In this document: positions 1 through 58,285 of the stretch, piece by piece | How the letters are laid out: the number at the start of each line of letters is the position of its first letter | How positions within the stretch are numbered: position 1 is the first letter of the stretch | DNA from: Candidatus Roizmanbacteria bacterium RIFCSPLOWO2_01_FULL_37_12 | GTDB lineage: Bacteria > Patescibacteriota > Microgenomatia > UBA1406 > GWC2-37-13 | Direction: 5' to 3' | Assembly (NCBI GenBank): GCA_001789645.1 | Contig: MGAG01000037.1 | Coordinates: 13,345 to 71,629 of the forward strand | DNA: 58,285 nucleotides | Made by a program: the position numbers and the translations under genes | Notes under the pieces: generated by a model | Database searches by the model: none | What the model was told of the DNA's origin: nothing | The model's input: only the letters and a program-made list of their open reading frames with translations

Positions 1-8
1 CCTGCGAT

Positions 9-103
9 AGCTGTTTTGCAGACAGCTGCGTTTCCTCTTCGCCACTGCGCCGCGTCAATCGAGGGAACGTCAAACGTTCCGTGGCTGAGACGTTTGACGT
101 CTC
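9..103. repeat. Cluster of three short hairpins at the window edge
   Basis: Three inverted repeats lie close together: AGCTGT with ACAGCT (9-27), GGAACG with CGTTCC (64-80) and GAGACG with CGTCTC (87-103). The last two are also complementary to each other, because ACGTCAAACGT (67-77) is the reverse complement of ACGTTTGACGT (90-100). They lie downstream of the minus-strand surface protein gene. A short T run follows at 107-110, so a terminator for a plus-strand gene left of the window is possible, but the nested symmetry looks more like a dispersed repeat. Confidence 0.45.
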
Positions 104-174
104 GCCTTTTTGATGTATATATTTTACTTGACAAAATCAGGATATTCCAATCGTTATGGGAGGAGTTTATCTCG

Positions 175-990
175 CTAAAATATCAGGCCTAATAGCAAAA
201 TTGCTAACGGTACCAGAATAAATATCCAACTTGCAGGTGTGCCGCTGGCCGGAATGGTCGGCTGAGCTTCTGTTTGCTCAGCAAAGGAAGTGGTCCCCTG
301 AGGCGGAGTATGGGTCCGCGCCGGTGTAGAGGACAGTAACTTAGTCGGGGTGGGAGTAAGTGTTCGGGTCGGAGTGGGCGTTTGGGTCAAGGTGGGTGTT
401 CGGGTCGGAGTGGTAGAAATTTCTTCGGCCGGAGTAGGAGTTGAAGAGGTTTCTTCAGTAGGCGTAGGCGTGGATGAAATTTCTACGGTGGGGGTGGGCG
501 TAGATGAAATTTCCTCTGTTGGGGACGGTGTCAAAGTCATAGAAGGCGTCAGCGAAACTTCAGGCGTTATGGTCGGAGTGGTATCGGTTGGGGGGGTTGG
601 AGTAATTGTTGAAGTCGGTGCGGGAGTTCCTGTTATTACAGTGCAGGTTGACGTGTCAGAGCTTTCCTCTCCCTCGCCGCAGCTATTTATTGGAGTTACA
701 GTACATTTGTATGAGTGATTTGCAGTAGGAGTGAAATCTACTTTTTTATCGGAGGTTATTTTATTTAGAATAGTGGTATTTGTTGTTTGATCAATTATCC
801 TTACTCTAAAGGAGGTGGCAGACTCGTCGCTTGACCAGGTGCAGGATCCGCTATCGGCAGGACAGGAAGGGCCAGTTGCTTTACTTGGCAACGAAGGTTT
901 TTCTTTCAGCAAAAAAGTTGCTGTCAAAAAACCAATAACCAATACGGTTAGAAAAATCAAACTGATTATTAGTATGTTTTTTTTCTTCAT
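175..990 (-). CDS. Thr/Pro-stalk surface protein with two terminal membrane segments
   Basis: A 271-residue predicted envelope protein. Residues about 5-28 form an N-terminal signal or anchor segment. Residues about 35-120 form a small Cys-containing beta domain resembling a fibronectin-type fold. Residues about 120-240 are a Thr/Pro/Ser-rich stalk with repeated STPTP units, and the end is a second hydrophobic segment that stops at LLLGLIF with no basic tail. It starts 7 bases after the upstream gene's stop, so the two are probably cotranscribed. The stalk is typical of CPR cell-surface proteins and may be O-glycosylated; that is inference. I do not recognise a specific family, and ligand or function is unknown. 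Confidence 0.75.
   Translation of the reverse strand: MKKKNILIISLIFLTVLVIGFLTATFLLKEKPSLPSKATGPSCPADSGSCTWSSDESATSFRVRIIDQTTNTTILNKITSDKKVDFTPTANHSYKCTVTPINSCGEGEESSDTSTCTVITGTPAPTSTITPTPPTDTTPTITPEVSLTPSMTLTPSPTEEISSTPTPTVEISSTPTPTEETSSTPTPAEEISTTPTRTPTLTQTPTPTRTLTPTPTKLLSSTPARTHTPPQGTTSFAEQTEAQPTIPASGTPASWIFILVPLAILLLGLIF
416..536 (-). repeat. In-frame minisatellite encoding the stalk
   Basis: About four DNA units begin with GAA-type codons at roughly 416, 443, 476 and 506, giving unit lengths of 27, 33 and 30 bases. All are multiples of three, so the array can change length without breaking the frame. It encodes the repeated Glu-Ile/Glu-Ser-Ser-Thr-Pro-Thr-Pro part of the stalk. Confidence 0.6.
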
Positions 991-997
991 AATAATA

Positions 998-1684
998 TTA
1001 CTGACGACATGCTTTACAACTTATTTGAATATCGGTTACTGCATTGGGTTTTGGACATATACTCGGTGTTGGAGATCCTGATGGAATCTGAGTTTCAAAC
1101 GGAGTAGGAGTCGATTGAGGTGTTGGAGTTTTAGTTGGACCGGGGGTATTGCTGGGGAAGGGAGTTGAAGAAGGTGAGGGAATATCTTTAACACAAACAT
1201 TAAAGTGAGAACTGTCACCGCCATTTTCGAAATTCATGATGTCAGACGTTAGATTGAGTTTGAATAAAGGCGCCCATTTACCTTGTCCTGATACAGGTAA
1301 TGACACTCCGTTGATTGACCAGGGTTTTTCTCCCTGTTTCGGATCATTATCAAAGATCAGAGCCGAATCCAAGAAAACATTATGAGGAAATTTCACTTTA
1401 ATTGATGGTGCAAACAACACCATTGGAACACCGTCTCTATTTTCCATAGTCGGATTACCCGACACGCTTTCTATTTTTCCACCTAGAGCTACCGTGCTAC
1501 CTACTTTGAGACTGGTTGATGAGGTAAATAAAAGTTGCGTTTCACCCGGACAGCTGGGAGCAACCGTGGCTTGAGAAAATAAGATCTGGCGATTAGTTAA
1601 AAGATAGATTGTTAAACCGATAAACAAAACAACAAGTACCGAAATTCCAATCAAAATGAACTTTTTATTCATAAAATCAAACAA
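998..1684 (-). CDS. N-terminally anchored surface protein with Pro/Thr linker
   Basis: A 228-residue protein. Residues about 8-30 are a single hydrophobic anchor, residues about 40-165 a globular domain rich in beta-type sequence (GSTVALGGKIESVSG near its start), and residues about 170-205 a Pro/Thr/Ser linker. The last 20 residues carry three cysteines and end in SCKACRQ. The domain has features of the extracellular beta domains common in Microgenomates surface proteins, but I cannot name a family. The Cys-rich end suggests either a short disulphide-bonded cap or a protein cut short before a further domain. It is the first gene of a probable two-gene unit. Confidence 0.7.
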   Translation of the reverse strand: MFDFMNKKFILIGISVLVVLFIGLTIYLLTNRQILFSQATVAPSCPGETQLLFTSSTSLKVGSTVALGGKIESVSGNPTMENRDGVPMVLFAPSIKVKFPHNVFLDSALIFDNDPKQGEKPWSINGVSLPVSGQGKWAPLFKLNLTSDIMNFENGGDSSHFNVCVKDIPSPSSTPFPSNTPGPTKTPTPQSTPTPFETQIPSGSPTPSICPKPNAVTDIQISCKACRQ

Positions 1685-1710
1685 TAATCATATAATAATA
1701 TACATTAACT

Positions 1711-2148
1711 ATGATACAACATAATAAATGGAGAGTAGTAGATAGTAAAAATATTGCAGATATCAATATCGAAATTTATGGAAAAAACGAAGAAGATCTG
1801 TTTAAAAATATCTTGCAGGCTTTTACCGAAGTTATTACAAAAATTGACAGTATTAAAGAAAAAGAGGAACTCAGCCTAAAAATAACCGGAAAAAATTTGG
1901 AGGAATTAATTTTAAACTTCATAGATCAACTAATCTACCTTAAAGACGCGTCTTTTATGCTGTTTCGGAACGGGAAATTTAAATTGATGTTTACTAAAGA
2001 AGGATACAGCCTTTTTGCACTTCTGACGGGTCAAAAAATAACCAATGGTCTCCCGATAAAAACAGATATAAAAGCCTTGACTCTCCATAAATTTAAAGTT
2101 GTTAAACTAAAAAACAAATTTAAAGTATCGCTTGTTTTTGATATTTAG
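1711..2148 (+). CDS. Archease, RtcB activator
   Basis: A 145-residue protein of the archease family. Archease speeds up guanylylation of the RNA ligase RtcB and lets it turn over. Seen in the sequence: an N-terminal region with the aspartate of the metal site (NIADINIEIYGKNEEDLF), a middle helix and strand pair with LIYLKDASF, the ITNGLPIKTDIKALTLH stretch and the C-terminal VFDI that ends most family members. The usual N-terminal His-x-Ala-Asp is here NIAD, so a metal-ligand histidine appears replaced by Asn. rtcB follows after 35 bases, which supports the call. A TATAAT box lies at 1691-1696. Confidence 0.88.
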   Translation: MIQHNKWRVVDSKNIADINIEIYGKNEEDLFKNILQAFTEVITKIDSIKEKEELSLKITGKNLEELILNFIDQLIYLKDASFMLFRNGKFKLMFTKEGYSLFALLTGQKITNGLPIKTDIKALTLHKFKVVKLKNKFKVSLVFDI

Positions 2149-2183
2149 AGATCATTGTTAAACTGTTGAATTGCTAAATTGTT

Positions 2184-3611
2184 ATGGTTTCAATTCATGG
2201 ATTTAATTTTAAAAAGAGAGAAGACTCGGAATTTGAGATGGAGAAAAATTATGAAGGAGCCACATTGAGGATTTTTGCTGAAGAAAAGTTATTGACCAAG
2301 ATGGATCAAGAAGTATTTTTACAGGGAAGAAATGTTGCACAACTCCCCGGTTTGGTTGGGCCGGTTTTGATTATGCCGGATGCGCACTCCGGTTATGGAG
2401 CGCCGATCGGAACCGTGTTTGCCACGGATGCCAAGAGCGGTTTTGTCTCACCCGGCGCTGTCGGATACGATATCAACTGCGGGATGAGGTTAATAACCAC
2501 AAATCTGTTTTATGCCGAGATAAAAAATTTTCTAGAAAAATTACTTAACCTTCTCTTTGAATTAGTACCTGCCGGGGTTGGCAGAAAAGGATTTTTGCAG
2601 GTAAATAGAAGTGAGTTAAAAAAATTAGTTACCGAGGGAGTGAAATATCTAATCAAAAGCAAAGGAATTGGCTGGGTTGAAGATATAAAACAAATTGAAG
2701 AATCCGGAAATATTGATGGGGCAGATTTTTCTTTTGTCTCTCAAGCAGCTGTTGATCGTGGCATAAGTCAATTGGCAACTCTCGGTTCAGGAAATCATTA
2801 TCTTGAGATCCAAAAAGTTGAAAAAATATTTAATGCCAAGGTCGCTAAGGCATTAGGCATCAATGAAATTAATCAGATCGTAGTTATGGTTCACTGCGGT
2901 TCACGCGGGTTTGGCCATCAAATCTGCAGCGATTATCTCAGGATTTTTGAGTCGCGTCTGTCAGAATTCAAAATAGTCTTAAACGATAGACAATTAGTTT
3001 GTGCACCGATTGAGTCTCAGTATGCAAAGCGGTATCTAGCGGCGATGGCAGCCGCGGCAAATTTTGCCTTTGTCAATCGCGAGGCAATAACGTCTCAGAT
3101 TCGGCGGGCATTTGAAAAAATTATAGGCAGATCTGCGGAAGAGCTTGAGATGAAACTAGTCTACGACGTTTCACATAATATGGCTAAGCTTGAGCAACAC
3201 CAGATTCCTGATAAGATTGGCGGTAAATTAAAACGAGAAGTATTGGTTCACAGAAAAGGAGCAACGCGTTCCTATCCCGGCCAGCCCGTAATAATCGGAG
3301 GTTCAATGGAAACGGGCAGCTATCTTCTGGTCGGCAGGGAGGAAGCAATGACGAAGGCATTTGGATCAACAGCACACGGTTCGGGAAGGACGATGTCGAG
3401 AGCAAGGGCAAAGAAAATGATAAAAGGACAAGATCTGTGGCAAAAAATGAAAAATCAAGGAATCCTCGTAAAGTCTGCATCTTGGGCGGGACTGGCAGAA
3501 GAAGCTGGATTTGCCTACAAAAGCATCTCGGATGTGGTAAAATCAGTAGCAACTGCCAAACTGTCTGAACCGGTAGCTTATTTTAAACCGGTAGGAAACA
3601 TCAAAGGATAA
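2184..3611 (+). CDS. rtcB: RNA-splicing ligase RtcB
   Basis: A 475-residue GTP- and manganese-dependent ligase that joins RNA 2',3'-cyclic phosphate ends to 5'-OH ends, used for tRNA splicing or RNA repair. Motifs in order: PDAHSGYGAPIG (65-76), DINCGM with the metal cysteine (96-101), HCGSRGFGH (near 237), YDVSHN (near 325), and GSTAHGSGRTMSR near 395, which holds the histidine that is guanylylated. Length matches the family. It sits between archease and the YkuK-like gene, with only 5 bases before the latter, so this is an RNA-processing operon. No strong Shine-Dalgarno precedes the ATG; the leader at 2149-2183 has repeated TTGTTA-like words. Confidence 0.97.
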   Translation: MVSIHGFNFKKREDSEFEMEKNYEGATLRIFAEEKLLTKMDQEVFLQGRNVAQLPGLVGPVLIMPDAHSGYGAPIGTVFATDAKSGFVSPGAVGYDINCGMRLITTNLFYAEIKNFLEKLLNLLFELVPAGVGRKGFLQVNRSELKKLVTEGVKYLIKSKGIGWVEDIKQIEESGNIDGADFSFVSQAAVDRGISQLATLGSGNHYLEIQKVEKIFNAKVAKALGINEINQIVVMVHCGSRGFGHQICSDYLRIFESRLSEFKIVLNDRQLVCAPIESQYAKRYLAAMAAAANFAFVNREAITSQIRRAFEKIIGRSAEELEMKLVYDVSHNMAKLEQHQIPDKIGGKLKREVLVHRKGATRSYPGQPVIIGGSMETGSYLLVGREEAMTKAFGSTAHGSGRTMSRARAKKMIKGQDLWQKMKNQGILVKSASWAGLAEEAGFAYKSISDVVKSVATAKLSEPVAYFKPVGNIKG

Positions 3612-3616
3612 AGTTT

Positions 3617-4087
3617 ATGTATCATAGTCCAACTTACGGAAAAGTAGATCTTGAAAAATTAAAATACATCGTATCTAATTTTATGGCTCAGGATAAGAAG
3701 GCAAAATATGAGATTGTAGTCGGAACCGACTCGCAAAAAATTAAAAAGGATACTTACGACTTTGTTTCCGCTCTGATTGTCCATCGAGTCGGCTTTGGAG
3801 GGATTTATTTTTGGAAAAGAGAGATCAGGGATAAAAAAATCAGCCTGAAAGAAAGAATATACCAAGAAGCAACCATGTCTTTGGAGACTTCGGAGAACTT
3901 CATCAATTTTTTTAAAGTTAACGGAATTGCTAGGTATAACATACAGATTCATGTCGACATAGGACACAACGGTGAAACCAGAGAGATGATCAACGAGGTC
4001 GTTGGAATGGTCAGAGGCAGCGGCTATGATGTAAAAATTAAGCCGGATTCATACGGAGCTTCTAAAGTTGCTGATCGATACACCTAA
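3617..4087 (+). CDS. YkuK-type RNase H-fold protein (DUF458)
   Basis: A 156-residue protein that matches the DUF458/YkuK family, predicted to have a ribonuclease H-like fold. Visible signatures are VGTDSQ (residues 35-40), which starts the first strand with an acidic residue, HVDIGHNGETREMI (about 112-125), and the conserved C-terminal IKPDSYGASKVADRYT. It starts 5 bases after the rtcB stop, so cotranscription with archease and RtcB is likely. This context suggests an RNA-related role, but the biochemical activity of the family is not established to my knowledge. Confidence 0.85.
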   Translation: MYHSPTYGKVDLEKLKYIVSNFMAQDKKAKYEIVVGTDSQKIKKDTYDFVSALIVHRVGFGGIYFWKREIRDKKISLKERIYQEATMSLETSENFINFFKVNGIARYNIQIHVDIGHNGETREMINEVVGMVRGSGYDVKIKPDSYGASKVADRYT

Positions 4088-4089
4088 TT

Positions 4090-4182
4090 CAAATTCCAAG
4101 AAACAACTCACAAGATACAAAAAATCCCAAATTACAAAACACAAGAAACAAACAAATCGCAATATCCAATTACAAACTTTCC
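4090..4182 (+). repeat. Left heptad arm of S23 element 1
   Basis: Contiguous 7-base words start at 4090 (CAAATTC), 4097 (CAAGAAA), 4104 (CAACTCA) and 4111 (CAAGATA), followed by a 10-base word and further CAA-type words to about 4182. The region is A-rich and has no ORF. It begins 2 bases after the ykuK stop codon. Confidence 0.75.
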
Positions 4183-4305
4183 AAAAATTAAAATAAACCT
4201 CTTTTAGGGATATAAAAATTTATTTCTCCGGGGAAAGTTGATTTGAGTATTTTTTATTGAATTTTTTACTTTATTAAAAATATATTCAGCTGTTTGCTCG
4301 ACCGT

Positions 4306-4740
4306 TTAATCACTATTATCTATAATTTCTCCATAATTAACTTTGTCTAAGTTTCTTTTATAACTATCTCTTATGTAACTTTTATCTCTTTTGTCTATTT
4401 CCCGTGTTCCTCTGTATGTTAAAACTGTTGTAAGAGGAGGTTTAAAAGTAAAAGCAAAAATGTCGGAATCTAACGGTTTTAATTTCTTAACTAGCGATTC
4501 GTATCCTTTGTCTGAAATGTGATAAGTTATTAAAACATTTAGATTTTTTTCGATAAAATCTTTTGCAACTGATAAGGCAGTGTCAAATGCGATTGTCCAA
4601 GCTGGTTCGTTGTCCATCCAGTCTATAAATTCCCTAATTTTATCCACTTCAATATAGGCACAGTTTGGGATTTTTTCCCATAAGATTTTAGCAACAGTTG
4701 TTTTACCAGAATTTATTGGGCCATTAAGTACTATAATCAT
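4306..4740 (-). CDS. Small P-loop kinase-like protein (AAA_33 type)
   Basis: A 144-residue P-loop NTPase. It opens with a beta strand and Walker A, MIIVLNGPINSGKTTVAK, as in small-molecule or nucleic-acid kinases of the AAA_33/zeta-toxin/chloramphenicol-phosphotransferase type. IEVDKIREF follows as in such kinases, and an Arg-rich lid with YRGTREIDKRDKSY is near the C-terminus. I chose the ATG at 4740 because the Walker strand starts there and because it overlaps the S23 stop as ATGA, the usual sign of coupling. Translation could extend to 4788 in the same frame, but those residues read the S23 tail. Substrate unknown. Confidence 0.65.
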   Translation of the reverse strand: MIIVLNGPINSGKTTVAKILWEKIPNCAYIEVDKIREFIDWMDNEPAWTIAFDTALSVAKDFIEKNLNVLITYHISDKGYESLVKKLKPLDSDIFAFTFKPPLTTVLTYRGTREIDKRDKSYIRDSYKRNLDKVNYGEIIDNSD

Positions 4741-5051
4741 ATAGAGTTTTTTATTATCGCTGAAAGAATATTTTTTAGTTCGGTGCATTCTTTTAATAAT
4801 ATCTCAATCTGTTCTTTGAATTTATTATCTGCTTCATTTATTAGTTTTAACCAATACATTGTTTCCTTTGCTTCTTTTCGAGCAATTTTAATTCTATGGA
4901 TAAAATCTTTTTTCCCGAGTGAATCATTTGCTTCAATGTAGTTTGCTCCGATCGCTGTTCCTGATCTTATAAGTTGACCTATAAGAGGAATTGTAATTAT
5001 ACTTTTTGGAAGTATTTTACATAATCTAATTATTTCTTTTGAAAACTCCAA
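4737..5051 (-). CDS. S23/four-helix-bundle (23S rRNA IVP family) protein, copy 1
   Basis: A protein of about 104 residues from the S23/IVP/Avd-like four-helix-bundle family. The family signature is clear: LIGQLIRSGTAIGANYIEAN followed by KKDFIHRIKIARKEAKETMYWL. The family is found inside 23S rRNA intervening sequences and, as Avd, with diversity-generating retroelements, but orphans have no known function. The frame is open upstream to about 5086 and encodes KKYDLEERT, which matches copy 3, but no ATG is available. Either TTG at 5051 is used or the gene has lost its start. Its stop overlaps the kinase ATG. Confidence 0.8.
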   Translation of the reverse strand: MEFSKEIIRLCKILPKSIITIPLIGQLIRSGTAIGANYIEANDSLGKKDFIHRIKIARKEAKETMYWLKLINEADNKFKEQIEILLKECTELKNILSAIIKNSI

Positions 5052-5098
5052 AGTTCTTTCTTCAAGGTCGTATTTTTTCGTATTTCTTTTTTATTCGT

Positions 5099-5183
5099 CA
5101 ATTTGTAATTTGTTTATTATTTGTTTCTTGGTACTTGAAAATTGGATATTATTTGTATCTTGTGAATTGTGAGTTGGGATTTG
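5099..5183 (-). repeat. Right heptad arm of S23 element 1
   Basis: Read on the minus strand from 5183, the arm consists of words CAAATCC, CAACTCA and then CAATTCA, CAAGATA, with 11-base words (CAAATAATATC type) between groups, ending with CAAATTA near 5106. It is inverted relative to the left arm and shares several words with it. It ends 7 bases from the Lon-like stop codon. Confidence 0.75.
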
Positions 5184-5190
5184 AGAAATT

Positions 5191-6261
5191 TTAGGTCATA
5201 AATTCTTTTAAGTTTGCTTCGGTGATGAAATAGCTCAGACCTTCGCCGTTAACTATTTTAAAAGCTACTTTGCGGACTATTCCTTCAATGGCTCTTTCGA
5301 GCGAACGAATTCCGGAGTCAAAACCAAGCGGTCTGATTAATTTGTGTAGCGCTGCGTCGTCGATTTTTATATTATCAGAGGTGAGTCCGGCGATCTTAAG
5401 ATAGCGGGGTAAGACATAATTTTTTGAAATGGCTATTTTTTCATCGTCGTTATAGGACGGCATTTGAATGACTTCCAATCTGTCAAGTACTGCAGTCGAT
5501 AAGTTGTTACTGTTATTTGCGGTTGCAATAAAAATAACATCGGACAAATTGACAGGATAATCGATAAAATAATCGACAAAGTTGCTGTTCTGCTCGGGAT
5601 CCAACAGCTCAATCAGAACTCCCATTACAGCAGCTCTTGCTTCGGGCGTAATTCTGTCCAGTTCATCCAGTAAGATGATTGGATTATTGACTTGAGATTT
5701 TCTTAAGGCCTTAATAACCATTCCCGGTTCGGATTCGGGCGCTGTTTTTGCCTGTCCCCGAAGATCAAGAGATGATGACAAACCTCCAAAAGGTATTCTA
5801 ATAATTTTCCTACCCAAAGCTTCGGCAACCGAATTGGAAAATGTAGTTTTTCCGGTTCCCGCCAATCCGATAAAAAAAAGCTGGGGCGCATGAGGAATTT
5901 GGCCAGGATTTTTTTGTTTTTGAACTATTAATAGAGATAAATATTCAAGTATTCTTTGTTTTATTTTCTCAAGGCCATAATGATTTTTGTCAAGGATGAC
6001 TTTGGCTTTTTTAATATCGAGCTGATCTATAGATTTTTTATTCCAGGGTAATGAAGTTATCCAGTCGATATACTTTGAAGTTATATCAATTTGGGAAAGA
6101 TTGCCTCCATATTTCAAAGAGAGAGCAATTCTGTCGATTTGATGAATTGCTTTTTCTCGTAAATTAGCAGGTAAGTCGGTCGTTTGCAAACGGACTCTAA
6201 GATTATCGATCTCTGATGATGTATTTGTTGGGTTAATTTGATTAGCAGTTAAATTATCCAC
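5191..6261 (-). CDS. Lon-like AAA+ ATPase lacking the protease domain
   Basis: A 356-residue protein homologous to the central part of Lon. It has the helical linker with YIDWITSLPWNKKS (about 64-77) and DKNHYGLEKIKQRILEYL, Walker A GLAGTGKTT (132-140), Walker B IILLDELDR (about 195-203), the NVALDPEQN-equivalent ELLDPEQNSNF, sensor ATANNSNN, and the small AAA domain with SGIRSLERAIEGIVRK. The substrate-binding N-domain and the whole Ser-Lys protease domain are absent; the protein ends in NLKEFMT, where the protease domain begins in ordinary Lon. Start is GTG at 6261. It may be a chaperone-like unfoldase or a truncation next to the S23 element. It is divergent from groES. Confidence 0.88.
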   Translation of the reverse strand: MDNLTANQINPTNTSSEIDNLRVRLQTTDLPANLREKAIHQIDRIALSLKYGGNLSQIDITSKYIDWITSLPWNKKSIDQLDIKKAKVILDKNHYGLEKIKQRILEYLSLLIVQKQKNPGQIPHAPQLFFIGLAGTGKTTFSNSVAEALGRKIIRIPFGGLSSSLDLRGQAKTAPESEPGMVIKALRKSQVNNPIILLDELDRITPEARAAVMGVLIELLDPEQNSNFVDYFIDYPVNLSDVIFIATANNSNNLSTAVLDRLEVIQMPSYNDDEKIAISKNYVLPRYLKIAGLTSDNIKIDDAALHKLIRPLGFDSGIRSLERAIEGIVRKVAFKIVNGEGLSYFITEANLKEFMT

Positions 6262-6290
6262 TTGACAAATTGAAAAATTTTTATTATCAT
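6262..6290 (+). promoter_or_regulatory. groES promoter (sigma-70 type)
   Basis: TTGACA at 6262-6267, a 17-base spacer, and TATCAT at 6285-6290. The predicted start of transcription near 6297 leaves a leader of about 50 bases before groES. No CIRCE operator is visible here, unlike upstream of hrcA. Confidence 0.65.
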
Positions 6291-6345
6291 ATTTTCCGTT
6301 TCACACTATTAATTTTCATATTACTAATTAAAGTAATAAAAATCT

Positions 6346-6669
6346 ATGGCAAAAGTACAAAATAACCAGTCTGTCGCCAGGCAAAGTATTCAACCTCTTT
6401 TTGATTACGTATTGGTTAAACCTCTCGAGCAAACTCAAACTACTCCTTCAGGAATTGTCTTACCGGATACAGTCAAAGAAAAACCCCAAGTCGGTCAAGT
6501 TATGGCGGTAGGACCGGGGACCGTCAATGACCATGGGCAAAAAGTACCGATGGTTGTTAAGGTTGGTCAAAAAGTACTTTATAAAAAATGGGGTGGAAAT
6601 GAGGTTAAGGTAGGAACGGAAGAGTGGCTTTTGATTGAACAAAAAGATGTAATGGCAGTAGTTGCATAA
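6346..6669 (+). CDS. groES: Co-chaperonin GroES
   Basis: A 107-residue GroES, the lid of the GroEL folding chamber in the cytoplasm. The core starts at about residue 16 (IQPLFDYVLVKPLEQTQTT), has the mobile-loop region SGIVLPDTVKEKPQVGQVMAVGPG and ends with the GTEEWLLIEQKDVMAVV strand. It is about 10 residues longer at the N-terminus than the usual 95-residue protein. It precedes groEL by 130 bases, a gap that contains a heptad-array repeat. Confidence 0.97.
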   Translation: MAKVQNNQSVARQSIQPLFDYVLVKPLEQTQTTPSGIVLPDTVKEKPQVGQVMAVGPGTVNDHGQKVPMVVKVGQKVLYKKWGGNEVKVGTEEWLLIEQKDVMAVVA

Positions 6670-6674
6670 AATCA

Positions 6675-6762
6675 CAAATTACAATTCACAAGATGCAAAC
6701 AAATTTCAAATAATTAAATTTACAAAAACATTTGTAAGTTGTTTCTTGGGATTTGGAAATTG
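6675..6762. repeat. Gene-less (MITE-like) copy of the S23 element arms
   Basis: The left arm on the plus strand has CAAATTA (6675), CAATTCA (6682), CAAGATG (6689) and an 11-base word. The right arm is five perfect contiguous heptads, 6728-6762, read on the minus strand as CAATTTC, CAAATCC, then CAAGAAA, CAACTTA, then CAAATGT. The order CAATTCA-CAAGAT matches the right arm of the element at 4090-5183, and CAAGAAA-CAACT matches its left arm, so this looks like the same element in opposite orientation without its genes. It lies between groES and groEL. Confidence 0.65.
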
Positions 6763-6787
6763 TTAAAAATTTAGTTATTAATTTTAA

Positions 6788-8676
<1,889 letters not shown>

Positions 8677-8717
8677 AGATATTAATAGAATTTACACGGT
8701 CAATTTCGTTCCAGACT

Positions 8718-8784
8718 GTCATGCTGAATTTATTTCAGCATCTGTTTTTACTAAAATCAGATCCTGAATCAAGTTTAGGATGAC
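8718..8784. repeat. GTCAT...ATGAC double-hairpin repeat, copy 1
   Basis: A 67-base element with terminal GTCAT and ATGAC. The first hairpin pairs TGCTGAA with TTCAGCA; the second pairs ATCCTGAA with TTTAGGAT (one G-U in RNA). AAAATCAG lies between them. It separates the SafE-cupredoxin and CopZ-like genes. Confidence 0.75.
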
Positions 8785-8806
8785 AAAAAGTGCGCAAAAC
8801 TTGTTT

Positions 8807-9829
8807 TTAAATAACATTTATTACTCCCCTATACATTCCCATACCACACATAAAAGTGAGTTTGCCGGTTTTTTTGGGTGCGGTAAACTCGACAATATCA
8901 GAAGCTCCATATTGAATTAATCTGAGAATACCCAGTGACGGTATGACAAATGACTGCATGCAGCTGCTACCGTCTTTATTTACCAGATTAAGTTTAACAG
9001 CAGAATTGGCTTTTACAGTTATGATATTTGGATTGTAGTAACCTTGGTTAAATTCAATAACCGCTTCGCTAACCGCGTTTTCAGCAGCAATGCTTTTGCA
9101 GGATGTCAGAAAACACCAGATATCGTTACCGACATTTTCAAGAGTAAAGTTACTGCCGGTTAGCGCAACAGCACCGTTTAGATTAAAGATAGCCAAAAAG
9201 ATCAAGACGTATGCAGCTAATTTCATAAACTTGTTGTGGAGAGAATCGCCAAGTCTGGTTGCCAGAAAACCAAGAGTGAAAAAAAGCGGGGAAGTACCAA
9301 GCACAAAAACAAACATTATTAAGGCTCCCAAGACTGGATTTCCAGATCCGATTGCCAGAGCCATCATTGCCTGGGTTGTGCCACAGGGAATAAAGACGGT
9401 AAATGCCCCAAGAAGCATGGGGGCAAAAAAATCTTTACTTTTAGACTGTTTCCTGACAAGGCGCGTCAAGAATTTTGGCGGATGAATGACAAAATAACGG
9501 AATATGGGATGAACTTTTAAAATATTCATGGCTGTTCCCAGCATAAAAACAACTACGGCAAACTGCATGGTGATCTGCAGACTAAGTGAAAGTTGAAATA
9601 ACGAACCGAACCAGCCAAGAACAACTCCGAGCCCGGTATAGGAGATCAGTTTGGCAAAAAGAAATGCCAAAATAGGAAAAGCATTACCTGATTTATTTGT
9701 TTTTTCTTTTAATCTTTCTTCTTGTTGTTGAGCAATCGTTGCGGCCAAAAGGCCGCCTTGTACGGCAAGACAGGTTAGCCCGCCGGTTAATAATCCGGTT
9801 AAAAAAATAGTCCAAAAATTAATTGGCAT
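8807..9829 (-). CDS. SafE/DsbD-like transporter with C-terminal cupredoxin domain
   Basis: A 340-residue membrane protein. Residues 1-230 have about six membrane segments of the TauE/SafE-DsbD-like type, with GLTCLAVQGG in the first helix and FIPCGTTQAMMALAIGSGNP in a later one; each holds a cysteine, as in the related copper or thiol transporters. Residues about 255-340 are a cupredoxin-like domain with SSCMQSFVIPSLGI and a closing CGMGMYRGVI, whose Cys and Met residues are likely Cu ligands. It starts 8 bases after the copA stop, so it belongs to the copper operon. Copper delivery or export is inferred from context. Confidence 0.85.
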   Translation of the reverse strand: MPINFWTIFLTGLLTGGLTCLAVQGGLLAATIAQQQEERLKEKTNKSGNAFPILAFLFAKLISYTGLGVVLGWFGSLFQLSLSLQITMQFAVVVFMLGTAMNILKVHPIFRYFVIHPPKFLTRLVRKQSKSKDFFAPMLLGAFTVFIPCGTTQAMMALAIGSGNPVLGALIMFVFVLGTSPLFFTLGFLATRLGDSLHNKFMKLAAYVLIFLAIFNLNGAVALTGSNFTLENVGNDIWCFLTSCKSIAAENAVSEAVIEFNQGYYNPNIITVKANSAVKLNLVNKDGSSCMQSFVIPSLGILRLIQYGASDIVEFTAPKKTGKLTFMCGMGMYRGVINVI

Positions 9830-9837
9830 ATTTAATT

Positions 9838-12120
9838 TTATAAAATCTTTACACGCTTTAAAAGAAGTGAATTAGAAACAACAGAAATAGAACTGCTCGC
9901 CATAGCAACAGAGGCAAAGATCGGACTTAATAAAATTCCAAAAAAAGGATAAAGAATACCCATGGCAACCGGGATGAGCAAAACATTATAGCCGAAAGCC
10001 CAGATAAGATTAAGCTTAATAGTCCGCATGGTTTTTTTGGAGAGTTCAATTGCAGCGGTGACACTTTTTAAGTCTTTATTGATTAGGGTAATGTCCGCAG
10101 CTTCAATCGCGACATCGGTTCCGCTACCCATAGCAATTCCGATATCTGCTGCAGCCAAAGCCGGGGCGTCATTAATTCCGTCACCGACCATCGCGACTTT
10201 TTTTCCGGCTGTCTGCAGTTTTTTGATCTCATTTTCCTTTTGATCTGGTAGCACTTCAGCCAAAACACGATCCACGCCCAATTTTTTGGCAATAGCATTG
10301 GCGGTTCGTTCATTATCACCGGTAATCATTAAGATTTCTATACCGCGCTTTTTTAAAGAGGTGAGGGCGTCTTTGGCTGTATCTTTAATAGTATCGGCTA
10401 TAGCAATCAGTCCGAGAGCTTTTTGATCCACCGCAATATAAACTACAGTTTTACCATCCATTTCTAATTTTTCCGTGGTTTTAACCTGTGTTGAATCAAT
10501 CCTGACGCCGTTTTTTTTCATCAACTTAATATTGCCTAATAATATTTTCTGTTTATTCAGCCAGCCCTCAACTCCGTAGCCGGGAATAGCTTTAAACTTT
10601 TCAACCTTAGACAAGACAAGCTTTTTGTTTTCTGCTTCTTTGACAATCGATTCGGCTAAAGAATGTTCGGAACCTTTTTCGATCGAGGCAGCCAACTTTA
10701 AAATTTCATCTTCTTGATCCGGCTTAGCCCCACTCGAAGGATATTCTTCGAGCTTGTCGAGAACAATTAAATCAGTGACTTCTGGTTTCCCTTTTGTTAA
10801 GGTTCCGGTTTTATCAAAAACAATGGCATTGATTTTATTTGCCGTCTCAAGGCTTTCGGCGTCTTTGATGAGAATTCCGTGTTCCGCACCGATACCGGTT
10901 CCCACCATTATCGCAGTCGGTGTCGCCAGTCCCATTGCGCAGGGACAGGCAATAATCAAAACCGCAACCGTGTTAAGCATGGCATATAAAAATGCGGGCG
11001 ACGGACCAAAAATATACCAAACGCCAAAAGTCAAAAAAGCCAGCATTATGACGACCGGAACGAAATATGAAGAAACAATATCTGCCAGCCGTTGGATCGG
11101 TGCTTTACTGCCCTGTGCTTCCTCAACCAGTTTGATAATTTGGGCCAACATTGTTTCGGCACCGACCTTAGTCGCTTTATAGATAAATGTTCCCGATTTG
11201 TTCATGGTTGCGCCAACTACCGTATCGCCTTTTGTTTTATCAACAGGAATGGATTCACCCGTGATCATTGATTCATCGATGCTAGATTCGCCCTCAATTA
11301 TTACACCGTCAACCGGAATTTTTTCACCCGGCCGCACCCGGATAATGTTCCCGATTTTTACCTGTTCAATCGGGAGATTAACTTCTTTTTTATCCCGAAT
11401 AACTCTGGCTGTTTTTGCCTGAAGTCCGATAAGTTTTTTAATAGCCTGGGATGTTCCGGATTTGGCTTTTGCTTCAAAATACCTGCCGAGCAGTATTAAA
11501 CCGATTACAATAACTGCCACATCAAAATAAGGCATCGGATCCAAGCCTAGATTTATGATTACCTCGGGGAAAAAAGTTACAAAAGTAGAATAGATATAGG
11601 CAACCGTTGTTCCTAAGGCAACCAGCGTATCCATATTTGCGCTTCGGTGTTTTAAAGCAGGGACGGTTGCACGGTAAAATTCATATCCCGCCCAGAATTG
11701 CACCGGAGTTGCCAGAAGTAACTGGAAAAAGAAGTTTCGAAAAATTGCTGGAGCTGTTTCCATGAGAACCGGAAAACTACCCCAGAAAATCAAAAGTCCG
11801 AATCCCAAACTTACATTAACTTTATTTAATAATTTTTTAAGCTCTTTTTCCTTGCTTTCCGAAGCTTCAGCGTAGGATGTGTCTTCCAGTTCAAGTATGT
11901 ACCCGGTTTTATCAATTGCTTCTGCCAGCTGCTCCGGAGTGCAGTTATCCGTATCATAAGTAACCATAGCTTTTTGAGTAGCCAGATTTACCACTGCATC
12001 TTTGACACCGGGAGTTTTTTTTAATGCCCGCTCAGTAACACGTATACATGAAGCGCAGTGTAGACCTTTGATTGAGAAAGTTTTCTTAGTTACTTTGTTA
12101 GTTAGTTTATTAGTTTCCAT
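9838..12120 (-). CDS. copA: Copper-exporting P1B-type ATPase CopA
   Basis: A 760-residue P-type ATPase that pumps Cu(I) out of the cytoplasm. In order: one HMA domain with GLHCASC (19-25), the actuator TGES, the membrane CPC motif ([15 protein letters not shown], near 390), DKTGTLT phosphorylation site near 436, SEHSL, and [20 protein letters not shown]. The last membrane helices carry YN and [12 protein letters not shown], which mark the Cu(I) subgroup. The first 12 residues ([12 protein letters not shown]) are encoded by an array of TTAGTTA-like words. Residues around [12 protein letters not shown] (about 452-463) are encoded by a palindromic repeat. The start overlaps the S23 gene by 11 bases. 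Confidence 0.96.
10732..10764. repeat. In-frame palindromic repeat (TCGAG family) in copA
   Basis: CTCGAAG (10733-10739) and CTTCGAG (10746-10752) form a hairpin, followed by CTTGTCGAGAAC. On the minus strand it reads GTTCTCGACAAGCTCGAA, shared with the element in epmA and, with one change, recJ. It encodes the non-conserved [12 protein letters not shown] stretch of CopA between the phosphorylation site and the nucleotide-binding region. Confidence 0.6.
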
Positions 12121-12501
12121 TAATTTTAGTTCTTAAACTTGAAAGCATTTTAGACATTTCTAAACATTTTCCATATATATCCAGATATTGATTATTTGTA
12201 ATTAATTTTTGATTTTTTGCAATCATTAATATAGCTACACACTCAAAACATGACCCTCTTGCTAGTGATAAGAAGTGGCTAAAATCTTTATTAGTTCTAC
12301 TTGAGCCTTCCGCTATATTAAGAGCAATTGAAATTGCAGCCCTTCTAAATTGGTTAGTCAAACCATAAATTTCTTGTTTAGGCCAACTATTTGTTATTCT
12401 ATAAACGATATCAGCAAATACTAATGCTTTTTGATAAACTTTCAGATTTTCAAATTTAAACATAGTTCTTCTAAGTAACTAATCAACTTATTTCTAAGTT
12501 A
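12085..12501. mobile_element. Putative S23 element 2 inside the copper operon
   Basis: The S23 gene at 12110-12463 is bracketed by arrays of TTAGTTA/GTTAGTT-like words at 12085-12116 and, inverted, by CTAAGTAACTAATCAACTTA-like words at 12471-12501. The left array lies inside the first codons of copA. The arms are shorter and less regular than those of elements 1 and 3, so the claim of a mobile unit is weaker here. Confidence 0.35.
12110..12463 (-). CDS. S23/four-helix-bundle protein, copy 2
   Basis: A 117-residue protein of the S23/IVP four-helix-bundle family, from a different subgroup than copies 1 and 3. It begins [21 protein letters not shown], then [23 protein letters not shown] and [21 protein letters not shown], all typical of the family. 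It lies between the cupredoxin and copA genes on the same strand and overlaps copA by 11 bases. Nothing known links S23 proteins to copper, so it is more likely a passenger than a resistance gene. Its promoter is probably that of the operon. Confidence 0.88.
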
Positions 12502-12508
12502 TCTTTAC

Positions 12509-12892
12509 TTATTTAACAATTAATTTGCCGTGAAACATTCCCATTCCGCAAGAGAAGTTAAACGAACCCTTATTTTTGGGAATAATATCAACTGACACCT
12601 TTTGATTAAGTGGTAGATATTTTCGGATTTTAAAATCACTTATAACCACTTCTTCTAAACAGGTTGATTGATCCTTGCGGAAAAAATTAATCTTGGTTGT
12701 TTTTCCCAGAGGAATAGAAATAGTATCCGGTGAGTATCCACCGTCAACAAAAATATCTACTTGTGGTGAGCCTGACGAATCCATAGAATCTTGCACAGAA
12801 ACCACCTCCTCTTTTTTCATTAAAAAAAACCAATAAGTAAAGACCATTCCAACTATACTGAATAGTCCAACAAGTATTTTATCCATATTCAA
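12509..12892 (-). CDS. Membrane-anchored cupredoxin-like protein
   Basis: A 127-residue protein with an N-terminal membrane segment (about residues 4-25) followed by a cupredoxin-like beta domain (about 45-127). The pattern DQSTCLEEVVISDFKIRKYL and the closing FSCGMGMFHGKLIV matches the domain fused to the SafE-like protein at 8807-9829. The Cys residues, Met and His of CGMGMFH are probable copper ligands. It probably faces the outside of the membrane and binds copper. It starts 1 base before the DUF305 gene ends, so translation is likely coupled. Confidence 0.85.
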   Translation of the reverse strand: MNMDKILVGLFSIVGMVFTYWFFLMKKEEVVSVQDSMDSSGSPQVDIFVDGGYSPDTISIPLGKTTKINFFRKDQSTCLEEVVISDFKIRKYLPLNQKVSVDIIPKNKGSFNFSCGMGMFHGKLIVK

Positions 12893-12893
12893 A

Positions 12894-13298
12894 TTAATAC
12901 CCCCAATTATTTTGCCATTCCTGCATCAGATTAATTTCTTTTGTCTGAGCGGAAATTATATCTTCGGCCAGATTTTTAATTTCTTCGTGCCGGGCTTTAA
13001 TTTTAGCTTCGTTAGCCATCTCTATTGCTCCTTGGTGATGAACAATCATAGCTGAGATAAAGGCTTTATCGAACTCATCGCCCTCCTGAGTTTCTATCGA
13101 TTCCATCATCTCATCCATACTTGATTCCATTCCCATACCGTGTTGATTATTTCCCTCATTAGTACGCATACCCATCATCTGCATCATTCCGGTCATATTA
13201 TTGTTTACTGCATTTGAAGCTGTATAAGTAGTGAGTAAAACGCCCAGCAGGAGTCCGATAATTGCATATAAAATAGGTTGATTTTTCATAGTTATCAC
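12894..13298 (-). CDS. DUF305 family protein, Met/His-rich
   Basis: A 134-residue protein with an N-terminal membrane or signal segment (about 8-28), a Met-rich stretch (NMTGMMQMMGM and HGMGMESSMDEMM), and the DUF305 core with MIVHHQGAIEMA (about 88-99) and a C-terminal amphipathic helix. DUF305 proteins have a ferritin-like helical fold and are often found beside copper-resistance genes. Met and His clusters suggest extracytoplasmic copper binding. A strong AGGAGGTGA Shine-Dalgarno precedes the start. It follows csoR by 6 bases. Confidence 0.9.
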   Translation of the reverse strand: MITMKNQPILYAIIGLLLGVLLTTYTASNAVNNNMTGMMQMMGMRTNEGNNQHGMGMESSMDEMMESIETQEGDEFDKAFISAMIVHHQGAIEMANEAKIKARHEEIKNLAEDIISAQTKEINLMQEWQNNWGY

Positions 13299-13304
13299 CT
13301 CCTT

Positions 13305-13577
13305 TTAGCCATTTTTCTTAAATACCTGCATGATTTCGCTAATTGCTTGGTTTTTTTTGCCGTTACCGATAGCATCAGACACACAGGTTTTAAGGTGATT
13401 TTCCAGGATAAGATTGTCGGTTTCCTTAATTGCATGTTGCACGGCTTGAGATTGATGCAGGACATCAATGCAGTATTGATCTTTTTCCACCATTGCCAAT
13501 ACTTTTTTGAGGTGACCCTGGGCAATTTGAAGTCTATGTAGTATTCGCTCTTTTAAATCTTTTGGTTTAAACGACAT
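13305..13577 (-). CDS. csoR: Copper-sensing repressor CsoR
   Basis: A 90-residue all-helical CsoR/RcnR-type repressor that leaves DNA when it binds Cu(I). The Cu ligands are in place: Cys36 (QYCIDVL), His61 and Cys65 (NHLKTC), the same spacing as in the characterised CsoR. It is the first gene of the copper operon and lies 22 bases from an ATATCCC-GGGATAT palindrome, so it most likely represses itself and the downstream copper genes. Confidence 0.93.
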   Translation of the reverse strand: MSFKPKDLKERILHRLQIAQGHLKKVLAMVEKDQYCIDVLHQSQAVQHAIKETDNLILENHLKTCVSDAIGNGKKNQAISEIMQVFKKNG

Positions 13578-13599
13578 ATGTGATTATAAAATATATAAC

Positions 13600-13620
13600 A
13601 TATCCCCCCACTAGGGATAT
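13600..13620. promoter_or_regulatory. CsoR operator
   Basis: ATATCCC (13600-13606), a 7-base spacer, and GGGATAT (13614-13620) form a perfect dyad with the C/G-run composition typical of CsoR operators. It overlaps the -10 end of the csoR promoter, so bound CsoR would block RNA polymerase. Confidence 0.75.
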
Positions 13621-13648
13621 AGTAACATATTTATCTTTTTATTTTCAA
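13619..13648 (-). promoter_or_regulatory. csoR operon promoter
   Basis: On the minus strand TTGAAA (13648-13643) is followed by an 18-base spacer and TACTAT (13624-13619), which abuts the operator. The leader to csoR would be about 35 bases. Confidence 0.5.
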
Positions 13649-13662
13649 CTCGAAATTTATTT

Positions 13663-13678
13663 GTTAAACTAGTTTAAC
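13663..13678. promoter_or_regulatory. Perfect 16-bp palindrome before the S51 peptidase gene
   Basis: GTTAAACTAGTTTAAC is a perfect dyad that ends 4 bases before the ATG at 13683. Its position suggests an operator or a translation-blocking hairpin, but AT-rich palindromes of this size can also be chance. Confidence 0.35.
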
Positions 13679-13682
13679 TCAA

Positions 13683-14414
13683 ATGAAAACATTAGTTTTA
13701 GTCGGGTCAGGAGAATTTACGGACGCGATGTTAAAAGTAGATAAATTTTTAATTAAACTTGTCAAACACATTAAAGGCAGAAGCAAAATAAATATCGCGA
13801 TAATTCCGACAGCGTCTGTCCCTGACGGAAGGCAAATAAATTGGATTAATGACGGGGTAAAACATTTTAAAAAATTAGAAATTAATCCGTTCGGTCTAAA
13901 TATTGTAAATCGTCAGGACGCAAATAAAAAAGTAAATCTGCGTAAATTAAAAACCGCCTCAATTATTTATTTTTCCGGTGGACATCCCGGATATCTGCTC
14001 GAAATTTTTAAGCATACTCAAGCTTGGAAATTAATAGAAACACTTTATAATAATGGTGTAATGCTTGTTGGAACTTCCGCAGGAGCGATGATTTTGGGTA
14101 ATTATCTTTTGGGTAATGCTCAAGAAACTTTTAATAAAGAGGAAAAACCATTGTGGATAAAAGGATTCAATTTAGTTCCTTTTGCGATTTTTCCTCATTA
14201 TGATTGGGCAAAGCGACACAAACCAAAATTATTGGTTAAATTAATTGAATCGGCTCCCAGAAAAATCAGCGCAAATTGGTTGGGAATAGATGAAAATACC
14301 GCAGTAATAATTTCGGATGGAAAGAAAACTAAAATTATGGGTAAGGGTAGTGTTACTATGCAAAGGGGTAATGAAACCTTAAAGTATAATACAGGTCAAA
14401 AATTTCTAATTTGA
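13683..14414 (+). CDS. Peptidase S51 (cyanophycinase/dipeptidase E-like)
   Basis: A 243-residue protein of the S51 family. It opens with MKTLVLVGSGEFTDAM, has YFSGGHPGYLLE (about 99-110), the nucleophile elbow GTSAGAMILG (about 130-139) with the catalytic Ser, and FPHYDW and LGIDENTAVII near the C-terminal third. Family members hydrolyse Asp-X dipeptides or cyanophycin-type polymers; the exact substrate cannot be read from the sequence. It is followed by a palindromic repeat and a glycosyltransferase. Confidence 0.85.
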   Translation: MKTLVLVGSGEFTDAMLKVDKFLIKLVKHIKGRSKINIAIIPTASVPDGRQINWINDGVKHFKKLEINPFGLNIVNRQDANKKVNLRKLKTASIIYFSGGHPGYLLEIFKHTQAWKLIETLYNNGVMLVGTSAGAMILGNYLLGNAQETFNKEEKPLWIKGFNLVPFAIFPHYDWAKRHKPKLLVKLIESAPRKISANWLGIDENTAVIISDGKKTKIMGKGSVTMQRGNETLKYNTGQKFLI

Positions 14415-14418
14415 TTAG

Positions 14419-14450
14419 AGACAAATTGACGCGATCGCGTAATTTTGTCT
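14419..14450. repeat. ACGCG palindrome, copy 1 (intergenic)
   Basis: A 32-base palindrome with 14 of 16 positions paired. The core is ACGCGATCGCGT and the outer arms are AGACAAA and TTTTGTCT. It lies between the S51 peptidase and GT1 genes. Related copies are at 15668-15695, 48540-48575 and 54093-54122. Confidence 0.8.
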
Positions 14451-14465
14451 ATAAAAGAATATGAT

Positions 14466-15662
14466 ATGAAATTTTTATTTATTACTAATCCGGCCTATGG
14501 TCATCTAAATCCACAGCTGGGTATTATTTCGGAACTGGTTAAAAAAGGACATAAAGTCGTAGTTTACAATACGCAAGAATTTGCGGAAAAAATAAAACAG
14601 ACCGGCGCCGAATTCAGGTCGCCACCGTTTAAAATAGATAAATTCGAATTGCGGCAAATGGACAGCGCCTTAAACATAGCTGAAAAAATCCTGGAGATAG
14701 CCGATCCGGCAATCACGTCGCTGAATAATGTTGTAAGCTATGAGCATTTTGATTGTTTGTTGCATGATGCGGTGAGTCTTTGGGGCAAAATAGTCGGGCT
14801 AAAGAATAAGATTCCAACCGTCTCTCTGGTTCCCAGTATGGCAATAAATTCAAAGGTTATCTTAGCCTACACCAAATATCTTTTGTCTGATTACTGGCAA
14901 GAAATCAAAAAGCCTCTGAGGACATTAGAAACGTTTAAAAGACATAGTATGTTTTATAAAAATATTGGAGAAAAAACACCGCCGATTTTTGATTTATTTA
15001 TAAATAAGGAAAGACTGAATATAGTTTTTACTTCCAGATATTTCCAACCCTTTGCTGAGAGTTTTGACTCAAGTTACAAATTTGTCGGACCGATCATATT
15101 TGACAGGAAAGAAGAACAAGTTCCGTCGGAATTATTACAGACAGATAAACCAATCGTCTATGTTTCGCTTGGCACGGCCTTTAATGACGATATTATTTTT
15201 TATAAAACATTAATAAACGCATTTTCGCAGCTTCCCTATCAGGCATTTATTTCAATCGGAAGCTATTTAAAGAATTCTGATCTGGGAAAAATTCCGGAAA
15301 ATGTACATGTCAAAAACTATCTGCCGCAACTGGAAATTTTAAAGAAATCTTCTCTTTTCATCAGTCACGGTGGAATGAACAGCGTCAACGAAAGTCTGTA
15401 TTTTGGCGTCCCAATGTTACTTTTTCCAATCATCCAAGAACAGCATGTCAATGCTTCAAGAGTTGAAGAGTTGGGATTCGGAATTTATTTTCATAATAAA
15501 ATAATCAATCAAGGGGAAATTATATCAGCCGTCCAAAAAATTTTGAAAGACAGTTTTTATAGTCAAAACGCAAAAATGATAAGTAAAACTCAGCACGAGG
15601 CCGGAGGATTAACTGCGGCAGTGAACCAAATTTTAGACTATGCGAGTAGGACAACGAACTAA
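14466..15662 (+). CDS. GT1-family glycosyltransferase (macrolide/UGT-like)
   Basis: A 398-residue GT-B fold glycosyltransferase. The N-terminal half begins MKFLFITNPAYGHLNPQLG, where the His near the start is the likely catalytic base of GT1 enzymes. The C-terminal half has VYVSLGTAF, then VHVKNYLPQLEILKKSSLFI and the donor-binding SHGGMNSVNESLYFGVPMLL. Family members add sugars to small molecules or lipids. I start at ATG 14466 because the fold begins there; an in-frame TTG at 14445 lies in the upstream palindrome. Both flanks carry the same palindromic repeat. Confidence 0.88.
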   Translation: MKFLFITNPAYGHLNPQLGIISELVKKGHKVVVYNTQEFAEKIKQTGAEFRSPPFKIDKFELRQMDSALNIAEKILEIADPAITSLNNVVSYEHFDCLLHDAVSLWGKIVGLKNKIPTVSLVPSMAINSKVILAYTKYLLSDYWQEIKKPLRTLETFKRHSMFYKNIGEKTPPIFDLFINKERLNIVFTSRYFQPFAESFDSSYKFVGPIIFDRKEEQVPSELLQTDKPIVYVSLGTAFNDDIIFYKTLINAFSQLPYQAFISIGSYLKNSDLGKIPENVHVKNYLPQLEILKKSSLFISHGGMNSVNESLYFGVPMLLFPIIQEQHVNASRVEELGFGIYFHNKIINQGEIISAVQKILKDSFYSQNAKMISKTQHEAGGLTAAVNQILDYASRTTN

Positions 15663-15667
15663 TTTGG

Positions 15668-15695
15668 ACAAATTGACGCGTACGCGTAATTTTGT
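15668..15695. repeat. ACGCG palindrome, copy 2 (intergenic)
   Basis: Core ACGCGTACGCGT with arms ACAAA and TTTGT, 28 bases, two mismatched positions per arm at the same places as in copy 1. It follows the GT1 stop codon. Confidence 0.8.
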
Positions 15696-15729
15696 ACAGA
15701 ATCTTAATTTTAGACTGTTATGCTTCAGT

Positions 15730-16716
15730 TTAAAGAATAGCAAAAGAAAATAAGGAATCAGGATTGATAATTTTTTCTTCCGAGTTTTTAATTATAGTTG
15801 CACCGCCAACTCCCATCAGTAAAACTTCTTTTTTATTGAGATTAAAAATGCAGGCGGTTTGTTCGTCGATACCCATAATAGTTGTTGGTCCCGGAAGTAT
15901 TTCCAATAATCTCTTAATCCGTTTTTCTCCCATATAACACCGGCTGGTATCGATTTCTTTTCCGCCTTCGGTGTTGTTCCAGTGGGGAATAATCGTTAAG
16001 TTTAGTCCCCATTGGCTGAAAAAATCCAATCCTACTTTCCAGTGTAGGTCTTCACCGGCTTTATAGATTTCATATACAGGCAATAAATATTTTCCAAAAG
16101 CGATTGCTGTAGCTGAGGCAAAAGATATTCTTGTTCCTTTTTTACTTAAGTTCCTTAGATACTCATAAGCTAAAGTATCTTTTAGATGTCTGGCGGCATA
16201 AGAAGGACTGCCGGCTCCGGTGTGAATGTAATCTGATTCCAAAAGTGGTTTGAGGACAGAAGGATCATTAGTACTGTTAGGTCCGTCCCGTCTTAGTGCG
16301 GGAACTTTTGTAATAACCGGTTTATAGTTTTGAAGTCCGTCTTGCAGCATTTGAGCAATTCTCTCATACCAATAATGGGGATTGGCCTCAAATCCGGTCG
16401 GCGTTTCAAGCAAAGCGATTTTTACCGACGGAGCGATATCCTGGATCAGGTATTCGTGGATTTTTCTTCCGGTCGGAGACATTTCTCCTGACCCGAAAAT
16501 TGCAATTAAAGAATTTTTACTGTCCCGCGAATCCCGATTTAGTCGGGAGAAGCGGGATCTGAACTTTATTTTTTGACCTTTAGCGGTGTCTTCGATTAGA
16601 TAACCTTTTCCCTTAATTATTTTTCTCAGCTTATCCGACTCATTATATTTTTTTTCCGATCTTAACTTTTGTCTCTTTTTCACAAGTTCTTCAATTTCAT
16701 TTGTTATCTTGCCCAT
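15730..16716 (-). CDS. Fusion of a CysRS-tail-like helical hairpin to an S51-like domain
   Basis: A 328-residue protein. Residues 1-50 (RQKLRSEKKYNESDKLRKII, then GYLIEDTAKG) strongly resemble the C-terminal end of cysteinyl-tRNA synthetase. Residues about 68-328 form a class-I glutamine amidotransferase/S51-like domain: IAIFGSGEMSPTG, THTGAGSPSYAARHLKDT-type loop, SFASATAIAFG at the nucleophile elbow, and GIDEQTACIF. The elbow has Ser but lacks the GTSAGA consensus, so activity is uncertain. Residues about 53-65 are encoded by nested hairpins. It is the last gene of the GH130/ATPase operon, one base after the stop of the 45-aa membrane protein. Confidence 0.75.
   Translation of the reverse strand: MGKITNEIEELVKKRQKLRSEKKYNESDKLRKIIKGKGYLIEDTAKGQKIKFRSRFSRLNRDSRDSKNSLIAIFGSGEMSPTGRKIHEYLIQDIAPSVKIALLETPTGFEANPHYWYERIAQMLQDGLQNYKPVITKVPALRRDGPNSTNDPSVLKPLLESDYIHTGAGSPSYAARHLKDTLAYEYLRNLSKKGTRISFASATAIAFGKYLLPVYEIYKAGEDLHWKVGLDFFSQWGLNLTIIPHWNNTEGGKEIDTSRCYMGEKRIKRLLEILPGPTTIMGIDEQTACIFNLNKKEVLLMGVGGATIIKNSEEKIINPDSLFSFAIL
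16523..16557. repeat. Nested hairpin repeat inside the S51-like fusion gene
   Basis: TCCCGC (16523-16528) pairs with GCGGGA (16552-16557), and inside it TCCCGA (16532-16537) pairs with TCGGGA (16543-16548). It encodes the linker residues SRFSRLNRDSRDS in frame. Confidence 0.6.
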
Positions 16717-16717
16717 A

Positions 16718-16855
16718 TTAATGTCCGATAACTATTCCGGCTAAAATAAGTGAGAGAAGGATAATAACAACGGTATTGAATCCGAACATCCCGACTAAGA
16801 AGTTGAAAATCAGAAATAAAATTATACCCAAAATTATTAGCAGGATAATATTCAT
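16718..16855 (-). CDS. 45-residue hydrophobic membrane protein
   Basis: A small gene of 45 codons starting ATG at 16855 and ending TAA at 16718-16720. It starts MNIILLIILGIILFLIFNFL, has a short VGMFGFN turn, and a second hydrophobic segment VVIILLSLILAGIVIG, so two membrane helices in a hairpin. It lies 30 bases after the P-type ATPase stop and ends 1 base before the next gene's ATG, which supports it as a real operon member. A role as a small subunit or regulator of the ATPase is possible, as several P-type ATPases have such partners, but that is inference. Confidence 0.65.
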   Translation of the reverse strand: MNIILLIILGIILFLIFNFLVGMFGFNTVVIILLSLILAGIVIGH

Positions 16856-16885
16856 ATAGTAATTTTAACTAATAGTTAACCGCAG

Positions 16886-19381
16886 TCAAATTTTTTTAGG
16901 CAAAGTTTTCAGATAAAGGGGGGAACGATAGTAGAGAATTTTGACAATTTCCGTTGAGATAAAATAGGAAATTACGAGAAAAATTATCAGGATAAGATCT
17001 GGAATTGAAGGCTTGATAAAACTGAATATATTTTGACCGAATCTGGTAAAAGGTATAATTACCGCCGAAATTCCGGCAACCAGTGTAAAAATCAAAATAA
17101 TATTTGAAGGTTTTGCGGCCTTCCAAAATGGCAGTTTGGTCCGGATGGAAAAAAGAAATAACAATTCGGTCAAAATGCTGCCGATAAACCAATTTGTCTG
17201 AAGGACAGAGGGAGAGATTCGCGAGAAAAGTATAAAAAACAGAGAATCAAAGACAGAACTAACCACTCCCAGAAGCGTCGCAATAAAAGCAATTTGTTTT
17301 ATATCATATGATTTGGGATTTTTCAGTTCTTCACCCTCTATACTGTCGGTGGCCACGGCAATCATGGGAAAATCCGTAAGCAGATTGATTAGAAGAATCT
17401 GAAGGGGTAAAAGCGGTAGGTAATTTACCAACAGCGAGGCGATGGCGACGGTGTAAAAATTGCCAAAATTAGAAGACAGAGTGGCTTTAATATATTTGTT
17501 GGTATTGGCAAAAGTTTCTCTTCCCAGCTTGATTCCTTCGACAATCACGCGCAGACTTTTATGAAGTAATACAATATCTGCTGCGTCTCTAGCTATATCG
17601 GCGGCACTGTCAACCACAATCGCTACGTTGGCTATCTTTAATGCCGGAGCGTCATTAATTCCTTCACCTAAAAAGCCAACCTCATGTTTTTTCTGAAGGA
17701 GTTGGATAATTTTATATTTTTGTTCCGGAGTTACACGTGCAAAAATCTGATATTTTTCAATAGAATCGGCTTGATTTACCGGTGTTTGAGACATAAATTC
17801 GTCTCCGGTTATAACTTCATTTTTATTTTTGATCAGGCCAACATTGTAGGCAACTGCCGTAGCTACTTCCCTACTGTCGCCGGTTAAGATCCTGATATCG
17901 ACGCCCAATTTTTCAGCTTTTTTAATAGCCTCAAACGCAGTCGGTTTAACTGGGTCTATAAAAGATAATAATCCTTGAAATTCCAGATTTTTTTCCTCAT
18001 TTACGATATCGACTTTGAGTTCTTTTAATTTTTTTATTCCGACAGCCAAAACCCGATTACCTTGATTACCTGCATTTTTAAGATGAACAAGCAACTCCGG
18101 GGGAATTTTTCTCTTGAGAAAATCTGATATTTTTATGATTTCTTCCGGCGCTCCTCTGACAATCAGAAGATATTCATTTTTATCTTTTACCAGGACGCTG
18201 TTTCTTTTCCTTTTTGGGTCGAATGGCGCCTCACTAATTTTTTTAAAGTTTTTAATTATTCGGCTTTCTTTATCAGGTAACTTTTCCCAAATAGCCGCAT
18301 CAAAAGCATCAATTTTATTACCGTTTTCTTTTGGATGCGATGAGGCAAGTGCAGCGTAAAGAAGTACCTGTTCTTTATTTGGATAAATTCCTTTTATCGA
18401 GAGTTTATTTTCAGTCAGGGTGCCGGTTTTATCGGAACAAAGGATTTCAACACTTCCCAAGTCTTCAATTGCAGCAAGTCTTTTGACGATTACTTTATTT
18501 TTTGCGAGTTTTAAAGCTCCGTGGGAAAGCGAAAATGTTGTTACTACCGGTAGGGCTTCAGGAATCACACTTACAGCCAGAGCAATAGAAAAAATTATCA
18601 ATCTGACAATATCTGTCTGGGGACCCTTAATCAGAATGTTTGCGATAAAAACAAAAATGAGAGTAACAATTATTAAGCGGAGGATGAAAGAACTAAATTG
18701 GCTAATACCTTTTTCAAAACTACTTACGTGTTTAGTTTCTATAGTCAGATGACTGATTTTTCCCAAAGAAGTTTGACCACCGACTCGGATCACCACGCCG
18801 GTTCCCTTTCCGGAAACTACTGTAGTCCCGGAAAATCCCAGATTTTGATCTAACCCCGCTTTTTTTACGGGAGCCGATTCTCCGGTTAAAATTGATTCAT
18901 CAATAACAAGATCGTTAGTTCCAATAAATTGGACATCCGCCGGTATTTTATCACCCGGATTAAGAAGCACTATATCACCCGTTACGATGTTAGAACTATC
19001 AATCTGTTTTTCAATTCCCTCCCGGACCACACGAGATTTAGGAGAGATATAGCGTCGCAAAATTTTTAACGATTGTTCGGAATGAAACTCCTGATAGAAA
19101 CCAAGAAGGGCATTTAGTAAAACGAAAATAAGAATCATCATGCCGTCTATAGCTTCACCAAGAAATATTGCTAAAATCGAAGCAAAGATTAATAGAAAAA
19201 TAAAAGGTGAAGAAAATTGGCGGAAAAAAATATCATACCAATGGATTTCTCTGTTTTTTAATTCATTTTTCCCGAATTTTTCCAGTCGAAGTAAAGCCTC
19301 TGTTTCTGTTAGACCATTTACCGAAGTTTTTGGCAAGCTAGATATTTCTTCCATCCATGATAAATCGTAATTTTTTTTCAA
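16886..19381 (-). CDS. P-type cation ATPase, MgtA-like
   Basis: An 831-residue P-type ATPase. Seen: N-terminal cation-ATPase domain (LTETEALLRLEKFGKNEL), actuator ILTGESAPV, membrane SVIPEALPVV, phosphorylation site CSDKTGTLTENKLS near residue 316, and a C-terminal block SSNFGNFYTVAIASLLVNYLP with LINLLTDFPMIAVATDSI, as in MgtA-type Mg transporters. A P3A proton pump is the alternative. The hinge motif usually written GDGINDAP is GEGINDAP (near 571), with Glu for the Mg-binding Asp. The start is TTG at 19381, overlapping the upstream stop (TTGA); an ATG nine codons later is possible. Confidence 0.85.
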   Translation of the reverse strand: MKKNYDLSWMEEISSLPKTSVNGLTETEALLRLEKFGKNELKNREIHWYDIFFRQFSSPFIFLLIFASILAIFLGEAIDGMMILIFVLLNALLGFYQEFHSEQSLKILRRYISPKSRVVREGIEKQIDSSNIVTGDIVLLNPGDKIPADVQFIGTNDLVIDESILTGESAPVKKAGLDQNLGFSGTTVVSGKGTGVVIRVGGQTSLGKISHLTIETKHVSSFEKGISQFSSFILRLIIVTLIFVFIANILIKGPQTDIVRLIIFSIALAVSVIPEALPVVTTFSLSHGALKLAKNKVIVKRLAAIEDLGSVEILCSDKTGTLTENKLSIKGIYPNKEQVLLYAALASSHPKENGNKIDAFDAAIWEKLPDKESRIIKNFKKISEAPFDPKRKRNSVLVKDKNEYLLIVRGAPEEIIKISDFLKRKIPPELLVHLKNAGNQGNRVLAVGIKKLKELKVDIVNEEKNLEFQGLLSFIDPVKPTAFEAIKKAEKLGVDIRILTGDSREVATAVAYNVGLIKNKNEVITGDEFMSQTPVNQADSIEKYQIFARVTPEQKYKIIQLLQKKHEVGFLGEGINDAPALKIANVAIVVDSAADIARDAADIVLLHKSLRVIVEGIKLGRETFANTNKYIKATLSSNFGNFYTVAIASLLVNYLPLLPLQILLINLLTDFPMIAVATDSIEGEELKNPKSYDIKQIAFIATLLGVVSSVFDSLFFILFSRISPSVLQTNWFIGSILTELLFLFSIRTKLPFWKAAKPSNIILIFTLVAGISAVIIPFTRFGQNIFSFIKPSIPDLILIIFLVISYFISTEIVKILYYRSPLYLKTLPKKI

Positions 19382-21321
19382 GGGTATTCCAGATACTTAG
19401 TCGAGCGGCTGTTAAGAAGATATTTGAGCAATTCATTGAGAGAAACCGTTGCTCCGCATACGACTTTATCGGCGCCACCATAATAGAGAAAAATTAAGTC
19501 ATCTTTCAATACATAACCGCAGGGAAATACCACATCGTTAATTACGCCTCTTTTTTCAAAATTGGTTTCCGGTTCAAGTATGGGATAGGGAGTCCACCCG
19601 ATAACTTTGGTAACATCATAAAGATCCAGAAGTAGGACACCAATCCGGTAATGTTGATCAATTTTACTTATTCCGTGATAAAAGATAACCCAGCCTTCTT
19701 TTGTTTCCAACGGAGGTGTGCTTATGCCTATTTTTCCTTCATCCCATGTCCGATTATGAGGCGTTATGATGCTGGTAATTTTTAAATAGGAAGAGTCGTC
19801 AAAATTTAGATCATCGACATAGTCAATGCAGATGTTAGGTTCGATCCGGTGAAATATTACATATTTATTGTTTATTTTTTTGGGAAAAAGCATACCGTCT
19901 TTATCTGCCATATTCGGAGGTGAGATTATCTTCGGTATTTTCCAGTTATTCCAGTTTCTGTCTAAAAAATCCTCTACCGATATGGATGTTATTGCCAGTC
20001 GGGGAAGAAGACCGTCGTATGCCGTGTATAACATATACAAAGTATTATCGATTCTGGTAACTCTCGGATCTTCACAGCCGCCCGGTATTCTAGCAGAGCT
20101 GGGTTTTTCGAAGTTGGTTCGCAGTGGATATATCGGATTATCAATTCTTTCGTCAATTATTATGCCATTGTTGCTTATTGCCAGTCCCAAATTGGAGATA
20201 TTATCTTCAGAAGTAGTTCTGTAAATTATATACGTTTTTCTATTTATTTCGATGGCTGCCGGATTAAATACGGCTTTAGTTTCCCATTTATGTTCAGGCT
20301 TAGGGGAAAGAATTGGGTTATCCGGAAATTTTTTACACTTTACAGTTCCCGGAGAATTGATCTCAAAAGATCGCATAAACTCAGCCAAATCCGCTTCTGC
20401 CAAAGCACAAAAAGTATCTGCCGCGCCATAATAAACTTTTATCCTGTTTCCATCGATTAAAGCCCCCGACGGAAAAACAACGTCGGGCACGGTACCAATT
20501 CTCTCATAGGCTTGTTGAGGTATAAGTTGAGGACCATGAATTCTTCCAACTATTTTTTGCGGGTTATTTTGGTCCAACAAAATTGATTCTATCCTGAATT
20601 CTCTTTTAATTCTGCTGCTGAAGTAATGTTTGATATAAGAATAGATCAGTAACCAACCGTAATTTGTTTTTATGGCCGGAGCTCCTATTTCAACTCCGTC
20701 GCTATCAACCCGCTTTAAGGAAATTTTATAGCGATCCAGGTCTTTATACCATTCATTCCAAAAATTCAGATCCCATAAAGTTTCTATTTTTTCAAATTGT
20801 GCAAGAGCTACATAGGTTGGCGGATTATCTGTGTTAACAGTCAAAATTACAGTATATAAATTATTGATTTTTTCCGGAAAGATGGCCATTGCTTTAGCAT
20901 TAAAAGGTGTTACAAGATATTTTTGTTCGATTTTTTCTAAATCATCTGATAGGGCGACGCCTACTCTGATTCCACTATAATTGGGCGGATAGTTCGCCAG
21001 AGCAGTGTAAAAAATAAAATAACGGTTATCAATTTTTGTGACTCTGGGATCCTCACAGCCGTATTTTTCCCATTCCAATTCGGGGTAGATTAATATTTTT
21101 CTATTCTTAAAATTATAACTGTCAATACTGTCAGCTCTTCCTATTACCGATAACCGCAATTTGCGAGTGTCTACTTCCGACTCTTCGCCAATAGCGCGGT
21201 AAACTAGAACATACTGATTATCTCTTTTGATTATCGTTCCGTTAAAAACAGCCTGATTTTCCCATTTGCTTTTCGAATTTGGTAGAAGAATAGGATTTTG
21301 GGAATATCTTTGGAGTAACAT
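19378..21321 (-). CDS. Tandem GH130 glycoside phosphorylase/hydrolase-like protein
   Basis: A 647-residue protein made of two GH130-type five-bladed propeller domains, residues about 1-320 and 330-640. Each has NPIL at its start, a VYRA/IYRT strand, and GCEDPRVT (near 88 and near 414), whose Asp is the acid in GH130 enzymes, and each closes with VVFP.G and YYGA/YYGG-AD. GH130 enzymes act on beta-mannosides, many by phosphorolysis. A two-domain protein is unusual. The start overlaps the upstream GH130 stop by one base, and the stop overlaps the ATPase start. Confidence 0.88.
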   Translation of the reverse strand: MLLQRYSQNPILLPNSKSKWENQAVFNGTIIKRDNQYVLVYRAIGEESEVDTRKLRLSVIGRADSIDSYNFKNRKILIYPELEWEKYGCEDPRVTKIDNRYFIFYTALANYPPNYSGIRVGVALSDDLEKIEQKYLVTPFNAKAMAIFPEKINNLYTVILTVNTDNPPTYVALAQFEKIETLWDLNFWNEWYKDLDRYKISLKRVDSDGVEIGAPAIKTNYGWLLIYSYIKHYFSSRIKREFRIESILLDQNNPQKIVGRIHGPQLIPQQAYERIGTVPDVVFPSGALIDGNRIKVYYGAADTFCALAEADLAEFMRSFEINSPGTVKCKKFPDNPILSPKPEHKWETKAVFNPAAIEINRKTYIIYRTTSEDNISNLGLAISNNGIIIDERIDNPIYPLRTNFEKPSSARIPGGCEDPRVTRIDNTLYMLYTAYDGLLPRLAITSISVEDFLDRNWNNWKIPKIISPPNMADKDGMLFPKKINNKYVIFHRIEPNICIDYVDDLNFDDSSYLKITSIITPHNRTWDEGKIGISTPPLETKEGWVIFYHGISKIDQHYRIGVLLLDLYDVTKVIGWTPYPILEPETNFEKRGVINDVVFPCGYVLKDDLIFLYYGGADKVVCGATVSLNELLKYLLNSRSTKYLEYP

Positions 21322-23024
21322 CAGTAATTTACTTCCTTAATTTTTATTGGAGCCAGATGCGGTGACTTATCGAGCTTTAATTGATCCAAAAAATTATTTA
21401 GGTTTATGGTGGCAACACAAACAGTTGAATCTGCAGCGCCATAATATACATATAAGTTATCGTTGATGATCACTGCTCCGCATGGATAAGCTATTCCCGG
21501 TTTAAATCCATTATTTTCATATTCTTCGCTGGGACTTAGTATTGGTGAGTTAGTACGTCGAACGACTCGGGTAGGATCGTTTATATCTAAAAGCATTGCT
21601 CCGATATGATATTTGCTGGCGTCCTGATCATCAACTCCATAGTAGATTAATAGCCAACCGTCTTTAGTTTTTAAGGGTGGAGCTCCAGCTCCGATTTTGC
21701 GGCTATCCCACTTACCTGGTCTCGTTTTGATTTGGTATTCACCTTTTAACCATTTATTTTTACCTCTGAAGTTCAAATCGTCAACAAAGTCGATTAGAAT
21801 ATTAGGAAAGATTCTGTGAAAGAATACATACTGGCCGCCAATTTTTTCCGGCAAAAGACAGCCGCTTTTATCTATTACGTGGGGAGGCGAGATTAATACC
21901 GGTTTTTCCCAATTCCAGCGCTGATTAAGAAAATCGTCTAAATCAATAGAGGTAATTGCCAGCCTTAAGTTAGACCAACCGTCAAAAGCGACGTAGACCA
22001 TATACAGTCTATCGTCTATAACTGTAATTCGTGGATCTTCGCAGCCTCCATATCCTCCAGCTGACATTAAATTAGGATTGACGTCTCCGGTCAAATTAGT
22101 TTCAAAATAAGCCGTCGGCCGATAAATTGGATAGTTTAGACGATTATCAATTTTTAACCCGTCCGAACTAACGGCATAGCCGACATTAGAAATATAATCA
22201 AATCCCTGCGCCCGGTATAGTATATGTACTTTATTTTTAATGTAGGCTGCGGCAGGATTAAGAGTTGTGAAAGCCTCCCAACTATTATGAGGTCGGGGTT
22301 TAATTATGGGATTGGCTTTGTGTTTGCGTAGTGTAACCGGTTTTTTGCTTATTTTTTGAGGGTCAAAATAAAAACCAGTTAAATAGATTGCATAAATAAC
22401 TTCATTACCTACATACCAATACATTACAATTTTGTCTTTGATCAAAACAGATCCCAGAGGGACTGCTTTTTTTCCTGGCCAATGATCGCGGCTTGTCCAA
22501 ACAGGTTTTTCGGCTTTCCAAAGTATTTTATCCGGTCTCTTTTTATCAAATTCGGCAAAGTATGCCTTGTAGTAAGTCAAACCCTCCTCGACTATTTTTT
22601 CGAAAAACAAAACTACGATTCCTTTGGGAAAAAGAAATGCTCCCCCAATCTCGGTCGGATAGGGAGAATTCAGTAAAGGTCTCTTGTCACTAGTCCATCC
22701 CTCTTTTTTTAATGATCTTGCCAAATAGATGTGTCTATCTCCAAAATACATGATTTTTTTCTTTCTTTTATCCACATCCGAAACGACGGCATAGGTGTCG
22801 TATTGCTCCAAAAAGTTTTCCAACTTTATATAACTTTCCGTAAGATCAAAATCAATTCCGTCCAAACTTCTGGCTGAAAGAAACGAGACGGGCTTAATCT
22901 TTTTAAAGATCAGGTAATACCCGCCATCTTTTTCAAGTATTTTTATCGGTTGAGCAATTGATTTATCGACCTTGTTGCCGATAAATTTTTTTAAGCGTAA
23001 TTTGATTTCATTTACAAGTTCCAT
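21321..23024 (-). CDS. GH130-domain protein with divergent N-terminal propeller
   Basis: A 567-residue protein. The C-terminal part (about 235-555) is a full GH130 domain: NPIIKPRPHNSWEAF, HILYRAQG, GGCEDPRITVID (near 328), SPPHVIDKSGCLLPEKI, LLIYYGVDD, YPCGAVI and YYGAADSTVCVA. The first 230 residues have propeller-like strands (YYLIFKK, VLFFEKI, KIVMYWYVGNEVIY) but no GCEDPR, so this is probably a degenerate GH130-like domain. It is the first gene of the operon and couples to the next GH130 gene by TGATG. Beta-mannan or mannose-containing surface glycan metabolism is a fair inference. Confidence 0.87.
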   Translation of the reverse strand: MELVNEIKLRLKKFIGNKVDKSIAQPIKILEKDGGYYLIFKKIKPVSFLSARSLDGIDFDLTESYIKLENFLEQYDTYAVVSDVDKRKKKIMYFGDRHIYLARSLKKEGWTSDKRPLLNSPYPTEIGGAFLFPKGIVVLFFEKIVEEGLTYYKAYFAEFDKKRPDKILWKAEKPVWTSRDHWPGKKAVPLGSVLIKDKIVMYWYVGNEVIYAIYLTGFYFDPQKISKKPVTLRKHKANPIIKPRPHNSWEAFTTLNPAAAYIKNKVHILYRAQGFDYISNVGYAVSSDGLKIDNRLNYPIYRPTAYFETNLTGDVNPNLMSAGGYGGCEDPRITVIDDRLYMVYVAFDGWSNLRLAITSIDLDDFLNQRWNWEKPVLISPPHVIDKSGCLLPEKIGGQYVFFHRIFPNILIDFVDDLNFRGKNKWLKGEYQIKTRPGKWDSRKIGAGAPPLKTKDGWLLIYYGVDDQDASKYHIGAMLLDINDPTRVVRRTNSPILSPSEEYENNGFKPGIAYPCGAVIINDNLYVYYGAADSTVCVATINLNNFLDQLKLDKSPHLAPIKIKEVNY

Positions 23025-23146
23025 ACCAATAAAAACAGTTTTAAAAAAACTGCTTATTTTTAAATTAATACTTTTTAATAATTTTTAAAAGTGCAAATTA
23101 TTATAGGTATTTATAAACCGGTCATTTGTCTCATTATTTCGATTGC

Positions 23147-23152
23147 TATAAT
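23147..23152 (+). promoter_or_regulatory. -10 box of a probably leaderless transcript
   Basis: TATAAT lies 6 bases before the ATG of the GT-C gene at 23159. The transcript would start at or next to the ATG. No clear TTGACA partner is present. Confidence 0.5.
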
Positions 23153-23158
23153 TACTGA

Positions 23159-24286
23159 ATGTTATTGTTTGTTTACAGTTTAACAAGTGTTGTTTTGATT
23201 TGGATAATTTCGGAAAATAAAATTCGTCTCTCTTTTAAAACAATAGTTATCTTCGCTATTGGACTTAGAATATTTATTACCCTGCTTTTTTCAACCAGTC
23301 AGAGCGATGATATAAATACCTTTTTGAGGGACGGTCAATTCCTTTTGGATAAAAGTACAAAATACGAAGCAAGCTATTTTCCGTTTATAAGTTATCTTGG
23401 TGCTGCGGGAATTTTATTAAAACACTACATCCATCCCTATTTATTTTTAAAAATAGTTTTTACTATTTTTGATGTTCTGATTTTATTCCCTCTATATTAT
23501 CTTTCCAAAAGAAATTTACAATCTGTTTTAATTTATGCTTTAAATCCGATTTCAATAATTGTTATAAATATTCACGGCCAGATGGATTCGATTCCAATGT
23601 TCTTTTTTTTAACCGGGTTGGTTATGTATTTTAAAAATAAAATTTTTGCCTCGATTCTTACTCTATCTTGGGCAATTTTAACCAAACCATGGCCGCTCCT
23701 ATTTGTCATACCGCTTATCAAAAAAAGTAAAAAAAAAGTTCCATTCGTTCTACTGTTATTTTTTCCGCTTTTATTCACGTTTATTCACAGTATGTTTTTT
23801 CCTACACCTTTTATCAAAATTATTGAAAAAGTTGAAAATTACAGAGGAATATTTGGAGCGTGGGGGATAAGTAAAATAGCTTTATATTTAAGTAGTTATG
23901 ATTTAAACCCGATTGTAGAGTTATTGATGAGAAGAATTTTTTTAGTTGCTTACGTTATTTTTTCTTATTTTTATACAAATAAAAATATTTTAAAAACTAT
24001 TTTGATGTCGATGTTTTTTCTATTTGCGTTTAGCCCGACCTTTGGAATTCAGTGGTTTGTCTGGTTGGTTGTTTTTGTTATTTTAGTCAAGCCGAAGTTT
24101 TGGAGAATATTTATGACGATTGGGAGTATTTATCTTACTTTTGGTTTTGCCTGGGATACCTATCAGTATCTGCGAGATATAATGCCCTTATGGAATTCAG
24201 TTATCACCAGAGTAGGTTTTGTAACTTGGATTTTCATAGTATTCATGTTTTTCTCTAATCTAAAACAAACTTCGCAAAATCATTAA
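23159..24286 (+). CDS. GT-C type polytopic glycosyltransferase
   Basis: A 375-residue integral membrane protein with about ten hydrophobic segments. After the first helices a DDINTFLRD loop occurs, matching the acidic motif in the first extracellular loop of GT-C enzymes that use polyprenyl-phosphate sugars. The IYALNPISIIVINIHGQMDSIPMF region resembles GT87 or PIG-M-like mannosyltransferases. It probably adds a sugar, perhaps mannose, to an envelope glycan outside the membrane. It is divergent from the GH130 operon, which fits a shared glycan theme. Confidence 0.75.
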   Translation: MLLFVYSLTSVVLIWIISENKIRLSFKTIVIFAIGLRIFITLLFSTSQSDDINTFLRDGQFLLDKSTKYEASYFPFISYLGAAGILLKHYIHPYLFLKIVFTIFDVLILFPLYYLSKRNLQSVLIYALNPISIIVINIHGQMDSIPMFFFLTGLVMYFKNKIFASILTLSWAILTKPWPLLFVIPLIKKSKKKVPFVLLLFFPLLFTFIHSMFFPTPFIKIIEKVENYRGIFGAWGISKIALYLSSYDLNPIVELLMRRIFLVAYVIFSYFYTNKNILKTILMSMFFLFAFSPTFGIQWFVWLVVFVILVKPKFWRIFMTIGSIYLTFGFAWDTYQYLRDIMPLWNSVITRVGFVTWIFIVFMFFSNLKQTSQNH

Positions 24287-24307
24287 TTTCTTTGTTATCA
24301 TGAAATA

Positions 24308-25354
24308 ATGACTCTTACCGAGGTTTCATTTTACAGCCGCAAATTTGCACCGTTTGTATTGTTATTTTTCTTAATATTGTTGATTTTTTATTATTTAATC
24401 AGGGTATTGCTGCTTACCATTACTCCACCGCAGCAGGTTGGATTATTCACCGACCCAATATTTGGAAAAATAAAAAAACCGGTGATTACGGATGCCAAAC
24501 CCAGCTCCGATCTTAAATTTAAAATCGATACGATCGAAGGTAGACCAATAACAGCTTCAGAGTCGGCTAAGGTGTTTTTTTTGCCGTCTGCAACAACCAG
24601 ATTTGGATATCGTGAAAGAATATATCTAATTGCAAAGACTTTAGGCTTCGACACAGAGATTGTAAAGCATAAACTTGAAGGGAAAGAGGCTACTTTTCAG
24701 GACGCCACTCAATCTTTGAAAATTGATATTACAAATCTTAACTTTACCTATGAATATAGATTTGAAAACGATCCTCAAGTATTTCAAAATACAGTCTATC
24801 CGCAAAAAAAAGACAGTGAAGATAAGGCTGCTGAATTTTTGAGAACAGTCGGCAGATATCCTGAAGAATTAGCTCAAGGAAAGTCAAACGTTGTTTTTAT
24901 CTCGTATAATCCGGAAGCAAAACAGATGAAAATACTTACCTCAAATGCAAACGCGAATATGGTGGAGATTGATTTCTACCGGCCAGATCAGGAACAGATT
25001 CCAGTTGTTGTACCCAAGTATTTTAATAGTCAAAATTACGTAATGATGGTTGTATATGCAGAATCTATTAAAATACTTAAAGCGCAGATTAAATTTTACG
25101 AGAAGTCTGATTCGCAGATTGGGGTATATCCCATAAAGACCGGGGAAGTCGCCTGGGAGGCTTTAAACTCCGGAAAAGGATTCATAATTCAGAATGAGTC
25201 TAACAGTCAAGACATCAGAATTAAAAAAATGTTTTTAGGGTATTATGATCCGGATACTTATCAAGAATATATGCAACCTGTCTATGTCTTCTTAGGAGAT
25301 AATAATTTTGTCGCATATGTAGCGGCCGTTACCGATGATTATTTTACTGAATAG
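24308..25354 (+). CDS. Single-pass membrane protein of unknown function
   Basis: A 348-residue protein with one membrane segment (about residues 14-37, VLLFFLILLIFYYLIRVLLL) and a large extracytoplasmic part. The C-terminal region EVAWEALNSGKGF, then MFLGYYDP and QPVYVFLGDNNFVAYVAAV loosely resembles the tandem domains of YycH/YycI-type proteins, but the match is too weak to name. It follows the GT-C gene by 21 bases and overlaps the convergent carboxypeptidase gene by 16 bases. Confidence 0.7.
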   Translation: MTLTEVSFYSRKFAPFVLLFFLILLIFYYLIRVLLLTITPPQQVGLFTDPIFGKIKKPVITDAKPSSDLKFKIDTIEGRPITASESAKVFFLPSATTRFGYRERIYLIAKTLGFDTEIVKHKLEGKEATFQDATQSLKIDITNLNFTYEYRFENDPQVFQNTVYPQKKDSEDKAAEFLRTVGRYPEELAQGKSNVVFISYNPEAKQMKILTSNANANMVEIDFYRPDQEQIPVVVPKYFNSQNYVMMVVYAESIKILKAQIKFYEKSDSQIGVYPIKTGEVAWEALNSGKGFIIQNESNSQDIRIKKMFLGYYDPDTYQEYMQPVYVFLGDNNFVAYVAAVTDDYFTE

Positions 25355-26241
25355 TCCACATTTGAATTTATCCAGTCTATAACTTGTTTTGTATCTTCAA
25401 ACCGATCGTCGCTTTTTAAAATGACGATGATGAATTGGTGTCCGTTAGCTTTATAAAAACTTACCAGATTTTCTTTGGCGTTTTCAGTGAAGCCTGTTTT
25501 TAATCCTCCGATTCCCTGCAGTTCACCCAATAGTTTGTTAACGTTGGCAAGTTTATGAAAGTATTTATAGTCAACGTCCGCGATTGTGATGTCTTTGGTC
25601 GCGACCATTTTTTTGAGTTCACTATTTTCCAAAAGAGCTCTGGCGGCAAGCGCAAGATCAAACGGGGTAGAGTACTGATTAAATTCTTCCAAACCGGCAG
25701 GATCGACAAAGTGAGAGCTCATCATCGATAGACTTTCAGCTTTCAGGTTCATTAGGTTCAAAAATTTTTCCAGGCCAAAGTTATCGGCCAAAGCAAAAGC
25801 GGCATCGTTACCGGAATGCACAAGTATTCCATAGAGGAGGTTTTCCGCTGTTAGTCTTTCGCCGATAACCAAATTCATGGTTTGACCTTCGGTGATGATT
25901 CTTTTTACCGTCAAGATATCTTCTGGATCATAAAGATCGGCAGCGACCAGAGCGGTGATAATTTTAGCTGTTGAAGCCGGAATAAACCGCTGGTGCGCGT
26001 TTTTTTCAAAGACCGGAGTAAATGAGGGAAGATCCGCTATATATACCCCCTCTGCAGTGATCTGGGGATAATATTGAAATCTAAGGTAGGGGACAGGATC
26101 AGTTTTCAGTTTAACCGGCTGGTTAATTTGGGCGAAAAGTTCCCGATTATAAGCAAATATCTTAGTATACTCCGACTCACCGGGATAAAAAAGGAAGAGA
26201 ACTGTAAAAAAGAAAAATAATAAATAAGATCGAAGCTTCAT
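25339..26241 (-). CDS. D-alanyl-D-alanine carboxypeptidase (S11)
   Basis: A 300-residue penicillin-binding-protein-type DD-carboxypeptidase that trims peptidoglycan stem peptides outside the membrane. It has an N-terminal hydrophobic signal or anchor, the SxxK motif in PASTAK (Ser90, Lys93), the second motif HSGND (near 150) and the KTG motif LKTGFT (near 250). The start is taken as ATG 26241; an in-frame TTG at 26259 would add residues coded by the adjacent S23-element repeat. Confidence 0.93.
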   Translation of the reverse strand: MKLRSYLLFFFFTVLFLFYPGESEYTKIFAYNRELFAQINQPVKLKTDPVPYLRFQYYPQITAEGVYIADLPSFTPVFEKNAHQRFIPASTAKIITALVAADLYDPEDILTVKRIITEGQTMNLVIGERLTAENLLYGILVHSGNDAAFALADNFGLEKFLNLMNLKAESLSMMSSHFVDPAGLEEFNQYSTPFDLALAARALLENSELKKMVATKDITIADVDYKYFHKLANVNKLLGELQGIGGLKTGFTENAKENLVSFYKANGHQFIIVILKSDDRFEDTKQVIDWINSNVDYSVK

Positions 26242-26253
26242 ATTTTGAATTAA

Positions 26254-26699
26254 ATTCAAATGTCAAAATCAAAAGATTCAAATCAAGCTTAAAGCTCAAA
26301 ATCCAAATTTATTTTCTTAAAATTGATGAAAATATTAAGGCTAATTCATGAGCTTCCTTCCAAAACTTTCTACATTTTTCTTTTGTTGTAGAATTTGATA
26401 TAGAAATCATATGGATCCAATGCATTGATTCTTTTGATTCTTTCTTACAAGTTGCAATTTTATGATAAAAATCTTTTTTTGATTCAGCGCCATCAGCCTC
26501 CATATAGTTTGCTCCAATGCTTGTTGTAGCTCTTACGAGTTGATTTATTAAGGGATTGTTAATTGCATGTCGAGGTAAAGTCATCGCAAACTTTATTATA
26601 TCTTCACCAAATTTAGCAGTTCGTTCTTTAAGATCATATTTTTTTGTACTATTTGGATTTTGGACTTGATTTGACATTTGAGCTTTGAAATTTGGATTT
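26254..26699. mobile_element. Putative S23 element 3, overlapping the end of aspS
   Basis: The S23 gene lies between inverted arrays of TCAAATG-like 7-base words: 26254-26308 on the plus strand and 26650-26699 on the minus strand, where words read CAAATTT, CAAAGCT and then CAAATGT, CAAATCA. The right array is translated in one frame as the last 17 residues of AspRS and in another as the start of the S23 protein. The unit lies within 20 bases of the carboxypeptidase gene on the other side. Confidence 0.55.
26309..26677 (-). CDS. S23/four-helix-bundle protein, copy 3
   Basis: A 122-residue S23/IVP-family protein close to copy 1: KKYDLKERTAKFGEDIIKFA, PLINQLVRATTSIGANYMEA, KKDFYHKIATCKKESKESM and a C-terminal helix with KEAHELALIFSSIL. 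I start at ATG 26677; a TTG at 26707 is in frame. The first dozen residues (MSNQVQNPNS) are encoded by heptad-word repeat DNA and are unlikely to be part of the fold. It overlaps the 3' end of aspS by 29 bases. Confidence 0.88.
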   Translation of the reverse strand: MSNQVQNPNSTKKYDLKERTAKFGEDIIKFAMTLPRHAINNPLINQLVRATTSIGANYMEADGAESKKDFYHKIATCKKESKESMHWIHMISISNSTTKEKCRKFWKEAHELALIFSSILRK

Positions 26700-28091
26700 T
26701 TCTCCAATTAATCTTATTCCCAATTCTCTCAGTTGATCATTTGTTACTTCAGAAGGCGCATCCATAACAGCTGTTTTTCCGCCGGATGAGGTTGGGAATG
26801 CCATAACTTCCCTAATTGACGGTTCTCCCAGTGCAGTAAACAGGAAGCGATCAATCCCCGGAGCAATACCGCCGTGGGGAGGAACACCATAGGAAAAGGC
26901 TTCCAGCATGTGGGAAAACTGCTTTTTTTGCTCTTCGGTAAATCCGATTAAATCAAAAACTTTTTTTTGAATACCGGGATCATGAATTCTAATGCTGCCT
27001 CCGCCAACCTCAAAGCCGTTGAGAACCAAATCATGTTGAAGGCCGCGGACCTTTAAGGGATTTTTGTCTAACAGATCAATATCGGAGGGATGAGGGGAGG
27101 TGAACATGTGATGAGAAGGGGCAAATTTAGCTTTGCCCGAACCGAAAAAATATTCCTTTTCGGTCTGTTCCGCAAACAATGGAAAATCGACTATCCAGGC
27201 AAAAGCCAGTTCGTCTTTATCCTGTTTATTTTTTCTCAGATCGGGTTTGTCTGATCTATATTTTATTTGTGCATCAGAATGGGATATTCTAGGCCAGGGG
27301 GTTTGCTGTATTTTTTTTTCGGGAAAAACAAACTTTACTAATTGAGTAAATAAATCTTCAGTAAGTTCCAGAATATCATTTTGAGTGACGAATGACATCT
27401 CAAGATCGAGCTGGGTGAATTCTCCGTAAGCGCGGTCTTTTCTGGGGTCTTCGTCGCGGAAACACCTGGCAATTTGAAAATATTTTTCTATTCCGGCAAC
27501 CATCAGGAGTTGCTTATATTGTTGAGGAGATTGGGGCAAGGCATAGAATTTTCCTTTTTGCAGCCGGGACGGAACTAAAAAGTCGCGCGCTCCCTCCGGA
27601 GTAGCTTTAGTGAGTATGGGAGTTTCTATCTCAAGAAACCCTTCTTTTGTCAGATAATTTCTGATAAAAGTTGTGATTTTAGATTTGAGAAGCAGATTTT
27701 TATACATTCTTAGCCGTCTCAGATCTAGATAGCGGTATTTAAGCCTGATTTCCTCGTCTATATCGTAACCGTCAGAATTGACAGGAATCGGGAGCGGTTT
27801 GGCTTTACTGATGATTTTTAAATTCAAGGCTTGGATTTCAATCTGACCGGTTTTTAATTTTGGATTGGTAAGTTTTTCCGGTCTTTTTTTGACTATACCT
27901 TTGAGATAAATAACGTCTTCTGAATTCAATTCTTTAAATTTTTCATCACCAACAACCTGAACTATACCGGTACGGTCACGCAGATCAATGAATACTATTT
28001 TTTTATGGTCACGTTTCGAGTCTACCCAGCCGTAAAGTCCGATTTCCTGACCGATTTTATCGACAGTTTGTTCAATAAACAGCTTTTTCAA
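26649..28091 (-). CDS. aspS: Aspartyl-tRNA synthetase, short form
   Basis: A 480-residue class II synthetase that charges tRNA-Asp. It has the OB anticodon domain (1-105), motif 1 region (FLEIETPIL), motif 2 FRDEDPRKDRAYGEFTQLDLEMSF, and motif 3 GIAPGIDRFLFTALGEPSIREVMAFP. The GAD insert present in normal bacterial AspRS of about 590 residues is missing, with only a short linker at about 275-295. The last residues after GIRLIGEK (KFQSSNVKSSPKSK) are coded by the S23 element's repeat. A GTCAT-type repeat lies upstream. Confidence 0.95.
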   Translation of the reverse strand: MKKLFIEQTVDKIGQEIGLYGWVDSKRDHKKIVFIDLRDRTGIVQVVGDEKFKELNSEDVIYLKGIVKKRPEKLTNPKLKTGQIEIQALNLKIISKAKPLPIPVNSDGYDIDEEIRLKYRYLDLRRLRMYKNLLLKSKITTFIRNYLTKEGFLEIETPILTKATPEGARDFLVPSRLQKGKFYALPQSPQQYKQLLMVAGIEKYFQIARCFRDEDPRKDRAYGEFTQLDLEMSFVTQNDILELTEDLFTQLVKFVFPEKKIQQTPWPRISHSDAQIKYRSDKPDLRKNKQDKDELAFAWIVDFPLFAEQTEKEYFFGSGKAKFAPSHHMFTSPHPSDIDLLDKNPLKVRGLQHDLVLNGFEVGGGSIRIHDPGIQKKVFDLIGFTEEQKKQFSHMLEAFSYGVPPHGGIAPGIDRFLFTALGEPSIREVMAFPTSSGGKTAVMDAPSEVTNDQLRELGIRLIGEKSKFQSSNVKSSPKSK

Positions 28092-28102
28092 TATCTTTCC
28101 TA

Positions 28103-28169
28103 GTCATGCTGAACTTGTTTCAGCATCTGTATTTACTAAAATCAGATTCCGAAATAAATTCGGAATGAC
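28103..28169. repeat. GTCAT...ATGAC double-hairpin repeat, copy 2
   Basis: A 67-base element. Hairpin 1 pairs TGCTGAA with TTCAGCA; hairpin 2 pairs ATTCCGAA with TTCGGAAT. Compared with copy 1, the second hairpin differs but stays fully paired. Confidence 0.75.
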
Positions 28170-28201
28170 AATAGGTAGAATTATACTTTTTCAAAAACCC
28201 C

Positions 28202-28229
28202 TTGACAAGGTTATATTTTTTGTTATTAT
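28202..28229 (+). promoter_or_regulatory. Promoter of the structured RNA
   Basis: TTGACA at 28202-28207 and TATTAT at 28224-28229, 16-base spacer. Transcription would start near 28236-28238. Confidence 0.6.
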
Positions 28230-28243
28230 ATAAAGTTAATTAC

Positions 28244-28339
28244 ATGAATAAGCAGCCTTTTCAACAAATTTTTGTCCTTCACCTTATTCCTGCCTATTTT
28301 ATTAGGCAGTCTAAGGTGGGGCAGTTTGAAAAAAGCTAA
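28244..28339 (+). CDS. Possible 31-residue leader peptide
   Basis: An ORF starting ATG at 28244, just 7-8 bases from the predicted transcript start, reads MNKQPFQQIFVLHLIPAYF and ends at TAA 28337-28339. It spans hairpin 1 and the left side of hairpin 2, so translation would change which hairpin forms. There is no Shine-Dalgarno. It could equally be chance coding within a structured RNA. Confidence 0.3.
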   Translation: MNKQPFQQIFVLHLIPAYFIRQSKVGQFEKS

Positions 28340-28365
28340 AATAAATTAAAATTTTTCAAAACCAC

Positions 28366-28391
28366 CCCGCCAAAAACCGGCGGGTTTTTTT
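28366..28391 (+). terminator. Intrinsic terminator before the 78-aa gene
   Basis: CCCGCC (28366-28371), a 7-base loop and GGCGGG (28379-28384) followed by seven T. The next gene's ATG is directly after the T run. Confidence 0.85.
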
Positions 28392-28628
28392 ATGAATTTA
28401 AAAGATTCTCAACCAGGAAGGGGAGAAGATTACGGAAAAGCTCAAAGACTATTAAATTTGAGATCGGTAGCGTTGCACGGACTTAAAAGTATTGTAAAGC
28501 CTGAAGTATCTCAACCGAACGATAATCTAATAACAAGTGCTGATATTAATTTATTATTGAATCAAGCAAATTATGGAAGTAAATTAGTTAGAGATTTAGT
28601 CAGGATAATTGCTAGTTTACAACAATAA
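28392..28628 (+). CDS. Small protein of unknown function
   Basis: A 78-residue ORF with no family I recognise. It is mostly polar and predicted helical: GKAQRLLNLRSVALHGLKSI near the middle of the first half and NYGSKLVRDLVRIIASLQQ at the end. Codon use looks like the neighbours. Its ATG follows the T run of an intrinsic terminator with no ribosome-binding site, so expression would need readthrough of the structured RNA. It may be a real regulated gene or a chance ORF. Confidence 0.45.
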   Translation: MNLKDSQPGRGEDYGKAQRLLNLRSVALHGLKSIVKPEVSQPNDNLITSADINLLLNQANYGSKLVRDLVRIIASLQQ

Positions 28629-28798
28629 TTAACTCTGGAATGTGAATTTCATTAGGATTAAAAATTTTGTTAATCAAAAAATTTTCTTTACCATCAGTCA
28701 TATCTGACTTTATAAACAGATTTGAGGAAGTGAAAAAATTGTTTTTTTGCAAGTTAAGAAATATAAGTTACCGCTGAAGAATAGTATTTTCAATAAAT

Positions 28799-29032
28799 AT
28801 GACAGATACAGTAAATATTTATGTAACACCGAGATTAAAAAAAAGGTTTTGCGATATAGAATGTTTTAATAAAGAGGATTGTCACCCTACTGTTTTAAAA
28901 GAAGTATCACCAATTCATCCAGAACAGTCTTTACGAATTATGGGTTTGATTGCTCAGGCTGAATGTCCGATTGCCAATCGTGTTTTATCTGAAGAAGGTT
29001 GGTCTCCAGGACCGTGGGGATGTGAGCGATAA
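28799..29032 (+). CDS. Cys-containing small protein of unknown function
   Basis: A 77-residue ORF with five cysteines (FCDIECFNKEDC near 17-28, one near 56, one near the C-terminus in WGCER), which could bind a metal. No known family recognised. The 170 bases before it hold no gene and only AT-rich sequence with a weak TAGTAT box at about 28785. It stands alone between the 78-aa ORF and the convergent retropepsin gene. Confidence 0.4.
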   Translation: MTDTVNIYVTPRLKKRFCDIECFNKEDCHPTVLKEVSPIHPEQSLRIMGLIAQAECPIANRVLSEEGWSPGPWGCER

Positions 29033-29086
29033 TATTTTTCCTCTTAATTATTCATATCCATTCCAGCAGTCGATTTTGTTGAAAAG

Positions 29087-29497
29087 TCAAACAGAATGAA
29101 AGATAATTTTTTTATTTGTTGTGTCAAAGTGGATGTTAAACTTATCAAATACGTCTAATCTTCCTAAAAGCAACGTTGAGTCTTCGGCATCAATAAAATC
29201 GCAGCGAACTTTTAATTCTTTTTGACCAATTTTGATAATAATACTGCCTGAATATCCATCGAGTGATTTGTCACCTATTCCCAACAGTTTACCTTTTTTA
29301 TTTGAGTCATAAGATAGCCCTAGTCTTTTAGCCATGGAAAGTGGCAGCATAGTAGTATCAGCCCCGCTGTCAAGTAAAAACCAGGAATTTCTCCAACCCA
29401 ACTCAATTTTTAAAGGAAGATAGAGCAAAGGATTCAATATTTTTCCGTCGGTGATGAATTTAAATTGATAAGGAAAAGTGAATGTAGGTTTGACCAT
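29087..29497 (-). CDS. Retropepsin-like aspartic protease
   Basis: A 136-residue single-domain protein with the aspartic protease motif WFLLDSGADTTMLPLSMAKRLG (Asp-Ser-Gly near residue 45) and a second hydrophobic half with STLLLGRLDVFDKFNIHFD. Single-lobe retropepsins work as dimers. I start at ATG 29497, which lies within the last codons of the preceding DUF5678 gene (38-base overlap), pointing to coupled translation. Substrate unknown; the usual idea that such proteins process a partner is inference. Confidence 0.82.
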   Translation of the reverse strand: MVKPTFTFPYQFKFITDGKILNPLLYLPLKIELGWRNSWFLLDSGADTTMLPLSMAKRLGLSYDSNKKGKLLGIGDKSLDGYSGSIIIKIGQKELKVRCDFIDAEDSTLLLGRLDVFDKFNIHFDTTNKKIIFHSV

Positions 29498-29672
29498 ATT
29501 TTTCAATAAAGCCTATTACTGCTTTTTTAGGATCTACTTTTTTTTTCTCAAACATATCATACATTTCGTCAAAATTTTTTCCATACGCAAAGACTTTCGA
29601 ACCGGTTTTATCGGTAGCAACCCATTTCCCGCCAAATTTTTTTTGGAGTCTAATATAAAAATCAGCTTTCAT
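29460..29672 (-). CDS. DUF5678-like small protein
   Basis: A 70-residue protein with the pattern LQKKFGGKWVATDKTGSKVFAYGKNF followed by a helix and PKKAVIGFIEKYGQTYIHFSLSI, similar to DUF5678-type proteins that carry a GKWVA core. Its 3' end overlaps the retropepsin gene. Such pairs of a small DUF5678 protein and a retropepsin recur in bacteria, but the function is not known to me. Confidence 0.6.
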   Translation of the reverse strand: MKADFYIRLQKKFGGKWVATDKTGSKVFAYGKNFDEMYDMFEKKKVDPKKAVIGFIEKYGQTYIHFSLSI

Positions 29673-29723
29673 ATACGCTCAGTATAAGTTTAATCTAAAT
29701 AAAATTCAACCAGAAAAAACAGT

Positions 29724-31487
29724 TTATAAAATAGAAACAATTTTCCCTCTTAATTTTTCATATCCGTTCCAGCGGTCGATTTCGATCGAGTAGACGACGA
29801 TGATTTTTTGACCTTTAATGAGAGAGGAGTATTTTTTTGCAGTTCCAAACGAGATTAATTCAATTGGTAATTGATAATTGTTGATTGTTGATTGTTGAGA
29901 GGTCTCTTTGACTAGTATTTTTAAGTGGTCGCTTGACTTACCAAAAGATTTTACATCTAAGATTTCAACTTCGCTGTAAAAGGTAGGTTTGGGATTACCG
30001 ATTCCAAAAGGCTGAAGCTGCTCCAATGTTTTTGCAATTGAAATATTTAATTTTGAAACAGGAATTTTTATGTCGGCCTCAATAACACGTTCTAAATCTT
30101 TATTCTTAATTAATTTGTTAGCGACTTTGAATGCGGTCGCACTAAAAGTCGTAAATTTACTTTTTTCCATGGTAAAGCCGGCGGCGCCTTTGTGGCCTCC
30201 GACGTCAACTAAATACTTTTTTAAATCTCGCAGAAAATTTGTTATGTGAAAAGAAGGGATTGACCGTGCGGAACCCTTCAGAAATCCGTCGCTTTCGGTT
30301 ATGATAATTACGGGCCTAAAATATTCCTCTGCAATCTTAGAAGCAATTAATCCGATTATTCCTTCATGCCAATTCTTATTTTTTAATATTATTAATTTTG
30401 GTAATTTTTTTAGAGTTCGAGCCTGTCGAGAACTTCTCGACTCGTCACGTCCTTCCTCGCTCGAAGAGTAATCGTATTCTTTTTCAATAGTAGTTTTCGC
30501 TTCTTCAACTGCCTTTATTACCATATCCTGCCTTTCGCGATTTGTTTCCCCAACACGACTGGCAAGATTAAAAGCTTGATCATTATTTGTAGTGCAGAGT
30601 AGTCTTAGCGCGTCAATAGCGTGTTCGAGCCTGCCAACAGCATTGATCCGCGGTGCAATGATAAAACCGACTTCATAAGGAGTTATTTTTTTACCTGTAA
30701 TTCCGGCTTGATCGATGAGATGTTTGATACCGGCTCTTTTAATTGAAGTAAAAGCTTCGAGTCCATATTTTACAACGCTCCGGGTGGGTCCGGTCAGAGG
30801 AACAAGATCAGCAATAGAGCCGATGGAGGCTAGAGCGAGATAGTCGGTTTGAAAGTTTATTGTTAATTGTTGATTGTTAATTGTTGATTGTCTTTTAAAA
30901 TGTTCGAAAATTGCCTTCGCAAAGAAATAGGCGACACCGGAACCGGAGAGCTCAGGTATGTGAAAAATAGCCAGAGCGTCGTCCGGCAATTTCTCAGGTT
31001 TAAGATGGTGGTCTGTGACTATAATTGGTACTCCTACTCTTTTAGCATAAGTGATTTTTTCTTTGGCTGTAATTCCATGATCAACACTGATAATCAGGCT
31101 GGGATTGAATTGTTTTTTGACATTATCTATTCCTTTAATTGAAAAGCCGTAGCCTTCTTTTTTACGGTGGGGGACATAAGGCATGGTTTTAAATCCCAAA
31201 AAATATAATGTCTCCCAAAGAATTGCTCCACCGGTAATTCCGTCGGCGTCATAATCCGTGTAGACGACTATCATTTCATTGTTTTTTTTGATTTTTTCAA
31301 GCTGTTTTAGAGTTTTTTTTAACTCTCTTTTATATCCAAAATCCGTGAGTTTAATTTTTAATGGGTGGGTTGGAGTGATAAATTCTTTCGGCTTTTTTAT
31401 CTGCCGATTTTTTAAGAGTATTTCGACTAATTTATTTTCACTTAATTTTTCATTACTTTTAATTTCGTGCTTGTACTTAATTTTCAT
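29724..31487 (-). CDS. recJ: Single-stranded-DNA exonuclease RecJ
   Basis: A 587-residue RecJ, a 5'-3' ssDNA exonuclease for recombination and repair. DHH-domain motifs: DYDADG (78-83), VDHG (135-138), TDHH (158-161); then GSIADLVPL, the DHHA1 motif GGHKGAAGF near 440 and an OB-like C-terminus. Three non-conserved stretches are encoded by repeats, all in frame: STINNQQLTIN (about 199-210), YSSSEEGRDESRSSRQART (about 340-358) and STINNYQL (about 531-542). They fall in surface loops or linkers as far as the motif order shows, so the enzyme is probably active. Confidence 0.95.
   Translation of the reverse strand: MKIKYKHEIKSNEKLSENKLVEILLKNRQIKKPKEFITPTHPLKIKLTDFGYKRELKKTLKQLEKIKKNNEMIVVYTDYDADGITGGAILWETLYFLGFKTMPYVPHRKKEGYGFSIKGIDNVKKQFNPSLIISVDHGITAKEKITYAKRVGVPIIVTDHHLKPEKLPDDALAIFHIPELSGSGVAYFFAKAIFEHFKRQSTINNQQLTINFQTDYLALASIGSIADLVPLTGPTRSVVKYGLEAFTSIKRAGIKHLIDQAGITGKKITPYEVGFIIAPRINAVGRLEHAIDALRLLCTTNNDQAFNLASRVGETNRERQDMVIKAVEEAKTTIEKEYDYSSSEEGRDESRSSRQARTLKKLPKLIILKNKNWHEGIIGLIASKIAEEYFRPVIIITESDGFLKGSARSIPSFHITNFLRDLKKYLVDVGGHKGAAGFTMEKSKFTTFSATAFKVANKLIKNKDLERVIEADIKIPVSKLNISIAKTLEQLQPFGIGNPKPTFYSEVEILDVKSFGKSSDHLKILVKETSQQSTINNYQLPIELISFGTAKKYSSLIKGQKIIVVYSIEIDRWNGYEKLRGKIVSIL
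29863..29897 (+). repeat. Heptad array 2 inside recJ
   Basis: Five contiguous 7-base words: ATTGGTA, ATTGATA and then ATTGTTG three times. The array is 35 bases and is translated in frame on the minus strand as part of QQSTINNYQLPIE in RecJ. Confidence 0.8.
30414..30468 (-). repeat. In-frame palindromic repeat (TCGAG family) in recJ
   Basis: On the minus strand it runs from TTACTCTTCGAG, through GAGTCGAGAAG, to a 21-mer starting AGTTCTCGACAGG. The same order of blocks occurs in epmA at 54298-54350. In both genes it is read in the same frame, giving DYSSS...SSRQART. Confidence 0.75.
30859..30892 (+). repeat. Heptad array 1 inside recJ
   Basis: Alternating ATTGTTA and ATTGTTG words, four full copies and a partial fifth, without interruption. 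On the minus strand they encode QSTINNQQLTIN in RecJ. A 7-base unit read in threes gives a 7-residue repeat. Confidence 0.85.
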
Positions 31488-31554
31488 ATCTTTTTGTTGA
31501 TTTAGTGATTTAAATTCTACTAAATTTTAACAATTAAGGTAAAATAAGGTAACA

Positions 31555-32607
31555 ATGTTAACCACAATCGTAGTCGGAATAGTCGTTGGAGTAATTGTTG
31601 CATATATCGTGATTACTTTTATTCTTCCAAAAGTCACCGAACAATTAGTAATGATGGCTAAAGAAAAATTAGGTGGGGAAAGACAGGATATTAAGACCGA
31701 TTTAGAAAATAAAAAATCGGCCTTTGAAAGAATATTTAAAGATATTAAAGAATTAATTGAAAAGACAGATCAAAAGTTAGAAACATCTGATAAAGAGAGA
31801 CTTGGATCCTTTAGTCAATTAAAAGAGGCAGTTGAAAACCAGGCTAAAGTAACTGAGCAATTATCAGTCACTACAGAAAACTTGAAACGGGTTTTGTCAA
31901 ACAATCAGTTAAGGGGTCAATTTGGAGAGCAGGTTGCAGAAAATCTTCTCAAAATGAACGGATTTGTCAAGGGAACCGATTATGAAGTTAATAAACAGCT
32001 GAAAGATTCCGGAACCAGGCCTGATTTTACGATATTTCTACCCAATAAAATCAAAATTAACATAGATGCAAAATTTCCCTATCAGAAACTTCAACAAATG
32101 GTAGAAACAAATGACAATAACAGCAAAAAAGAACTATTAAAGGTCTTTGAATCTGATATAAAAGCTAAAATTAAACAAGTCACAACGCGGGATTATATTA
32201 ATCCGGAGGAGCACACTGTGGATTTTGTAATTATGTTCATACCCAATGAAATGATCTTTTCTTTTGTATATGAAAGAATGAATGATGTCTGGATTGAGGC
32301 AATGAAACAAAAAGTTGTCATGGCGGGGCCCTTCAGTTTTATTGCTATTTTGAGATTGGTCAGACAAGCATACGATAATTTTAAATATCAAAAAAACATT
32401 CAGAAAATTATCGGGTATATTAAATCGTTTGAAATTGAGTTTCAAAAATATAATGAAGAATTTAAGATAATTGGAGACAGAATTGAATCGCTTTCAAAAA
32501 AATACAATGAAGTTGATTCCACAAGGACAAATCAATTGCTAAAATCTGTTGACAAAATTAAACTAAATGAAAGTTCTGCTAACACAAAACAACTCAGAGA
32601 AGATTAA
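31555..32607 (+). CDS. rmuC: DNA recombination protein RmuC
   Basis: A 350-residue RmuC-family protein. An N-terminal membrane segment (about 4-24), a long coiled-coil region (30-115), then the nuclease-like RmuC domain with LRGQFGEQVAENLLKMNG, GTRPDFTIFLPN, the core NIDAKFPY and FVIMFIPNEMIFSFVYE, and a C-terminal helical region. RmuC limits sequence inversions or rearrangements at short inverted repeats in E. coli, which is of interest in a repeat-rich genome. It is divergent from recJ. Confidence 0.93.
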   Translation: MLTTIVVGIVVGVIVAYIVITFILPKVTEQLVMMAKEKLGGERQDIKTDLENKKSAFERIFKDIKELIEKTDQKLETSDKERLGSFSQLKEAVENQAKVTEQLSVTTENLKRVLSNNQLRGQFGEQVAENLLKMNGFVKGTDYEVNKQLKDSGTRPDFTIFLPNKIKINIDAKFPYQKLQQMVETNDNNSKKELLKVFESDIKAKIKQVTTRDYINPEEHTVDFVIMFIPNEMIFSFVYERMNDVWIEAMKQKVVMAGPFSFIAILRLVRQAYDNFKYQKNIQKIIGYIKSFEIEFQKYNEEFKIIGDRIESLSKKYNEVDSTRTNQLLKSVDKIKLNESSANTKQLRED

Positions 32608-33567
32608 TTAAACCAATCCCCCGCCGCCTTTGAAGATTTTTGGTTTTAGCCAGTCCTGGGGAGTTTGAGCATCGGCGCCTTTAGGTTCTTTTTCAACCTG
32701 TTCGATAGGTGTTACCATATCGGGCTGGTTATTAAATCTAGGTTGGGGAAACTGTGAGGGTTGGGGTGAATTAAAAGACGGATTCATCTGAGGTTGCGGT
32801 TGAAATCCTCTTGGTTGCGGCGGTCTTCCGATTGTTTTTTTAACCGCACCAAGACGAAGCAGGGTAGCTACCGCTTCAAATGTGTCGGCGGTAACAGAAT
32901 ATGAGGAGAAGTTATTGGTCGAGGCTGCAATTCCGGCATAAAGATTAGTAGCCATGTCACGATCTATCTCGACGCCAAGACTTTGTAGAAGTTTTAATAC
33001 CATTTCAGATATTGAGGAACTGGTTTTATTGACGTAATTTACTGACCCAAAAAAGCTATTGGTTAGATGCCGATCGATGTTGATAATATCTTTTCCCTGA
33101 AATTGTTTTTCATTTGAAGTATATAATTCGCCAAGGCTATTTAAAGTCGGTGCGTCTATGGTAATGACGAAATTAAGTACTCCACCGGCGTAACTATACT
33201 TTACCTGTTTTGTGTCTAATTTTGGGAATCCCTGTCTGGGAGTTATGATTAGATTGAAGTTATTGCCTTGAATATTATAGTCAACCTTGTCAACTGCGCC
33301 TTCACTGTAAGGAAAAGAAATCACCAAATCGTCTCCGCTGGTTGTAAGCTGAGCTTGAATTTTATCTGTAGCTGTGAGACTATAGGTAGGTTTACTTGCA
33401 CTTGCCAAAGATACACTTTTACCCATTTTATGTAAACCCAGATATAAAGCAGTTGAGGCGGCAACAGCGTCTACGGACGGATTTGACGGCAGAGTAATGA
33501 CACCGCTATTACCTTTTTGTATTACGTCATTGAGGTGTGTGAGTGTTTGTGCAATGTTATTATTCAT
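32608..33567 (-). CDS. Degenerate NrnA/DHH phosphoesterase-like protein
   Basis: A 319-residue protein with the layout of a DHH-type NrnA phosphoesterase: N-terminal NSGVITLPSNPSVDAVAASTALYLGLHKMGK resembling the HxxPDxDxxGS strand, INIDRHLTNSFFGSVNYVN at the place of the DHH motif, and SEMVLKLLQSLGVEIDRDMATNLYAGI. Most metal ligands are lost: no DHH, and the first motif lacks His and Gly. The last 75 residues are Pro/Gln-rich and disordered. It follows infB by 4 bases, the usual place of nrnA. It may bind rather than cut RNA or nucleotides. Confidence 0.75.
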   Translation of the reverse strand: MNNNIAQTLTHLNDVIQKGNSGVITLPSNPSVDAVAASTALYLGLHKMGKSVSLASASKPTYSLTATDKIQAQLTTSGDDLVISFPYSEGAVDKVDYNIQGNNFNLIITPRQGFPKLDTKQVKYSYAGGVLNFVITIDAPTLNSLGELYTSNEKQFQGKDIINIDRHLTNSFFGSVNYVNKTSSSISEMVLKLLQSLGVEIDRDMATNLYAGIAASTNNFSSYSVTADTFEAVATLLRLGAVKKTIGRPPQPRGFQPQPQMNPSFNSPQPSQFPQPRFNNQPDMVTPIEQVEKEPKGADAQTPQDWLKPKIFKGGGGLV

Positions 33568-33571
33568 AATA

Positions 33572-35050
33572 CTAGAGGATAGATTTTACCACATCACCTA
33601 TATGAATGTCAAGTGGATGGCTGAATATCATACCGGCTTCCTGTTCTTTTTTAACCTCGGATAAGGATTTAGCCCTAACCTTGAGGGAAACAAGTTTAGT
33701 TTTTCCAAGTAGTTGTTCAGCTCGATGTATTTCCAGTTCGTCACCAAGATTAATTTTACCCTTGATAATTTTGACTCCGTAGATTTTTTCCCCTTTGATG
33801 ATAAAACTGGCCAATATTTTTGCCGAACCTTTTAGATTTTTTTCTTTCTGCTGCTTCTCTTTTATAAGATCAGCTACTTCTCCCAGTTCGTCAAGCAGGT
33901 CATAGATGATATTGTAAGTTTTAATAATGACTTTTTCCTGTTTAGCCAGTTGATTTGCTTCGTCTGACACGGTTGTAGAAAATCCTATAATGATGGATCC
34001 GGTACTTTTTGCCAGGAATATATCTGATTTATTTATATCTCCGACTGCTTTTAATACAACTTCTATATTGATATCAGATTCTAACGATTGACTAATTGCG
34101 TCTAGAGATCCTTGCGAATCCGCTCTTATAATTAAGGAAAGTTTTTTATCTTTTTTTTTAGGGTTAAGAAGGGCGTCCAGGTCGATTTTTTGAGGAATAA
34201 TGTTTTTTTGGTCGTCATTTTTATTCGATTTTTTAGCTTGTTTCGCAAATTCAGACTCAGGTGTGATAACTGAGCCGACTTCCGGTAAGTCAGAAAAGCC
34301 TAAAAACTCAAACGGCATCGACGGTGTTACCTCCGAAATCGCAGTGCCATGGTCGTTAAACATTGCTCTAATTTTGGCTTTTTTATCTTCGGCCCGAATG
34401 AAATCACCGATTTTAAGCCTTCCGTCTTTAATTATAGCGCTTACAGTAGTACCACGCTTATCTTTTTTAGCTTCGATAATATAAGCTCTGGGGGATGACT
34501 CGACAGAGTACTGTAGATTGAGATCGGTCGCAACAAGCAAGATTGCTTCAAGAAGCTCTCGAACTCCCTTTCCGGTTTTAGCGGAGACAAGAACTACCGG
34601 TATGCCTCCTCCCTTCCCTTCCACAATTATTTCGTATTTTAATAAATCATTTTTTACTTTTTCGGGATTGGCTTCGGGCAGATCTATTTTGTTTATAACT
34701 ACAATTAGCGGAGTTTTGGCGGATTTGATGTGGGAAATTGACTCAACGGTCTGAGGCATAACAGAGTCTTTGGCGTCGATTATCAGAATAGCGATATCTG
34801 ATACATTCGCTCCTCTTGCCCGCAACAAAGAAAAAGCTTCATGACCCGGTGTATCGATAAAGGTTATTTTATTCGTATTGTAATCCTTAAAATTCGTGGT
34901 TATCTCATAGGCACCGATTTTTTGTGTTATCCCTCCGTATTCTTTTGCAGTTAGACTGGTTTTACGGATAAAATCAAGTAAGGTAGTTTTTCCGTGGTCA
35001 ACGTGGCCGAGAACAGCAACAATGGGTGGACGAGAAATAGTTGTTGACAT
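33572..35050 (-). CDS. infB: Translation initiation factor IF-2, short form
   Basis: A 492-residue IF-2, the GTPase that places fMet-tRNA on the 30S subunit. GTP motifs: GHVDHGKTTLLD near residue 15, DTPGHEAF, NKIDLP. Domain II and the C-terminal fMet-tRNA-binding domain with GxVxSG-like folds follow, ending in PLDIHIGDVVKSIL. The long N-terminal domain of many bacteria is absent. Start at ATG 35050 (MSTTISRPP) is chosen because the G-domain begins immediately; a TTG-type start at 35068 is possible. It lies 21 bases from nusA. Confidence 0.95.
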   Translation of the reverse strand: MSTTISRPPIVAVLGHVDHGKTTLLDFIRKTSLTAKEYGGITQKIGAYEITTNFKDYNTNKITFIDTPGHEAFSLLRARGANVSDIAILIIDAKDSVMPQTVESISHIKSAKTPLIVVINKIDLPEANPEKVKNDLLKYEIIVEGKGGGIPVVLVSAKTGKGVRELLEAILLVATDLNLQYSVESSPRAYIIEAKKDKRGTTVSAIIKDGRLKIGDFIRAEDKKAKIRAMFNDHGTAISEVTPSMPFEFLGFSDLPEVGSVITPESEFAKQAKKSNKNDDQKNIIPQKIDLDALLNPKKKDKKLSLIIRADSQGSLDAISQSLESDINIEVVLKAVGDINKSDIFLAKSTGSIIIGFSTTVSDEANQLAKQEKVIIKTYNIIYDLLDELGEVADLIKEKQQKEKNLKGSAKILASFIIKGEKIYGVKIIKGKINLGDELEIHRAEQLLGKTKLVSLKVRAKSLSEVKKEQEAGMIFSHPLDIHIGDVVKSIL

Positions 35051-35071
35051 AGCAATATTCTGAAGCAATTA

Positions 35072-36106
35072 TTAGTTTACTGTCTTTTGTTCTTTTTCCT
35101 TTTTTACTTCCTCAACTTCAGCGGTTGGCTGATCTTCCTGTTTTTCAGAAGTTTTTTTTAAGTTTTGGACAATATCTATGTTATATTCGGTTAACCTTGA
35201 CGCAAGATTGACATTTACTCCTCTTGAACCTATTGCCAGCGGAGCCTGTTCTTCGTCGACGAAAACCTTAGCCTTTTTTGCAGCTACATCCAGTTGAACT
35301 TCGGTGATTTTGGCAGGTGATAAAGCGGCAACAAGAAAAAGCCTTTCATCTTTATTCCATTGAATTACATCGATTTTTTCTTGACCGCCCAGTTCGTCTG
35401 TTACCGTCTGCACCCTGATTCCTTTTTGACCTACGCAGGCGCCAACCGGGTCAACGCCACCTTGGTTGCTAAATACCGCTATTTTGGCTCTTTCGCCGGG
35501 TTCTCTTACGACTTTTTTAATTTGAACCGTCCCATTAAGAATTTCCGGCACCTCTCTTTTAAAAAGTCCCTCAATTAGTTTTGGATCATTTCTTGATATG
35601 ATTATTCTTGTATTGCCAAATTTATCATCAACAATCTCCTTAAGTAAAACAACAAGAGTGTCGTTAACTTGATAACGGTCGTTTTTAATCTGTTCTTCTT
35701 TGGGAAGCAGGCCTTCGGTTTTACCAATATCGAGATAAGCGTTGCGCCCGTCATAGCGAATAATTCTACCTTTTAAGACGGACCCAATTTGGGATCGGTA
35801 GTGTGAAGCGACAGTCTTTTTTTCAGCTTCACGAATTTTTTGGGTAATTACCTGTTTGGCGGTTTGTGCTGCAATTCGACCAAAGCCGGGGGGAGTGATG
35901 TCTTTTTCGTCTTTAAAAAGCTTGGTTTCTCCGGTTTCACGACTGATCTTAGCTAAAATTGTTTCTTCGAACTTATCGGGATATTCCTTTTTGTATGCAG
36001 CCAGTACAGCAGCTTCAATAGACGCCAAAACATCATCAACAGAGATTCCTCTTTCCGTAGCAACCTGATTTAGGGCTAAAGCAAATTCCGACTTGACAAT
36101 TGTCAT
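35072..36106 (-). CDS. nusA: Transcription factor NusA
   Basis: A 344-residue NusA that modulates pausing, termination and antitermination. It contains the N-terminal polymerase-binding domain (1-125), an S1 domain (GSVLKGRIIRYDGRNAYLDIG, about 127-190), KH1 with VDPVGACVGQKGIRVQTV and KH2 with APLAIGSRGVNVNLASRL. It lacks the C-terminal acidic repeats; the tail is Glu/Lys-rich. The order bL25-nusA-infB-nrnA is on one strand. Confidence 0.95.
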   Translation of the reverse strand: MTIVKSEFALALNQVATERGISVDDVLASIEAAVLAAYKKEYPDKFEETILAKISRETGETKLFKDEKDITPPGFGRIAAQTAKQVITQKIREAEKKTVASHYRSQIGSVLKGRIIRYDGRNAYLDIGKTEGLLPKEEQIKNDRYQVNDTLVVLLKEIVDDKFGNTRIIISRNDPKLIEGLFKREVPEILNGTVQIKKVVREPGERAKIAVFSNQGGVDPVGACVGQKGIRVQTVTDELGGQEKIDVIQWNKDERLFLVAALSPAKITEVQLDVAAKKAKVFVDEEQAPLAIGSRGVNVNLASRLTEYNIDIVQNLKKTSEKQEDQPTAEVEEVKKEKEQKTVN

Positions 36107-36222
36107 ATTAAAATAAAATAAATCCCTCGCCTGTAGCTATGGGATGAATGTAAATTTACGAACCAAATTCAATTGTATCAAAATAAGGCCTGATTGCAAA
36201 GGAGAAATTAGGGCTTTTTAAC

Positions 36223-36966
36223 CTATTCTGCTTTTTTTGCAGCTTGTTCGGGAGGCTTAACACCGGCTTTTTTTTCCACAGGTTCTGCTGCGGTTTTTTC
36301 TTCCTGAGCTGCAGCTTCTTCGGGTTTGGCGGTGATAACTTCGGGAGCTACGGTCGGAGCGGTCTGGGGAAGAATTTCTTCTTCTTTATGTTCAACGACA
36401 GACACGATAACTTTATCCGGAATAGTTTTTATTTCATATTTATCCGATTTTGCCAAGTCAGAAACCTTAATTTCTTTTCCGATCTCCTTAAGCGACGCGA
36501 TATCCACTTCGATTTGATGGGGAATATCGGTTGGCAAAGCTTCGACAAGCAGTGATTCGGTTTGAGTCAATAGCACACCGCCTTTTTGGGTGACAGCATC
36601 TGATTGTCCAACTACTTTTACGGGTACATCGGTCTGAATTTTTTGTTTGAGGTCGATTTTTCTAAAATCTACATGAAGAATATTATCGTTGACCGGATGT
36701 CTTTGGACATTTTTTGTCAAGGCCGGTAGTTCATTTTTTTCTAATTTTAAATAAATCACACCCGTTTCTTTCGCGGCTTTATATACTTTTACAAAATCCT
36801 TATAGGTGACTGAGACAGACTGTGATTTGAATTCCTGACCGAAGATATTAGCCGGGATATAACCGTCTTTTCTAAATTTCTTTAATTTCTTGCCAAAAAT
36901 TGTGCGAGGTAATATATTCAAAGTAAGTTTATTGTCAGTTGAAGGTGATTTTTTAGATTTTGCCAT
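36223..36966 (-). CDS. rplY: Large-subunit ribosomal protein bL25 (CTC/TL5 type)
   Basis: A 247-residue two-domain bL25 that binds 5S rRNA. The N-terminal domain includes GKKLKKFRKDGYIPANIFGQ and LPALTKNVQRHPVNDNILHVDF; the C-terminal TL5 domain has IQTDVPVKVVGQSDAVTQKGGVL, EALPTDIPHQIEVDIASL. The last 40 residues are Ala/Glu/Pro/Lys-rich and disordered. A 116-base gap separates it from nusA. Confidence 0.93.
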   Translation of the reverse strand: MAKSKKSPSTDNKLTLNILPRTIFGKKLKKFRKDGYIPANIFGQEFKSQSVSVTYKDFVKVYKAAKETGVIYLKLEKNELPALTKNVQRHPVNDNILHVDFRKIDLKQKIQTDVPVKVVGQSDAVTQKGGVLLTQTESLLVEALPTDIPHQIEVDIASLKEIGKEIKVSDLAKSDKYEIKTIPDKVIVSVVEHKEEEILPQTAPTVAPEVITAKPEEAAAQEEKTAAEPVEKKAGVKPPEQAAKKAE

Positions 36967-36978
36967 TTTAAAATTTAG

Positions 36979-39225
36979 TTATTCTTTAACCAGCTCAACA
37001 AAAAAAATTTTATCAGCCGTTAAGGATGTATTATAAATGATTCGGCCATCATTGACAAGCGCAGGAAAGTTTTGATTAAGGAGGTGGAGTTTTTTTCCGA
37101 TAACAAGCTCCAGACTGAAATCACTATTGGAAGCGCCAATCTGTTTTTGCACAATCAACTGGTAAACGTTGCGTCCCTTTTTAAGAATTGAGTCTAACTC
37201 ATAATTTATCTTTAACTCAACAATTGTTTTGGGTTTGACTTCGACAAGAAGTCCAATTTTCCTGTATTGATTAATTTCCTGGTTGTAGTCTTCTACCAGC
37301 ACGCCATCTTTAGTGATGCTCTTTACCCTGGCTTCGCGCGGAAGCAACAACTGAAAATAATTTCTGTAAGCTCCACCGGGGAATACGTCAGCGGAGTCGT
37401 TGTTGAACTGAATTGAAAAAGTATTTAGTATTTTACCCTTTTCGTCAAAGATGATTTTAAGATCCAAATGCCGTGTTAAAAAGAAGTTAACCTTATTCAG
37501 TCCCAGATTTGAATCGAAAGGGAAAATGAAATCGTTTATACATTTATCTTCTTGAGTGGTGCAAGAGGGCTCTATAGTTCGGCCCGACCAGTAAAATGAG
37601 TCCAATAATTTTTGAATTTTAGCATCATCAAAATAGATAACCAATTGTTTTTCGTCCAATGATTTTTTTAAACCCTTTGTCAGTTCAAAAGGAGAAGCAT
37701 TTTCCAATTCGAGCAAAATTGACTTAGTAAGAGAAGCTAAGAAGTTTTTTTTCTGAATTGAACCGGGGAAAAAATTTTTTTCAGAATAGTACTGCGTCTT
37801 TAGGTAAAAATTTTTTTGATTAATTTTCTCATTAAAGTCCGGCAAGTATAATTCCGGAAACGCGCCGATTAAGTTTTGGACTGCTGTAGTAGTAAGTAGT
37901 ATGCTTCCAGAAAATTTATTAAAACCCATTTCTTTTTCCAAAAAAAATTTTGCCTGTGCATAGTTTTCCAAAAAATCAGGTGAAAAGGCAGAGTCCCGCA
38001 AGAACCAGTTTGGCTGGTTGAGATATTTTCTGATTGCCATCGGCGGTTCGACATGGGCCACAAGCTGACCATCGGCATCATAAACGTCATAAATTTCAAT
38101 TTCTCCAATCGTATAGTCTTTTACCCGCAGTAATCCAAATGATCCGATAAAACCTCCCCCCGGGCGAAGTTCCATATTGTTAGCAAAGATTAGGAGATAT
38201 GTTTTCTCGGAATTTTTAGCCAGAATATTATCGATATGGGTAATTATTCGTCTAAAACGAGAGATAAGATCAAGATATTGATCCAGGTCTTTTTTAATAT
38301 TTTTTGAGGATGGAAAATAATTTGGGATTTCCTGGTTTAAATTAGTTATATTTTCTTCGATTGAATTGGCGTTTTTTTTAATTGTGTTCAGGCGTAATAA
38401 CAGTTGGTGTTTTTCATCCTCTGTTTTGTCTTTTTTTAAGATTAATTTTAAAGCTTCTTTTGCATTTTCCTGAAGTTTCAGTGATTTCTCAATAGTGTCG
38501 GCCGCTCTTTCGCTGTTATTAACGAGAAAATCGGGAAAAGTGAAGGAAAAAATTAAAAATGTAGCGCGGGGCAGTATGTATGTTTTTTTGGCTAGAACTA
38601 ATAATATTTTTCCCGAGTCAAAGAATTTTTCCGAGCGGGAAAATTCTCCTTGTTTGAGGGAAATTCCCGACTGATAAAAAAGATAGGAAGAAGCTAGAAG
38701 CGGGGGGATAAAAGCAATATGTAAGAATAAAAGTAGGAATAAAAAAGATATAAACAATTTTTTTCTTGTCGGCATCCGGAATTTTGGCAGCAACCAAGGA
38801 GATTTTATTAGAGGTACATCTTTGTTTGCGCTTAATTGAAGAAAAGATTCTTTAGCCTGCGAGAAGGCGAACCAGAGGATTTTGTCAATGTGATTTTCTG
38901 TTATTTTGTCTCCCGTAAGACTGGCAATTTTTGCCGGCGCATTTTGATAATGTTTTAAAGCAGATTGCGCAAGAGGCGCATTATTTAAGTAGATGAAGGT
39001 AACCTTATTACGATTCGTGATTAAATTTTTTTTAGGTAACTTTTCTTCATTGAGTAAAAAAATATATTCAAATTTAGCGAGGTTTTTAGGTATGACAGAC
39101 GAATAAAACACCTCAGCTTTATATTTTTTAAGATGCTGTTTTAAAAGGTGAATAAACTGGTGGCTTTTTTCCGAAACAATCAAAACCGAGGGTTTTTCTT
39201 CCAAAATTTCAGTTATTAAGGTCAT
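36979..39225 (-). CDS. DUF4012 family membrane protein
   Basis: A 748-residue protein. The N-terminal 150 residues form a cytosolic region, then one membrane segment (about 175-197), a coiled-coil region (about 255-320) and the DUF4012 domain with the hallmark NNMELRPGGGFIGSFGLL (near 355). The C-terminal part is a large extracytoplasmic beta-rich region. The family is frequent in Microgenomates and some Firmicutes and has been suggested to act at the cell surface; the exact function is unknown. Confidence 0.85.
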   Translation of the reverse strand: MTLITEILEEKPSVLIVSEKSHQFIHLLKQHLKKYKAEVFYSSVIPKNLAKFEYIFLLNEEKLPKKNLITNRNKVTFIYLNNAPLAQSALKHYQNAPAKIASLTGDKITENHIDKILWFAFSQAKESFLQLSANKDVPLIKSPWLLPKFRMPTRKKLFISFLFLLLFLHIAFIPPLLASSYLFYQSGISLKQGEFSRSEKFFDSGKILLVLAKKTYILPRATFLIFSFTFPDFLVNNSERAADTIEKSLKLQENAKEALKLILKKDKTEDEKHQLLLRLNTIKKNANSIEENITNLNQEIPNYFPSSKNIKKDLDQYLDLISRFRRIITHIDNILAKNSEKTYLLIFANNMELRPGGGFIGSFGLLRVKDYTIGEIEIYDVYDADGQLVAHVEPPMAIRKYLNQPNWFLRDSAFSPDFLENYAQAKFFLEKEMGFNKFSGSILLTTTAVQNLIGAFPELYLPDFNEKINQKNFYLKTQYYSEKNFFPGSIQKKNFLASLTKSILLELENASPFELTKGLKKSLDEKQLVIYFDDAKIQKLLDSFYWSGRTIEPSCTTQEDKCINDFIFPFDSNLGLNKVNFFLTRHLDLKIIFDEKGKILNTFSIQFNNDSADVFPGGAYRNYFQLLLPREARVKSITKDGVLVEDYNQEINQYRKIGLLVEVKPKTIVELKINYELDSILKKGRNVYQLIVQKQIGASNSDFSLELVIGKKLHLLNQNFPALVNDGRIIYNTSLTADKIFFVELVKE

Positions 39226-39238
39226 ACTATCTATATTG

Positions 39239-39244
39239 TATAAT
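39239..39244 (+). promoter_or_regulatory. -10 box of a probably leaderless transcript
   Basis: TATAAT lies 6 bases before the ATG at 39251, the same distance as for the gene at 23159. It overlaps the intergenic space with the divergent DUF4012 gene. Confidence 0.5.
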
Positions 39245-39250
39245 GTAACG

Positions 39251-39727
39251 ATGAAAAAGATTGTTTCATTAAAAGAGCTGAGCAGACTAATTCCAAAAAT
39301 TTCAGGAAAAAAAATAGTATTGGTGGGTGGGTGTTTTGACTTACTGCATTACGGACATCTGACTTTTCTTAAAAATGCTAAAAAAGCAGGGGATTTTTTG
39401 ATAGTAGCCCTGGAATCGGATGATTTTATTAAAAAAAATAAAAGCAGGGCCTCAATTCATAATCAAAATCAAAGAGCAGAAATATTGGCCTCATTAAACG
39501 CTGTAGATCTGATAGTTAAATTGCCCCTGTTAAATTCGGATGAAGAATATTCCGGTTTAGTTAAATTGATAAAACCTTCCGTGATTGCCGTTACTAAGGG
39601 AGATGAACAAGTTAAGAATAAAATGAGGCAGGCAAAAATGATCGGCGCAAAAGTATTAACCGTTACTAATCTGTTAGATTTATTTTCCTCAAATAATATT
39701 TTAAAAATTTTAAACCCGGAGCCGTAA
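39251..39727 (+). CDS. Cytidylyltransferase-like nucleotidyltransferase (RfaE C-domain type)
   Basis: A 158-residue nucleotidyltransferase of the HxGH superfamily. The motifs GGCFDLLHYGHLTFLKNAKK (HYGH) and a C-terminal region equivalent to the ISSTxx block (NLLDLFSSNNILKI) match the adenylyltransferase half of RfaE/HldE and glycerol-phosphate cytidylyltransferases. It likely activates a sugar- or alcohol-phosphate for the envelope. I start at ATG 39251, right after the -10 box; TTG 39236 is less likely. Its TAA overlaps the next ATG by one base. Confidence 0.85.
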   Translation: MKKIVSLKELSRLIPKISGKKIVLVGGCFDLLHYGHLTFLKNAKKAGDFLIVALESDDFIKKNKSRASIHNQNQRAEILASLNAVDLIVKLPLLNSDEEYSGLVKLIKPSVIAVTKGDEQVKNKMRQAKMIGAKVLTVTNLLDLFSSNNILKILNPEP

Positions 39728-40281
39728 TGAGGGTTTTTTTAGCTATTGAACTGCCTCTTAGGGTAAAGCGTCAGTTAGACGCTCAGATTTCAACCTTAAA
39801 AAAAGAATATGCAGTTTTTAACTGGGTGGCGAAGGAGAATTTTCACATAACTCTAATTTTTTTTGGTGAAATCAGACGAGGGCCAGAACTAGACAAGATT
39901 AAGCAAAAGGTAGAGGAAGCGAGCTACGACGTAAATGTCTTCAGGTTATATTCATTCGGGGCTGACCTTTTCCTAAACAGTAAAATTGTTTTGCACATTA
40001 ATTTTAAGAGAGAAAAAACATTGGAAGAACTAGTATCCAAAATAAAAAACAATCTTCAGATTGAAGACCAAAAAAAATTTGTCCCTCATCTTACTATTGC
40101 CAGATATAGGGTTCCTTCAAAACAACAATATTTTCACCTAAAGAAAAAATTACAAAAATTATCTATTGATATAGATTTATCTGTAACAAAAATACATTTG
40201 TTTCAAAGTATTCTTGAGGAACAAAAACCTATATACAAAAAACTAGCCAGTTTTCCACTTCTTAAGCAGATCCGATCTTAA
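39727..40281 (+). CDS. thpR: RNA 2',3'-cyclic phosphodiesterase ThpR
   Basis: A 184-residue 2H phosphoesterase, formerly called 2'-5' RNA ligase. The two catalytic HxT motifs are HITL (near residue 40) and HLTI (near 124), and it begins MRVFLAIELP as usual. It opens cyclic phosphates at RNA 3' ends, the kind of end that RtcB, encoded earlier in the window, uses. The start overlaps the previous stop (TAATG). Its 3' end overlaps the convergent DUF5679 gene by 20 bases. Confidence 0.92.
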   Translation: MRVFLAIELPLRVKRQLDAQISTLKKEYAVFNWVAKENFHITLIFFGEIRRGPELDKIKQKVEEASYDVNVFRLYSFGADLFLNSKIVLHINFKREKTLEELVSKIKNNLQIEDQKKFVPHLTIARYRVPSKQQYFHLKKKLQKLSIDIDLSVTKIHLFQSILEEQKPIYKKLASFPLLKQIRS

Positions 40282-40405
40282 ACATTGTTGTGCCACAATC
40301 AGGGCATTTAGCCTTTAAAGCCGGTTTACCATTTTTCATGGTGACTTTTTGAGGATTATCGACATTTACTTTTTTTCTTTCTTTTACACAATACATGGTT
40401 GCCAT
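40262..40405 (-). CDS. DUF5679-like zinc-ribbon microprotein
   Basis: A 47-residue protein: MATMYCVKERKKVNV, NPQKVTMKNGKPALKA, KCPDCGTTMFKIGSA. This matches the DUF5679 pattern of a YCxxC knuckle and a CPxCG knuckle, but the second cysteine of the first knuckle is Glu here (YCVKER), leaving three cysteines. The gene has a textbook ribosome-binding site, AGGAGGTGATAAATT before the ATG. It is convergent with thpR. Confidence 0.8.
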   Translation of the reverse strand: MATMYCVKERKKVNVDNPQKVTMKNGKPALKAKCPDCGTTMFKIGSA

Positions 40406-40579
40406 AATTTATCACCTCCTTTTCGATATGGGACAAAACCTATCGGTTTTTTCCCAACGATTTTCCCTAAGTTGAGTCGCAAGCTATTAACATTTAAATG
40501 AACGCTTGCAACAAATAAATATTTATTTTTTAAAGTTTAATTAAATATACTTAAAGGACTAACATTTATAAATTTAGCT

Positions 40580-40849
40580 TCAATAGATTTTAATCCTAAC
40601 AAAATAAATAATAAATTCAAGCGTAATTATCAGAAAAATAAATAGCAAACTTTTTTTAAGATCCTGATTAAAAAATTTGTGGGATGGATCAACGACTTGA
40701 TCTGATTTTTTTTCTTTAGGCCTGGATTCCTCAATAAGGTTTGATTTTTTTGGCTGATTTAAATTTTCAGTTTGAACGGCTTGTTGGAGATGTTTTAGTC
40801 TTCTTCGGTATTCTGCCAATTTTTTTTCTTCTTTAGTTTTCCTACTCAT
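40580..40849 (-). CDS. Small tail-anchored protein of unknown function
   Basis: An 89-residue protein. Residues 1-25 are charged and helical (SRKTKEEKKLAEYRRRLKHL), the middle is polar and Lys-rich, and residues about 66-86 form one membrane segment (KSLLFIFLIITLEFIIYFVR). The layout suggests a membrane-attached cytosolic helix. No family recognised. The 170 bases between it and the DUF5679 gene hold no other gene. Confidence 0.55.
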   Translation of the reverse strand: MSRKTKEEKKLAEYRRRLKHLQQAVQTENLNQPKKSNLIEESRPKEKKSDQVVDPSHKFFNQDLKKSLLFIFLIITLEFIIYFVRIKIY

Positions 40850-40866
40850 ATTGGATTTTTAACATA

Positions 40867-40895
40867 TTGACAGTCATTTGTAAAGCCGTTAGAAT
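40867..40895 (+). promoter_or_regulatory. Promoter of the DUF4446 gene, leaderless
   Basis: TTGACA at 40867-40872, a 17-base spacer, TAGAAT at 40890-40895 and ATG at 40904. Transcription would begin within about two bases of the ATG. Confidence 0.7.
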
Positions 40896-40903
40896 GTAAA
40901 CCA

Positions 40904-41356
40904 ATGGTTATTTATGTTGTTTTCGGCCTTTTTTTTATTTGGTTAATATTTGTAACCAGAGTTCTTTACAAGATTCGTAATCACTATTATAATCTAATAT
41001 CCCGAAGTAAAAAACAGTCAATTGATGAGATATTAGAGTATCTTTTAGCAAATGACAAGAAACACTCTTTTGCTATCGAAAAAAATACAAAAGCGCTGAA
41101 TGAGGTAATTGAAAGGTCGCAAATGCCGCTGCAAAAAATCGGAATTGTAAGATTCAATCCTTTTGACAGGGCAGGCGGAGAACAAAGTTTTGTCATCGCT
41201 TTGCTAAATAATCACAACAACGGTTTGGTGATTAATTTTATTTATACACGAGAAGGTATGCGTACCTTTATAAAGAAAGTGAAGGAGGGAAAGGGCGAAA
41301 AGTATGAGTTGTCTGACGAAGAACAAGAAGCAGTTAAAAAAAGCAGTTATTATTAA
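40904..41356 (+). CDS. DUF4446 family protein
   Basis: A 150-residue protein with one N-terminal membrane segment (about 2-20), a short coiled coil, and the conserved DUF4446 core IGIVRFNPFDRAGGEQSFVIALLNNHNNGLVI with a tyrosine/arginine strand FIYTREGMRTF and the closing LSDEEQEAVKKS. The family is widespread in Firmicutes and CPR; function is unknown to me. Confidence 0.9.
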   Translation: MVIYVVFGLFFIWLIFVTRVLYKIRNHYYNLISRSKKQSIDEILEYLLANDKKHSFAIEKNTKALNEVIERSQMPLQKIGIVRFNPFDRAGGEQSFVIALLNNHNNGLVINFIYTREGMRTFIKKVKEGKGEKYELSDEEQEAVKKSSYY

Positions 41357-41411
41357 GGGAGTGCGAATTTAACCGACGCGTTTATCTTAAGTTTTAGCCA
41401 AGGTTCAATTT

Positions 41412-42581
41412 ATGATTAATAAAAAAATTTCAATCTTTATTTTTGTTCTGGTTTTTATTTTTTCTGCATACATTTCATATTCCGTCTTTGCCAAAAACGG
41501 TACATCCTTATTAACGCAAACAAAGTATAAACCGCCGGAAACAAGCAGTAACGGGAATAAAACAAACGGGTCCGTAACCAGTGAAGCAAAAACCGAAGAA
41601 TGCCCGATAAACGGAGAACTTTTTGGTAAATCGATCAGCCAAAAGTGGATAAAAAGGAGACCATTGGGAATAATGATAGAAAATAGCACAGCGGCACGAC
41701 CGCAGTCTGGTTTGTCCGCCGCGGATATTATTTACGAAACCGTAGCTGAAGGAGGCATTACCCGGTTTTTGGCAATTTTTTATTGCCAGGATGCCTCTTA
41801 TGCCGGCCCGGTACGCTCAGCCCGAATTTATTTTATTAAACTATTACAGGAATATGGCGACTATCCGCTGTATGCACATGTTGGCGGGGCAAACACCGAC
41901 GGTCCGGCAGACGCTCTTGGCGAGATTGACGATTTGGGGTGGGGACTTTATAACGATCTAAACCAATTTGGAGTTCCCTTCCCGTATTATTGGCGGGACT
42001 ATGAACGACTTCCCGGCAGAATAACAGAACATACGGTTTACACTTCTACTTCTAAGCTATGGGAGTATGCAAAAACAAAAAGAAACCTGACAAATGTCGA
42101 TAAAAAAGGAAAGTCATGGGATGTTAATTTTGAAAAATGGATATTTAAGGATGACGCCGGATCTTCCGAAAGAGGTAATTTAAGCAAAATAAGTTTTTCT
42201 TTTTGGGATTCTTTTGCCACGGATTATGCGGTTAGTTGGACTTACGAAAAAGCAACAAATACTTTTAAGAGAAATAACGGTGGGTCGCCACATCTGGATA
42301 AAAACTCCGGCAAGCAGCTGGAGGCAAAAAACGTAGTCATTGTTTTTGCCAAAGAATCCCCGGCTAACGACGGCTACGAAGGCGGTCATATCTTGTATAA
42401 ATTGACCGGTTCAGGAAATGGATTGATATTTCAAGACGGAAATGCGGTCAAAGTTACGTGGAACAAAAAAACCGAAGAGTCAAGGCTGAAGTTTTTTGAC
42501 GCGAATGGCAGGGAAATATCATTTGTCCGTGGTAATATATGGGTGGAGATTTTACCAATAGGAAACGAAGTGACTTACTGA
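41412..42581 (+). CDS. DUF3048 (YerB-like) lipoprotein-type protein
   Basis: A 389-residue exported protein with an N-terminal membrane or signal segment (about 6-26) and a Thr/Ser/Asn-rich linker. The DUF3048 core follows: RPLGIMIENSTAARPQSGLSAADIIYETVAEGGITRFLA, then YAGPVRSARIYFI and the acidic GGANTDGPADALGE; the C-terminal half has NVVIVFAKESPANDGYEGGHI and GRGIYFQDG-type strands. YerB relatives act at the cell surface. No Cys for lipidation is present in the signal region. Confidence 0.88.
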   Translation: MINKKISIFIFVLVFIFSAYISYSVFAKNGTSLLTQTKYKPPETSSNGNKTNGSVTSEAKTEECPINGELFGKSISQKWIKRRPLGIMIENSTAARPQSGLSAADIIYETVAEGGITRFLAIFYCQDASYAGPVRSARIYFIKLLQEYGDYPLYAHVGGANTDGPADALGEIDDLGWGLYNDLNQFGVPFPYYWRDYERLPGRITEHTVYTSTSKLWEYAKTKRNLTNVDKKGKSWDVNFEKWIFKDDAGSSERGNLSKISFSFWDSFATDYAVSWTYEKATNTFKRNNGGSPHLDKNSGKQLEAKNVVIVFAKESPANDGYEGGHILYKLTGSGNGLIFQDGNAVKVTWNKKTEESRLKFFDANGREISFVRGNIWVEILPIGNEVTY

Positions 42582-42588
42582 TAAGTAA

Positions 42589-42650
42589 GTCATCCCGAAC
42601 TTGTTTCGGGATCCCGTTAAAATCAGATGCTGAAACAAGTTCAGCATGAC
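42589..42650. repeat. GTCAT...ATGAC double-hairpin repeat, copy 3
   Basis: A 62-base element. Hairpin 1 pairs ATCCCGAA with TTTCGGGAT; hairpin 2 pairs ATGCTGAA with TTCAGCAT. The two hairpin types are swapped relative to copies 1 and 2. Confidence 0.75.
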
Positions 42651-42660
42651 AAAAACATAA

Positions 42661-43236
42661 ATGTTAGATCACATAATTCCATCCAAGGCCAGAAGAAAGA
42701 TACTGCAGCTTTTTTTTCAAAACCCGAACAGCAGTTTTTATTTAAGAAAAATAGTAAGGGACATCGGCGAAGAGGTTAACGCTGTCAAAAGAGAGCTTGA
42801 TATATTATCTCAGGCAAAACTGCTGCATAAAGAAAAAAGGCTTAATAAAATTTTCTATACGCTCAATAAAAATTATCTCCTATATGATGAATTTTTGAGA
42901 ATTTTTGCGAAGTCGGCTTTTTTGGCTGAATTGATCTATAAAAATTTATCTAAAATCGGTAAGGTCAAATTTATAGTTATCTCAACTAAATTCGTGAAAC
43001 AGACTCCAATTAAAGAAGACGAGATTTATCTTTTGATTGTGGGTATTATTGTGGTCCCGGAAGTAGCGGCTATAGTCTCGGAGGCGGAAAAGCAGTTTGG
43101 CCGTGAAGTAAACTACACCGTAATGGCTGAGGAGGAGTTTGCTTTCCGCAAAAAGAATAACGATCCGTTTATCTGGAGATTTTTAAAACAACCAAAAGTA
43201 ATGCTGGTTGGGACAGAAGACGACCTACTTAAATGA
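42661..43236 (+). CDS. Winged-helix regulator with degenerate nucleotidyltransferase-like domain
   Basis: A 191-residue protein. Residues 1-75 form a winged helix (ARRKILQLFFQNPNSSFYLRKI, VKRELDILSQAKLL), and residues about 95-185 resemble the MNT nucleotidyltransferase fold that often follows in CPR proteins. The catalytic Gly-Ser and Asp-x-Asp residues are missing: the equivalent region is VISTKFVKQTPIKEDEIYLLIVG. It is probably a DNA-binding regulator with a sensing domain. A GTCAT-type repeat lies directly upstream. Confidence 0.75.
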   Translation: MLDHIIPSKARRKILQLFFQNPNSSFYLRKIVRDIGEEVNAVKRELDILSQAKLLHKEKRLNKIFYTLNKNYLLYDEFLRIFAKSAFLAELIYKNLSKIGKVKFIVISTKFVKQTPIKEDEIYLLIVGIIVVPEVAAIVSEAEKQFGREVNYTVMAEEEFAFRKKNNDPFIWRFLKQPKVMLVGTEDDLLK

Positions 43237-43251
43237 TTGCGATTGCGACCA

Positions 43252-43266
43252 TCAGGATCATCCTGA
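43252..43266. repeat. Short palindrome related to the GTCAT repeats
   Basis: TCAGGATCATCCTGA is a 15-base dyad followed by GTCTAAGCGAAG, resembling half of the double-hairpin repeats (ATCCTGAA type). It lies between the winged-helix gene and secD. Confidence 0.4.
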
Positions 43267-43320
43267 GTCTAAGCGAAGTGGTTAGCCAAGCGAAAAACGT
43301 GGTAAAATAAACTTCTCAAT

Positions 43321-44670
43321 ATGAAGCTTTTGAAAATAATATTTTTAATTCTGGTCACCGCATTAATTATTTGGATAGACTTTCCTGAAAATCTACAGAT
43401 TAAATTTAGACTGGGTAAAAAAGACATAAATTTTAAAATTAATCCTCTTTCGATCGATGTTCAAATATTTGGAACCAGAGTTAAAAAAAGTTTCAAAACA
43501 CAGCTAGGACTTGATTTAAAAGGAGGCAGTCATTTGGTCTTTGAAGCGGATACGACTAAAGTTAAGTCTGAGGATCTACAGGACGCTTTAAGTTCTGTAA
43601 GAGACATTATTGAAAGAAGGGTTAATCTATTTGGCGTGTCTGAGCCAGTTGTGCAGATGTTGAAATCAGAAGGTAATTATAGAGTATCAGTGGATCTACC
43701 CGGAATTACCAATGTGACAGATGCAATAAAACTGATAGGACAAACTGCTCAATTGTCATTTAAAGAAGAAACACCATCATTGGAAAAAGAGGCTACATCT
43801 ACACCTATTTTTTTAAGATTGACAAAAGAGACTGGATTAACAGGCAAACATGTTAAGAAAGCCACCGTCGTTTTTGATTCCCAAGATGGAAAACCGCAGG
43901 TAGGTTTGACATTTTCCGAAGATGGGGCAAAAATTTTCGGCGAAGTCACACAACGGAATGTAGGAAAACCGGTGGGAATTTTTATTGACGAACTTTTGAT
44001 TTCGGCGCCAACAGTGCAGCAGGCAATCACCCAAGGAGACGCTGTTATCACGGGAAATTTTACAATCGATGAAGCGAAGAAATTAGCCATAGCCATTAAT
44101 TCCGGAGCGCTTCCCCTACCTATTAAATTAGTCGAGCAGAGAAATGTAGGCCCAACTCTAGGTAAAATCGAGGTGACTAAAAGCGTTTTTGCCGGTGCAA
44201 TCGGACTGACGTTGGTTTTAATTTTTATGATTGCCTATTACGGAAAGCTGGGATTTATCGCTGCAATGGCACTTGTCATCTATGCTTTAATATCTTTGGC
44301 AATTTTTAGAACTATTCCGATAGTTTTGACATTGCCGGGCGTCGCCGGTTTTATTTTGTCGATAGGGATGGCGGTTGATTCAAACATTTTGATTTTTGAA
44401 CGAATTAAAGAGGAACTAAGACGCGGTAACGATCTTGATATAGCTATCAGGTTGGGATTTGGTCGGGCGATTGACGCGATAAAAGACGCAAATATTACGA
44501 CTTTGATAGTTTCTTTTATTTTATTTAATCCTCTTAACTGGGAGTTCTTACCGCAGTTTGGACTGGTTCGGGGTTTTGCTCTTACTCTCGCCATCGGAGT
44601 CGCCACAAGTTTATTTACGGGAGTAGTAATAACGAAGAGATTAATTAATTTTTTCTATAAAAATGATTAA
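43321..44670 (+). CDS. secD: Protein translocase subunit SecD
   Basis: A 449-residue RND-type subunit that uses the proton gradient to aid Sec export. It has an N-terminal membrane helix, the periplasmic LGLDLKGGSHLVFEAD motif near residue 65, GTRITG-like ITGNFTIDEAKKLAIAINSGALPLP (near 245) and five C-terminal membrane helices with GMAVDSNILIFERIKEELRRG. secF follows with an 8-base overlap. Confidence 0.96.
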   Translation: MKLLKIIFLILVTALIIWIDFPENLQIKFRLGKKDINFKINPLSIDVQIFGTRVKKSFKTQLGLDLKGGSHLVFEADTTKVKSEDLQDALSSVRDIIERRVNLFGVSEPVVQMLKSEGNYRVSVDLPGITNVTDAIKLIGQTAQLSFKEETPSLEKEATSTPIFLRLTKETGLTGKHVKKATVVFDSQDGKPQVGLTFSEDGAKIFGEVTQRNVGKPVGIFIDELLISAPTVQQAITQGDAVITGNFTIDEAKKLAIAINSGALPLPIKLVEQRNVGPTLGKIEVTKSVFAGAIGLTLVLIFMIAYYGKLGFIAAMALVIYALISLAIFRTIPIVLTLPGVAGFILSIGMAVDSNILIFERIKEELRRGNDLDIAIRLGFGRAIDAIKDANITTLIVSFILFNPLNWEFLPQFGLVRGFALTLAIGVATSLFTGVVITKRLINFFYKND

Positions 44671-45523
44671 CTTTTTAAAATACCGTTGGTTATATCTTCT
44701 GGTTTCTACTGTAGTAATCGGCGCCGGAATCTCGTCAATGGTTGTGTGGGGCTTCCGCTATTCTATTGATTTTGCGGGTGGAACAAATCTTGAGTATGAA
44801 ATAAATAAAAATATTGATCAAAAGCAAGCAGGAAATATTTTAAAAGAAAATAAAGTTGAGGTTTTAACGGTTCAGGTTAATAAAAATAAATTAATAATAA
44901 GATCTAAAACATTTGACGAGAAAAAAGAACTTGAGATTAGAAAAGATTTAGATTCAAAATTAAAAGCCAAAACCACCTTGCTTCGTTTTGAGACCGTGGG
45001 ACCGGTGATCGGAAAAGAAACAATCAGAAAAACCTTAATTGCTTCTTTAATCGCAATGGTTGGAATTTTGCTGTATATGAGCTTTGCCTTCAAAAGTTTT
45101 TACTTTGCCGCTTCAGCGATATTAGCTTTGATTCACGATATTTTAGTGGTTGTGGGAACCTATTCTCTTTTATCGCATTTTTTTGGAGCTGAAGTTGATC
45201 TGTTATTTGTTACGGCTCTTCTGACTACAATGTCCTTTTCCGTGCATGATACAATTGTGATCTTTGACAAAATAAGAGAGTATGGTACGGCAGATAAATC
45301 CGAAATTGAAAATTACGCTAATAAAGCCTTGACTGAGACTCTCATCCGTTCACTTAATAATTCAATGACGATTATTTTTATGCTGCTGGCTCTAATCTTA
45401 TTAGGCGGATCAACGATAAGATTTTTTATTATTGCACTTTTGACAGGAACTATTACTGGAACGTATTCTTCCCCATTTGTAGCAACTCCGATTTTAGTTT
45501 GGTTGTTAAAGCGGAAAAAGTGA
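44663..45523 (+). CDS. secF: Protein translocase subunit SecF
   Basis: A 286-residue partner of SecD with six membrane helices. Hallmarks are the first-helix end with SIDFAGGTNLEYEI, the VGPVIGKE motif (near 112), and TMSFSVHDTIVIFDKIRE and NNSMTIIFMLLALILLGG near the end. It overlaps secD by 8 bases, so the two are translationally coupled. Confidence 0.96.
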   Translation: MINFLKYRWLYLLVSTVVIGAGISSMVVWGFRYSIDFAGGTNLEYEINKNIDQKQAGNILKENKVEVLTVQVNKNKLIIRSKTFDEKKELEIRKDLDSKLKAKTTLLRFETVGPVIGKETIRKTLIASLIAMVGILLYMSFAFKSFYFAASAILALIHDILVVVGTYSLLSHFFGAEVDLLFVTALLTTMSFSVHDTIVIFDKIREYGTADKSEIENYANKALTETLIRSLNNSMTIIFMLLALILLGGSTIRFFIIALLTGTITGTYSSPFVATPILVWLLKRKK

Positions 45524-45566
45524 AATTACGACTTTGAATGCGATCGGCGTAAAAGTCGTAACATCT

Positions 45567-46190
45567 ATGAAGGTTTACTCTTTTACACTGGGACAACTTC
45601 AAGCAAACTGTTATTTTCTAATCGAGGCTGATCAGTGTTTAATGATTGATCCGGCAGATGAGGCCTCGTTTATCCTGGAAGAGCTTCAAAGGAGAAAGCT
45701 CAAGCTTGTCGGCATGTTGGCCACTCACGGCCATTTTGATCATGTCATGGCTGCCGGTGAAATCCAGAAATCACTGGGAATTCCCTTACATATTCATAGT
45801 AAAGACTTGTTTTTAATTGATCGGTTAGAACAAACTGCAGAGTATTTTTTAGGCTTTCGTCCGGCAGTTTTAAAACCGACTTTAATTAAACATTTAATTA
45901 AAGCGGAAAATAAAATTAGAGCTTTTAAATTTAATTTAATTCATACCCCCGGGCATACTCCAAGTAGCATATGTTTTTACTTTAAAAAAGAGAAAATTAT
46001 ATTTACAGGTGACACTTTATTTAAAAGAGGAATAGGAAGATATGATTTTTCTTACAGCAGTAAAAAGGAACTTAAAAAATCGCTTGAAAAAATATTAAAG
46101 CTACCGGATGATACAGTAGTTTATCCCGGGCATGGAGAAAAAACAACAATCGGAGAAGAGAAAGACATTATAAAATCATACCCGATATGA
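45567..46190 (+). CDS. MBL-fold metal hydrolase (glyoxalase II-like)
   Basis: A 207-residue metallo-beta-lactamase fold protein. Metal motifs: THGHFDH (near residue 58), the His of HTPGHTPSS (near 128), GDTLFKRGIGRYD (near 148) and YPGHGEKT near the C-terminus. It resembles the short YcbL-type hydrolases that act on thioesters or similar. I start at ATG 45567 (MKVYSFTLG); a TTG at 45534 would add residues not typical of the family. Its stop overlaps the next ATG as ATGA. Confidence 0.88.
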   Translation: MKVYSFTLGQLQANCYFLIEADQCLMIDPADEASFILEELQRRKLKLVGMLATHGHFDHVMAAGEIQKSLGIPLHIHSKDLFLIDRLEQTAEYFLGFRPAVLKPTLIKHLIKAENKIRAFKFNLIHTPGHTPSSICFYFKKEKIIFTGDTLFKRGIGRYDFSYSSKKELKKSLEKILKLPDDTVVYPGHGEKTTIGEEKDIIKSYPI

Positions 46191-46714
46191 TAATTGCAGT
46201 TGGGTCGACTAATAAAACTAAAATTAATCCCGTAAGGGACGTATTTAATCATCATTTTAAAAAAGTAAAAGTACTTGGAGTGAGGGTTAACTCATCGGTA
46301 GAAGACCAACCTTTAAGCGATGAAGAAATGTTCAAGGGAGCATTTAATAGAGCCAAGGGCGCACTTAAAAAAGTTAAAGGCGCCGTTTATGGTGTCGGGA
46401 TAGAAGGAGGACTTCATAAGTACAGTTACGGGTGGTTTGAACGATCGCTTGTTGTGATCATGGACAAAAAAGGAAATTTTGGAGTCGGATCATCCGGAGG
46501 ATTAGCTTTACCAAAGAAAGTAATTGACAAAATTTATAAGGGAGCCAATTTGGAACAGGCCATCGATGAGATTTTCGGAACCAAAAAGATCGGGGAGGGC
46601 ATCGGAATGTTTGGTATTATGACCAAAGGTGTTGTCACGAGAGCTGAAGGAGTCAAGCATGGAGTTGCATTTGCACTAGCTAGATTTTTACATCATAGAG
46701 TTTACGAAGATTAA
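46187..46714 (+). CDS. Inosine/xanthosine triphosphatase, YjjX/DUF84 family
   Basis: A 175-residue protein that matches the DUF84/YjjX nucleotide house-cleaning family. It begins with VGSTNKTKINPVRDVF, has VEDQPLSDEEMFKGAFNRAKGA, GVGIEGGLHKY and the C-terminal TKGVVTRAEGVKHGVAFALARF. These enzymes remove damaged purine triphosphates such as ITP and XTP. It is coupled to the MBL gene (ATGA) and converges on the CCA-enzyme gene with a 4-base overlap. Confidence 0.88.
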   Translation: MIIAVGSTNKTKINPVRDVFNHHFKKVKVLGVRVNSSVEDQPLSDEEMFKGAFNRAKGALKKVKGAVYGVGIEGGLHKYSYGWFERSLVVIMDKKGNFGVGSSGGLALPKKVIDKIYKGANLEQAIDEIFGTKKIGEGIGMFGIMTKGVVTRAEGVKHGVAFALARFLHHRVYED

Positions 46715-48045
46715 AGTTTTTTAAAATCTTCAATTTTTTTAAGAAGAATAGACCTCTCGTTTTTTAGTCTTCCCTCCTCCACGTCGTTAAATATAGATTT
46801 TAAAATTTCACCGACTTTTTTTCCGGGTTTAATTCCCAATATTTTCATTACGTCATGACCGTTTATCTTTAAATCCGCAATCTTAAAAGGTTCTTTTTGG
46901 ACATCAATTAAACGTTTTTTGAAAAGTTCGAAGCGCCAGGACGTAGGTGTTGCACCCGAACCAACGCGATCAGCATAGCGCAGATCGAGCATATCTTGAA
47001 GATATTCTTTGCCGATATTGGTTATAAATCTTCTGACTGCTTTGTCTGTCTGAAGTTCACTAACTGTGAATTGGTGATGCTGAACCAGTTTGACCAACTT
47101 GTCTTTTTGATTTTTAGAGAGCCGAAATCTATCGGCAATTTTTTTAACCATAAAAGTTCCAACTACTTCGTGGTTATAAAACGTGATCAGCCCGGATTTG
47201 TCGTCTCTGCGAAAAGTTGAAGATTTACCGATGTCGTGGAGAACAGTTGCAAAACGGGTAATGACGTCTTTTGAAGGACAATGTTTTAAAGCCATAACCA
47301 GATGTGTCCCTACGTCATAAATATGATGTCTTTTAGGACTTTTTTGCGGAATTATAAAGCAAACGTCCAATTCGGGGATAATGAAGGTTAATAGTCCTGA
47401 ATTTCTTAAAAATAAAACTCCTTCTGAAGGATGATTGCTGGATAAAATCTTAAAAAATTCGTCTCTAATTCTTTCCCAGGAAATTTTGCTTATTAAATGG
47501 GCATTTTTGGCAATTGATAAACGGGTTTTTTCTTCGATTAAAAAGCCAAGCTCCGAAGCCAATCGGACTGCTCTTATAAGACGGAGTGCATCTTCGTTAA
47601 AGCGCTTATCCGGATCACCGACTGCGGAAATTAATTTTTGCTCAAGATTAACTTGACCTTGGTAGGGATCGATTAATTTTTTGCCGTCGAAAGCGATAGC
47701 ATTTATAGTAAAATCGCGTCGTGAAAGATCTTCTTCAATAGTTTTAGCCCATTCGATTTTATCGGGATGTCGCTGATCTTTGTATTCACCTTCTTGGCGA
47801 AAGGGTGTAACCTCAAAAAGAGATTTATCAAGATGAATTGTTACTGTTCCATATTTATTGTTATAAAATCCCACAGGAAATAATTTTAAAATCTCCTCAG
47901 GTGTGGCACTGGTGGCAAAATCCCAGTTATCAACGTTACGATTAAGCAATAAATCCCGCACTGCCCCACCGACAACAAATATTTGAAATTTATTTTTCCT
48001 AAAAATATCTAAAAAATCGTTAACGATTATCGGGAGTCTGAGCAT
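46711..48045 (-). CDS. CCA-adding tRNA nucleotidyltransferase with HD domain
   Basis: A 444-residue class II nucleotidyltransferase. The head has VVGGAVRDLLLNRNVDNWDFATSATPEE (25-50), the neck RRDFTINAIAFDGKKLIDPYQGQ and DPDKRFNEDALRLIRAVRLASELGF, and the C-terminal HD domain has ATVLHDIGKSSTFRR and HHQF. The usual catalytic DxD is here N40-W-D42, with Asp at 39, so the first metal-binding Asp is replaced or shifted. The enzyme should still build or repair the tRNA CCA end, but this needs attention. Confidence 0.92.
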   Translation of the reverse strand: MLRLPIIVNDFLDIFRKNKFQIFVVGGAVRDLLLNRNVDNWDFATSATPEEILKLFPVGFYNNKYGTVTIHLDKSLFEVTPFRQEGEYKDQRHPDKIEWAKTIEEDLSRRDFTINAIAFDGKKLIDPYQGQVNLEQKLISAVGDPDKRFNEDALRLIRAVRLASELGFLIEEKTRLSIAKNAHLISKISWERIRDEFFKILSSNHPSEGVLFLRNSGLLTFIIPELDVCFIIPQKSPKRHHIYDVGTHLVMALKHCPSKDVITRFATVLHDIGKSSTFRRDDKSGLITFYNHEVVGTFMVKKIADRFRLSKNQKDKLVKLVQHHQFTVSELQTDKAVRRFITNIGKEYLQDMLDLRYADRVGSGATPTSWRFELFKKRLIDVQKEPFKIADLKINGHDVMKILGIKPGKKVGEILKSIFNDVEEGRLKNERSILLKKIEDFKKL

Positions 48046-48049
48046 GTAG

Positions 48050-48961
48050 TTATCTTATCAAACTTTTCAAAATATCTAAATTCTTCTTGTCTGGGCCTTG
48101 GTATTTAAAACCGGGAGTTTCTACAATAAAAGGTAAATGTTTTAATTTTGGATGGTTTAGAAGTAGTCTGAAAACTTCCATATTGATGGTTCCTTCTCCG
48201 ATATTTTGGTGGCGGTCGCGACCGGAATTAAATGGGTCGCGGCTGTCGTTGATATGAAAAAGTTCAAGTCTTTGCAGTCCAATTAATTTGTCAAATTCAT
48301 TTAGGAATTTATTTAATTTTTCAGAGGTGGTTAGATCATAGCCGGCTGAATGAAGATGGCACGTATCCAGACAAACCCTGACTCTTGGATTATTGACCTG
48401 TTTTATTATTTCCGCAATTTCATCCAGATTTTTTCCGATTTTATTATTACCGGCATTCTCAATAATAAATAGTGAATCTTGAGGAGTTTTTTCCAGTATT
48501 TCAAATATATGTTTCATTAGGACTGAGATTTTTTTATTCATTGACAAAATGACGCGGTCGCGTAATTTTGTCAATTTTGGATTAAATAGACTTCTACCAG
48601 GCTCTAATATATTTGTACCTTTATCGAAATTTTTAAACGAACCAAGATGAATTATACTGCCTTTTATTCCAAGTTTTGGAGCAACACTTAGTTCTGAAAT
48701 TAAAGAAAGTTTTGACAAATTTCCGATTTTTTCTTCGTTGGCAAGATTAATTAAATAGGATGAGTGAAAGTAGATTGGATTAATATTGAGTTCTGACTTT
48801 TTGTTACGAAATTGTGTAGCCTGAACTTCATCTACTTTAGTAAAATTCCAGCTACGCGGAGAACTGGAAAATATTTGAAGACAGTTTCCGCCGATATTTT
48901 TAATTCTCTCGAGAGCTTGAGAATAATTACCGACAATTGATTGATGTGCTCCTATTTTCAT
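48050..48961 (-). CDS. nfo: Endonuclease IV (apurinic site repair)
   Basis: A 303-residue TIM-barrel AP endonuclease that cuts DNA at abasic sites using three metals. It starts MKIGAHQSIVGN and has IYFHSSYLINLA, IIHLGS, FIIENAG, VCLDTCHLHSAGYD, LFHINDS, RHQNIGEG and FIVETPG. The start at 48961 fits the family; ATG 48988 is an in-frame option. Between IIHLGS and IIENAG there are about 62 residues where E. coli Nfo has about 35; part of the excess (LTKLRDRVILS) is coded by the ACGCG palindrome. Confidence 0.94.
   Translation of the reverse strand: MKIGAHQSIVGNYSQALERIKNIGGNCLQIFSSSPRSWNFTKVDEVQATQFRNKKSELNINPIYFHSSYLINLANEEKIGNLSKLSLISELSVAPKLGIKGSIIHLGSFKNFDKGTNILEPGRSLFNPKLTKLRDRVILSMNKKISVLMKHIFEILEKTPQDSLFIIENAGNNKIGKNLDEIAEIIKQVNNPRVRVCLDTCHLHSAGYDLTTSEKLNKFLNEFDKLIGLQRLELFHINDSRDPFNSGRDRHQNIGEGTINMEVFRLLLNHPKLKHLPFIVETPGFKYQGPDKKNLDILKSLIR
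48540..48575. repeat. ACGCG palindrome, copy 3, in frame inside nfo
   Basis: A 36-base palindrome, 16 of 18 positions paired, core ACGCGGTCGCGT and outer arms ATTGACAAAAT and ATTTTGTCAAT. On the minus strand it encodes LTKLRDRVILS within a family-variable insertion of endonuclease IV. It is the longest and best-paired copy. Confidence 0.85.
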
Positions 48962-49093
48962 AAAATGAATTTTATCACTTCCCGCCATATCCTACTTCTC
49001 GCCTTTTCAGTTCTATTCGAACACGGCTCGAAGAGCGATTGTTGGCGGGTGCGCGATTTTTATAATTATTAAAGGTTAATGATTAAAAATCGC

Positions 49094-49122
49094 TTGACAT
49101 CTGTTAGCAGAGTTGTTATAGT
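49094..49122 (+). promoter_or_regulatory. hrcA operon promoter
   Basis: TTGACA at 49094-49099, a 17-base spacer, and TATAGT at 49117-49122. The -10 box lies inside the CIRCE-like dyad. Confidence 0.75.
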
Positions 49123-49130
49123 ATTGCTAA
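49104..49130. promoter_or_regulatory. Degenerate CIRCE operator
   Basis: TTAGCA-GAG, nine bases, TAT-TGCTAA. The 9-9-9 geometry equals the CIRCE element (TTAGCACTC-N9-GAGTGCTAA), with the outer six bases of each arm intact and the inner three changed. It overlaps the promoter of hrcA, so autoregulation by HrcA is likely. No second copy was seen before groES or groEL. Confidence 0.7.
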
Positions 49131-49173
49131 TTCCACTTCTCCCGCGTGAGGCGGGGTGAGGGGAAATAGTTAT

Positions 49174-49914
49174 ATGGATGACTTGACTCCAAGACAGGTA
49201 GACATTTTAAGGGCAATTATTCAGGAATACACAGAATCCAGTGATCCCGTGGGATCGGAAATTTTAGAAAAGAAATTTAAATTAGGAGTATCACCGGCTA
49301 CGGTTAGAAATGAGATGGTAGAGTTGGCCAAAAAAGGCTATCTTAAAAAAACCCATTTTTCTTCGGGAAGAATTCCTTCGGCTAAGGGTTTTAGATTTTA
49401 TATTAAGCACCTGATGAAGAAAAAAGACTTGTCAACAAGCGACGAGGTTACATATAAAAACAGCATTTGGGATGAGAGAAATGAATCCCATAGATTGCTG
49501 CAACAATCGACCAAAGTGTTAGCTCAAAAAACAGGGTTGCTTTCATTGTCCGCAACAAATCAAGGCGACGTTTATTACTCAGGTGTAGGTAATTTGCTCA
49601 ATAAGCCAGAATTTTTTGATCATGTTTTATCAAGAAATCTATTTGTGTTGCTCGATGAAGTTGGATATTGGGAAAGAGTTTTAGATAAATTTTATAAATT
49701 CGACGGAGACATTTTGTATCTTTTGGGTGAAGAGGATTTTAAAGATCCGCTATTTGAATCATGTGGATGTATTTTCGGAGAATTCGAAGGCAAGAATATT
49801 AAGGGAATTATCGGGGTTGTAGGTCCGAAACGAATGTACTATGATGAAATTAGTCCACAAATTAAATACATTTCTCAACTTATTGGAGAAATTATAAATC
49901 AACAAGATTTATAA
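49174..49914 (+). CDS. hrcA: Heat-inducible repressor HrcA, short form
   Basis: A 246-residue HrcA, the repressor of chaperone genes. The winged helix is at the N-terminus: LTPRQVDILRAIIQEYTESSDPVGS, SPATVRNEMVELAKKGYL, SSGRIPSAKGFRFYI. The C-terminal half holds the GAF-like sensing region with YSGVGNLLNKPEF and the closing IKGIIGVVGPKRMYY. It is about 100 residues shorter than the usual 340. ATG 49174 is preceded by GAGGGGAAA; the upstream GTG at 49156 is in frame. Confidence 0.93.
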   Translation: MDDLTPRQVDILRAIIQEYTESSDPVGSEILEKKFKLGVSPATVRNEMVELAKKGYLKKTHFSSGRIPSAKGFRFYIKHLMKKKDLSTSDEVTYKNSIWDERNESHRLLQQSTKVLAQKTGLLSLSATNQGDVYYSGVGNLLNKPEFFDHVLSRNLFVLLDEVGYWERVLDKFYKFDGDILYLLGEEDFKDPLFESCGCIFGEFEGKNIKGIIGVVGPKRMYYDEISPQIKYISQLIGEIINQQDL

Positions 49915-49940
49915 TTGTAATTTGTTAATAGTTAAATGTT

Positions 49941-50429
49941 ATGGATCAAAAAGTCAAGAAGGAGGCTAAACCAGCACAAGATATCGAAAAAATTAAGAAA
50001 GAAAATGAAGAATTAAAAAAACAAATAGAAGATTTTAAGAACAAATATTTAAGAGCCCTGGCCGACTATCAGAACTATGAAAAAAGAGTAAAAGTAGAAA
50101 AAGATCAAGTTAGCCAAACGGTGACTAAGAATGTTCTTTTAAAATTATTACCTTTTTTAGACAATCTTGATAAGGCGCAAGCGTTTGTAAAAGATAACGG
50201 TTTAAAAATGATTAAGGACAACTTTTTCAAAGCCCTACAGGAGATTGGATTGGAAGAAATTCAAGTTTTAGGGAAACCTTTTGATCCTTACACTGCGGAG
50301 GCAATTGATATAGTTGAAGGAAAAGACGATAATATAATTGTAGAGGTTTTAAGGAAAGGTTATAAATATAAGGGACAAATTTTGAGAGTAGCACAGGCGA
50401 AAGTCAGTAAAAAAGTTAGTAATAATTAA
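49941..50429 (+). CDS. grpE: Nucleotide exchange factor GrpE
   Basis: A 162-residue GrpE that speeds ADP release from DnaK. The long N-terminal coiled coil (about 1-75, LKKQIEDFKNKYLRALADYQNYEKRVK) is followed by the beta domain with LGKPFDPYTAEAIDI and GYKYKGQILRVAQAKVSK. It lies 26 bases after hrcA and 110 before dnaK, with a GTCAT-type repeat between. Confidence 0.95.
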   Translation: MDQKVKKEAKPAQDIEKIKKENEELKKQIEDFKNKYLRALADYQNYEKRVKVEKDQVSQTVTKNVLLKLLPFLDNLDKAQAFVKDNGLKMIKDNFFKALQEIGLEEIQVLGKPFDPYTAEAIDIVEGKDDNIIVEVLRKGYKYKGQILRVAQAKVSKKVSNN

Positions 50430-50436
50430 CAATTTG

Positions 50437-50497
50437 TCATCCTGAATTTATTTCAGGATCTGATTTTACGGGGATCCCGGATCAAGTCAGGGATGAA
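50437..50497. repeat. GTCAT...ATGA double-hairpin repeat, copy 4
   Basis: A 61-base element between grpE and dnaK. Hairpin 1 pairs ATCCTGAA with TTCAGGAT; the second half is degenerate (GGGATCCCGGATCAAGTCAGGGATGA) and ends without the last C. Confidence 0.6.
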
Positions 50498-50539
50498 AAT
50501 TGATAAATCAATTTTCAGTTATAAATTTTGTAAATTATT

Positions 50540-52441
50540 ATGGCAAAAATAATCGGTATTGATCTTGGAACAACTAATTCTGCTGTTGCGGTAATGGAGG
50601 GCGGAAAGCCAAAAATTATTCATTCGCAAGAAGGACGCAATGTTATACCATCCGTAGTAGATCCTGTAAAAAGAATCGTTGGTGATGTAGCTAAACGACA
50701 GATGGTAATAAATCCTAAAAATACAATTTTTTCAATTAAGAGATTGATGGGCAGGAGATATTCGGATGAATCTGTAAAGCTCGATATCAAATGGTTACCC
50801 TACAAAATTAAAGAAGGAAGGGATGAGATGGCCGACGTTGAGGTTGAGGGAAAGACCTATACTCCGCAAGAAATTTCAGCCATGATTCTGCAAAAAATCA
50901 AGACTGACGCAGAAACATATCTGGGAGAAAAAGTTGAAAAAGCCGTTATCACAGTTCCGGCTTATTTCGACGATTCACAAAGACAGGCAACCAAGCAAGC
51001 CGGAGAGATCGCCGGACTTGAAGTCGTAAGAATTTTAAACGAGCCGACCGCTGCAGCTTTAGCTTACGGTCTTGATAAAAAACATACCCACACAATCGCA
51101 GTCTACGATTTGGGTGGTGGAACGTTTGACATTACTGTTTTAGAACTTGGTGAGGGAGTGTTCCAGGTTAAAGCAACCAACGGAGATACTCATCTTGGCG
51201 GTGATGATTTTGACAAGGTTATATTAGATTTTATAGCAGAAGAGTTTAAAAAAGAAAATGGTGTTGATCTAAGACGTGATCCACAAGCTTTACAGAGGAT
51301 CAGAGATGCTGCAGAAAAAGCAAAAATAGAACTGTCAACGTCTAAAGAAACAGAGGTAAACCTTCCCTTTGTTACGGTTAGAGACGGGCAGCCGTTACAT
51401 CTTGTCATGAAGTTAACAAGGGCAAAGTTGGAGTCTTTGGTAGGATCTCTGATTGAGAAAACCATAGAACCAGTTAGGGCCTGCCTTAAGGATGCCAAAG
51501 TCGATGTTGCAAAAATAAATGAAGTTGTGTTGGTTGGCGGAATGACCAGAATGCCAAAGGTGATCGAGACAGTTAAGGAATTCTTTGGCAAAGATCCAAA
51601 TAGATCGGTGAATCCGGATGAAGTTGTGGCAATCGGCGCCGCTGTACAGGCGGGAGTTTTGACGGGTGAAACAAAAGATGTCGTACTTCTGGATGTTACG
51701 CCATTGACATTAGGAGTAGAGACGTTAGGTAGTGTCATGACGCCTCTAATTAACAGGAATACTACAGTACCTACGGCAAAATCGGAAGTTTTTTCAACAG
51801 CCGGAGACAATCAAACGCAGGTAGAGATTCATATTCTCCAAGGGGAAAGACCATTGGCTAAAGATAATAAATCCCTTGGCAGATTTATTTTGGACGGAAT
51901 TCCTCCGGCTCCAAGGGGAGTTCCGCAGATAGAAGTTACTTTTGATCTCGACGCCAATGGGATTTTGACTGTTACGGCCAAAGATAAGGCAACGGGGAAG
52001 TCTCAAGCTATTAAAATAACCGGATCAACGGGTTTAAGTAAAGACGAGATTGAAAAGATGAAAGAAGAAGCGGAAAAACATGCGGATGAAGATAAAAAAG
52101 AAAAAGAAAAAATTGAGATCAAGAACAAGGCGGACAATATGATCTATGTGGCTGAAAAGTCCTTGAAAGATGCAGGTGACAAAGCGCCAAAGGATATCAA
52201 AGAAGAAGTAGAAAAGAAAATAAAGGATCTTAAAGATTCTTTGGAAAAAGGTTCGAGCGAAGAACTGGAAAAAAAGACTAAGGATTTGTCAGATGCCTTA
52301 ACCAAGATCGGACAAGGAATGTATAACAAACCAGGTGAACAAAAGGGGCCGCAGACTACTACTCCACCGGATGAAGGTGGAAAGAAAAAGGACGAAAAAA
52401 AATCTAAAAAAGATGTCGAAGAAGGTGAAGTTGTAGGATAA
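50540..52441 (+). CDS. dnaK: Chaperone DnaK (Hsp70)
   Basis: A 633-residue Hsp70. ATPase domain motifs: [18 protein letters not shown] (4-21), [53 protein letters not shown] and [13 protein letters not shown]. The substrate domain includes [13 protein letters not shown] and NTTVP. The C-terminal lid is helical and ends in a charged tail, without the usual EEVxD. It sits third in the hrcA-grpE-dnaK-dnaJ operon. Confidence 0.98.
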
Positions 52442-52443
52442 AG

Positions 52444-52531
52444 CATGTAACACGAAACATGTAACTTGTAACATTTTAAAATGTCATGCCACGACTTTCT
52501 TGTGTTACATGTTATATGTTACATGTTAAAT
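52444..52531. repeat. Inverted heptad arrays between dnaK and dnaJ
   Basis: The left part consists of 7-base words CATGTAA, CACGAAA, CATGTAA and then CTTGTAA (52444-52471). The right part, inverted, has AACATGT and AACATAT words on the minus strand (52502-52531). The words differ from those of the S23 elements, but the layout, direct heptads facing their inverted copies, is the same. No gene lies inside. Confidence 0.65.
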
Positions 52532-52535
52532 AAAA

Positions 52536-53393
52536 ATGGCAGATTACTATGAATTACTCGGCGTTTCCAAAAATGCTTCAGATGCAGAGATAAAAGCAGC
52601 ATACAGAAAACAAGCATTAAAGTGGCATCCTGATAGAAATAAATCTCCCGACGCAAACGCGAAATTTAAAGAAATAAATAAAGCTTTTGAAGTATTAGCC
52701 GATCCCAAGAAAAAAGAGATGTACGATCAGTACGGTGAAGAAGCATTCAGTCGGAGCGGTTATGGAGGGGGCGGGGGACAGACATATCAGCAAGGACCTT
52801 TTACTTATACTTATTCCAGTTCGGGAGGAAATCCGTTTGAAGGGATGGATTTTGGCGGATTTTCCGATCCTTTTGAGATCTTCGAGCAGTTTTTCGGATT
52901 CCAATCGCCCTTTCAAAGAGGCGGGAGAAGAGCAAGGCGCGAAGTCTATGAGCTCGATTTGACTTTTGATGAAGCTGTGCACGGTGTAGAAAAAACCACG
53001 GTGATTAAGGGAGACCGAAAAGTGATTAAAATTCCGGCAGGTGTTGACAGCGGGAACAGAATAAGATTTTCCGATTTTGATGTCCAGGTATCGGTCAGAC
53101 CTCATGCTTATTTTAAACGTGACGGGCAGGATATTTACTTGGAAAAAGAAATTTCCTATCCTCTGGCAGTTCTCGGTGGAGCTGTGAATGTGGTGACTAT
53201 TAATGATTCTGTAAATCTTAAGGTTCGTCCGGGAACAAAATCAGGGACAACTCTCAGACTCCGGGGTCAGGGAATTCCATATCCAAATTCTTCACGTCGT
53301 GGTGACCAGTATGTAGTTTACCGTATCAAAGTCCCCGAACGAGTTTCTTCAAAAGCAAAAAAGTTATTAGAAGAGCTGAAAGAAGAGATTTAA
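52536..53393 (+). CDS. dnaJ: J-domain co-chaperone DnaJ, zinc-finger-less
   Basis: A 285-residue J-protein of the class B (CbpA) type. The J domain (1-70) includes HPD in [10 protein letters not shown]; a Gly/Phe-rich region (about 75-130) follows, then the C-terminal substrate domains with [13 protein letters not shown] and [13 protein letters not shown] and [16 protein letters not shown]. The four CxxCxGxG repeats of class A DnaJ are missing. It follows dnaK after 94 bases containing inverted heptad arrays. Confidence 0.95.
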
Positions 53394-53399
53394 TAATTA

Positions 53400-53588
53400 C
53401 TATGAGGGAGTTGTCCTTGTTATTTTATTTATTTCTCGTTTTTTTTCTGGAGAAATTCCACCACGTCCGGCCTGATCCTTAGCATGCTCTCTTAATATTT
53501 CTCGAACTTCACGTTGCAACTGTCTTTTCTTAATTACTTCCTGCGATGGACGTTTCTTTGGTTTGGCAACGTAAACGATTCTTTCCAT
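53400..53588 (-). CDS. Small basic protein of unknown function
   Basis: A 62-residue ORF, Lys/Arg-rich and helical (KKRPSQEVIKKRQLQREVREILREH), which could bind nucleic acid or ribosomes. No family recognised. It is convergent with dnaJ, starting divergent from epmA. Moderate support: good length for a small gene, no overlap with any other gene. Confidence 0.5.
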   Translation of the reverse strand: MERIVYVAKPKKRPSQEVIKKRQLQREVREILREHAKDQAGRGGISPEKKREINKITRTTPS

Positions 53589-53687
53589 ATGGATCTATAT
53601 TACTTCTTCTTCTTCTTTTCTTGTCAAGGGGCGCAGAAAAGTGTCAAAATAGTAGATATTAGTTATTTGATATTAGATAATAGGAAA

Positions 53688-54773
53688 ATGCGGATAAAAT
53701 CAAACATCCAAAATCTAAATAACTACAAAATCCAACTTCAGGTTGAACAGGCCGTGCATGAATTTATGCAATATAAAGGATATCTAAAATTGGACTTGCC
53801 GGTTATGAGTCCGGCACTGATTCCGGAATCCTATCTTGAGATCTTTGAGACTGAGTTTAATTATTTCAAGAGGAAGGAGAAATTATATCTAACACCCTCA
53901 CCGGAATTATTTATGAAAAGACTTTTAACACAAGGAATTGGAGACATTTATTATCTGGGAAAATCTTTCCGAAACAGCGAACCCAATTCCAGTTTTCATC
54001 TGCCCGAGTTTACAATGCTGGAATTTTATAAAGTTGGAGTAACTTACCTTGAACTGTCCAATGAGATATTGGAAATGATGAGATTTATTGCTGACAAAAT
54101 TACGCGTACGCGGAATTTTGTCCATAAGAAAATAAATAAAACTTTATTTTATCAGGGAAGAAAAATATCTTTTGAAAAATGGGAAAAATTTACTGTTGCG
54201 CAGGCTTTTGAAAAATTTGCACAAATTAAAGAAAAAGAATTGTTTAATGAAAAATTATTCTTGGAAAGGGCTAAGGAAAAAGGATATATAATTGATTATT
54301 CTTCGAGTGGAATCGAGAAGAATAAAAGTAGTTCTCGACAAGCTCGAACTGTAAACTTCACATTTCAGGATATATTTTCTCAGTTAATTGCACAGGAAAT
54401 TGAGCCTAAGTTGGGTATAAGCGGATACCCGACAATGTTATATGATTATCCTAAAGAAATGTCCTCGTTGGCTAAACTGAGTATGGATGGAAAAACTGCC
54501 AAGCGTGTTGAATTTTATATTAACGGTATTGAGGTTGGCGGTTGTTGTGAAGAATTAAACGACTGGAGAGAACAGGACATTAGATTTAAAAGGGAAAATC
54601 TAAAAAGGAAAAAGGAGAGTAAAATAAACCATCGTGTTGACAATGGGTTCATTGAGGCATTAAAATATGGCCTACCCGATTGTACGGGAGCAGGCATCGG
54701 CTTCGAGAGGTTAGCAATGATATACGCTGGAGTAAGTTCAATTGAGGAGTTGAAGTTAATTAATATTAGTTAA
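53688..54773 (+). CDS. epmA: EF-P lysyltransferase-like EpmA (GenX/PoxA)
   Basis: A 361-residue class II lysyl-tRNA synthetase paralogue without the anticodon domain. It matches EpmA: MKRLLTQGIGDIYYLGKSFRN, LPEFTMLEFY, the acceptor region VEFYINGIEVGGCCEELNDWREQDIRF and the closing IEALKYGLPDCTGAGIGFERLAMIYAG. EpmA links beta-lysine to EF-P, and efp is the next gene, which is strong support. I start at ATG 53688, where homology begins. Two in-frame repeats lie inside: DKITRTRNFV (ACGCG palindrome) and YSSS...SSRQART (TCGAG element). EpmB is not in the window. Confidence 0.9.
   Translation: MRIKSNIQNLNNYKIQLQVEQAVHEFMQYKGYLKLDLPVMSPALIPESYLEIFETEFNYFKRKEKLYLTPSPELFMKRLLTQGIGDIYYLGKSFRNSEPNSSFHLPEFTMLEFYKVGVTYLELSNEILEMMRFIADKITRTRNFVHKKINKTLFYQGRKISFEKWEKFTVAQAFEKFAQIKEKELFNEKLFLERAKEKGYIIDYSSSGIEKNKSSSRQARTVNFTFQDIFSQLIAQEIEPKLGISGYPTMLYDYPKEMSSLAKLSMDGKTAKRVEFYINGIEVGGCCEELNDWREQDIRFKRENLKRKKESKINHRVDNGFIEALKYGLPDCTGAGIGFERLAMIYAGVSSIEELKLINIS
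54093..54122. repeat. ACGCG palindrome, copy 4, in frame inside epmA
   Basis: A 30-base palindrome, 14 of 15 positions paired, core CGCGTACGCG with arms GACAAAATT and AATTTTGTC. It encodes DKITRTRNFV in EpmA, in a different reading frame from the copy in nfo. Confidence 0.85.
54298..54350 (+). repeat. In-frame palindromic repeat (TCGAG family) in epmA
   Basis: Blocks ATTCTTCGAGTGGAA, TCGAGAAG and a 21-mer starting AGTTCTCGACAAG occur in the same order as in recJ. The gene reads them in the same frame, giving DYSSSGIEKNKSSSRQART. Confidence 0.75.
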
Positions 54774-54776
54774 AAT

Positions 54777-54866
54777 GTCATGCTGAACTTGTTTCAGCAT
54801 CTTTCCTAAAAGATCCTGAAATATATTCAGGATGACGGGAGGTTGGATTCCCGCTTTCGCGGGAAT
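54777..54866. repeat. GTCAT...ATGAC repeat, copy 5, plus a third hairpin
   Basis: The double hairpin (54777-54836) pairs TGCTGAA with TTCAGCA and ATCCTGAA with TTCAGGAT. A third hairpin, ATTCCCGC with GCGGGAAT (54847-54866), follows, also ending in GAC. It lies between epmA and efp and runs up to the efp start. Confidence 0.75.
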
Positions 54867-54879
54867 GACATACAAAAAT

Positions 54880-55446
54880 ATGAAAACAAGTGCCGGAAGT
54901 TTAAAAAAAGGTGATTTTTTATTTTATCAAGGAGAAATCTGGCAGATACAAAAAGCCGACTTTTATTCACCCGGCAAGGGATCTGCCCTAATGAAGACGA
55001 AAATTAAAAATTTAATAACCGGTAAAAATATTGATTATACCCTTAAGACGGCTGAAACTGCTGAGACAATTGACGTTGAAAGCATCGAGCTTCAGTATTT
55101 ATATAAAGATGCGGAAAATCTCCACTTCATGGACGAACGAACTTATCAACAATATACTATCCCAGCAAGCATTGTCGGTCGAGCCACAGACTTTATGCTG
55201 GAAGGGAATAAATATTTCGTCTATATCCATGATGAAAAGCCATTGACAGTGAGACCGCAGATGAGTGTCAGATTAAAAGTGACGGAAACCGAGGATGCCG
55301 CAAAAGGCGATACGGTTACAGGAGCAAAAAAACCGGCCAAAGTTGAAACAGGAGTAATAATTCAGGTACCCCTATTTGTTAAAGTCGGCGACACTGTAGC
55401 CATTAATCCGGAAACAGGAGAGTATACTGAACGAGTAAAAGTATAA
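54880..55446 (+). CDS. efp: Translation elongation factor P
   Basis: A 188-residue EF-P that relieves ribosome stalling at polyproline. Three OB-like domains; the modification loop is FYSPGKGSALMK, where Lys33 is the residue that EpmA would modify. The C-terminal region has VKVGDTVAINPETGEYTERV. I start at ATG 54880; the 16 in-frame residues before it (GWIPAFAGMT type) are translated repeat DNA, not protein. It follows epmA. Confidence 0.95.
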   Translation: MKTSAGSLKKGDFLFYQGEIWQIQKADFYSPGKGSALMKTKIKNLITGKNIDYTLKTAETAETIDVESIELQYLYKDAENLHFMDERTYQQYTIPASIVGRATDFMLEGNKYFVYIHDEKPLTVRPQMSVRLKVTETEDAAKGDTVTGAKKPAKVETGVIIQVPLFVKVGDTVAINPETGEYTERVKV

Positions 55447-55552
55447 TACGAATGTTACGAATGAAAAATGCAAATTATACTAATTATCCGAATAAAATCT
55501 GAATTAGCATAATTCGCAGCATTTGCATAAGGATTTGCATCATTCGTATCAT
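55447..55552. repeat. Inverted 9-base word arrays between efp and the RodZ-like gene
   Basis: Left words such as TACGAATG, ATGCAAAT, ACTAATTAT recur at 9-base spacing. The right half, read on the minus strand, has ATACGAATG, ATGCAAATC and similar words, so the two halves can form a long imperfect hairpin. No gene lies inside. Confidence 0.55.
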
Positions 55553-55557
55553 ATTTT

Positions 55558-56181
55558 ATGCTTTCAGTTGGGGAAATAATCAAAAAACAAAGAGAAAGGT
55601 TAAATATAGATTTTAATGAGGTAGAAAGAGCCATCAAAGTAAGAAAAAAATTTTTGCTTGCCGTCGAACAAAACAATTGGGCAATTTTTTCCTCCAGAGT
55701 TTACATTTCGGGAATTATTAAAAATTACTCCTTATTTTTAGGATTGGATCCCAATACAACTTTGGCGTTTTTCAGGAGAGATTACGAAAGACAAGAAGCG
55801 ATCAAATTTAAAAGAAGATTGGCCGGCTATTACTTTACTCCGGAAACAAAAAAAGCTTTTATTGTAGTTTTAGTTTTTATATTTGCATTATTTTTTGGCT
55901 ATTTTGGATTTCAATTAACATTATATTTTTCACCTCCTAAAATAACTATCCTTTCACCTAAGACTGATTTTTTTCAGAAAAAAGATAGGGTAAAAATACT
56001 GGCGAAGACGGAAAAAGATGCGACTGTTACCATCTTAGGAGAAAGGGTATATCAAAATACCGATGGACTTTTTGAGATTGAATTCCCTCTAAAAAAAGGA
56101 AAAAACGAATTAGTGATTGAGGTCGTCGGAGCTAATGGCAGAAAAGCCGTGTTTAAAAAAATATTCGAGAGAAACAACTAA
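55558..56181 (+). CDS. RodZ-like protein: HTH, membrane helix, extracellular beta domain
   Basis: A 207-residue protein. Residues 5-75 form the RodZ-type helix-turn-helix (VGEIIKKQRERLNIDFNEVERAIKVRKKFLLAVEQNNW), residues about 102-122 a membrane helix, and residues 125-205 a beta-sandwich (PPKITILSPKTDFFQKKDRV, then DGLFEIEFPLKKGKNELVIEV). RodZ couples the cell-wall machinery to MreB; no mreB is in the window, so the cell-shape role is inference. It converges on radA with a 4-base overlap. Confidence 0.82.
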   Translation: MLSVGEIIKKQRERLNIDFNEVERAIKVRKKFLLAVEQNNWAIFSSRVYISGIIKNYSLFLGLDPNTTLAFFRRDYERQEAIKFKRRLAGYYFTPETKKAFIVVLVFIFALFFGYFGFQLTLYFSPPKITILSPKTDFFQKKDRVKILAKTEKDATVTILGERVYQNTDGLFEIEFPLKKGKNELVIEVVGANGRKAVFKKIFERNN

Positions 56182-57458
56182 AGAATATTTTTTAGCATTT
56201 TAATATGGGGGAGGTTGGCAGAAGAATAGATATTTTTAAAGCCAAGTCTTTTAGCCTCTTGGAGTATTTTATCTTCAAAGTATACCTTTCTCACTTCTCC
56301 CAAAAGACCAACTTCGCCTACAAATAATGATTTTATGGGAAGAGGTCTATTGTTGAGCGACGAAATTAAAGAAACAATTAGTCCTAAATCAGAAGCGGTT
56401 GATTTAATATTTACTCCGCCAATGACATTTACATAGATATCAAATTTATCCAAGGGATGGTTTAGATATTTTCTGACAACTGCCAACAGGAGTAGAACTT
56501 TGTTATAGTCGAGCCCTTTGACTACACGTCTGGGGATGGCGAGGATTGTAGGAACGGCCAGAGTTTGGATCTCAAAGTATAACACCCGTTTGCCTTCCAA
56601 AACACCGGTTACCGCTTTTCCGACTTCTTCCTTGTTATCAACAAAAATTAAAGGATTGGTTACCTCGGTTAATCCGATTTGTTTCATTTCAAAGATTCCG
56701 ATTTCATCGGTAGAACCAAACCGGTTTTTACCGGAGCGAAGGATCCTAAAGTTTGATACTTTTTCTCCCTCAAAATTCAACACACAGTCGACCATATGCT
56801 CCAAACTTTTAGGTCCGGCAATTTCACCGCCTTTAGTAATATGACCGACGATAATCATGGCTAATTTAAGTTTTTTTGCGGCTGTTATCAGCTGTATGGC
56901 GCATTCTTTTAATTGCGAAACGCTACCGGGTGTTCCGTCAACATTTTTTGAATAAACGGTTTGGATTGAATCGATGACGACGATATCAATGTCACTATTC
57001 ACTTCAGCCAGACCTTCAACGATACCTTCTATTTGGAGGTCTTCGGAAAAGAGAAAATTTGACAGATTTACATTTAATCTTTCGGCTCGGTCTTTGACTT
57101 GATCGGCGGATTCTTCACCTGAAATATACAGGTTATTAATTTTAGAAAGCGACTGGAGGAGAAGCGTTGATTTTCCGACACCAGGTTCGCCGGTCAAGAG
57201 TACTACTTCACCGGGAATAATTCCTCCTCCCAAAACCCGGTCAAATTCAAAAATACCGGTTTTGAGTCTGTCTTTTCTAAGGGATTGGATTTTCTTGAAG
57301 GGAGTAATTGTCAGTTTTTTAGTATCCTCGGAACTTTTTTCAGCTTCACGAATGGATTTGGGAGCTTCTTTCAGAGTATTGAATTCGCCGCAATTTGGAC
57401 AGCGACCAAGCCACGAACCGGAGCCGTAACCGCACTGATTACAGATAAAAAATGACAT
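56178..57458 (-). CDS. radA: DNA repair protein RadA
   Basis: A 426-residue RecA-like branch-migration factor. It has a C4 zinc finger (CNQCGYGSGSWLGRCPNCG, 6-23), Walker A GEPGVGKSTLL (near 90), the RadA-specific SGKNRFGSTDEIG (near 242) and a C-terminal Lon-protease-like domain with VIGGVNIKSTASDLGL and LFVGEVGLLGEVRKV. Length and motif order are normal. Confidence 0.96.
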   Translation of the reverse strand: MSFFICNQCGYGSGSWLGRCPNCGEFNTLKEAPKSIREAEKSSEDTKKLTITPFKKIQSLRKDRLKTGIFEFDRVLGGGIIPGEVVLLTGEPGVGKSTLLLQSLSKINNLYISGEESADQVKDRAERLNVNLSNFLFSEDLQIEGIVEGLAEVNSDIDIVVIDSIQTVYSKNVDGTPGSVSQLKECAIQLITAAKKLKLAMIIVGHITKGGEIAGPKSLEHMVDCVLNFEGEKVSNFRILRSGKNRFGSTDEIGIFEMKQIGLTEVTNPLIFVDNKEEVGKAVTGVLEGKRVLYFEIQTLAVPTILAIPRRVVKGLDYNKVLLLLAVVRKYLNHPLDKFDIYVNVIGGVNIKSTASDLGLIVSLISSLNNRPLPIKSLFVGEVGLLGEVRKVYFEDKILQEAKRLGFKNIYSSANLPHIKMLKNIL

Positions 57459-57459
57459 T

Positions 57460-57580
57460 CATTAAATTTCTAATTTCTAATATCTAATTTCTAATCAATG
57501 ACATAATGACTAAATGATAAAATTAGGAATTTGATCTTAGGAAATTATTTAGATCAATTAGGTTAGTTAGAAATTAGGTC
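57460..57580. repeat. Inverted heptad arrays between radA and argS
   Basis: TTTCTAA or TATCTAA words repeat four times without gaps at 57467-57494. The right half, read on the minus strand, carries CCTAATT and CTAACTAACC words. This is the heptad layout of the other arrays with a different word. Confidence 0.6.
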
Positions 57581-57587
57581 AATTCAT

Positions 57588-58285
57588 TTACATTTTCTCT
57601 ACAGTTTTTATTCCCAACAAATATAATCCATTCTTTAAAACCTGTCCGGTGGCATTGGTTAATAATAGGCGAAAGTTTTTTGTTTCATTTTCCGCATCCA
57701 ATATCTTATGTTTTTGATAAAAAAGATTATATTTTTGCGCCAAATCATAAAGATAATTAGCTATTAGATTCGGTGCTAGATTTTTTGCTGCTTCAAAAAC
57801 AACTTCTGAAAAATTTGCTAACGTTATTAATAATTCCTTCTCCTCTCTCTCGTAATGGTTGATGCCATTTAACCCACGGCCGTGGTCTATATGGTAATCA
57901 ATTTTTTTGAGGACGCTTTGGGTACGTACAAAAGTATAGAGAATATACGGTCCGGAGTTACCCTCGAGCGATATGGATTCGTCAAAGTCAAAAGAGATCT
58001 GTGAGTAGACATCTTGTTTTAGGAAAGAGTATTTAACAGCGGCAATTGCAATTGTTTCAGCGACATCTTTATCAAGTTTAAACTTGTCTAAAATTTTTTC
58101 TTTGGTTTTATCGATTAACCATTCAGCTTCTACTACATTCCCGGTTCGGGACGACATCTTTCCTTCCTTTAGTTTTACCCATTCATAAGCCAGGTGATAT
58201 TGTTTACCTTTAAATTTTTTTTCATCCAAAAGTTCCTCGACTTTGAAAGTAACTTTGAAGAAGCTTTTTTGTTCTGGTGTCACAA
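57588..58285 (-). CDS. argS: Arginyl-tRNA synthetase, C-terminal part (cut by the window edge)
   Basis: At least 231 residues of ArgRS; the N-terminal part lies beyond the right edge. Seen: the KMSKS-equivalent GKMSSRTGNVVEAEWLID near the left end of the fragment, GNSGPYILYTFVRTQSVLKK, and the anticodon-binding helical domain ending in GLYLLGIKTVEKM. The internal GTG at 58283 is not a start. Confidence 0.93.
   Translation of the reverse strand, partial: VTPEQKSFFKVTFKVEELLDEKKFKGKQYHLAYEWVKLKEGKMSSRTGNVVEAEWLIDKTKEKILDKFKLDKDVAETIAIAAVKYSFLKQDVYSQISFDFDESISLEGNSGPYILYTFVRTQSVLKKIDYHIDHGRGLNGINHYEREEKELLITLANFSEVVFEAAKNLAPNLIANYLYDLAQKYNLFYQKHKILDAENETKNFRLLLTNATGQVLKNGLYLLGIKTVEKM

Follow-up and report, generated by a model that had tools for sequence, protein, structure and literature searches.

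Genes for S23, commonly annotated in bacteria as 'four helix bundle protein' or '23S rRNA-intervening sequence protein', have until now been studied mainly inside rRNA genes, and we found no explanation for their role elsewhere. The nearest described counterpart of the units reported here is the S23-bearing intervening sequence (IVS) of 23S rRNA, as in Coxiella and Leptospira, where the S23 ORF likewise lies between complementary ends. In the Coxiella IVS, the S23 start is immediately preceded by tandem heptamers (GACAGAT), present in two or three copies, and earlier authors have proposed that IVSs are mobile (PMC4990558).

S23 units resemble insertion sequences and MITEs in having two inverted ends, an apparent short target duplication (in two cases) and internally deleted derivatives, but they carry no transposase gene, and their terminal repeat is a periodic, fast-changing array and not a fixed sequence. 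In REPIN/RAYT systems, short inverted sequences dispersed as gene-less pairs are linked in trans with one gene family, and the words are specific to the resident gene lineage. By analogy, S23 units offer some clear examples of dispersed gene-less inverted pairs, with an own-genome word excess of about twofold over composition controls; they differ in the lack of a Y1 transposase and in their multi-word array ends, cargo genes and 5-bp direct repeats. The short tandemly repeated heptanucleotides (STRR) of cyanobacteria, common in Nostocales, are also tandem degenerate heptamers; to our knowledge, neither S23 nor inverted pairing appears in their descriptions. Finally, the Avd (bAvd) proteins of diversity-generating retroelements have a related four-helix bundle fold, but no template/variable repeat was seen at the unit described below.

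An S23 gene enclosed by inverted word arrays

The window, i.e. the whole stretch of 58 285 nucleotides analysed (G000:C37:13345-71629), was compared with five further genomes of the same genus (G001-G005). Its features are collected in Table 1. The initial annotation had described an S23 gene and a P-loop kinase, bounded on both sides by arrays of CAANNNN words in opposite orientation and filling the gap between two stop codons with 2 and 7 bases to spare. Both gene assignments agree with profile matches, that of the kinase lying just under its cut-off, and the spacing to the stops is correct, although the unit itself extends slightly beyond the 4090-5183 first given. The opposite orientation of the arrays was also confirmed. 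Positions 4089-4133 and 5140-5184 form a 45-nt inverted repeat with 80% complementarity, and the inverted alignment of the arms scored 63, against 12 for the direct alignment and a maximum of 50 among 1000 dinucleotide shuffles. The lag-7 periodicity was equalled by 1 in 1000 shuffles for the right arm and by 14 in 1000 for the left arm; when lags 4-14 are compared across the full window, lag 7 is the outlier, and arrays occur at several other sites. Taken alone, the value for the left arm would suit AT-rich low-complexity noise mistaken for a pattern, but with inverted pairing reached in none of the 1000 shuffles, and with the whole comparative record presented below, which already refutes that reading, its probability is negligible.

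Table 1. Features of the window (positions are those of the window).
Feature	Position	Strand	Remarks
Whole unit	~4088-5190	.	Left arm, kinase cargo, S23 and right arm between two convergent stop codons
Left arm, CAANNNN word array	4088-4196	+	Inverted repeat with right arm; lag-7 peak 4102-4170
Right arm, CAANNNN words on minus strand	5074-5190	-	Inverted repeat, lag-7 periodicity
S23 (23S_rRNA_IVP) four-helix-bundle gene	4737-5051	-	PF05635, 7.4e-19; PDB 2RLD, 5.5e-17; TTG start, no ATG
P-loop kinase cargo (small P-loop NTPase)	4306-4740	-	AAA_18, 4e-6, just under its cut-off
RNaseH-like left neighbour gene	3617-4087	+	Stop codon at 4085-4087
Lon-like AAA right neighbour gene	5191-6261	-	Stop codon at 5191-5193
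S23-less mini-element, groES-groEL gap	6668-6800	.	Words like CAAGATG; weak inverted score 27, 123/1000 shuffles
Further S23 gene	12110-12463	-	Between Cu-ATPase and next gene; PF05635, 4.8e-35; arms weak, not significant
Second armed S23 unit	26246-26702	-	Between D-Ala-carboxypeptidase-like gene and aspS; S23 at 26309-26647, PF05635, 1e-14
Solo heptad array within recJ coding sequence	29849-29913	-	Lag-7 scan
Second solo heptad array within recJ	30837-30909	-	Lag-7 scan
Short inverted heptad-array pair, AACATGT/ACATGTT, without gene	52426-52544	.	Upstream of dnaJ

The unit has terminal inverted repeats, in the form of periodic arrays, and S23 and the kinase are the only genes between them, hence there is neither a transposase gene nor a Y1 transposase of the TnpA_REP type, and no nuclease is encoded; among the scanned neighbours, no reverse transcriptase with template/variable repeats was seen. 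The TGA stop of S23 and the ATG of the kinase overlap (ATGA). The S23 frame has no ATG, with a TTG at 5051, while its ortholog in G003 has an ATG beside the right arm; therefore, the window copy may be start-eroded and decaying, unless it starts at the TTG. As for Avd, bAvd matched the S23 gene at 12110-12463 weakly, and those at 4737-5051 and 26309-26647 not at all. A scan of viral contigs yielded no S23 of the window lineage, the consensus S23 matching only Avd, in three phages.

The likeness to the S23-bearing IVS, on which the initial annotation had remarked, holds in part. It is strengthened by the heptamers upstream of S23 in Coxiella (PMC4990558), but its RNA-stem side finds no support in the comparison of arms presented below. 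The window unit lies between protein genes, outside any 23S rRNA gene, and for this reason is not filed as an IVS. Units of this type further differ from IVSs in carrying cargo, in giving rise to S23-less mini-elements, and in their long lineage-specific word arrays with periods of 7-10 and their 5-bp direct repeats.

Occupied and empty sites

The junction that holds the unit differs among the congeners, and the unit is not fixed there. In G003 (contig C1), the arm words are the same and S23 is 85% identical, but the cargo is a GNAT acetyltransferase, encoded on the opposite strand, and not the kinase. The G002 junction contains a YCII-like gene, only the tail of S23 as a remnant, and further insertions, while in G004 (contig C97) the junction measures 74 bp, compared with 1142 bp in G000, and holds a solo array of about four words. 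These states identify the S23 gene and its arms as the constant part and the other gene as exchangeable cargo.

The genome contains 10 S23 genes in all. The inverted score of the second armed unit in the window (41) was reached by 1 of 1000 shuffles; this unit is missing from its site in G002-G005, and G001 (C18:7005-7554) has a unit with homologous arms, whose S23 is 77% identical, at another locus beside an unrelated gene. The site of the further S23 gene at 12110-12463 has no S23 in G003, is occupied in G005 by an S23 from a different lineage, with different words, and in G002 keeps both arms and, of S23, only the tail. Conservation of the same arms and genes at one locus in all relatives, with no copies elsewhere, was sought and not found. 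The CAAGAWA words of the window unit recur in arms-only elements, 110-150 bp long, in G003, G005 and G002.

Other repeats and insertions were met in these genomes. A short palindromic insertion, its ends resembling TATACCC...GGGGTATATAC, interrupts the G001 copy of S23 on C18 (L169, ~7200-7280). A palindromic repeat of ~70 bp at 8717-8785 of the window is scattered across the six genomes of the genus in dozens of copies of either orientation, and a dispersed repeat of ~130 bp at ~40400-40546 recurs at several sites in the genus with 80-94% identity.

The flanks in the window's genus are 70-75% identical, too diverged for direct repeats to be read at the window locus. Insertion could be read in cyanobacterial plasmids. 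Plasmid C of Trichormus variabilis and a Scytonema plasmid share an S23 unit. In Nostoc linckia, Aulosira and Nostoc carneum, the corresponding plasmids have flanks of 98-99% identity but no unit at that site. The empty site, AAAAAGTAATTAAC, becomes AAAAA-GTAAT-[unit]-GTAAT-TAAC when filled, with GTAAT as a 5-bp direct repeat. Aulosira and three Nostoc strains have the unit of Trichormus plasmid C, bounded by the same BLAST limits, at other places in their plasmids, and comparison of one relocated unit with an empty relative showed TTCTA (5 bp) on both sides. Thus, 5-bp direct repeats are readable at two S23 insertions; one mini-element showed no duplication.

Mini-elements with the arms of this plasmid unit are common in plasmids (a query that included one of them plus flanks matched 118 places in 54 records). 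The abundance of arms-only elements in Nostoc plasmids suggests that some STRR may be remnants of S23 units. In Nostoc mini-elements (L479, L476-L478), a conserved stretch with two small hairpins lies between the arms, perhaps a small RNA or a terminator.

Filled and empty states also coexist within Chryseobacterium. At the MoxR/DUF58 junction, 98 genomes divide into a group with a full S23 unit and a group free of it: among the junctions read, 29 hold S23 units of 432-516 bp, 26 are stretches of 50-105 bp that for the most part consist of arms alone, and 6 do not exceed 44 bp; other genes occupy the junction in a few genomes. The groES-groEL gap yielded 30 S23-bearing and 20 S23-less junctions, with nine word families. 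In 48 of these 50, a left arm paired better with its own right arm than with that of another junction, and both arms switch word family together. This gap is a recurrent site: arrays with different words are found there in Microgenomates species, and S23 units or arms of the nine word families in Chryseobacterium (L484).

The Chryseobacterium junctions also bear on whether the unit is an RNA-level element, as in the 23S rRNA IVS, whose arms would pair in the transcript and be cut by RNase III, with selection acting on the RNA stem. The IVS has paired termini and is cleaved by RNase III (PMC4990558), and the arms of the window unit are complementary. However, the S23 units at MoxR/DUF58 all belong to one word family, and their own arms are no more complementary than those of relatives; nor is there an excess of G-U wobbles on the sense strand at this junction (71+51 vs 63+56), so that nothing points to selection on an RNA stem. 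Considering also that the arms of the window unit are 1 kb apart and that insertions are visible at the DNA level, an RNA-level element is very improbable. Concerted evolution of both arms within one copy was likewise considered for MoxR/DUF58 and was not seen; arms that differ do so as whole word families.

S23 units are thus found at different loci in related genomes and are missing from otherwise intact sites, they exchange cargo and lose their interior, and arms-only derivatives are dispersed. Their mobility is well supported.

Arrays, words and S23 lineages

In relatives among the Microgenomates, the density of lag-7 arrays around S23 genes is 50.8 per 10 kb at a distance of 50-100 bp and ~1.4 per 10 kb beyond 1.5 kb, and lag-8 and lag-9 arrays are likewise enriched beside S23. 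In sampled genome stretches, 2 lag-7 arrays were counted in 342 kb of four S23-free genomes and 39 in 371 kb of six S23-bearing genomes, two of which were array-poor; G053 and G031 have S23 yet almost no solo arrays. When 96 S23 units were examined, the inverted alignment of the arms exceeded the direct one in 83, and a score of 40 was reached by 37 real arm pairs and by none of 96 cross-unit controls. The two arms had equal periods in 57 units (period 7 in 41, 8 in 8, 9 in 6 and 10 in 2) and unequal periods in 3.

Period and word follow the protein. On the S23 protein tree, the period changes 11 times, compared with never fewer than 15 in 300 within-genome shuffles. In comparisons between genomes, words are more alike the higher the S23 identity (Mantel 0.245; permutation maximum 0.123), while units within one genome have words unlike each other. 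The co-variation of arm words with S23 subgroups anticipated in the initial annotation was therefore recovered, and it shows that S23 and its arms, alike in word and period, travel as one heritable package. It should be noted that this agreement alone does not amount to recognition, because arms merely inherited with the gene would give the same result. Co-occurrence of word and lineage for the CAAGAWA words, tried at the level of single loci, was only partial. CAAGATA-type arrays are numerous in G005, which has no S23 of that lineage close to them.

Arrays dispersed away from S23 show a modest bias to the words of resident S23 genes. Among 176 of them, 43 best matched the S23 arms of their own genome (15.5 expected), and in a controlled test of lag-7 arrays the excess shrank, this being so for 39 of 126, compared with 19 after reversal of the arrays and 11-25 after letter shuffling, an excess of about twofold. 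Both arrays within recJ encode low-complexity loops.

That arrays occur alone and even within coding sequence, those of recJ at the same positions in four species with different words, is what one would expect if heptad arrays were ordinary fragile slippage repeats at gene ends, into which S23 and its cargo were dropped by illegitimate recombination. Against this, S23-free genomes have almost no arrays, and elsewhere arrays cluster at S23; the arms form a matching inverted pair and not one array split in two; and slippage makes neither inverted copies nor conserved unit ends at new loci. We therefore consider such an origin improbable.

Possible mechanism and distribution of the units

Named genomes were scanned with the consensus S23 protein, and the 80 loci thus found through S23, from many bacterial phyla and archaea, included 68 in which the inverted alignment exceeded the direct one; periods were 7/7 in 31 and 8/8 in 7.

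In our opinion, the window unit is probably a two-ended mobile element whose ends are arrays of words specific to the S23 lineage and whose strand-transfer enzyme comes from elsewhere. The element would consist of inverted word arrays (7 nt per word here) enclosing the S23 gene and an optional passenger, here the P-loop kinase. S23 proteins are basic (median pI 9.16). The S23 fold is known to form pentamers, and in Avd it binds nucleic acid. From these features, and by analogy with the solved relative 2RLD, we infer that S23 is probably a pentameric ring like its structural relatives and binds the repeated words, with one word read per subunit. S23 could bridge the arms and in this way present the ends to a strand-transfer or repair enzyme encoded outside the unit, for which the 5-bp direct repeats at the two clean insertions suggest staggered cleavage of the target. 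Arms-only derivatives would be mobilised in trans, and cargo would be swapped between fixed arms. On this basis, S23 may be a mobility or stabilising factor, as the initial annotation had supposed.

It is also conceivable that S23 is a passenger like the kinase, kept for another reason, and that the units are non-autonomous and moved wholly by an unrelated transposase that recognises their ends in trans. S23 has no catalytic domain, the 5-bp direct repeats resemble those of DDE transposition, and arms-only elements are abundant. However, S23 is the sole gene that recurs between the arms in every sampled phylum while other cargo varies (in part a matter of selection, because loci were found through S23), and word and period go with the S23 lineage and vary among the units of a genome, which a single host transposase would not need. 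A transposase of this kind acting alone appears rather unlikely.

With S23 as the reader of the words, a broader proposal can be made, which we advance tentatively. S23 may be the word-reading component of an unrecognised class of mobile elements spanning bacteria and archaea, in which each lineage would recognise its own word of 7-10 nt. The S23 ring would determine how many bases make up a word, and any DNA between inverted arrays of that word would be moved by means of a strand-transfer enzyme, either the host's or a borrowed one. Among the descendants would then be the 23S rRNA IVSs and some of the cyanobacterial heptanucleotide repeats. IVSs are better seen as one outcome of such units: they would be the special case of a unit that landed in an rRNA gene, with RNA removable by RNase III. 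There is a fair chance that S23 units deserve a class of their own. In the literature covered, which takes in few of the subscription journals, no account of S23 units bounded by inverted word arrays at sites other than rRNA was found; as an indication of novelty, this is weak.

The purpose of S23 and IVSs, a long-open question, becomes directly testable if every S23 lineage reads a word of its own. The proposal, if true, would also supply an origin for heptanucleotide repeats that are scattered over many genomes, as well as a compact pairing of a small protein with a short DNA word.

Some of the loci examined have peculiar surroundings. In Vreelandella sedimenti, three S23 genes lie within ~12 kb, and a near-perfect ACTCACA array of several hundred bases follows an S23 gene (L380, 2774 onwards). 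In Pseudanabaena and Anabaena plasmids (L458, L459), S23 genes lie between cas6 and cas4 of CRISPR loci, of type I-D in Anabaena, where the left array is ~300 bp long.

Follow-up and report, generated by a model that had tools for sequence, protein, structure and literature searches.

A gene-less insert between groES and groEL of a Roizmanbacteria genome resembles the inverted heptad-word arms of S23 elements

The spacer between groES and groEL in the window, by which we mean the whole stretch of 58,285 nt of Candidatus Roizmanbacteria DNA analysed here, probably (we put it at roughly 0.7) holds a hairpin without a gene, non-autonomous-like and similar to an intervening sequence (IVS), that belongs to a family of S23 elements with inverted arrays of degenerate 7-nt words as their ends. 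The likeness of the spacer to the S23-type word vocabulary is real, and the copy, although weakly preserved, does belong to a larger pattern, in which S23 genes lie between inverted heptad arms of the same dialect. This specific copy would be minor, the pattern that contains it is not.

The spacer covers positions 6670–6799 and is 130 nt long, and the GroES encoded next to it has a Roizmanbacteria MAG as its closest named relative, with 90% identity. The left arm reads AATCACAAATTACAATTCACAAGATGCAAACAAATTTCAAATAAT and the right arm, given as the reverse complement of 6728–6762, reads CAATTTCCAAATCCCAAGAAACAACTTACAAATGT, and words of the CAANNNN type are present in both, on opposite strands (Table 1). 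The absence of a gene, which was part of the original prediction, holds at the size examined, as there is no ORF of at least 80 aa between 6669 and 6800, and no phage DNA similar to 6600–6820 was found. As a hairpin alone the insert is weak, with a self-complementarity score of 40 (p 0.154, 500 shuffles). The predicted RNA fold of 6675–6762 has a z-score of -2.59 with 3 of 200 shuffles equally good, and that of the whole spacer a z-score of -1.96 with 7 of 200. In the two 45-nt arms, which are too short to be tested by themselves, the lag-7 autocorrelation excess amounts to 0.092 and 0.128.

Table 1. Positions of the S23 element and of the groES-groEL region in the window.
Feature	Position	Strand	Remarks
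Left arm of S23 element, CAA words	4087..4190	+	
Passenger ORF, kinase-like P-loop (PF13238)	4306..4788	-	Inside the S23 element; below the Pfam cut-off
S23 gene (23S_rRNA_IVP, PF05635)	4737..5051	-	E 7.4e-19; frame open upstream to 5090
Right arm of S23 element, CAA words	5096..5186	-	Inverted to the left arm
groES (Cpn10, PF00166), upstream cistron	6346..6669	+	E 4.4e-33
Left arm of gene-less hairpin	6670..6714	+	CAA words on + strand; immediately 3' of the groES stop codon
AT-rich loop between the gene-less hairpin arms	6715-6727		
Right arm of gene-less hairpin	6728..6764	-	CAA words on - strand
groEL (Cpn60, PF00118), downstream cistron	6800..8467	+	E 1.8e-63

The gene-bearing partner is found in the same window at 4087–5186. 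Its two arms are predicted to form an RNA duplex of -60.6 kcal/mol, compared with a mean of -26.1 kcal/mol for shuffled sequences, and pairing of the arms of S23 elements in RNA is on this modelling plausible. The orthologous element at locus L040 has a different ORF at the place of the passenger ORF, and the corresponding site in L041 is without S23. Both the window element and its orthologue in genome G001 fall below the threshold for inverted arms that is given further on, since the arms lie farther out where a passenger gene is present.

According to the original prediction both arms of the spacer contain the words of this element, and here it is well founded. In the two pairings that were named, left spacer arm against right element arm and right spacer arm against left element arm, the scores are 42 and 38, and 0 of 2000 dinucleotide shuffles is as high in either case; left against left gives 48 (likewise 0 of 2000) and right against right 34 (p 0.0005 with 2000 dinucleotide shuffles). 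With a score of 54 the spacer comes first of the 237 intergenic regions sampled from 440 kb of its own genome, the runner-up having 40, and it is again first of the 237 when both arms are demanded, with 38 against 30 for the next region; two CAA-type hairpins (L180:11442–11579 and L181:2189–2322) are absent from the top of this ranking, and the definition of the regions may have missed them. The dinucleotide shuffles and the 237 real spacers thus reject the alternative raised with the prediction, that the arms are ordinary low-complexity AT-rich sequence. In a blastn search of the whole genome the arms of the element were matched with E-values of 0.002 and 0.0085, and two further places in the genome with 1e-4 and 3.5e-4. 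When the spacer is compared with the arms of every one of the 39 S23 loci in the genus its best score is 43, where the 95th percentile of 108 non-hairpin spacers is 43.6, so it is the specific CAA dialect that carries the assignment.

Other parts of the prediction fared less well. The words were said to stand in the same order, but when the CAA words were kept and their order was permuted p was 0.07, 0.12 and 0.10, and it was low (0.0035) for left against left alone. The latter comparison is on the same strand and also gives the best match between spacer and element, which leaves the proposed reversed orientation without support; orientation can in any case barely be determined, as each element arm is an inverted copy of the other. 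The insert is MITE-like, as proposed, in being short and gene-less with inverted ends, and in having longer gene-bearing relatives with the same ends in the same genome, but the inverted pairing is weak (p 0.154). MITEs borrow a transposase, and unlike them the gene-bearing partner here encodes S23 and a kinase-like ORF and no transposase, the copies are diverged, and no target duplication was found. Since S23 is to our knowledge not a transposase, the likeness to MITEs stands as an analogy only. Finally, the insert was regarded as direct support for mobility, but it matches the element arms imperfectly and neither a recognizable target duplication nor a precise empty site was found for it; the spacers of relatives differ or hold other repeats. 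Better evidence for movement comes from S23 units that are shared from arm to arm, and from a site that has S23 in one genome but not in relatives.

All six genomes of the genus contain PF05635, each with between 4 and 10 matches. When the flanks were inspected locus by locus the S23 gene was found between an array of short words and an array of their complement, and the word varies with the locus, examples being GTTAACG, CTAAACT, CGAAATC, TAGTATT, GTTGGAG and CAANNNN. With a threshold of at least 31 for the score of inverted similarity between the upstream and downstream flanks, inverted arms are present at 21 of 38 S23 loci of the genus and at 12 of 414 control genes. A search of the phylum gave a PF05635 match in 70 of 116 genomes, and the 30 loci that it returned were added to the 38. 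Inverted arms are found at 47 of these 68 Patescibacteria loci compared with 2.0% of mismatched pairings, direct repeats pass the threshold at four of the 68, and the summed inverted score of 2407 is above all of 2000 permutations (maximum 1488). The autocorrelation excess of the arms at lag 7 is 0.084 and 0.082 in the genus and 0.117 and 0.101 in the phylum, against -0.004 in 414 control flanks, and there are echoes of the periodicity at lags 14 and 21. Over all pairs the similarity of S23 proteins to each other does not correlate significantly with that of their arms (Mantel test, 125 of 1000 permutations as high); 12 of 39 pairs of close non-syntenic S23 proteins have arms in common, and 0 of the 711 most distant pairs do. 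The proteins probably have a four-helix-bundle fold, an assignment that rests on their similarity to the solved S23 relative 2rld, which has five chains.

The same arrangement is found on plasmids. A tblastn search gave S23 in 36 plasmid records, largely from cyanobacteria, and among the 15 loci examined (14 cyanobacterial and one from Gemmatimonadota) 13 have inverted arms scoring at least 31, against 7% of mismatched pairings, with a lag-7 excess of 0.148 and 0.156. At loci L301 and L315 direct repetition is strong too. The words of the plasmid arms include GGGAACA, GGGAGTA and GTCAGAA, and resemble the cyanobacterial heptamer repeats known as STRR, which go back in the literature to 1990. 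A description of S23 flanked by heptad arrays was not found in searches of the openly licensed literature, outside which most subscription journals lie. In three of the cyanobacterial plasmids (L301, L305 and L308) S23 and its heptamer arms are located between CRISPR genes, twice between cas6 and cas4 and once between cas10 and cmr3.

Several related S23 units have about 450 bp in common from arm to arm at unrelated sites, and as judged from comparison of the loci this shows that the gene-bearing unit of that size moves to non-orthologous sites. The units G001:C37 and G003:C2 have 451 bp in common with 89.8% identity, in a block that starts and ends in the arms and has different flanks. Three other pairs have 454–488 bp in common at 73–77%, and one has 409 bp at 67%, all from arm to arm. 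One pair with 548 bp in common may be partly syntenic, as an extra 179-bp stretch of the flank is also common, another match is weak and broken up, and a further pair, with 1947 bp in common, is a plain orthologue. The site of the S23 element in G001 is free of S23 in G000, G003 and G004, with gaps of 118, 102 and 58 bp respectively; it holds REP-like hairpins in the first two and a one-sided word array in G004, and for this reason no clean empty site or target duplication can be read there.

Gene-less copies of gene-bearing arms are a repeated phenomenon in the genome of the window, as hairpin-bearing spacers that match S23 arms were found in 440 kb of it. The dialect of the S23 at C37:1058 is found as gene-less hairpins at several places, with E-values down to 5e-16, and the C18 dialect also has gene-less hairpin matches in its own genome. 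Among spacers of 60–250 nt, 13 of 46 with a hairpin score at least 42 against S23 arms, compared with 7 of 108 without one, and some of the latter seven look like single arms. The best-matching S23 arm comes from the own genome in just 6 of 18 strong cases, and strictly local amplification is thus not shown.

The 23S rRNA genes of G000, G001, G002 and G003 contain several short insertions with word-like hairpins. Scores against S23 arms are 82 for insertion G002_d, 75 for G000_a and 68 for G002_a, which is of the CAA dialect, followed by G000_c with 50, G001_d with 49 and G001_c with 45, the last to the S23 on its own C13. Six further insertions (G000_b, G000_d, G002_b, G002_c, G002_e and G003_c) score 27–36 and have no assignable S23 arm. 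Judged by the words, the 23S rRNA of G002 also contains the CAA dialect seen in the groES-groEL spacer, and that of G001 does so more weakly. Nested hairpins, with one dialect in the loop of another, were seen at L163:15675–15855, where a hairpin of the win:26336 dialect lies in a CTAAACT hairpin, and in a 23S insertion of G002 (L265:1754–1918), and such nesting would fit insertion into hairpin loops. At L168, a locus with two gene-less copies and no Rfam match, a hairpin-like repeat of about 100 bp (2420–2520) has dozens of copies across species of the genus, with up to 93–95% identity.

In 61 relatives the median groES-groEL spacer is 39 nt, with 19 spacers of at least 60 nt and 42 below 60 nt. 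The comparison of these spacers, which had been suggested as a check, gave a clear absence of the CAA-dialect insert (0 of 61, the best of 53 spacers of at least 20 nt scoring 29 against 54 for the window) but no clean empty site. A significant hairpin (p at most 0.02) is present in 13 of the 61, with varied sequence. The spacers of G121, G127, G131 and G001 resemble an S23 element of their own genome with scores of 46, 42, 55 and 53 respectively, and in the first three no arm in the comparison outscored the own S23 arm, which ranked third in G001. Another spacer (G125/L086) is borderline, the own S23 scoring 33 and coming second. Among the 14 spacers compared, the match to the own S23 is not convincing in L041, L063, L097, L098, L099 and L047, and no S23 was found in the genomes of L077 and L096, which hence have no such match. 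The groES-groEL spacer appears to have received gene-less S23-type hairpins on more than one occasion, though not as a rule, which suggests that the groESL transcript has repeatedly acquired such stem-loops.

In other bacteria groESL mRNA is known to be affected by hairpins between the cistrons, and the hairpins of varied sequence in the 13 relatives could likewise be read as functional RNA that tunes mRNA processing or the ratio of GroES to GroEL, with the likeness to S23 arms being incidental or raw material. This is unlikely, as a hairpin is dispensable in the 42 relatives with spacers below 60 nt, the sequences differ, and the spacers of four genomes resemble their own S23 elements. Slightly less likely still is a local origin, where word palindromes form within AT-rich spacers through slippage and template switching and have no mobile ancestor; the poorly conserved word order and the one-sided word arrays, such as those at the G004 site and in L041, would be expected from it, but not a dialect vocabulary common to distant copies, 23S rRNA insertions among them, nor S23 units that are common from arm to arm at unrelated sites.

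Two enzymes could be thought of as partners of the hairpins. Y1 (HUH) enzymes act on hairpins and Y1_Tnp genes are found in all six genomes of the genus, where, as for REP/BIME palindromes with their RAYT-like Y1 genes, palindromes are dispersed between genes. Unlike in the REP/BIME systems, the Y1 genes at the 12 loci inspected of 28 matches have other ends of their own and none has heptad arms, which speaks against Y1 as the partner of the S23 hairpins and makes mobilization in trans by transposases of the IS200/REP type improbable. Furthermore, the REP-like family of the own genome has a sequence of its own and is not found beside S23 (score of at least 50 at 0 of 39 S23 loci). At the Y1_Tnp loci L316–L326 the motif TTTGTAGCATATAATCCATTGA is conserved upstream and G+C-rich hairpins lie downstream, and these loci are a distinct transposon family. 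A retroelement, with S23 acting as Avd together with a reverse transcriptase, is the least probable of the alternatives: PF05635 resembles Avd according to the accessible part of PMC10053308, but RVT_1 is found in 0 of the six genomes of the genus, three of which are assemblies less than 90% complete, and a reverse-transcriptase partner is largely refuted by this, short of a divergent enzyme outside PF00078. Counting against the preferred reading, a gene-less member of the S23 hairpin family, are the hairpin taken alone (p 0.154), the mostly unconserved word order, the score near the 95th percentile of ordinary spacers when all S23 arms of the genus are used, the failure to find a target duplication or clean empty site, the eight of 14 spacers that lack a convincing match to an own S23, the Mantel result and the 6 of 18 best arms from the own genome.

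In this reading S23 would recognise or bind the repeated words, and gene-less forms could descend from copies that lost the gene and be spread with S23 produced at other loci. A homopentameric S23 might take one word per subunit; the number of words per arm often looks like about four or five, which is an impression and not a count. The arms may fold into a stem that is cleavable by host RNase III, as in 23S intervening sequences, and in the groESL transcript a stem-loop would be left between both cistrons.

In the accessible text of PMC4990558, the IVS in the 23S rRNA of Coxiella burnetii is described as 428 nt long, with tandem GACAGAT heptamers upstream of an S23 ORF, and as excised by RNase III; there the 23S IVS with S23p is also said to have been proposed as mobile earlier, and the S23p of Xanthomonas to be a homopentamer. 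The S23 units found here are similar, with an S23 ORF between inverted ends and a size of 409–548 bp, and gene-less relatives of their dialects are located in 23S rRNA. Unlike a 23S IVS, the spacer hairpin is gene-less and lies between two protein genes and not within a 23S rRNA gene, and its cleavage by RNase III is putative. For 23S rRNA of CPR bacteria, short insertions without ORFs at 23IS2 and 23IS4 have been read as probable IVSs, with 23S_rRNA_IVP in some (PMC11270868); the accessible part of that paper does not contain the words 'intergenic', 'inverted' or 'S23' and makes no link to dispersed elements.

The arms also resemble the heptamer repeats of cyanobacteria, Beggiatoaceae and Xanthomonas, which are intergenic arrays of degenerate 7-nt words, and the S23 genes of cyanobacterial plasmids lie between heptamer arrays of such kind. 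In the accessible portions of two papers on heptamer repeats (PMC4679880 and PMC4692102) the term 'S23' is absent, and the latter mentions the heptanucleotides of Calothrix and reports generally no association with mobile elements. Somewhat below even odds, and thus tentatively, we propose that S23 four-helix-bundle pentamers might be the specificity proteins, and perhaps the mobilizing proteins, of a class of transposase-free mobile hairpins with dialect arrays of 7-nt words as their ends, where 23S IVSs, dispersed CPR hairpins (that of groESL among them) and cyanobacterial heptamer repeats would be gene-less or gene-bearing states and each S23 would read its own dialect. S23 has been familiar for many years from rRNA intervening sequences but had no function assigned to it, and the heptamer repeats had no assigned origin; inverted heptad arrays around S23 in distant groups, together with the movement of the unit of about 450 bp and the gene-less partners in spacers and rRNA, tie the two puzzles to each other and offer a protein to test for each array.

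Other repeats are present in the window. REP-like palindromes (GTCATCCTGAA...TTCAGGATGACA) are located at 8717–8785, 28111–28170, 42577–42651, 50405–50501 and 54785–54836, and the family is also found upstream of groES in relatives. Word hairpins with a peak at lag 7 are also present at 52445–52531 (ATGTAAC words) and 57470–57577 (CTAATTT words). A PDDEXK_3 nuclease gene, presumably of the GxxExxY type, lies between inverted word arms (ATACGAATG/ATGCTAAT words, arms read by eye) at L175:3799–4185 and in L204–L210. Seven PDDEXK_3 genes are present in four of the six genomes of the genus, and gene-less hairpins of this dialect exist as well, one of them in the window at 55452–55552.

Follow-up and report, generated by a model that had tools for sequence, protein, structure and literature searches.

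For many short dispersed palindromes, no mover is known. Among the described systems, the Rickettsia palindromic elements (RPEs) are given as about 150 bp long in PMC10969869, and REP/RAYT, as laid out in PMC2817692, have an arrangement that is closer than that of RPEs to a palindrome-flanked cognate gene. Here we describe a 34-bp palindrome of Candidatus Roizmanbacteria that is dispersed as solo copies and also flanks a small gene coding for a Cas2-fold protein. We consider it probable that the solo palindromes are the non-autonomous form of a tiny palindrome-gene-palindrome mobile element, with the Cas2-fold protein as its mobilising factor.

The window, i.e. the whole stretch of DNA analysed (58,285 nucleotides), belongs to the genome of an uncultured Candidatus Roizmanbacteria relative (1.34 Mb in 41 contigs), hereafter called G000, whose sister species is G005. 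The preliminary description had reported a palindrome at four places in the window, and full 34-mers are found at all of them, with the consensus TGGACAAAATGACGCG-AT-CGCGTCATTTTGTCCA in G000. Copy 1 (14418..14451, no strand assigned) is intergenic, after the stop codon of a peptidase-like gene (13683-14414) and before a GT1-like ORF (14445-15662), and it has a counterpart at the same place behind the G005 orthologue (L134:936-969). Copy 2 (15665..15698, no strand assigned) lies between convergent genes, 3 bp past the stop at 15662; none was found behind the orthologous gene in G005 (L134). Copy 3 (48541..48574, minus strand) is in frame within nfo (48050..48958, minus strand), coding for an endonuclease IV (Pfam AP_endonuc_2, with solved endonuclease IV relatives), and corresponds to the residues LTKLRDRVILSM. 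Copy 4 (54091..54124, plus strand), corresponding to the residues ADKITRTRNFVH, is in frame within the gene of an EF-P lysine ligase-like class II synthetase (53685..54773, plus strand; Pfam tRNA-synt_2), which we take to be epmA following the preliminary description; the best solved relatives of its product are putative lysyl-tRNA synthetases (3a5y, 3a5z and 3g1z). With up to three mismatches allowed, the motif occurs at these four places only in the 58-kb window and nowhere in 100 dinucleotide-preserving shuffles of it. The G/A asymmetry of the arms described earlier is seen in window copies 1 to 3 but does not hold for copies in general. Other repeats of the window include dispersed GTCATNCTGAACTTGTTTCAGNATC repeats (8718-8791, 28103-28176, 42589-42666, 50420-50509 and 54777-54836), unrelated to the palindrome, and several copies of tandem 30-base coding repeats at 404-523.

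In the whole genome, a covariance model built from 14 copies yields these 14 clear copies and one weak match (C33:2739), excluded from the count. A degenerate 32-mer with up to three mismatches matches 13 places genome-wide. The core ACGCGNNCGCG has 14 forward and 13 reverse matches, numbers that drop to 0 and 2 when the pattern is reversed as a control; two core-only matches without arms were discarded as non-copies. Four of the 14 copies are located inside reading frames, those of nfo, epmA, a GT4 glycosyltransferase and a methyltransferase. They use two reading frames, giving two DKMTRSRHFV-like and two LTKLRDRVILS-like peptides, and the nfo and epmA copies are each read in a different frame, as had been proposed. 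Seven of the ten intergenic copies start at most 40 bp past a stop codon. A palindrome also precedes glyA by 65-90 bp in three members of the genus (L005 1490, L135 4001 and L140 4001), whose upstream genes differ.

Comparisons of orthologues show that the epmA copy, the methyltransferase copy and the copy behind the peptidase-like gene are common to G000 and G005. The epmA copy of G005 is degenerate and at the same place (L139:4077-4110). The preliminary description proposed to check whether Nfo and EpmA of relatives lack the segment cleanly. The epmA copy is missing from family members other than G000 and G005, and the epmA genes of other genus members harbour different material in the palindrome-bearing loop; in G002 this loop reads CHPELVSGSDF and resembles, as identified by eye, an unrelated GTCAT repeat of the window. 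The nfo copy is also missing from the G005 orthologue, but the difference between the two genes exceeds the palindrome, with about 18 further residues unexplained, and its absence is therefore not perfectly clean. The GT4 copy is in frame, yet solved relatives bear a loop of similar length there, so that a clean insertion is not established for this copy. In the distant genome G014, a related palindrome is in frame within a tRNA-synthetase-like gene (named by eye).

Pairing of the arms extends 17 bp on either side of the centre and then declines towards background (31 copies from five genomes). The arms also co-vary: among 28 copies, 30 cells are changed on both sides versus 14.7 in shuffles, and the covariation score was reached in 0 of 500 shuffles. 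The palindromic state is therefore maintained despite sequence drift; such covariation would be the outcome of selection on a hairpin structure, and equally of one arm being copied onto its partner. One may ask whether the palindromes are bidirectional intrinsic terminators that look alike by chance, as many copies are located behind stop codons and between convergent genes, and at each of the four window copies either none or 2 of 200 shuffles match the folding of the RNA. However, a scan for the intrinsic terminator pattern (a GC stem followed by a T run) gave no site in the 14000-16000 region of the window, which holds the first two copies, and thus none at 14418 or 15665. Furthermore, the copies have long arm-specific sequence in common, some of them are inside genes, and different paralogues of the PaaX_M gene described below have palindrome sequences of their own. 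We regard terminators as very improbable.

The partner gene was found on contig C40 of G000, where three copies are located within 1.2 kb. Two directly flank a gene whose 236-residue product has a match to Pfam PaaX_M, a family that represents the Cas2-like domain of PaaX, and the third is 0.4 kb farther upstream. The G005 orthologue has a directly adjoining upstream palindrome identical in sequence, and another palindrome downstream. The palindrome model run against 57 relatives matched 11 genomes, the source genome included, with weak matches in G008, G018 and G025 (E 0.004-0.009). All five class-level matches (in G048, G049 and G056) adjoin PaaX_M genes or lie within about 0.7 kb of them, a gene association that was not sought when the model was built. 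PaaX_M genes are present in 48 of the 57 relatives. From 76 matches we analysed 75 loci, leaving out a contig-end fragment in G026. Of these genes, 41 rows form a housekeeping clade that has Glu (SYEIPE), and the other 34, which are diverse, have the Cas2-type Asp. In a wider sample, 111 of 379 Patescibacteria genomes carry a PaaX_M gene, several of them with at least eight among the matches listed.

The association with palindromes distinguishes these two kinds of genes. Strict palindromes are found near 15 of 34 Asp-type genes, 1 of 41 Glu-type genes (Fisher 9e-6 between the two types) and 12 of 174 other ORFs of the same loci. We also searched for the best repeat common to both flanks (score of at least 15), a procedure that does not presuppose palindromy. 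The same repeat is present on both flanks in 23 of 33 Asp-type loci of the relatives versus 0 of 41 Glu-type loci, and in 50 of 59 phylum loci versus 0 of 177 mismatched flank pairs. At this cut-off, 9 of the 59 phylum genes and 10 of the 33 Asp-type genes of relatives have no flanking repeat, which counts against a mobile element. The strict palindrome score is passed by 30 of the 50 shared repeats in the phylum set (0 of 50 when shuffled) and by 7 of the 23 in Asp-type relatives; by eye, most of the remaining ones are imperfect palindromes, but a few, among them those for L146 and L182, are clearly repeats of another sort. This lack of strict palindromy in several repeats also counts against a mobile element.

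A strict scan of 60 phylum loci, taken among the best-scoring listed places rather than at random, and with rows of genomes already known and some broken or cut rows skipped, revealed a palindrome on any side in 39 and on both sides in 15, versus 6 and 1, respectively, of 40 other ORFs; one of the phylum loci, L376, seems to be the locus L309 again. When the genome contigs were scanned in the same strict manner, 10 of 11 complete genes of Parcubacteria-like genomes had palindromes on both sides, and 21 of all 45 loci of that scan, mostly from Roizmanbacteria, had one within 300 bp. Among 65 gene-adjacent palindromes, 63 have a C-N4-G centre, most frequently in the form GC-N4-GC; this survey considered 67 palindromes, 21 of them chosen by hand at about one per family. 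Outer ends of the TGACA..TGTCA type, like those of the window family, recur in palindromes beside distant PaaX_M genes in other genomes (L410, L418, L428, L433 and L381).

Palindrome sequences and PaaX_M genes form cognate pairs. A second palindrome, ACCATAT...ATATGGT, has four copies in G000, seven in G005 and three in G004, with 0 copies in the other three genus members, and one clade of PaaX_M genes is held by exactly the three positive genomes. Among 50 phylum loci, more similar proteins tend to have more similar repeats (Mantel rho 0.22, a value reached in 0 of 500 permutations), most strongly so in the 7 pairs with over 70% protein identity. For a third palindrome, the one beside L182, no further copy exists in the genus, which counts against a mobile element. 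Another family, CGACTTTGAATGCG..CGCACTAAAAGTCG, is represented in the window by a copy with the core GCGGTCGC in frame inside recJ (30122..30151, minus strand; recJ at 29724-31487) and by one with the core GCGATCGG beside the start of a gene of the metallo-beta-lactamase fold (45529..45558, no strand assigned). It is also present in G005 (L290 12413 and 13591), with a centre of the same kind; no cognate gene was found for this family.

The complete palindrome-gene-palindrome unit spans approximately 0.65-0.9 kb in the ten units measured. Two such units in the Parcubacteria MAG G057 (L308 and L310) share 79% identity over about 0.72 kb, with a similarity that begins and ends at the palindromes. 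Of the six exact core copies in this MAG, the two units account for four, and the remaining two are solo. At a tRNA-Tyr locus, a unit is found in G057:C3, and none in G057:C2 or in the relative G062, both of which retain the tRNA and the downstream gene. The two tRNA-Tyr loci of this one MAG (G057:C2:1-1589 and G057:C3 near 70000-71000) are 92% identical, possibly reflecting mixed strains. A solo copy is also missing in G062, where the matching flanks are separated by 33 bp versus 97 bp. The intervening bases at the tRNA-Tyr locus are too divergent to define the exact junction; across the loci compared, flanks differ by tens of bases and no base-precise empty site was obtained, which counts against a mobile element. 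No target-site duplication, the feature examined for membership among MITEs of DDE insertion sequences, was seen by eye at the ten units, and the flanks of the empty loci are too diverged to reveal one.

The mover of small palindromes dispersed in bacterial genomes is usually taken to act in trans, in favour of a scenario in which those described here would be MITEs or REPs mobilised by another transposase, the Cas2-like gene being a passenger or hitch-hiker. Consistent with it, GTAG-type palindromes of the REP kind occur at some related loci. This scenario does not fit well with the phylum-wide association of palindromes with Asp-type PaaX_M genes, with palindrome sequences that follow the protein, or with the size of the measured units, which are too short for a second gene of transposase size, and we regard it as quite improbable. 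The GTAG-ended palindromes were observed in related genomes at L275 2272, L277 9981, L282 4507, L291 11163 and L304 5333.

In the element protein, which is approximately 180-240 residues long, a DNA-binding winged helix precedes a Cas2-like domain of ferredoxin fold. The latter has the Cas2-type Asp, which we take to be the Cas2 catalytic residue. An AlphaFold2 model based on 28 sequences has a mean pLDDT of 76 and a pTM of 0.55; most of its Cas2-like domain exceeds a pLDDT of 90. In Foldseek, E. coli PaaX ranks first (8a39, E 5.9e-5), ahead of Cas2 structures. In VIA-align comparisons, PaaX 8a39 aligns over 161 residues (Z 9.5, rmsd 7.0) and the best Cas2-like chains over residues 154-236 (Z 8 to 9); MarR-type winged helices align to residues ~46-146 with Z near 7.5, a match that is weak on its own. 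Invariant residues in the 28-row alignment are W153, W157, D163, R172, L179, F184, S190, C198 and F233. All 28 proteins match PaaX_M and 20 match CRISPR_Cas2, and there is no Y1 transposase family among the ten families that they match. The Pfam CRISPR_Cas2 score of the L146 protein is 24.0 bits for a cut-off of 23.8, and that of L151 is below the cut-off; the best score with NCBIfam PaaX (TIGR02277) is 32.8 bits, far under the cut-off of 264.55. Most PADLOC and NCBIfam matches are to models named Cas2 or PaaX; the few others are weak and do not reach the cut-off. A phmmer search of PDB sequences with the L146 protein gave no significant match, four proteins had no match in PHROGs, and for 27 pattern matches in viral contigs no relative was confirmed by tblastn.

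This resemblance to known repressors such as PaaX counts against a mobile element, and we know of no transposase activity in the PaaX-like family. The main rival explanation is that the PaaX-like protein is an ordinary autoregulated repressor, that the palindromes are its operators and that the dispersed copies make up its regulon. The MarR-type winged helix and the fold match to E. coli PaaX fit with it, as do the position of the upstream palindrome, usually near the start codon where one is found, the existence of a family with a single gene-adjacent copy only, and the palindrome upstream of glyA in G000, G005 and G002 despite different upstream genes. However, the same repeat is also present downstream of the stop codon, the G000 copies in reading frames or shortly after stop codons are not at promoters, and a unit is duplicated, and absent from orthologous loci. 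Repression accounts for the presence of a winged helix and of a palindrome upstream, and it may operate alongside mobility, but it does not explain the genic copies, the post-stop copies or the downstream partner. As the sole explanation we consider it unlikely.

A mobile element is the simplest account of the flanking of the gene, the dispersal of solo copies, the duplication of a unit, the presence/absence patterns and the cognate pairing. In the mechanism that we propose, the protein would bind its cognate palindrome as a dimer at the C-N4-G centre and would nick or bridge it, cutting near the centre, probably when the palindrome forms a hairpin or cruciform. Palindromes might thereby be copied or moved to new sites, where genic copies would persist only when in frame and copies just past stop codons would be tolerated. 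The upstream palindrome probably doubles as an operator of the gene itself. More tentatively, and with somewhat less than even confidence, we suggest that the Cas2-fold protein might itself be the transposase, or a self-sufficient recombinase, of minimal mobile elements that form a new class, and that solo palindromes might spread as parasites of ~34-50 bp that occasionally become new protein loops.

Tying the palindromes to a Cas2-like protein of a large Patescibacteria family makes their mobility directly testable. If it is confirmed, a Cas2-fold mobile element would bear on the origin of Cas2, as an ancestor of the type sought by scenarios of CRISPR origin. The in-frame copies also show that palindromic elements contribute coding sequence to conserved genes outside Rickettsia. 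In the open-licence PMC literature, a corpus distinct from ISfinder, preprints and most subscription journals, we found nothing joining a PaaX- or Cas2-like protein with dispersed or flanking palindromes, and this kind of element is apparently undescribed. We rate it as new in kind because, although its plan is that of REP/RAYT, its protein belongs to an unrelated family, for which our searches yielded no mobile element. It would be a variant of something known, rather than a new kind, should the protein be an ordinary repressor.

The preliminary description likened the palindromes to RPEs, and the likeness stands insofar as palindromic repeats are dispersed in a CPR genome, with copies in frame inside unrelated genes. 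Membership of that group was rejected on account of the length of the Roizmanbacteria element, 34 bp with pairing at background beyond the 17-bp arms, and of its cognate gene. Its protein resembles the PaaX repressor in having a winged helix followed by a Cas2-like domain and palindromic DNA near the gene, but it is shorter, multi-copy and far below the NCBIfam threshold for PaaX, and its gene is flanked on both sides by a palindrome that is also dispersed. With Cas2 and VapD it has in common the Cas2-like fold and the conserved Asp, whereas its fusion to a winged helix and its flanking palindromes set it apart. REP/RAYT systems similarly have one small gene between short palindromes, solo copies that are dispersed and mostly intergenic, and complementary changes in the arms; here, solo copies were found for two families in G000 and one in G057, but not for the L182 palindrome. 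Unlike in REP/RAYT, the palindrome consensus has no GTAG head and is centred on C-N4-G, copies are far fewer (~15), a low number that counts against a mobile element, and some are in frame in genes. In place of an HUH tyrosine transposase, the gene between the palindromes codes for a winged-helix and Cas2-like protein.
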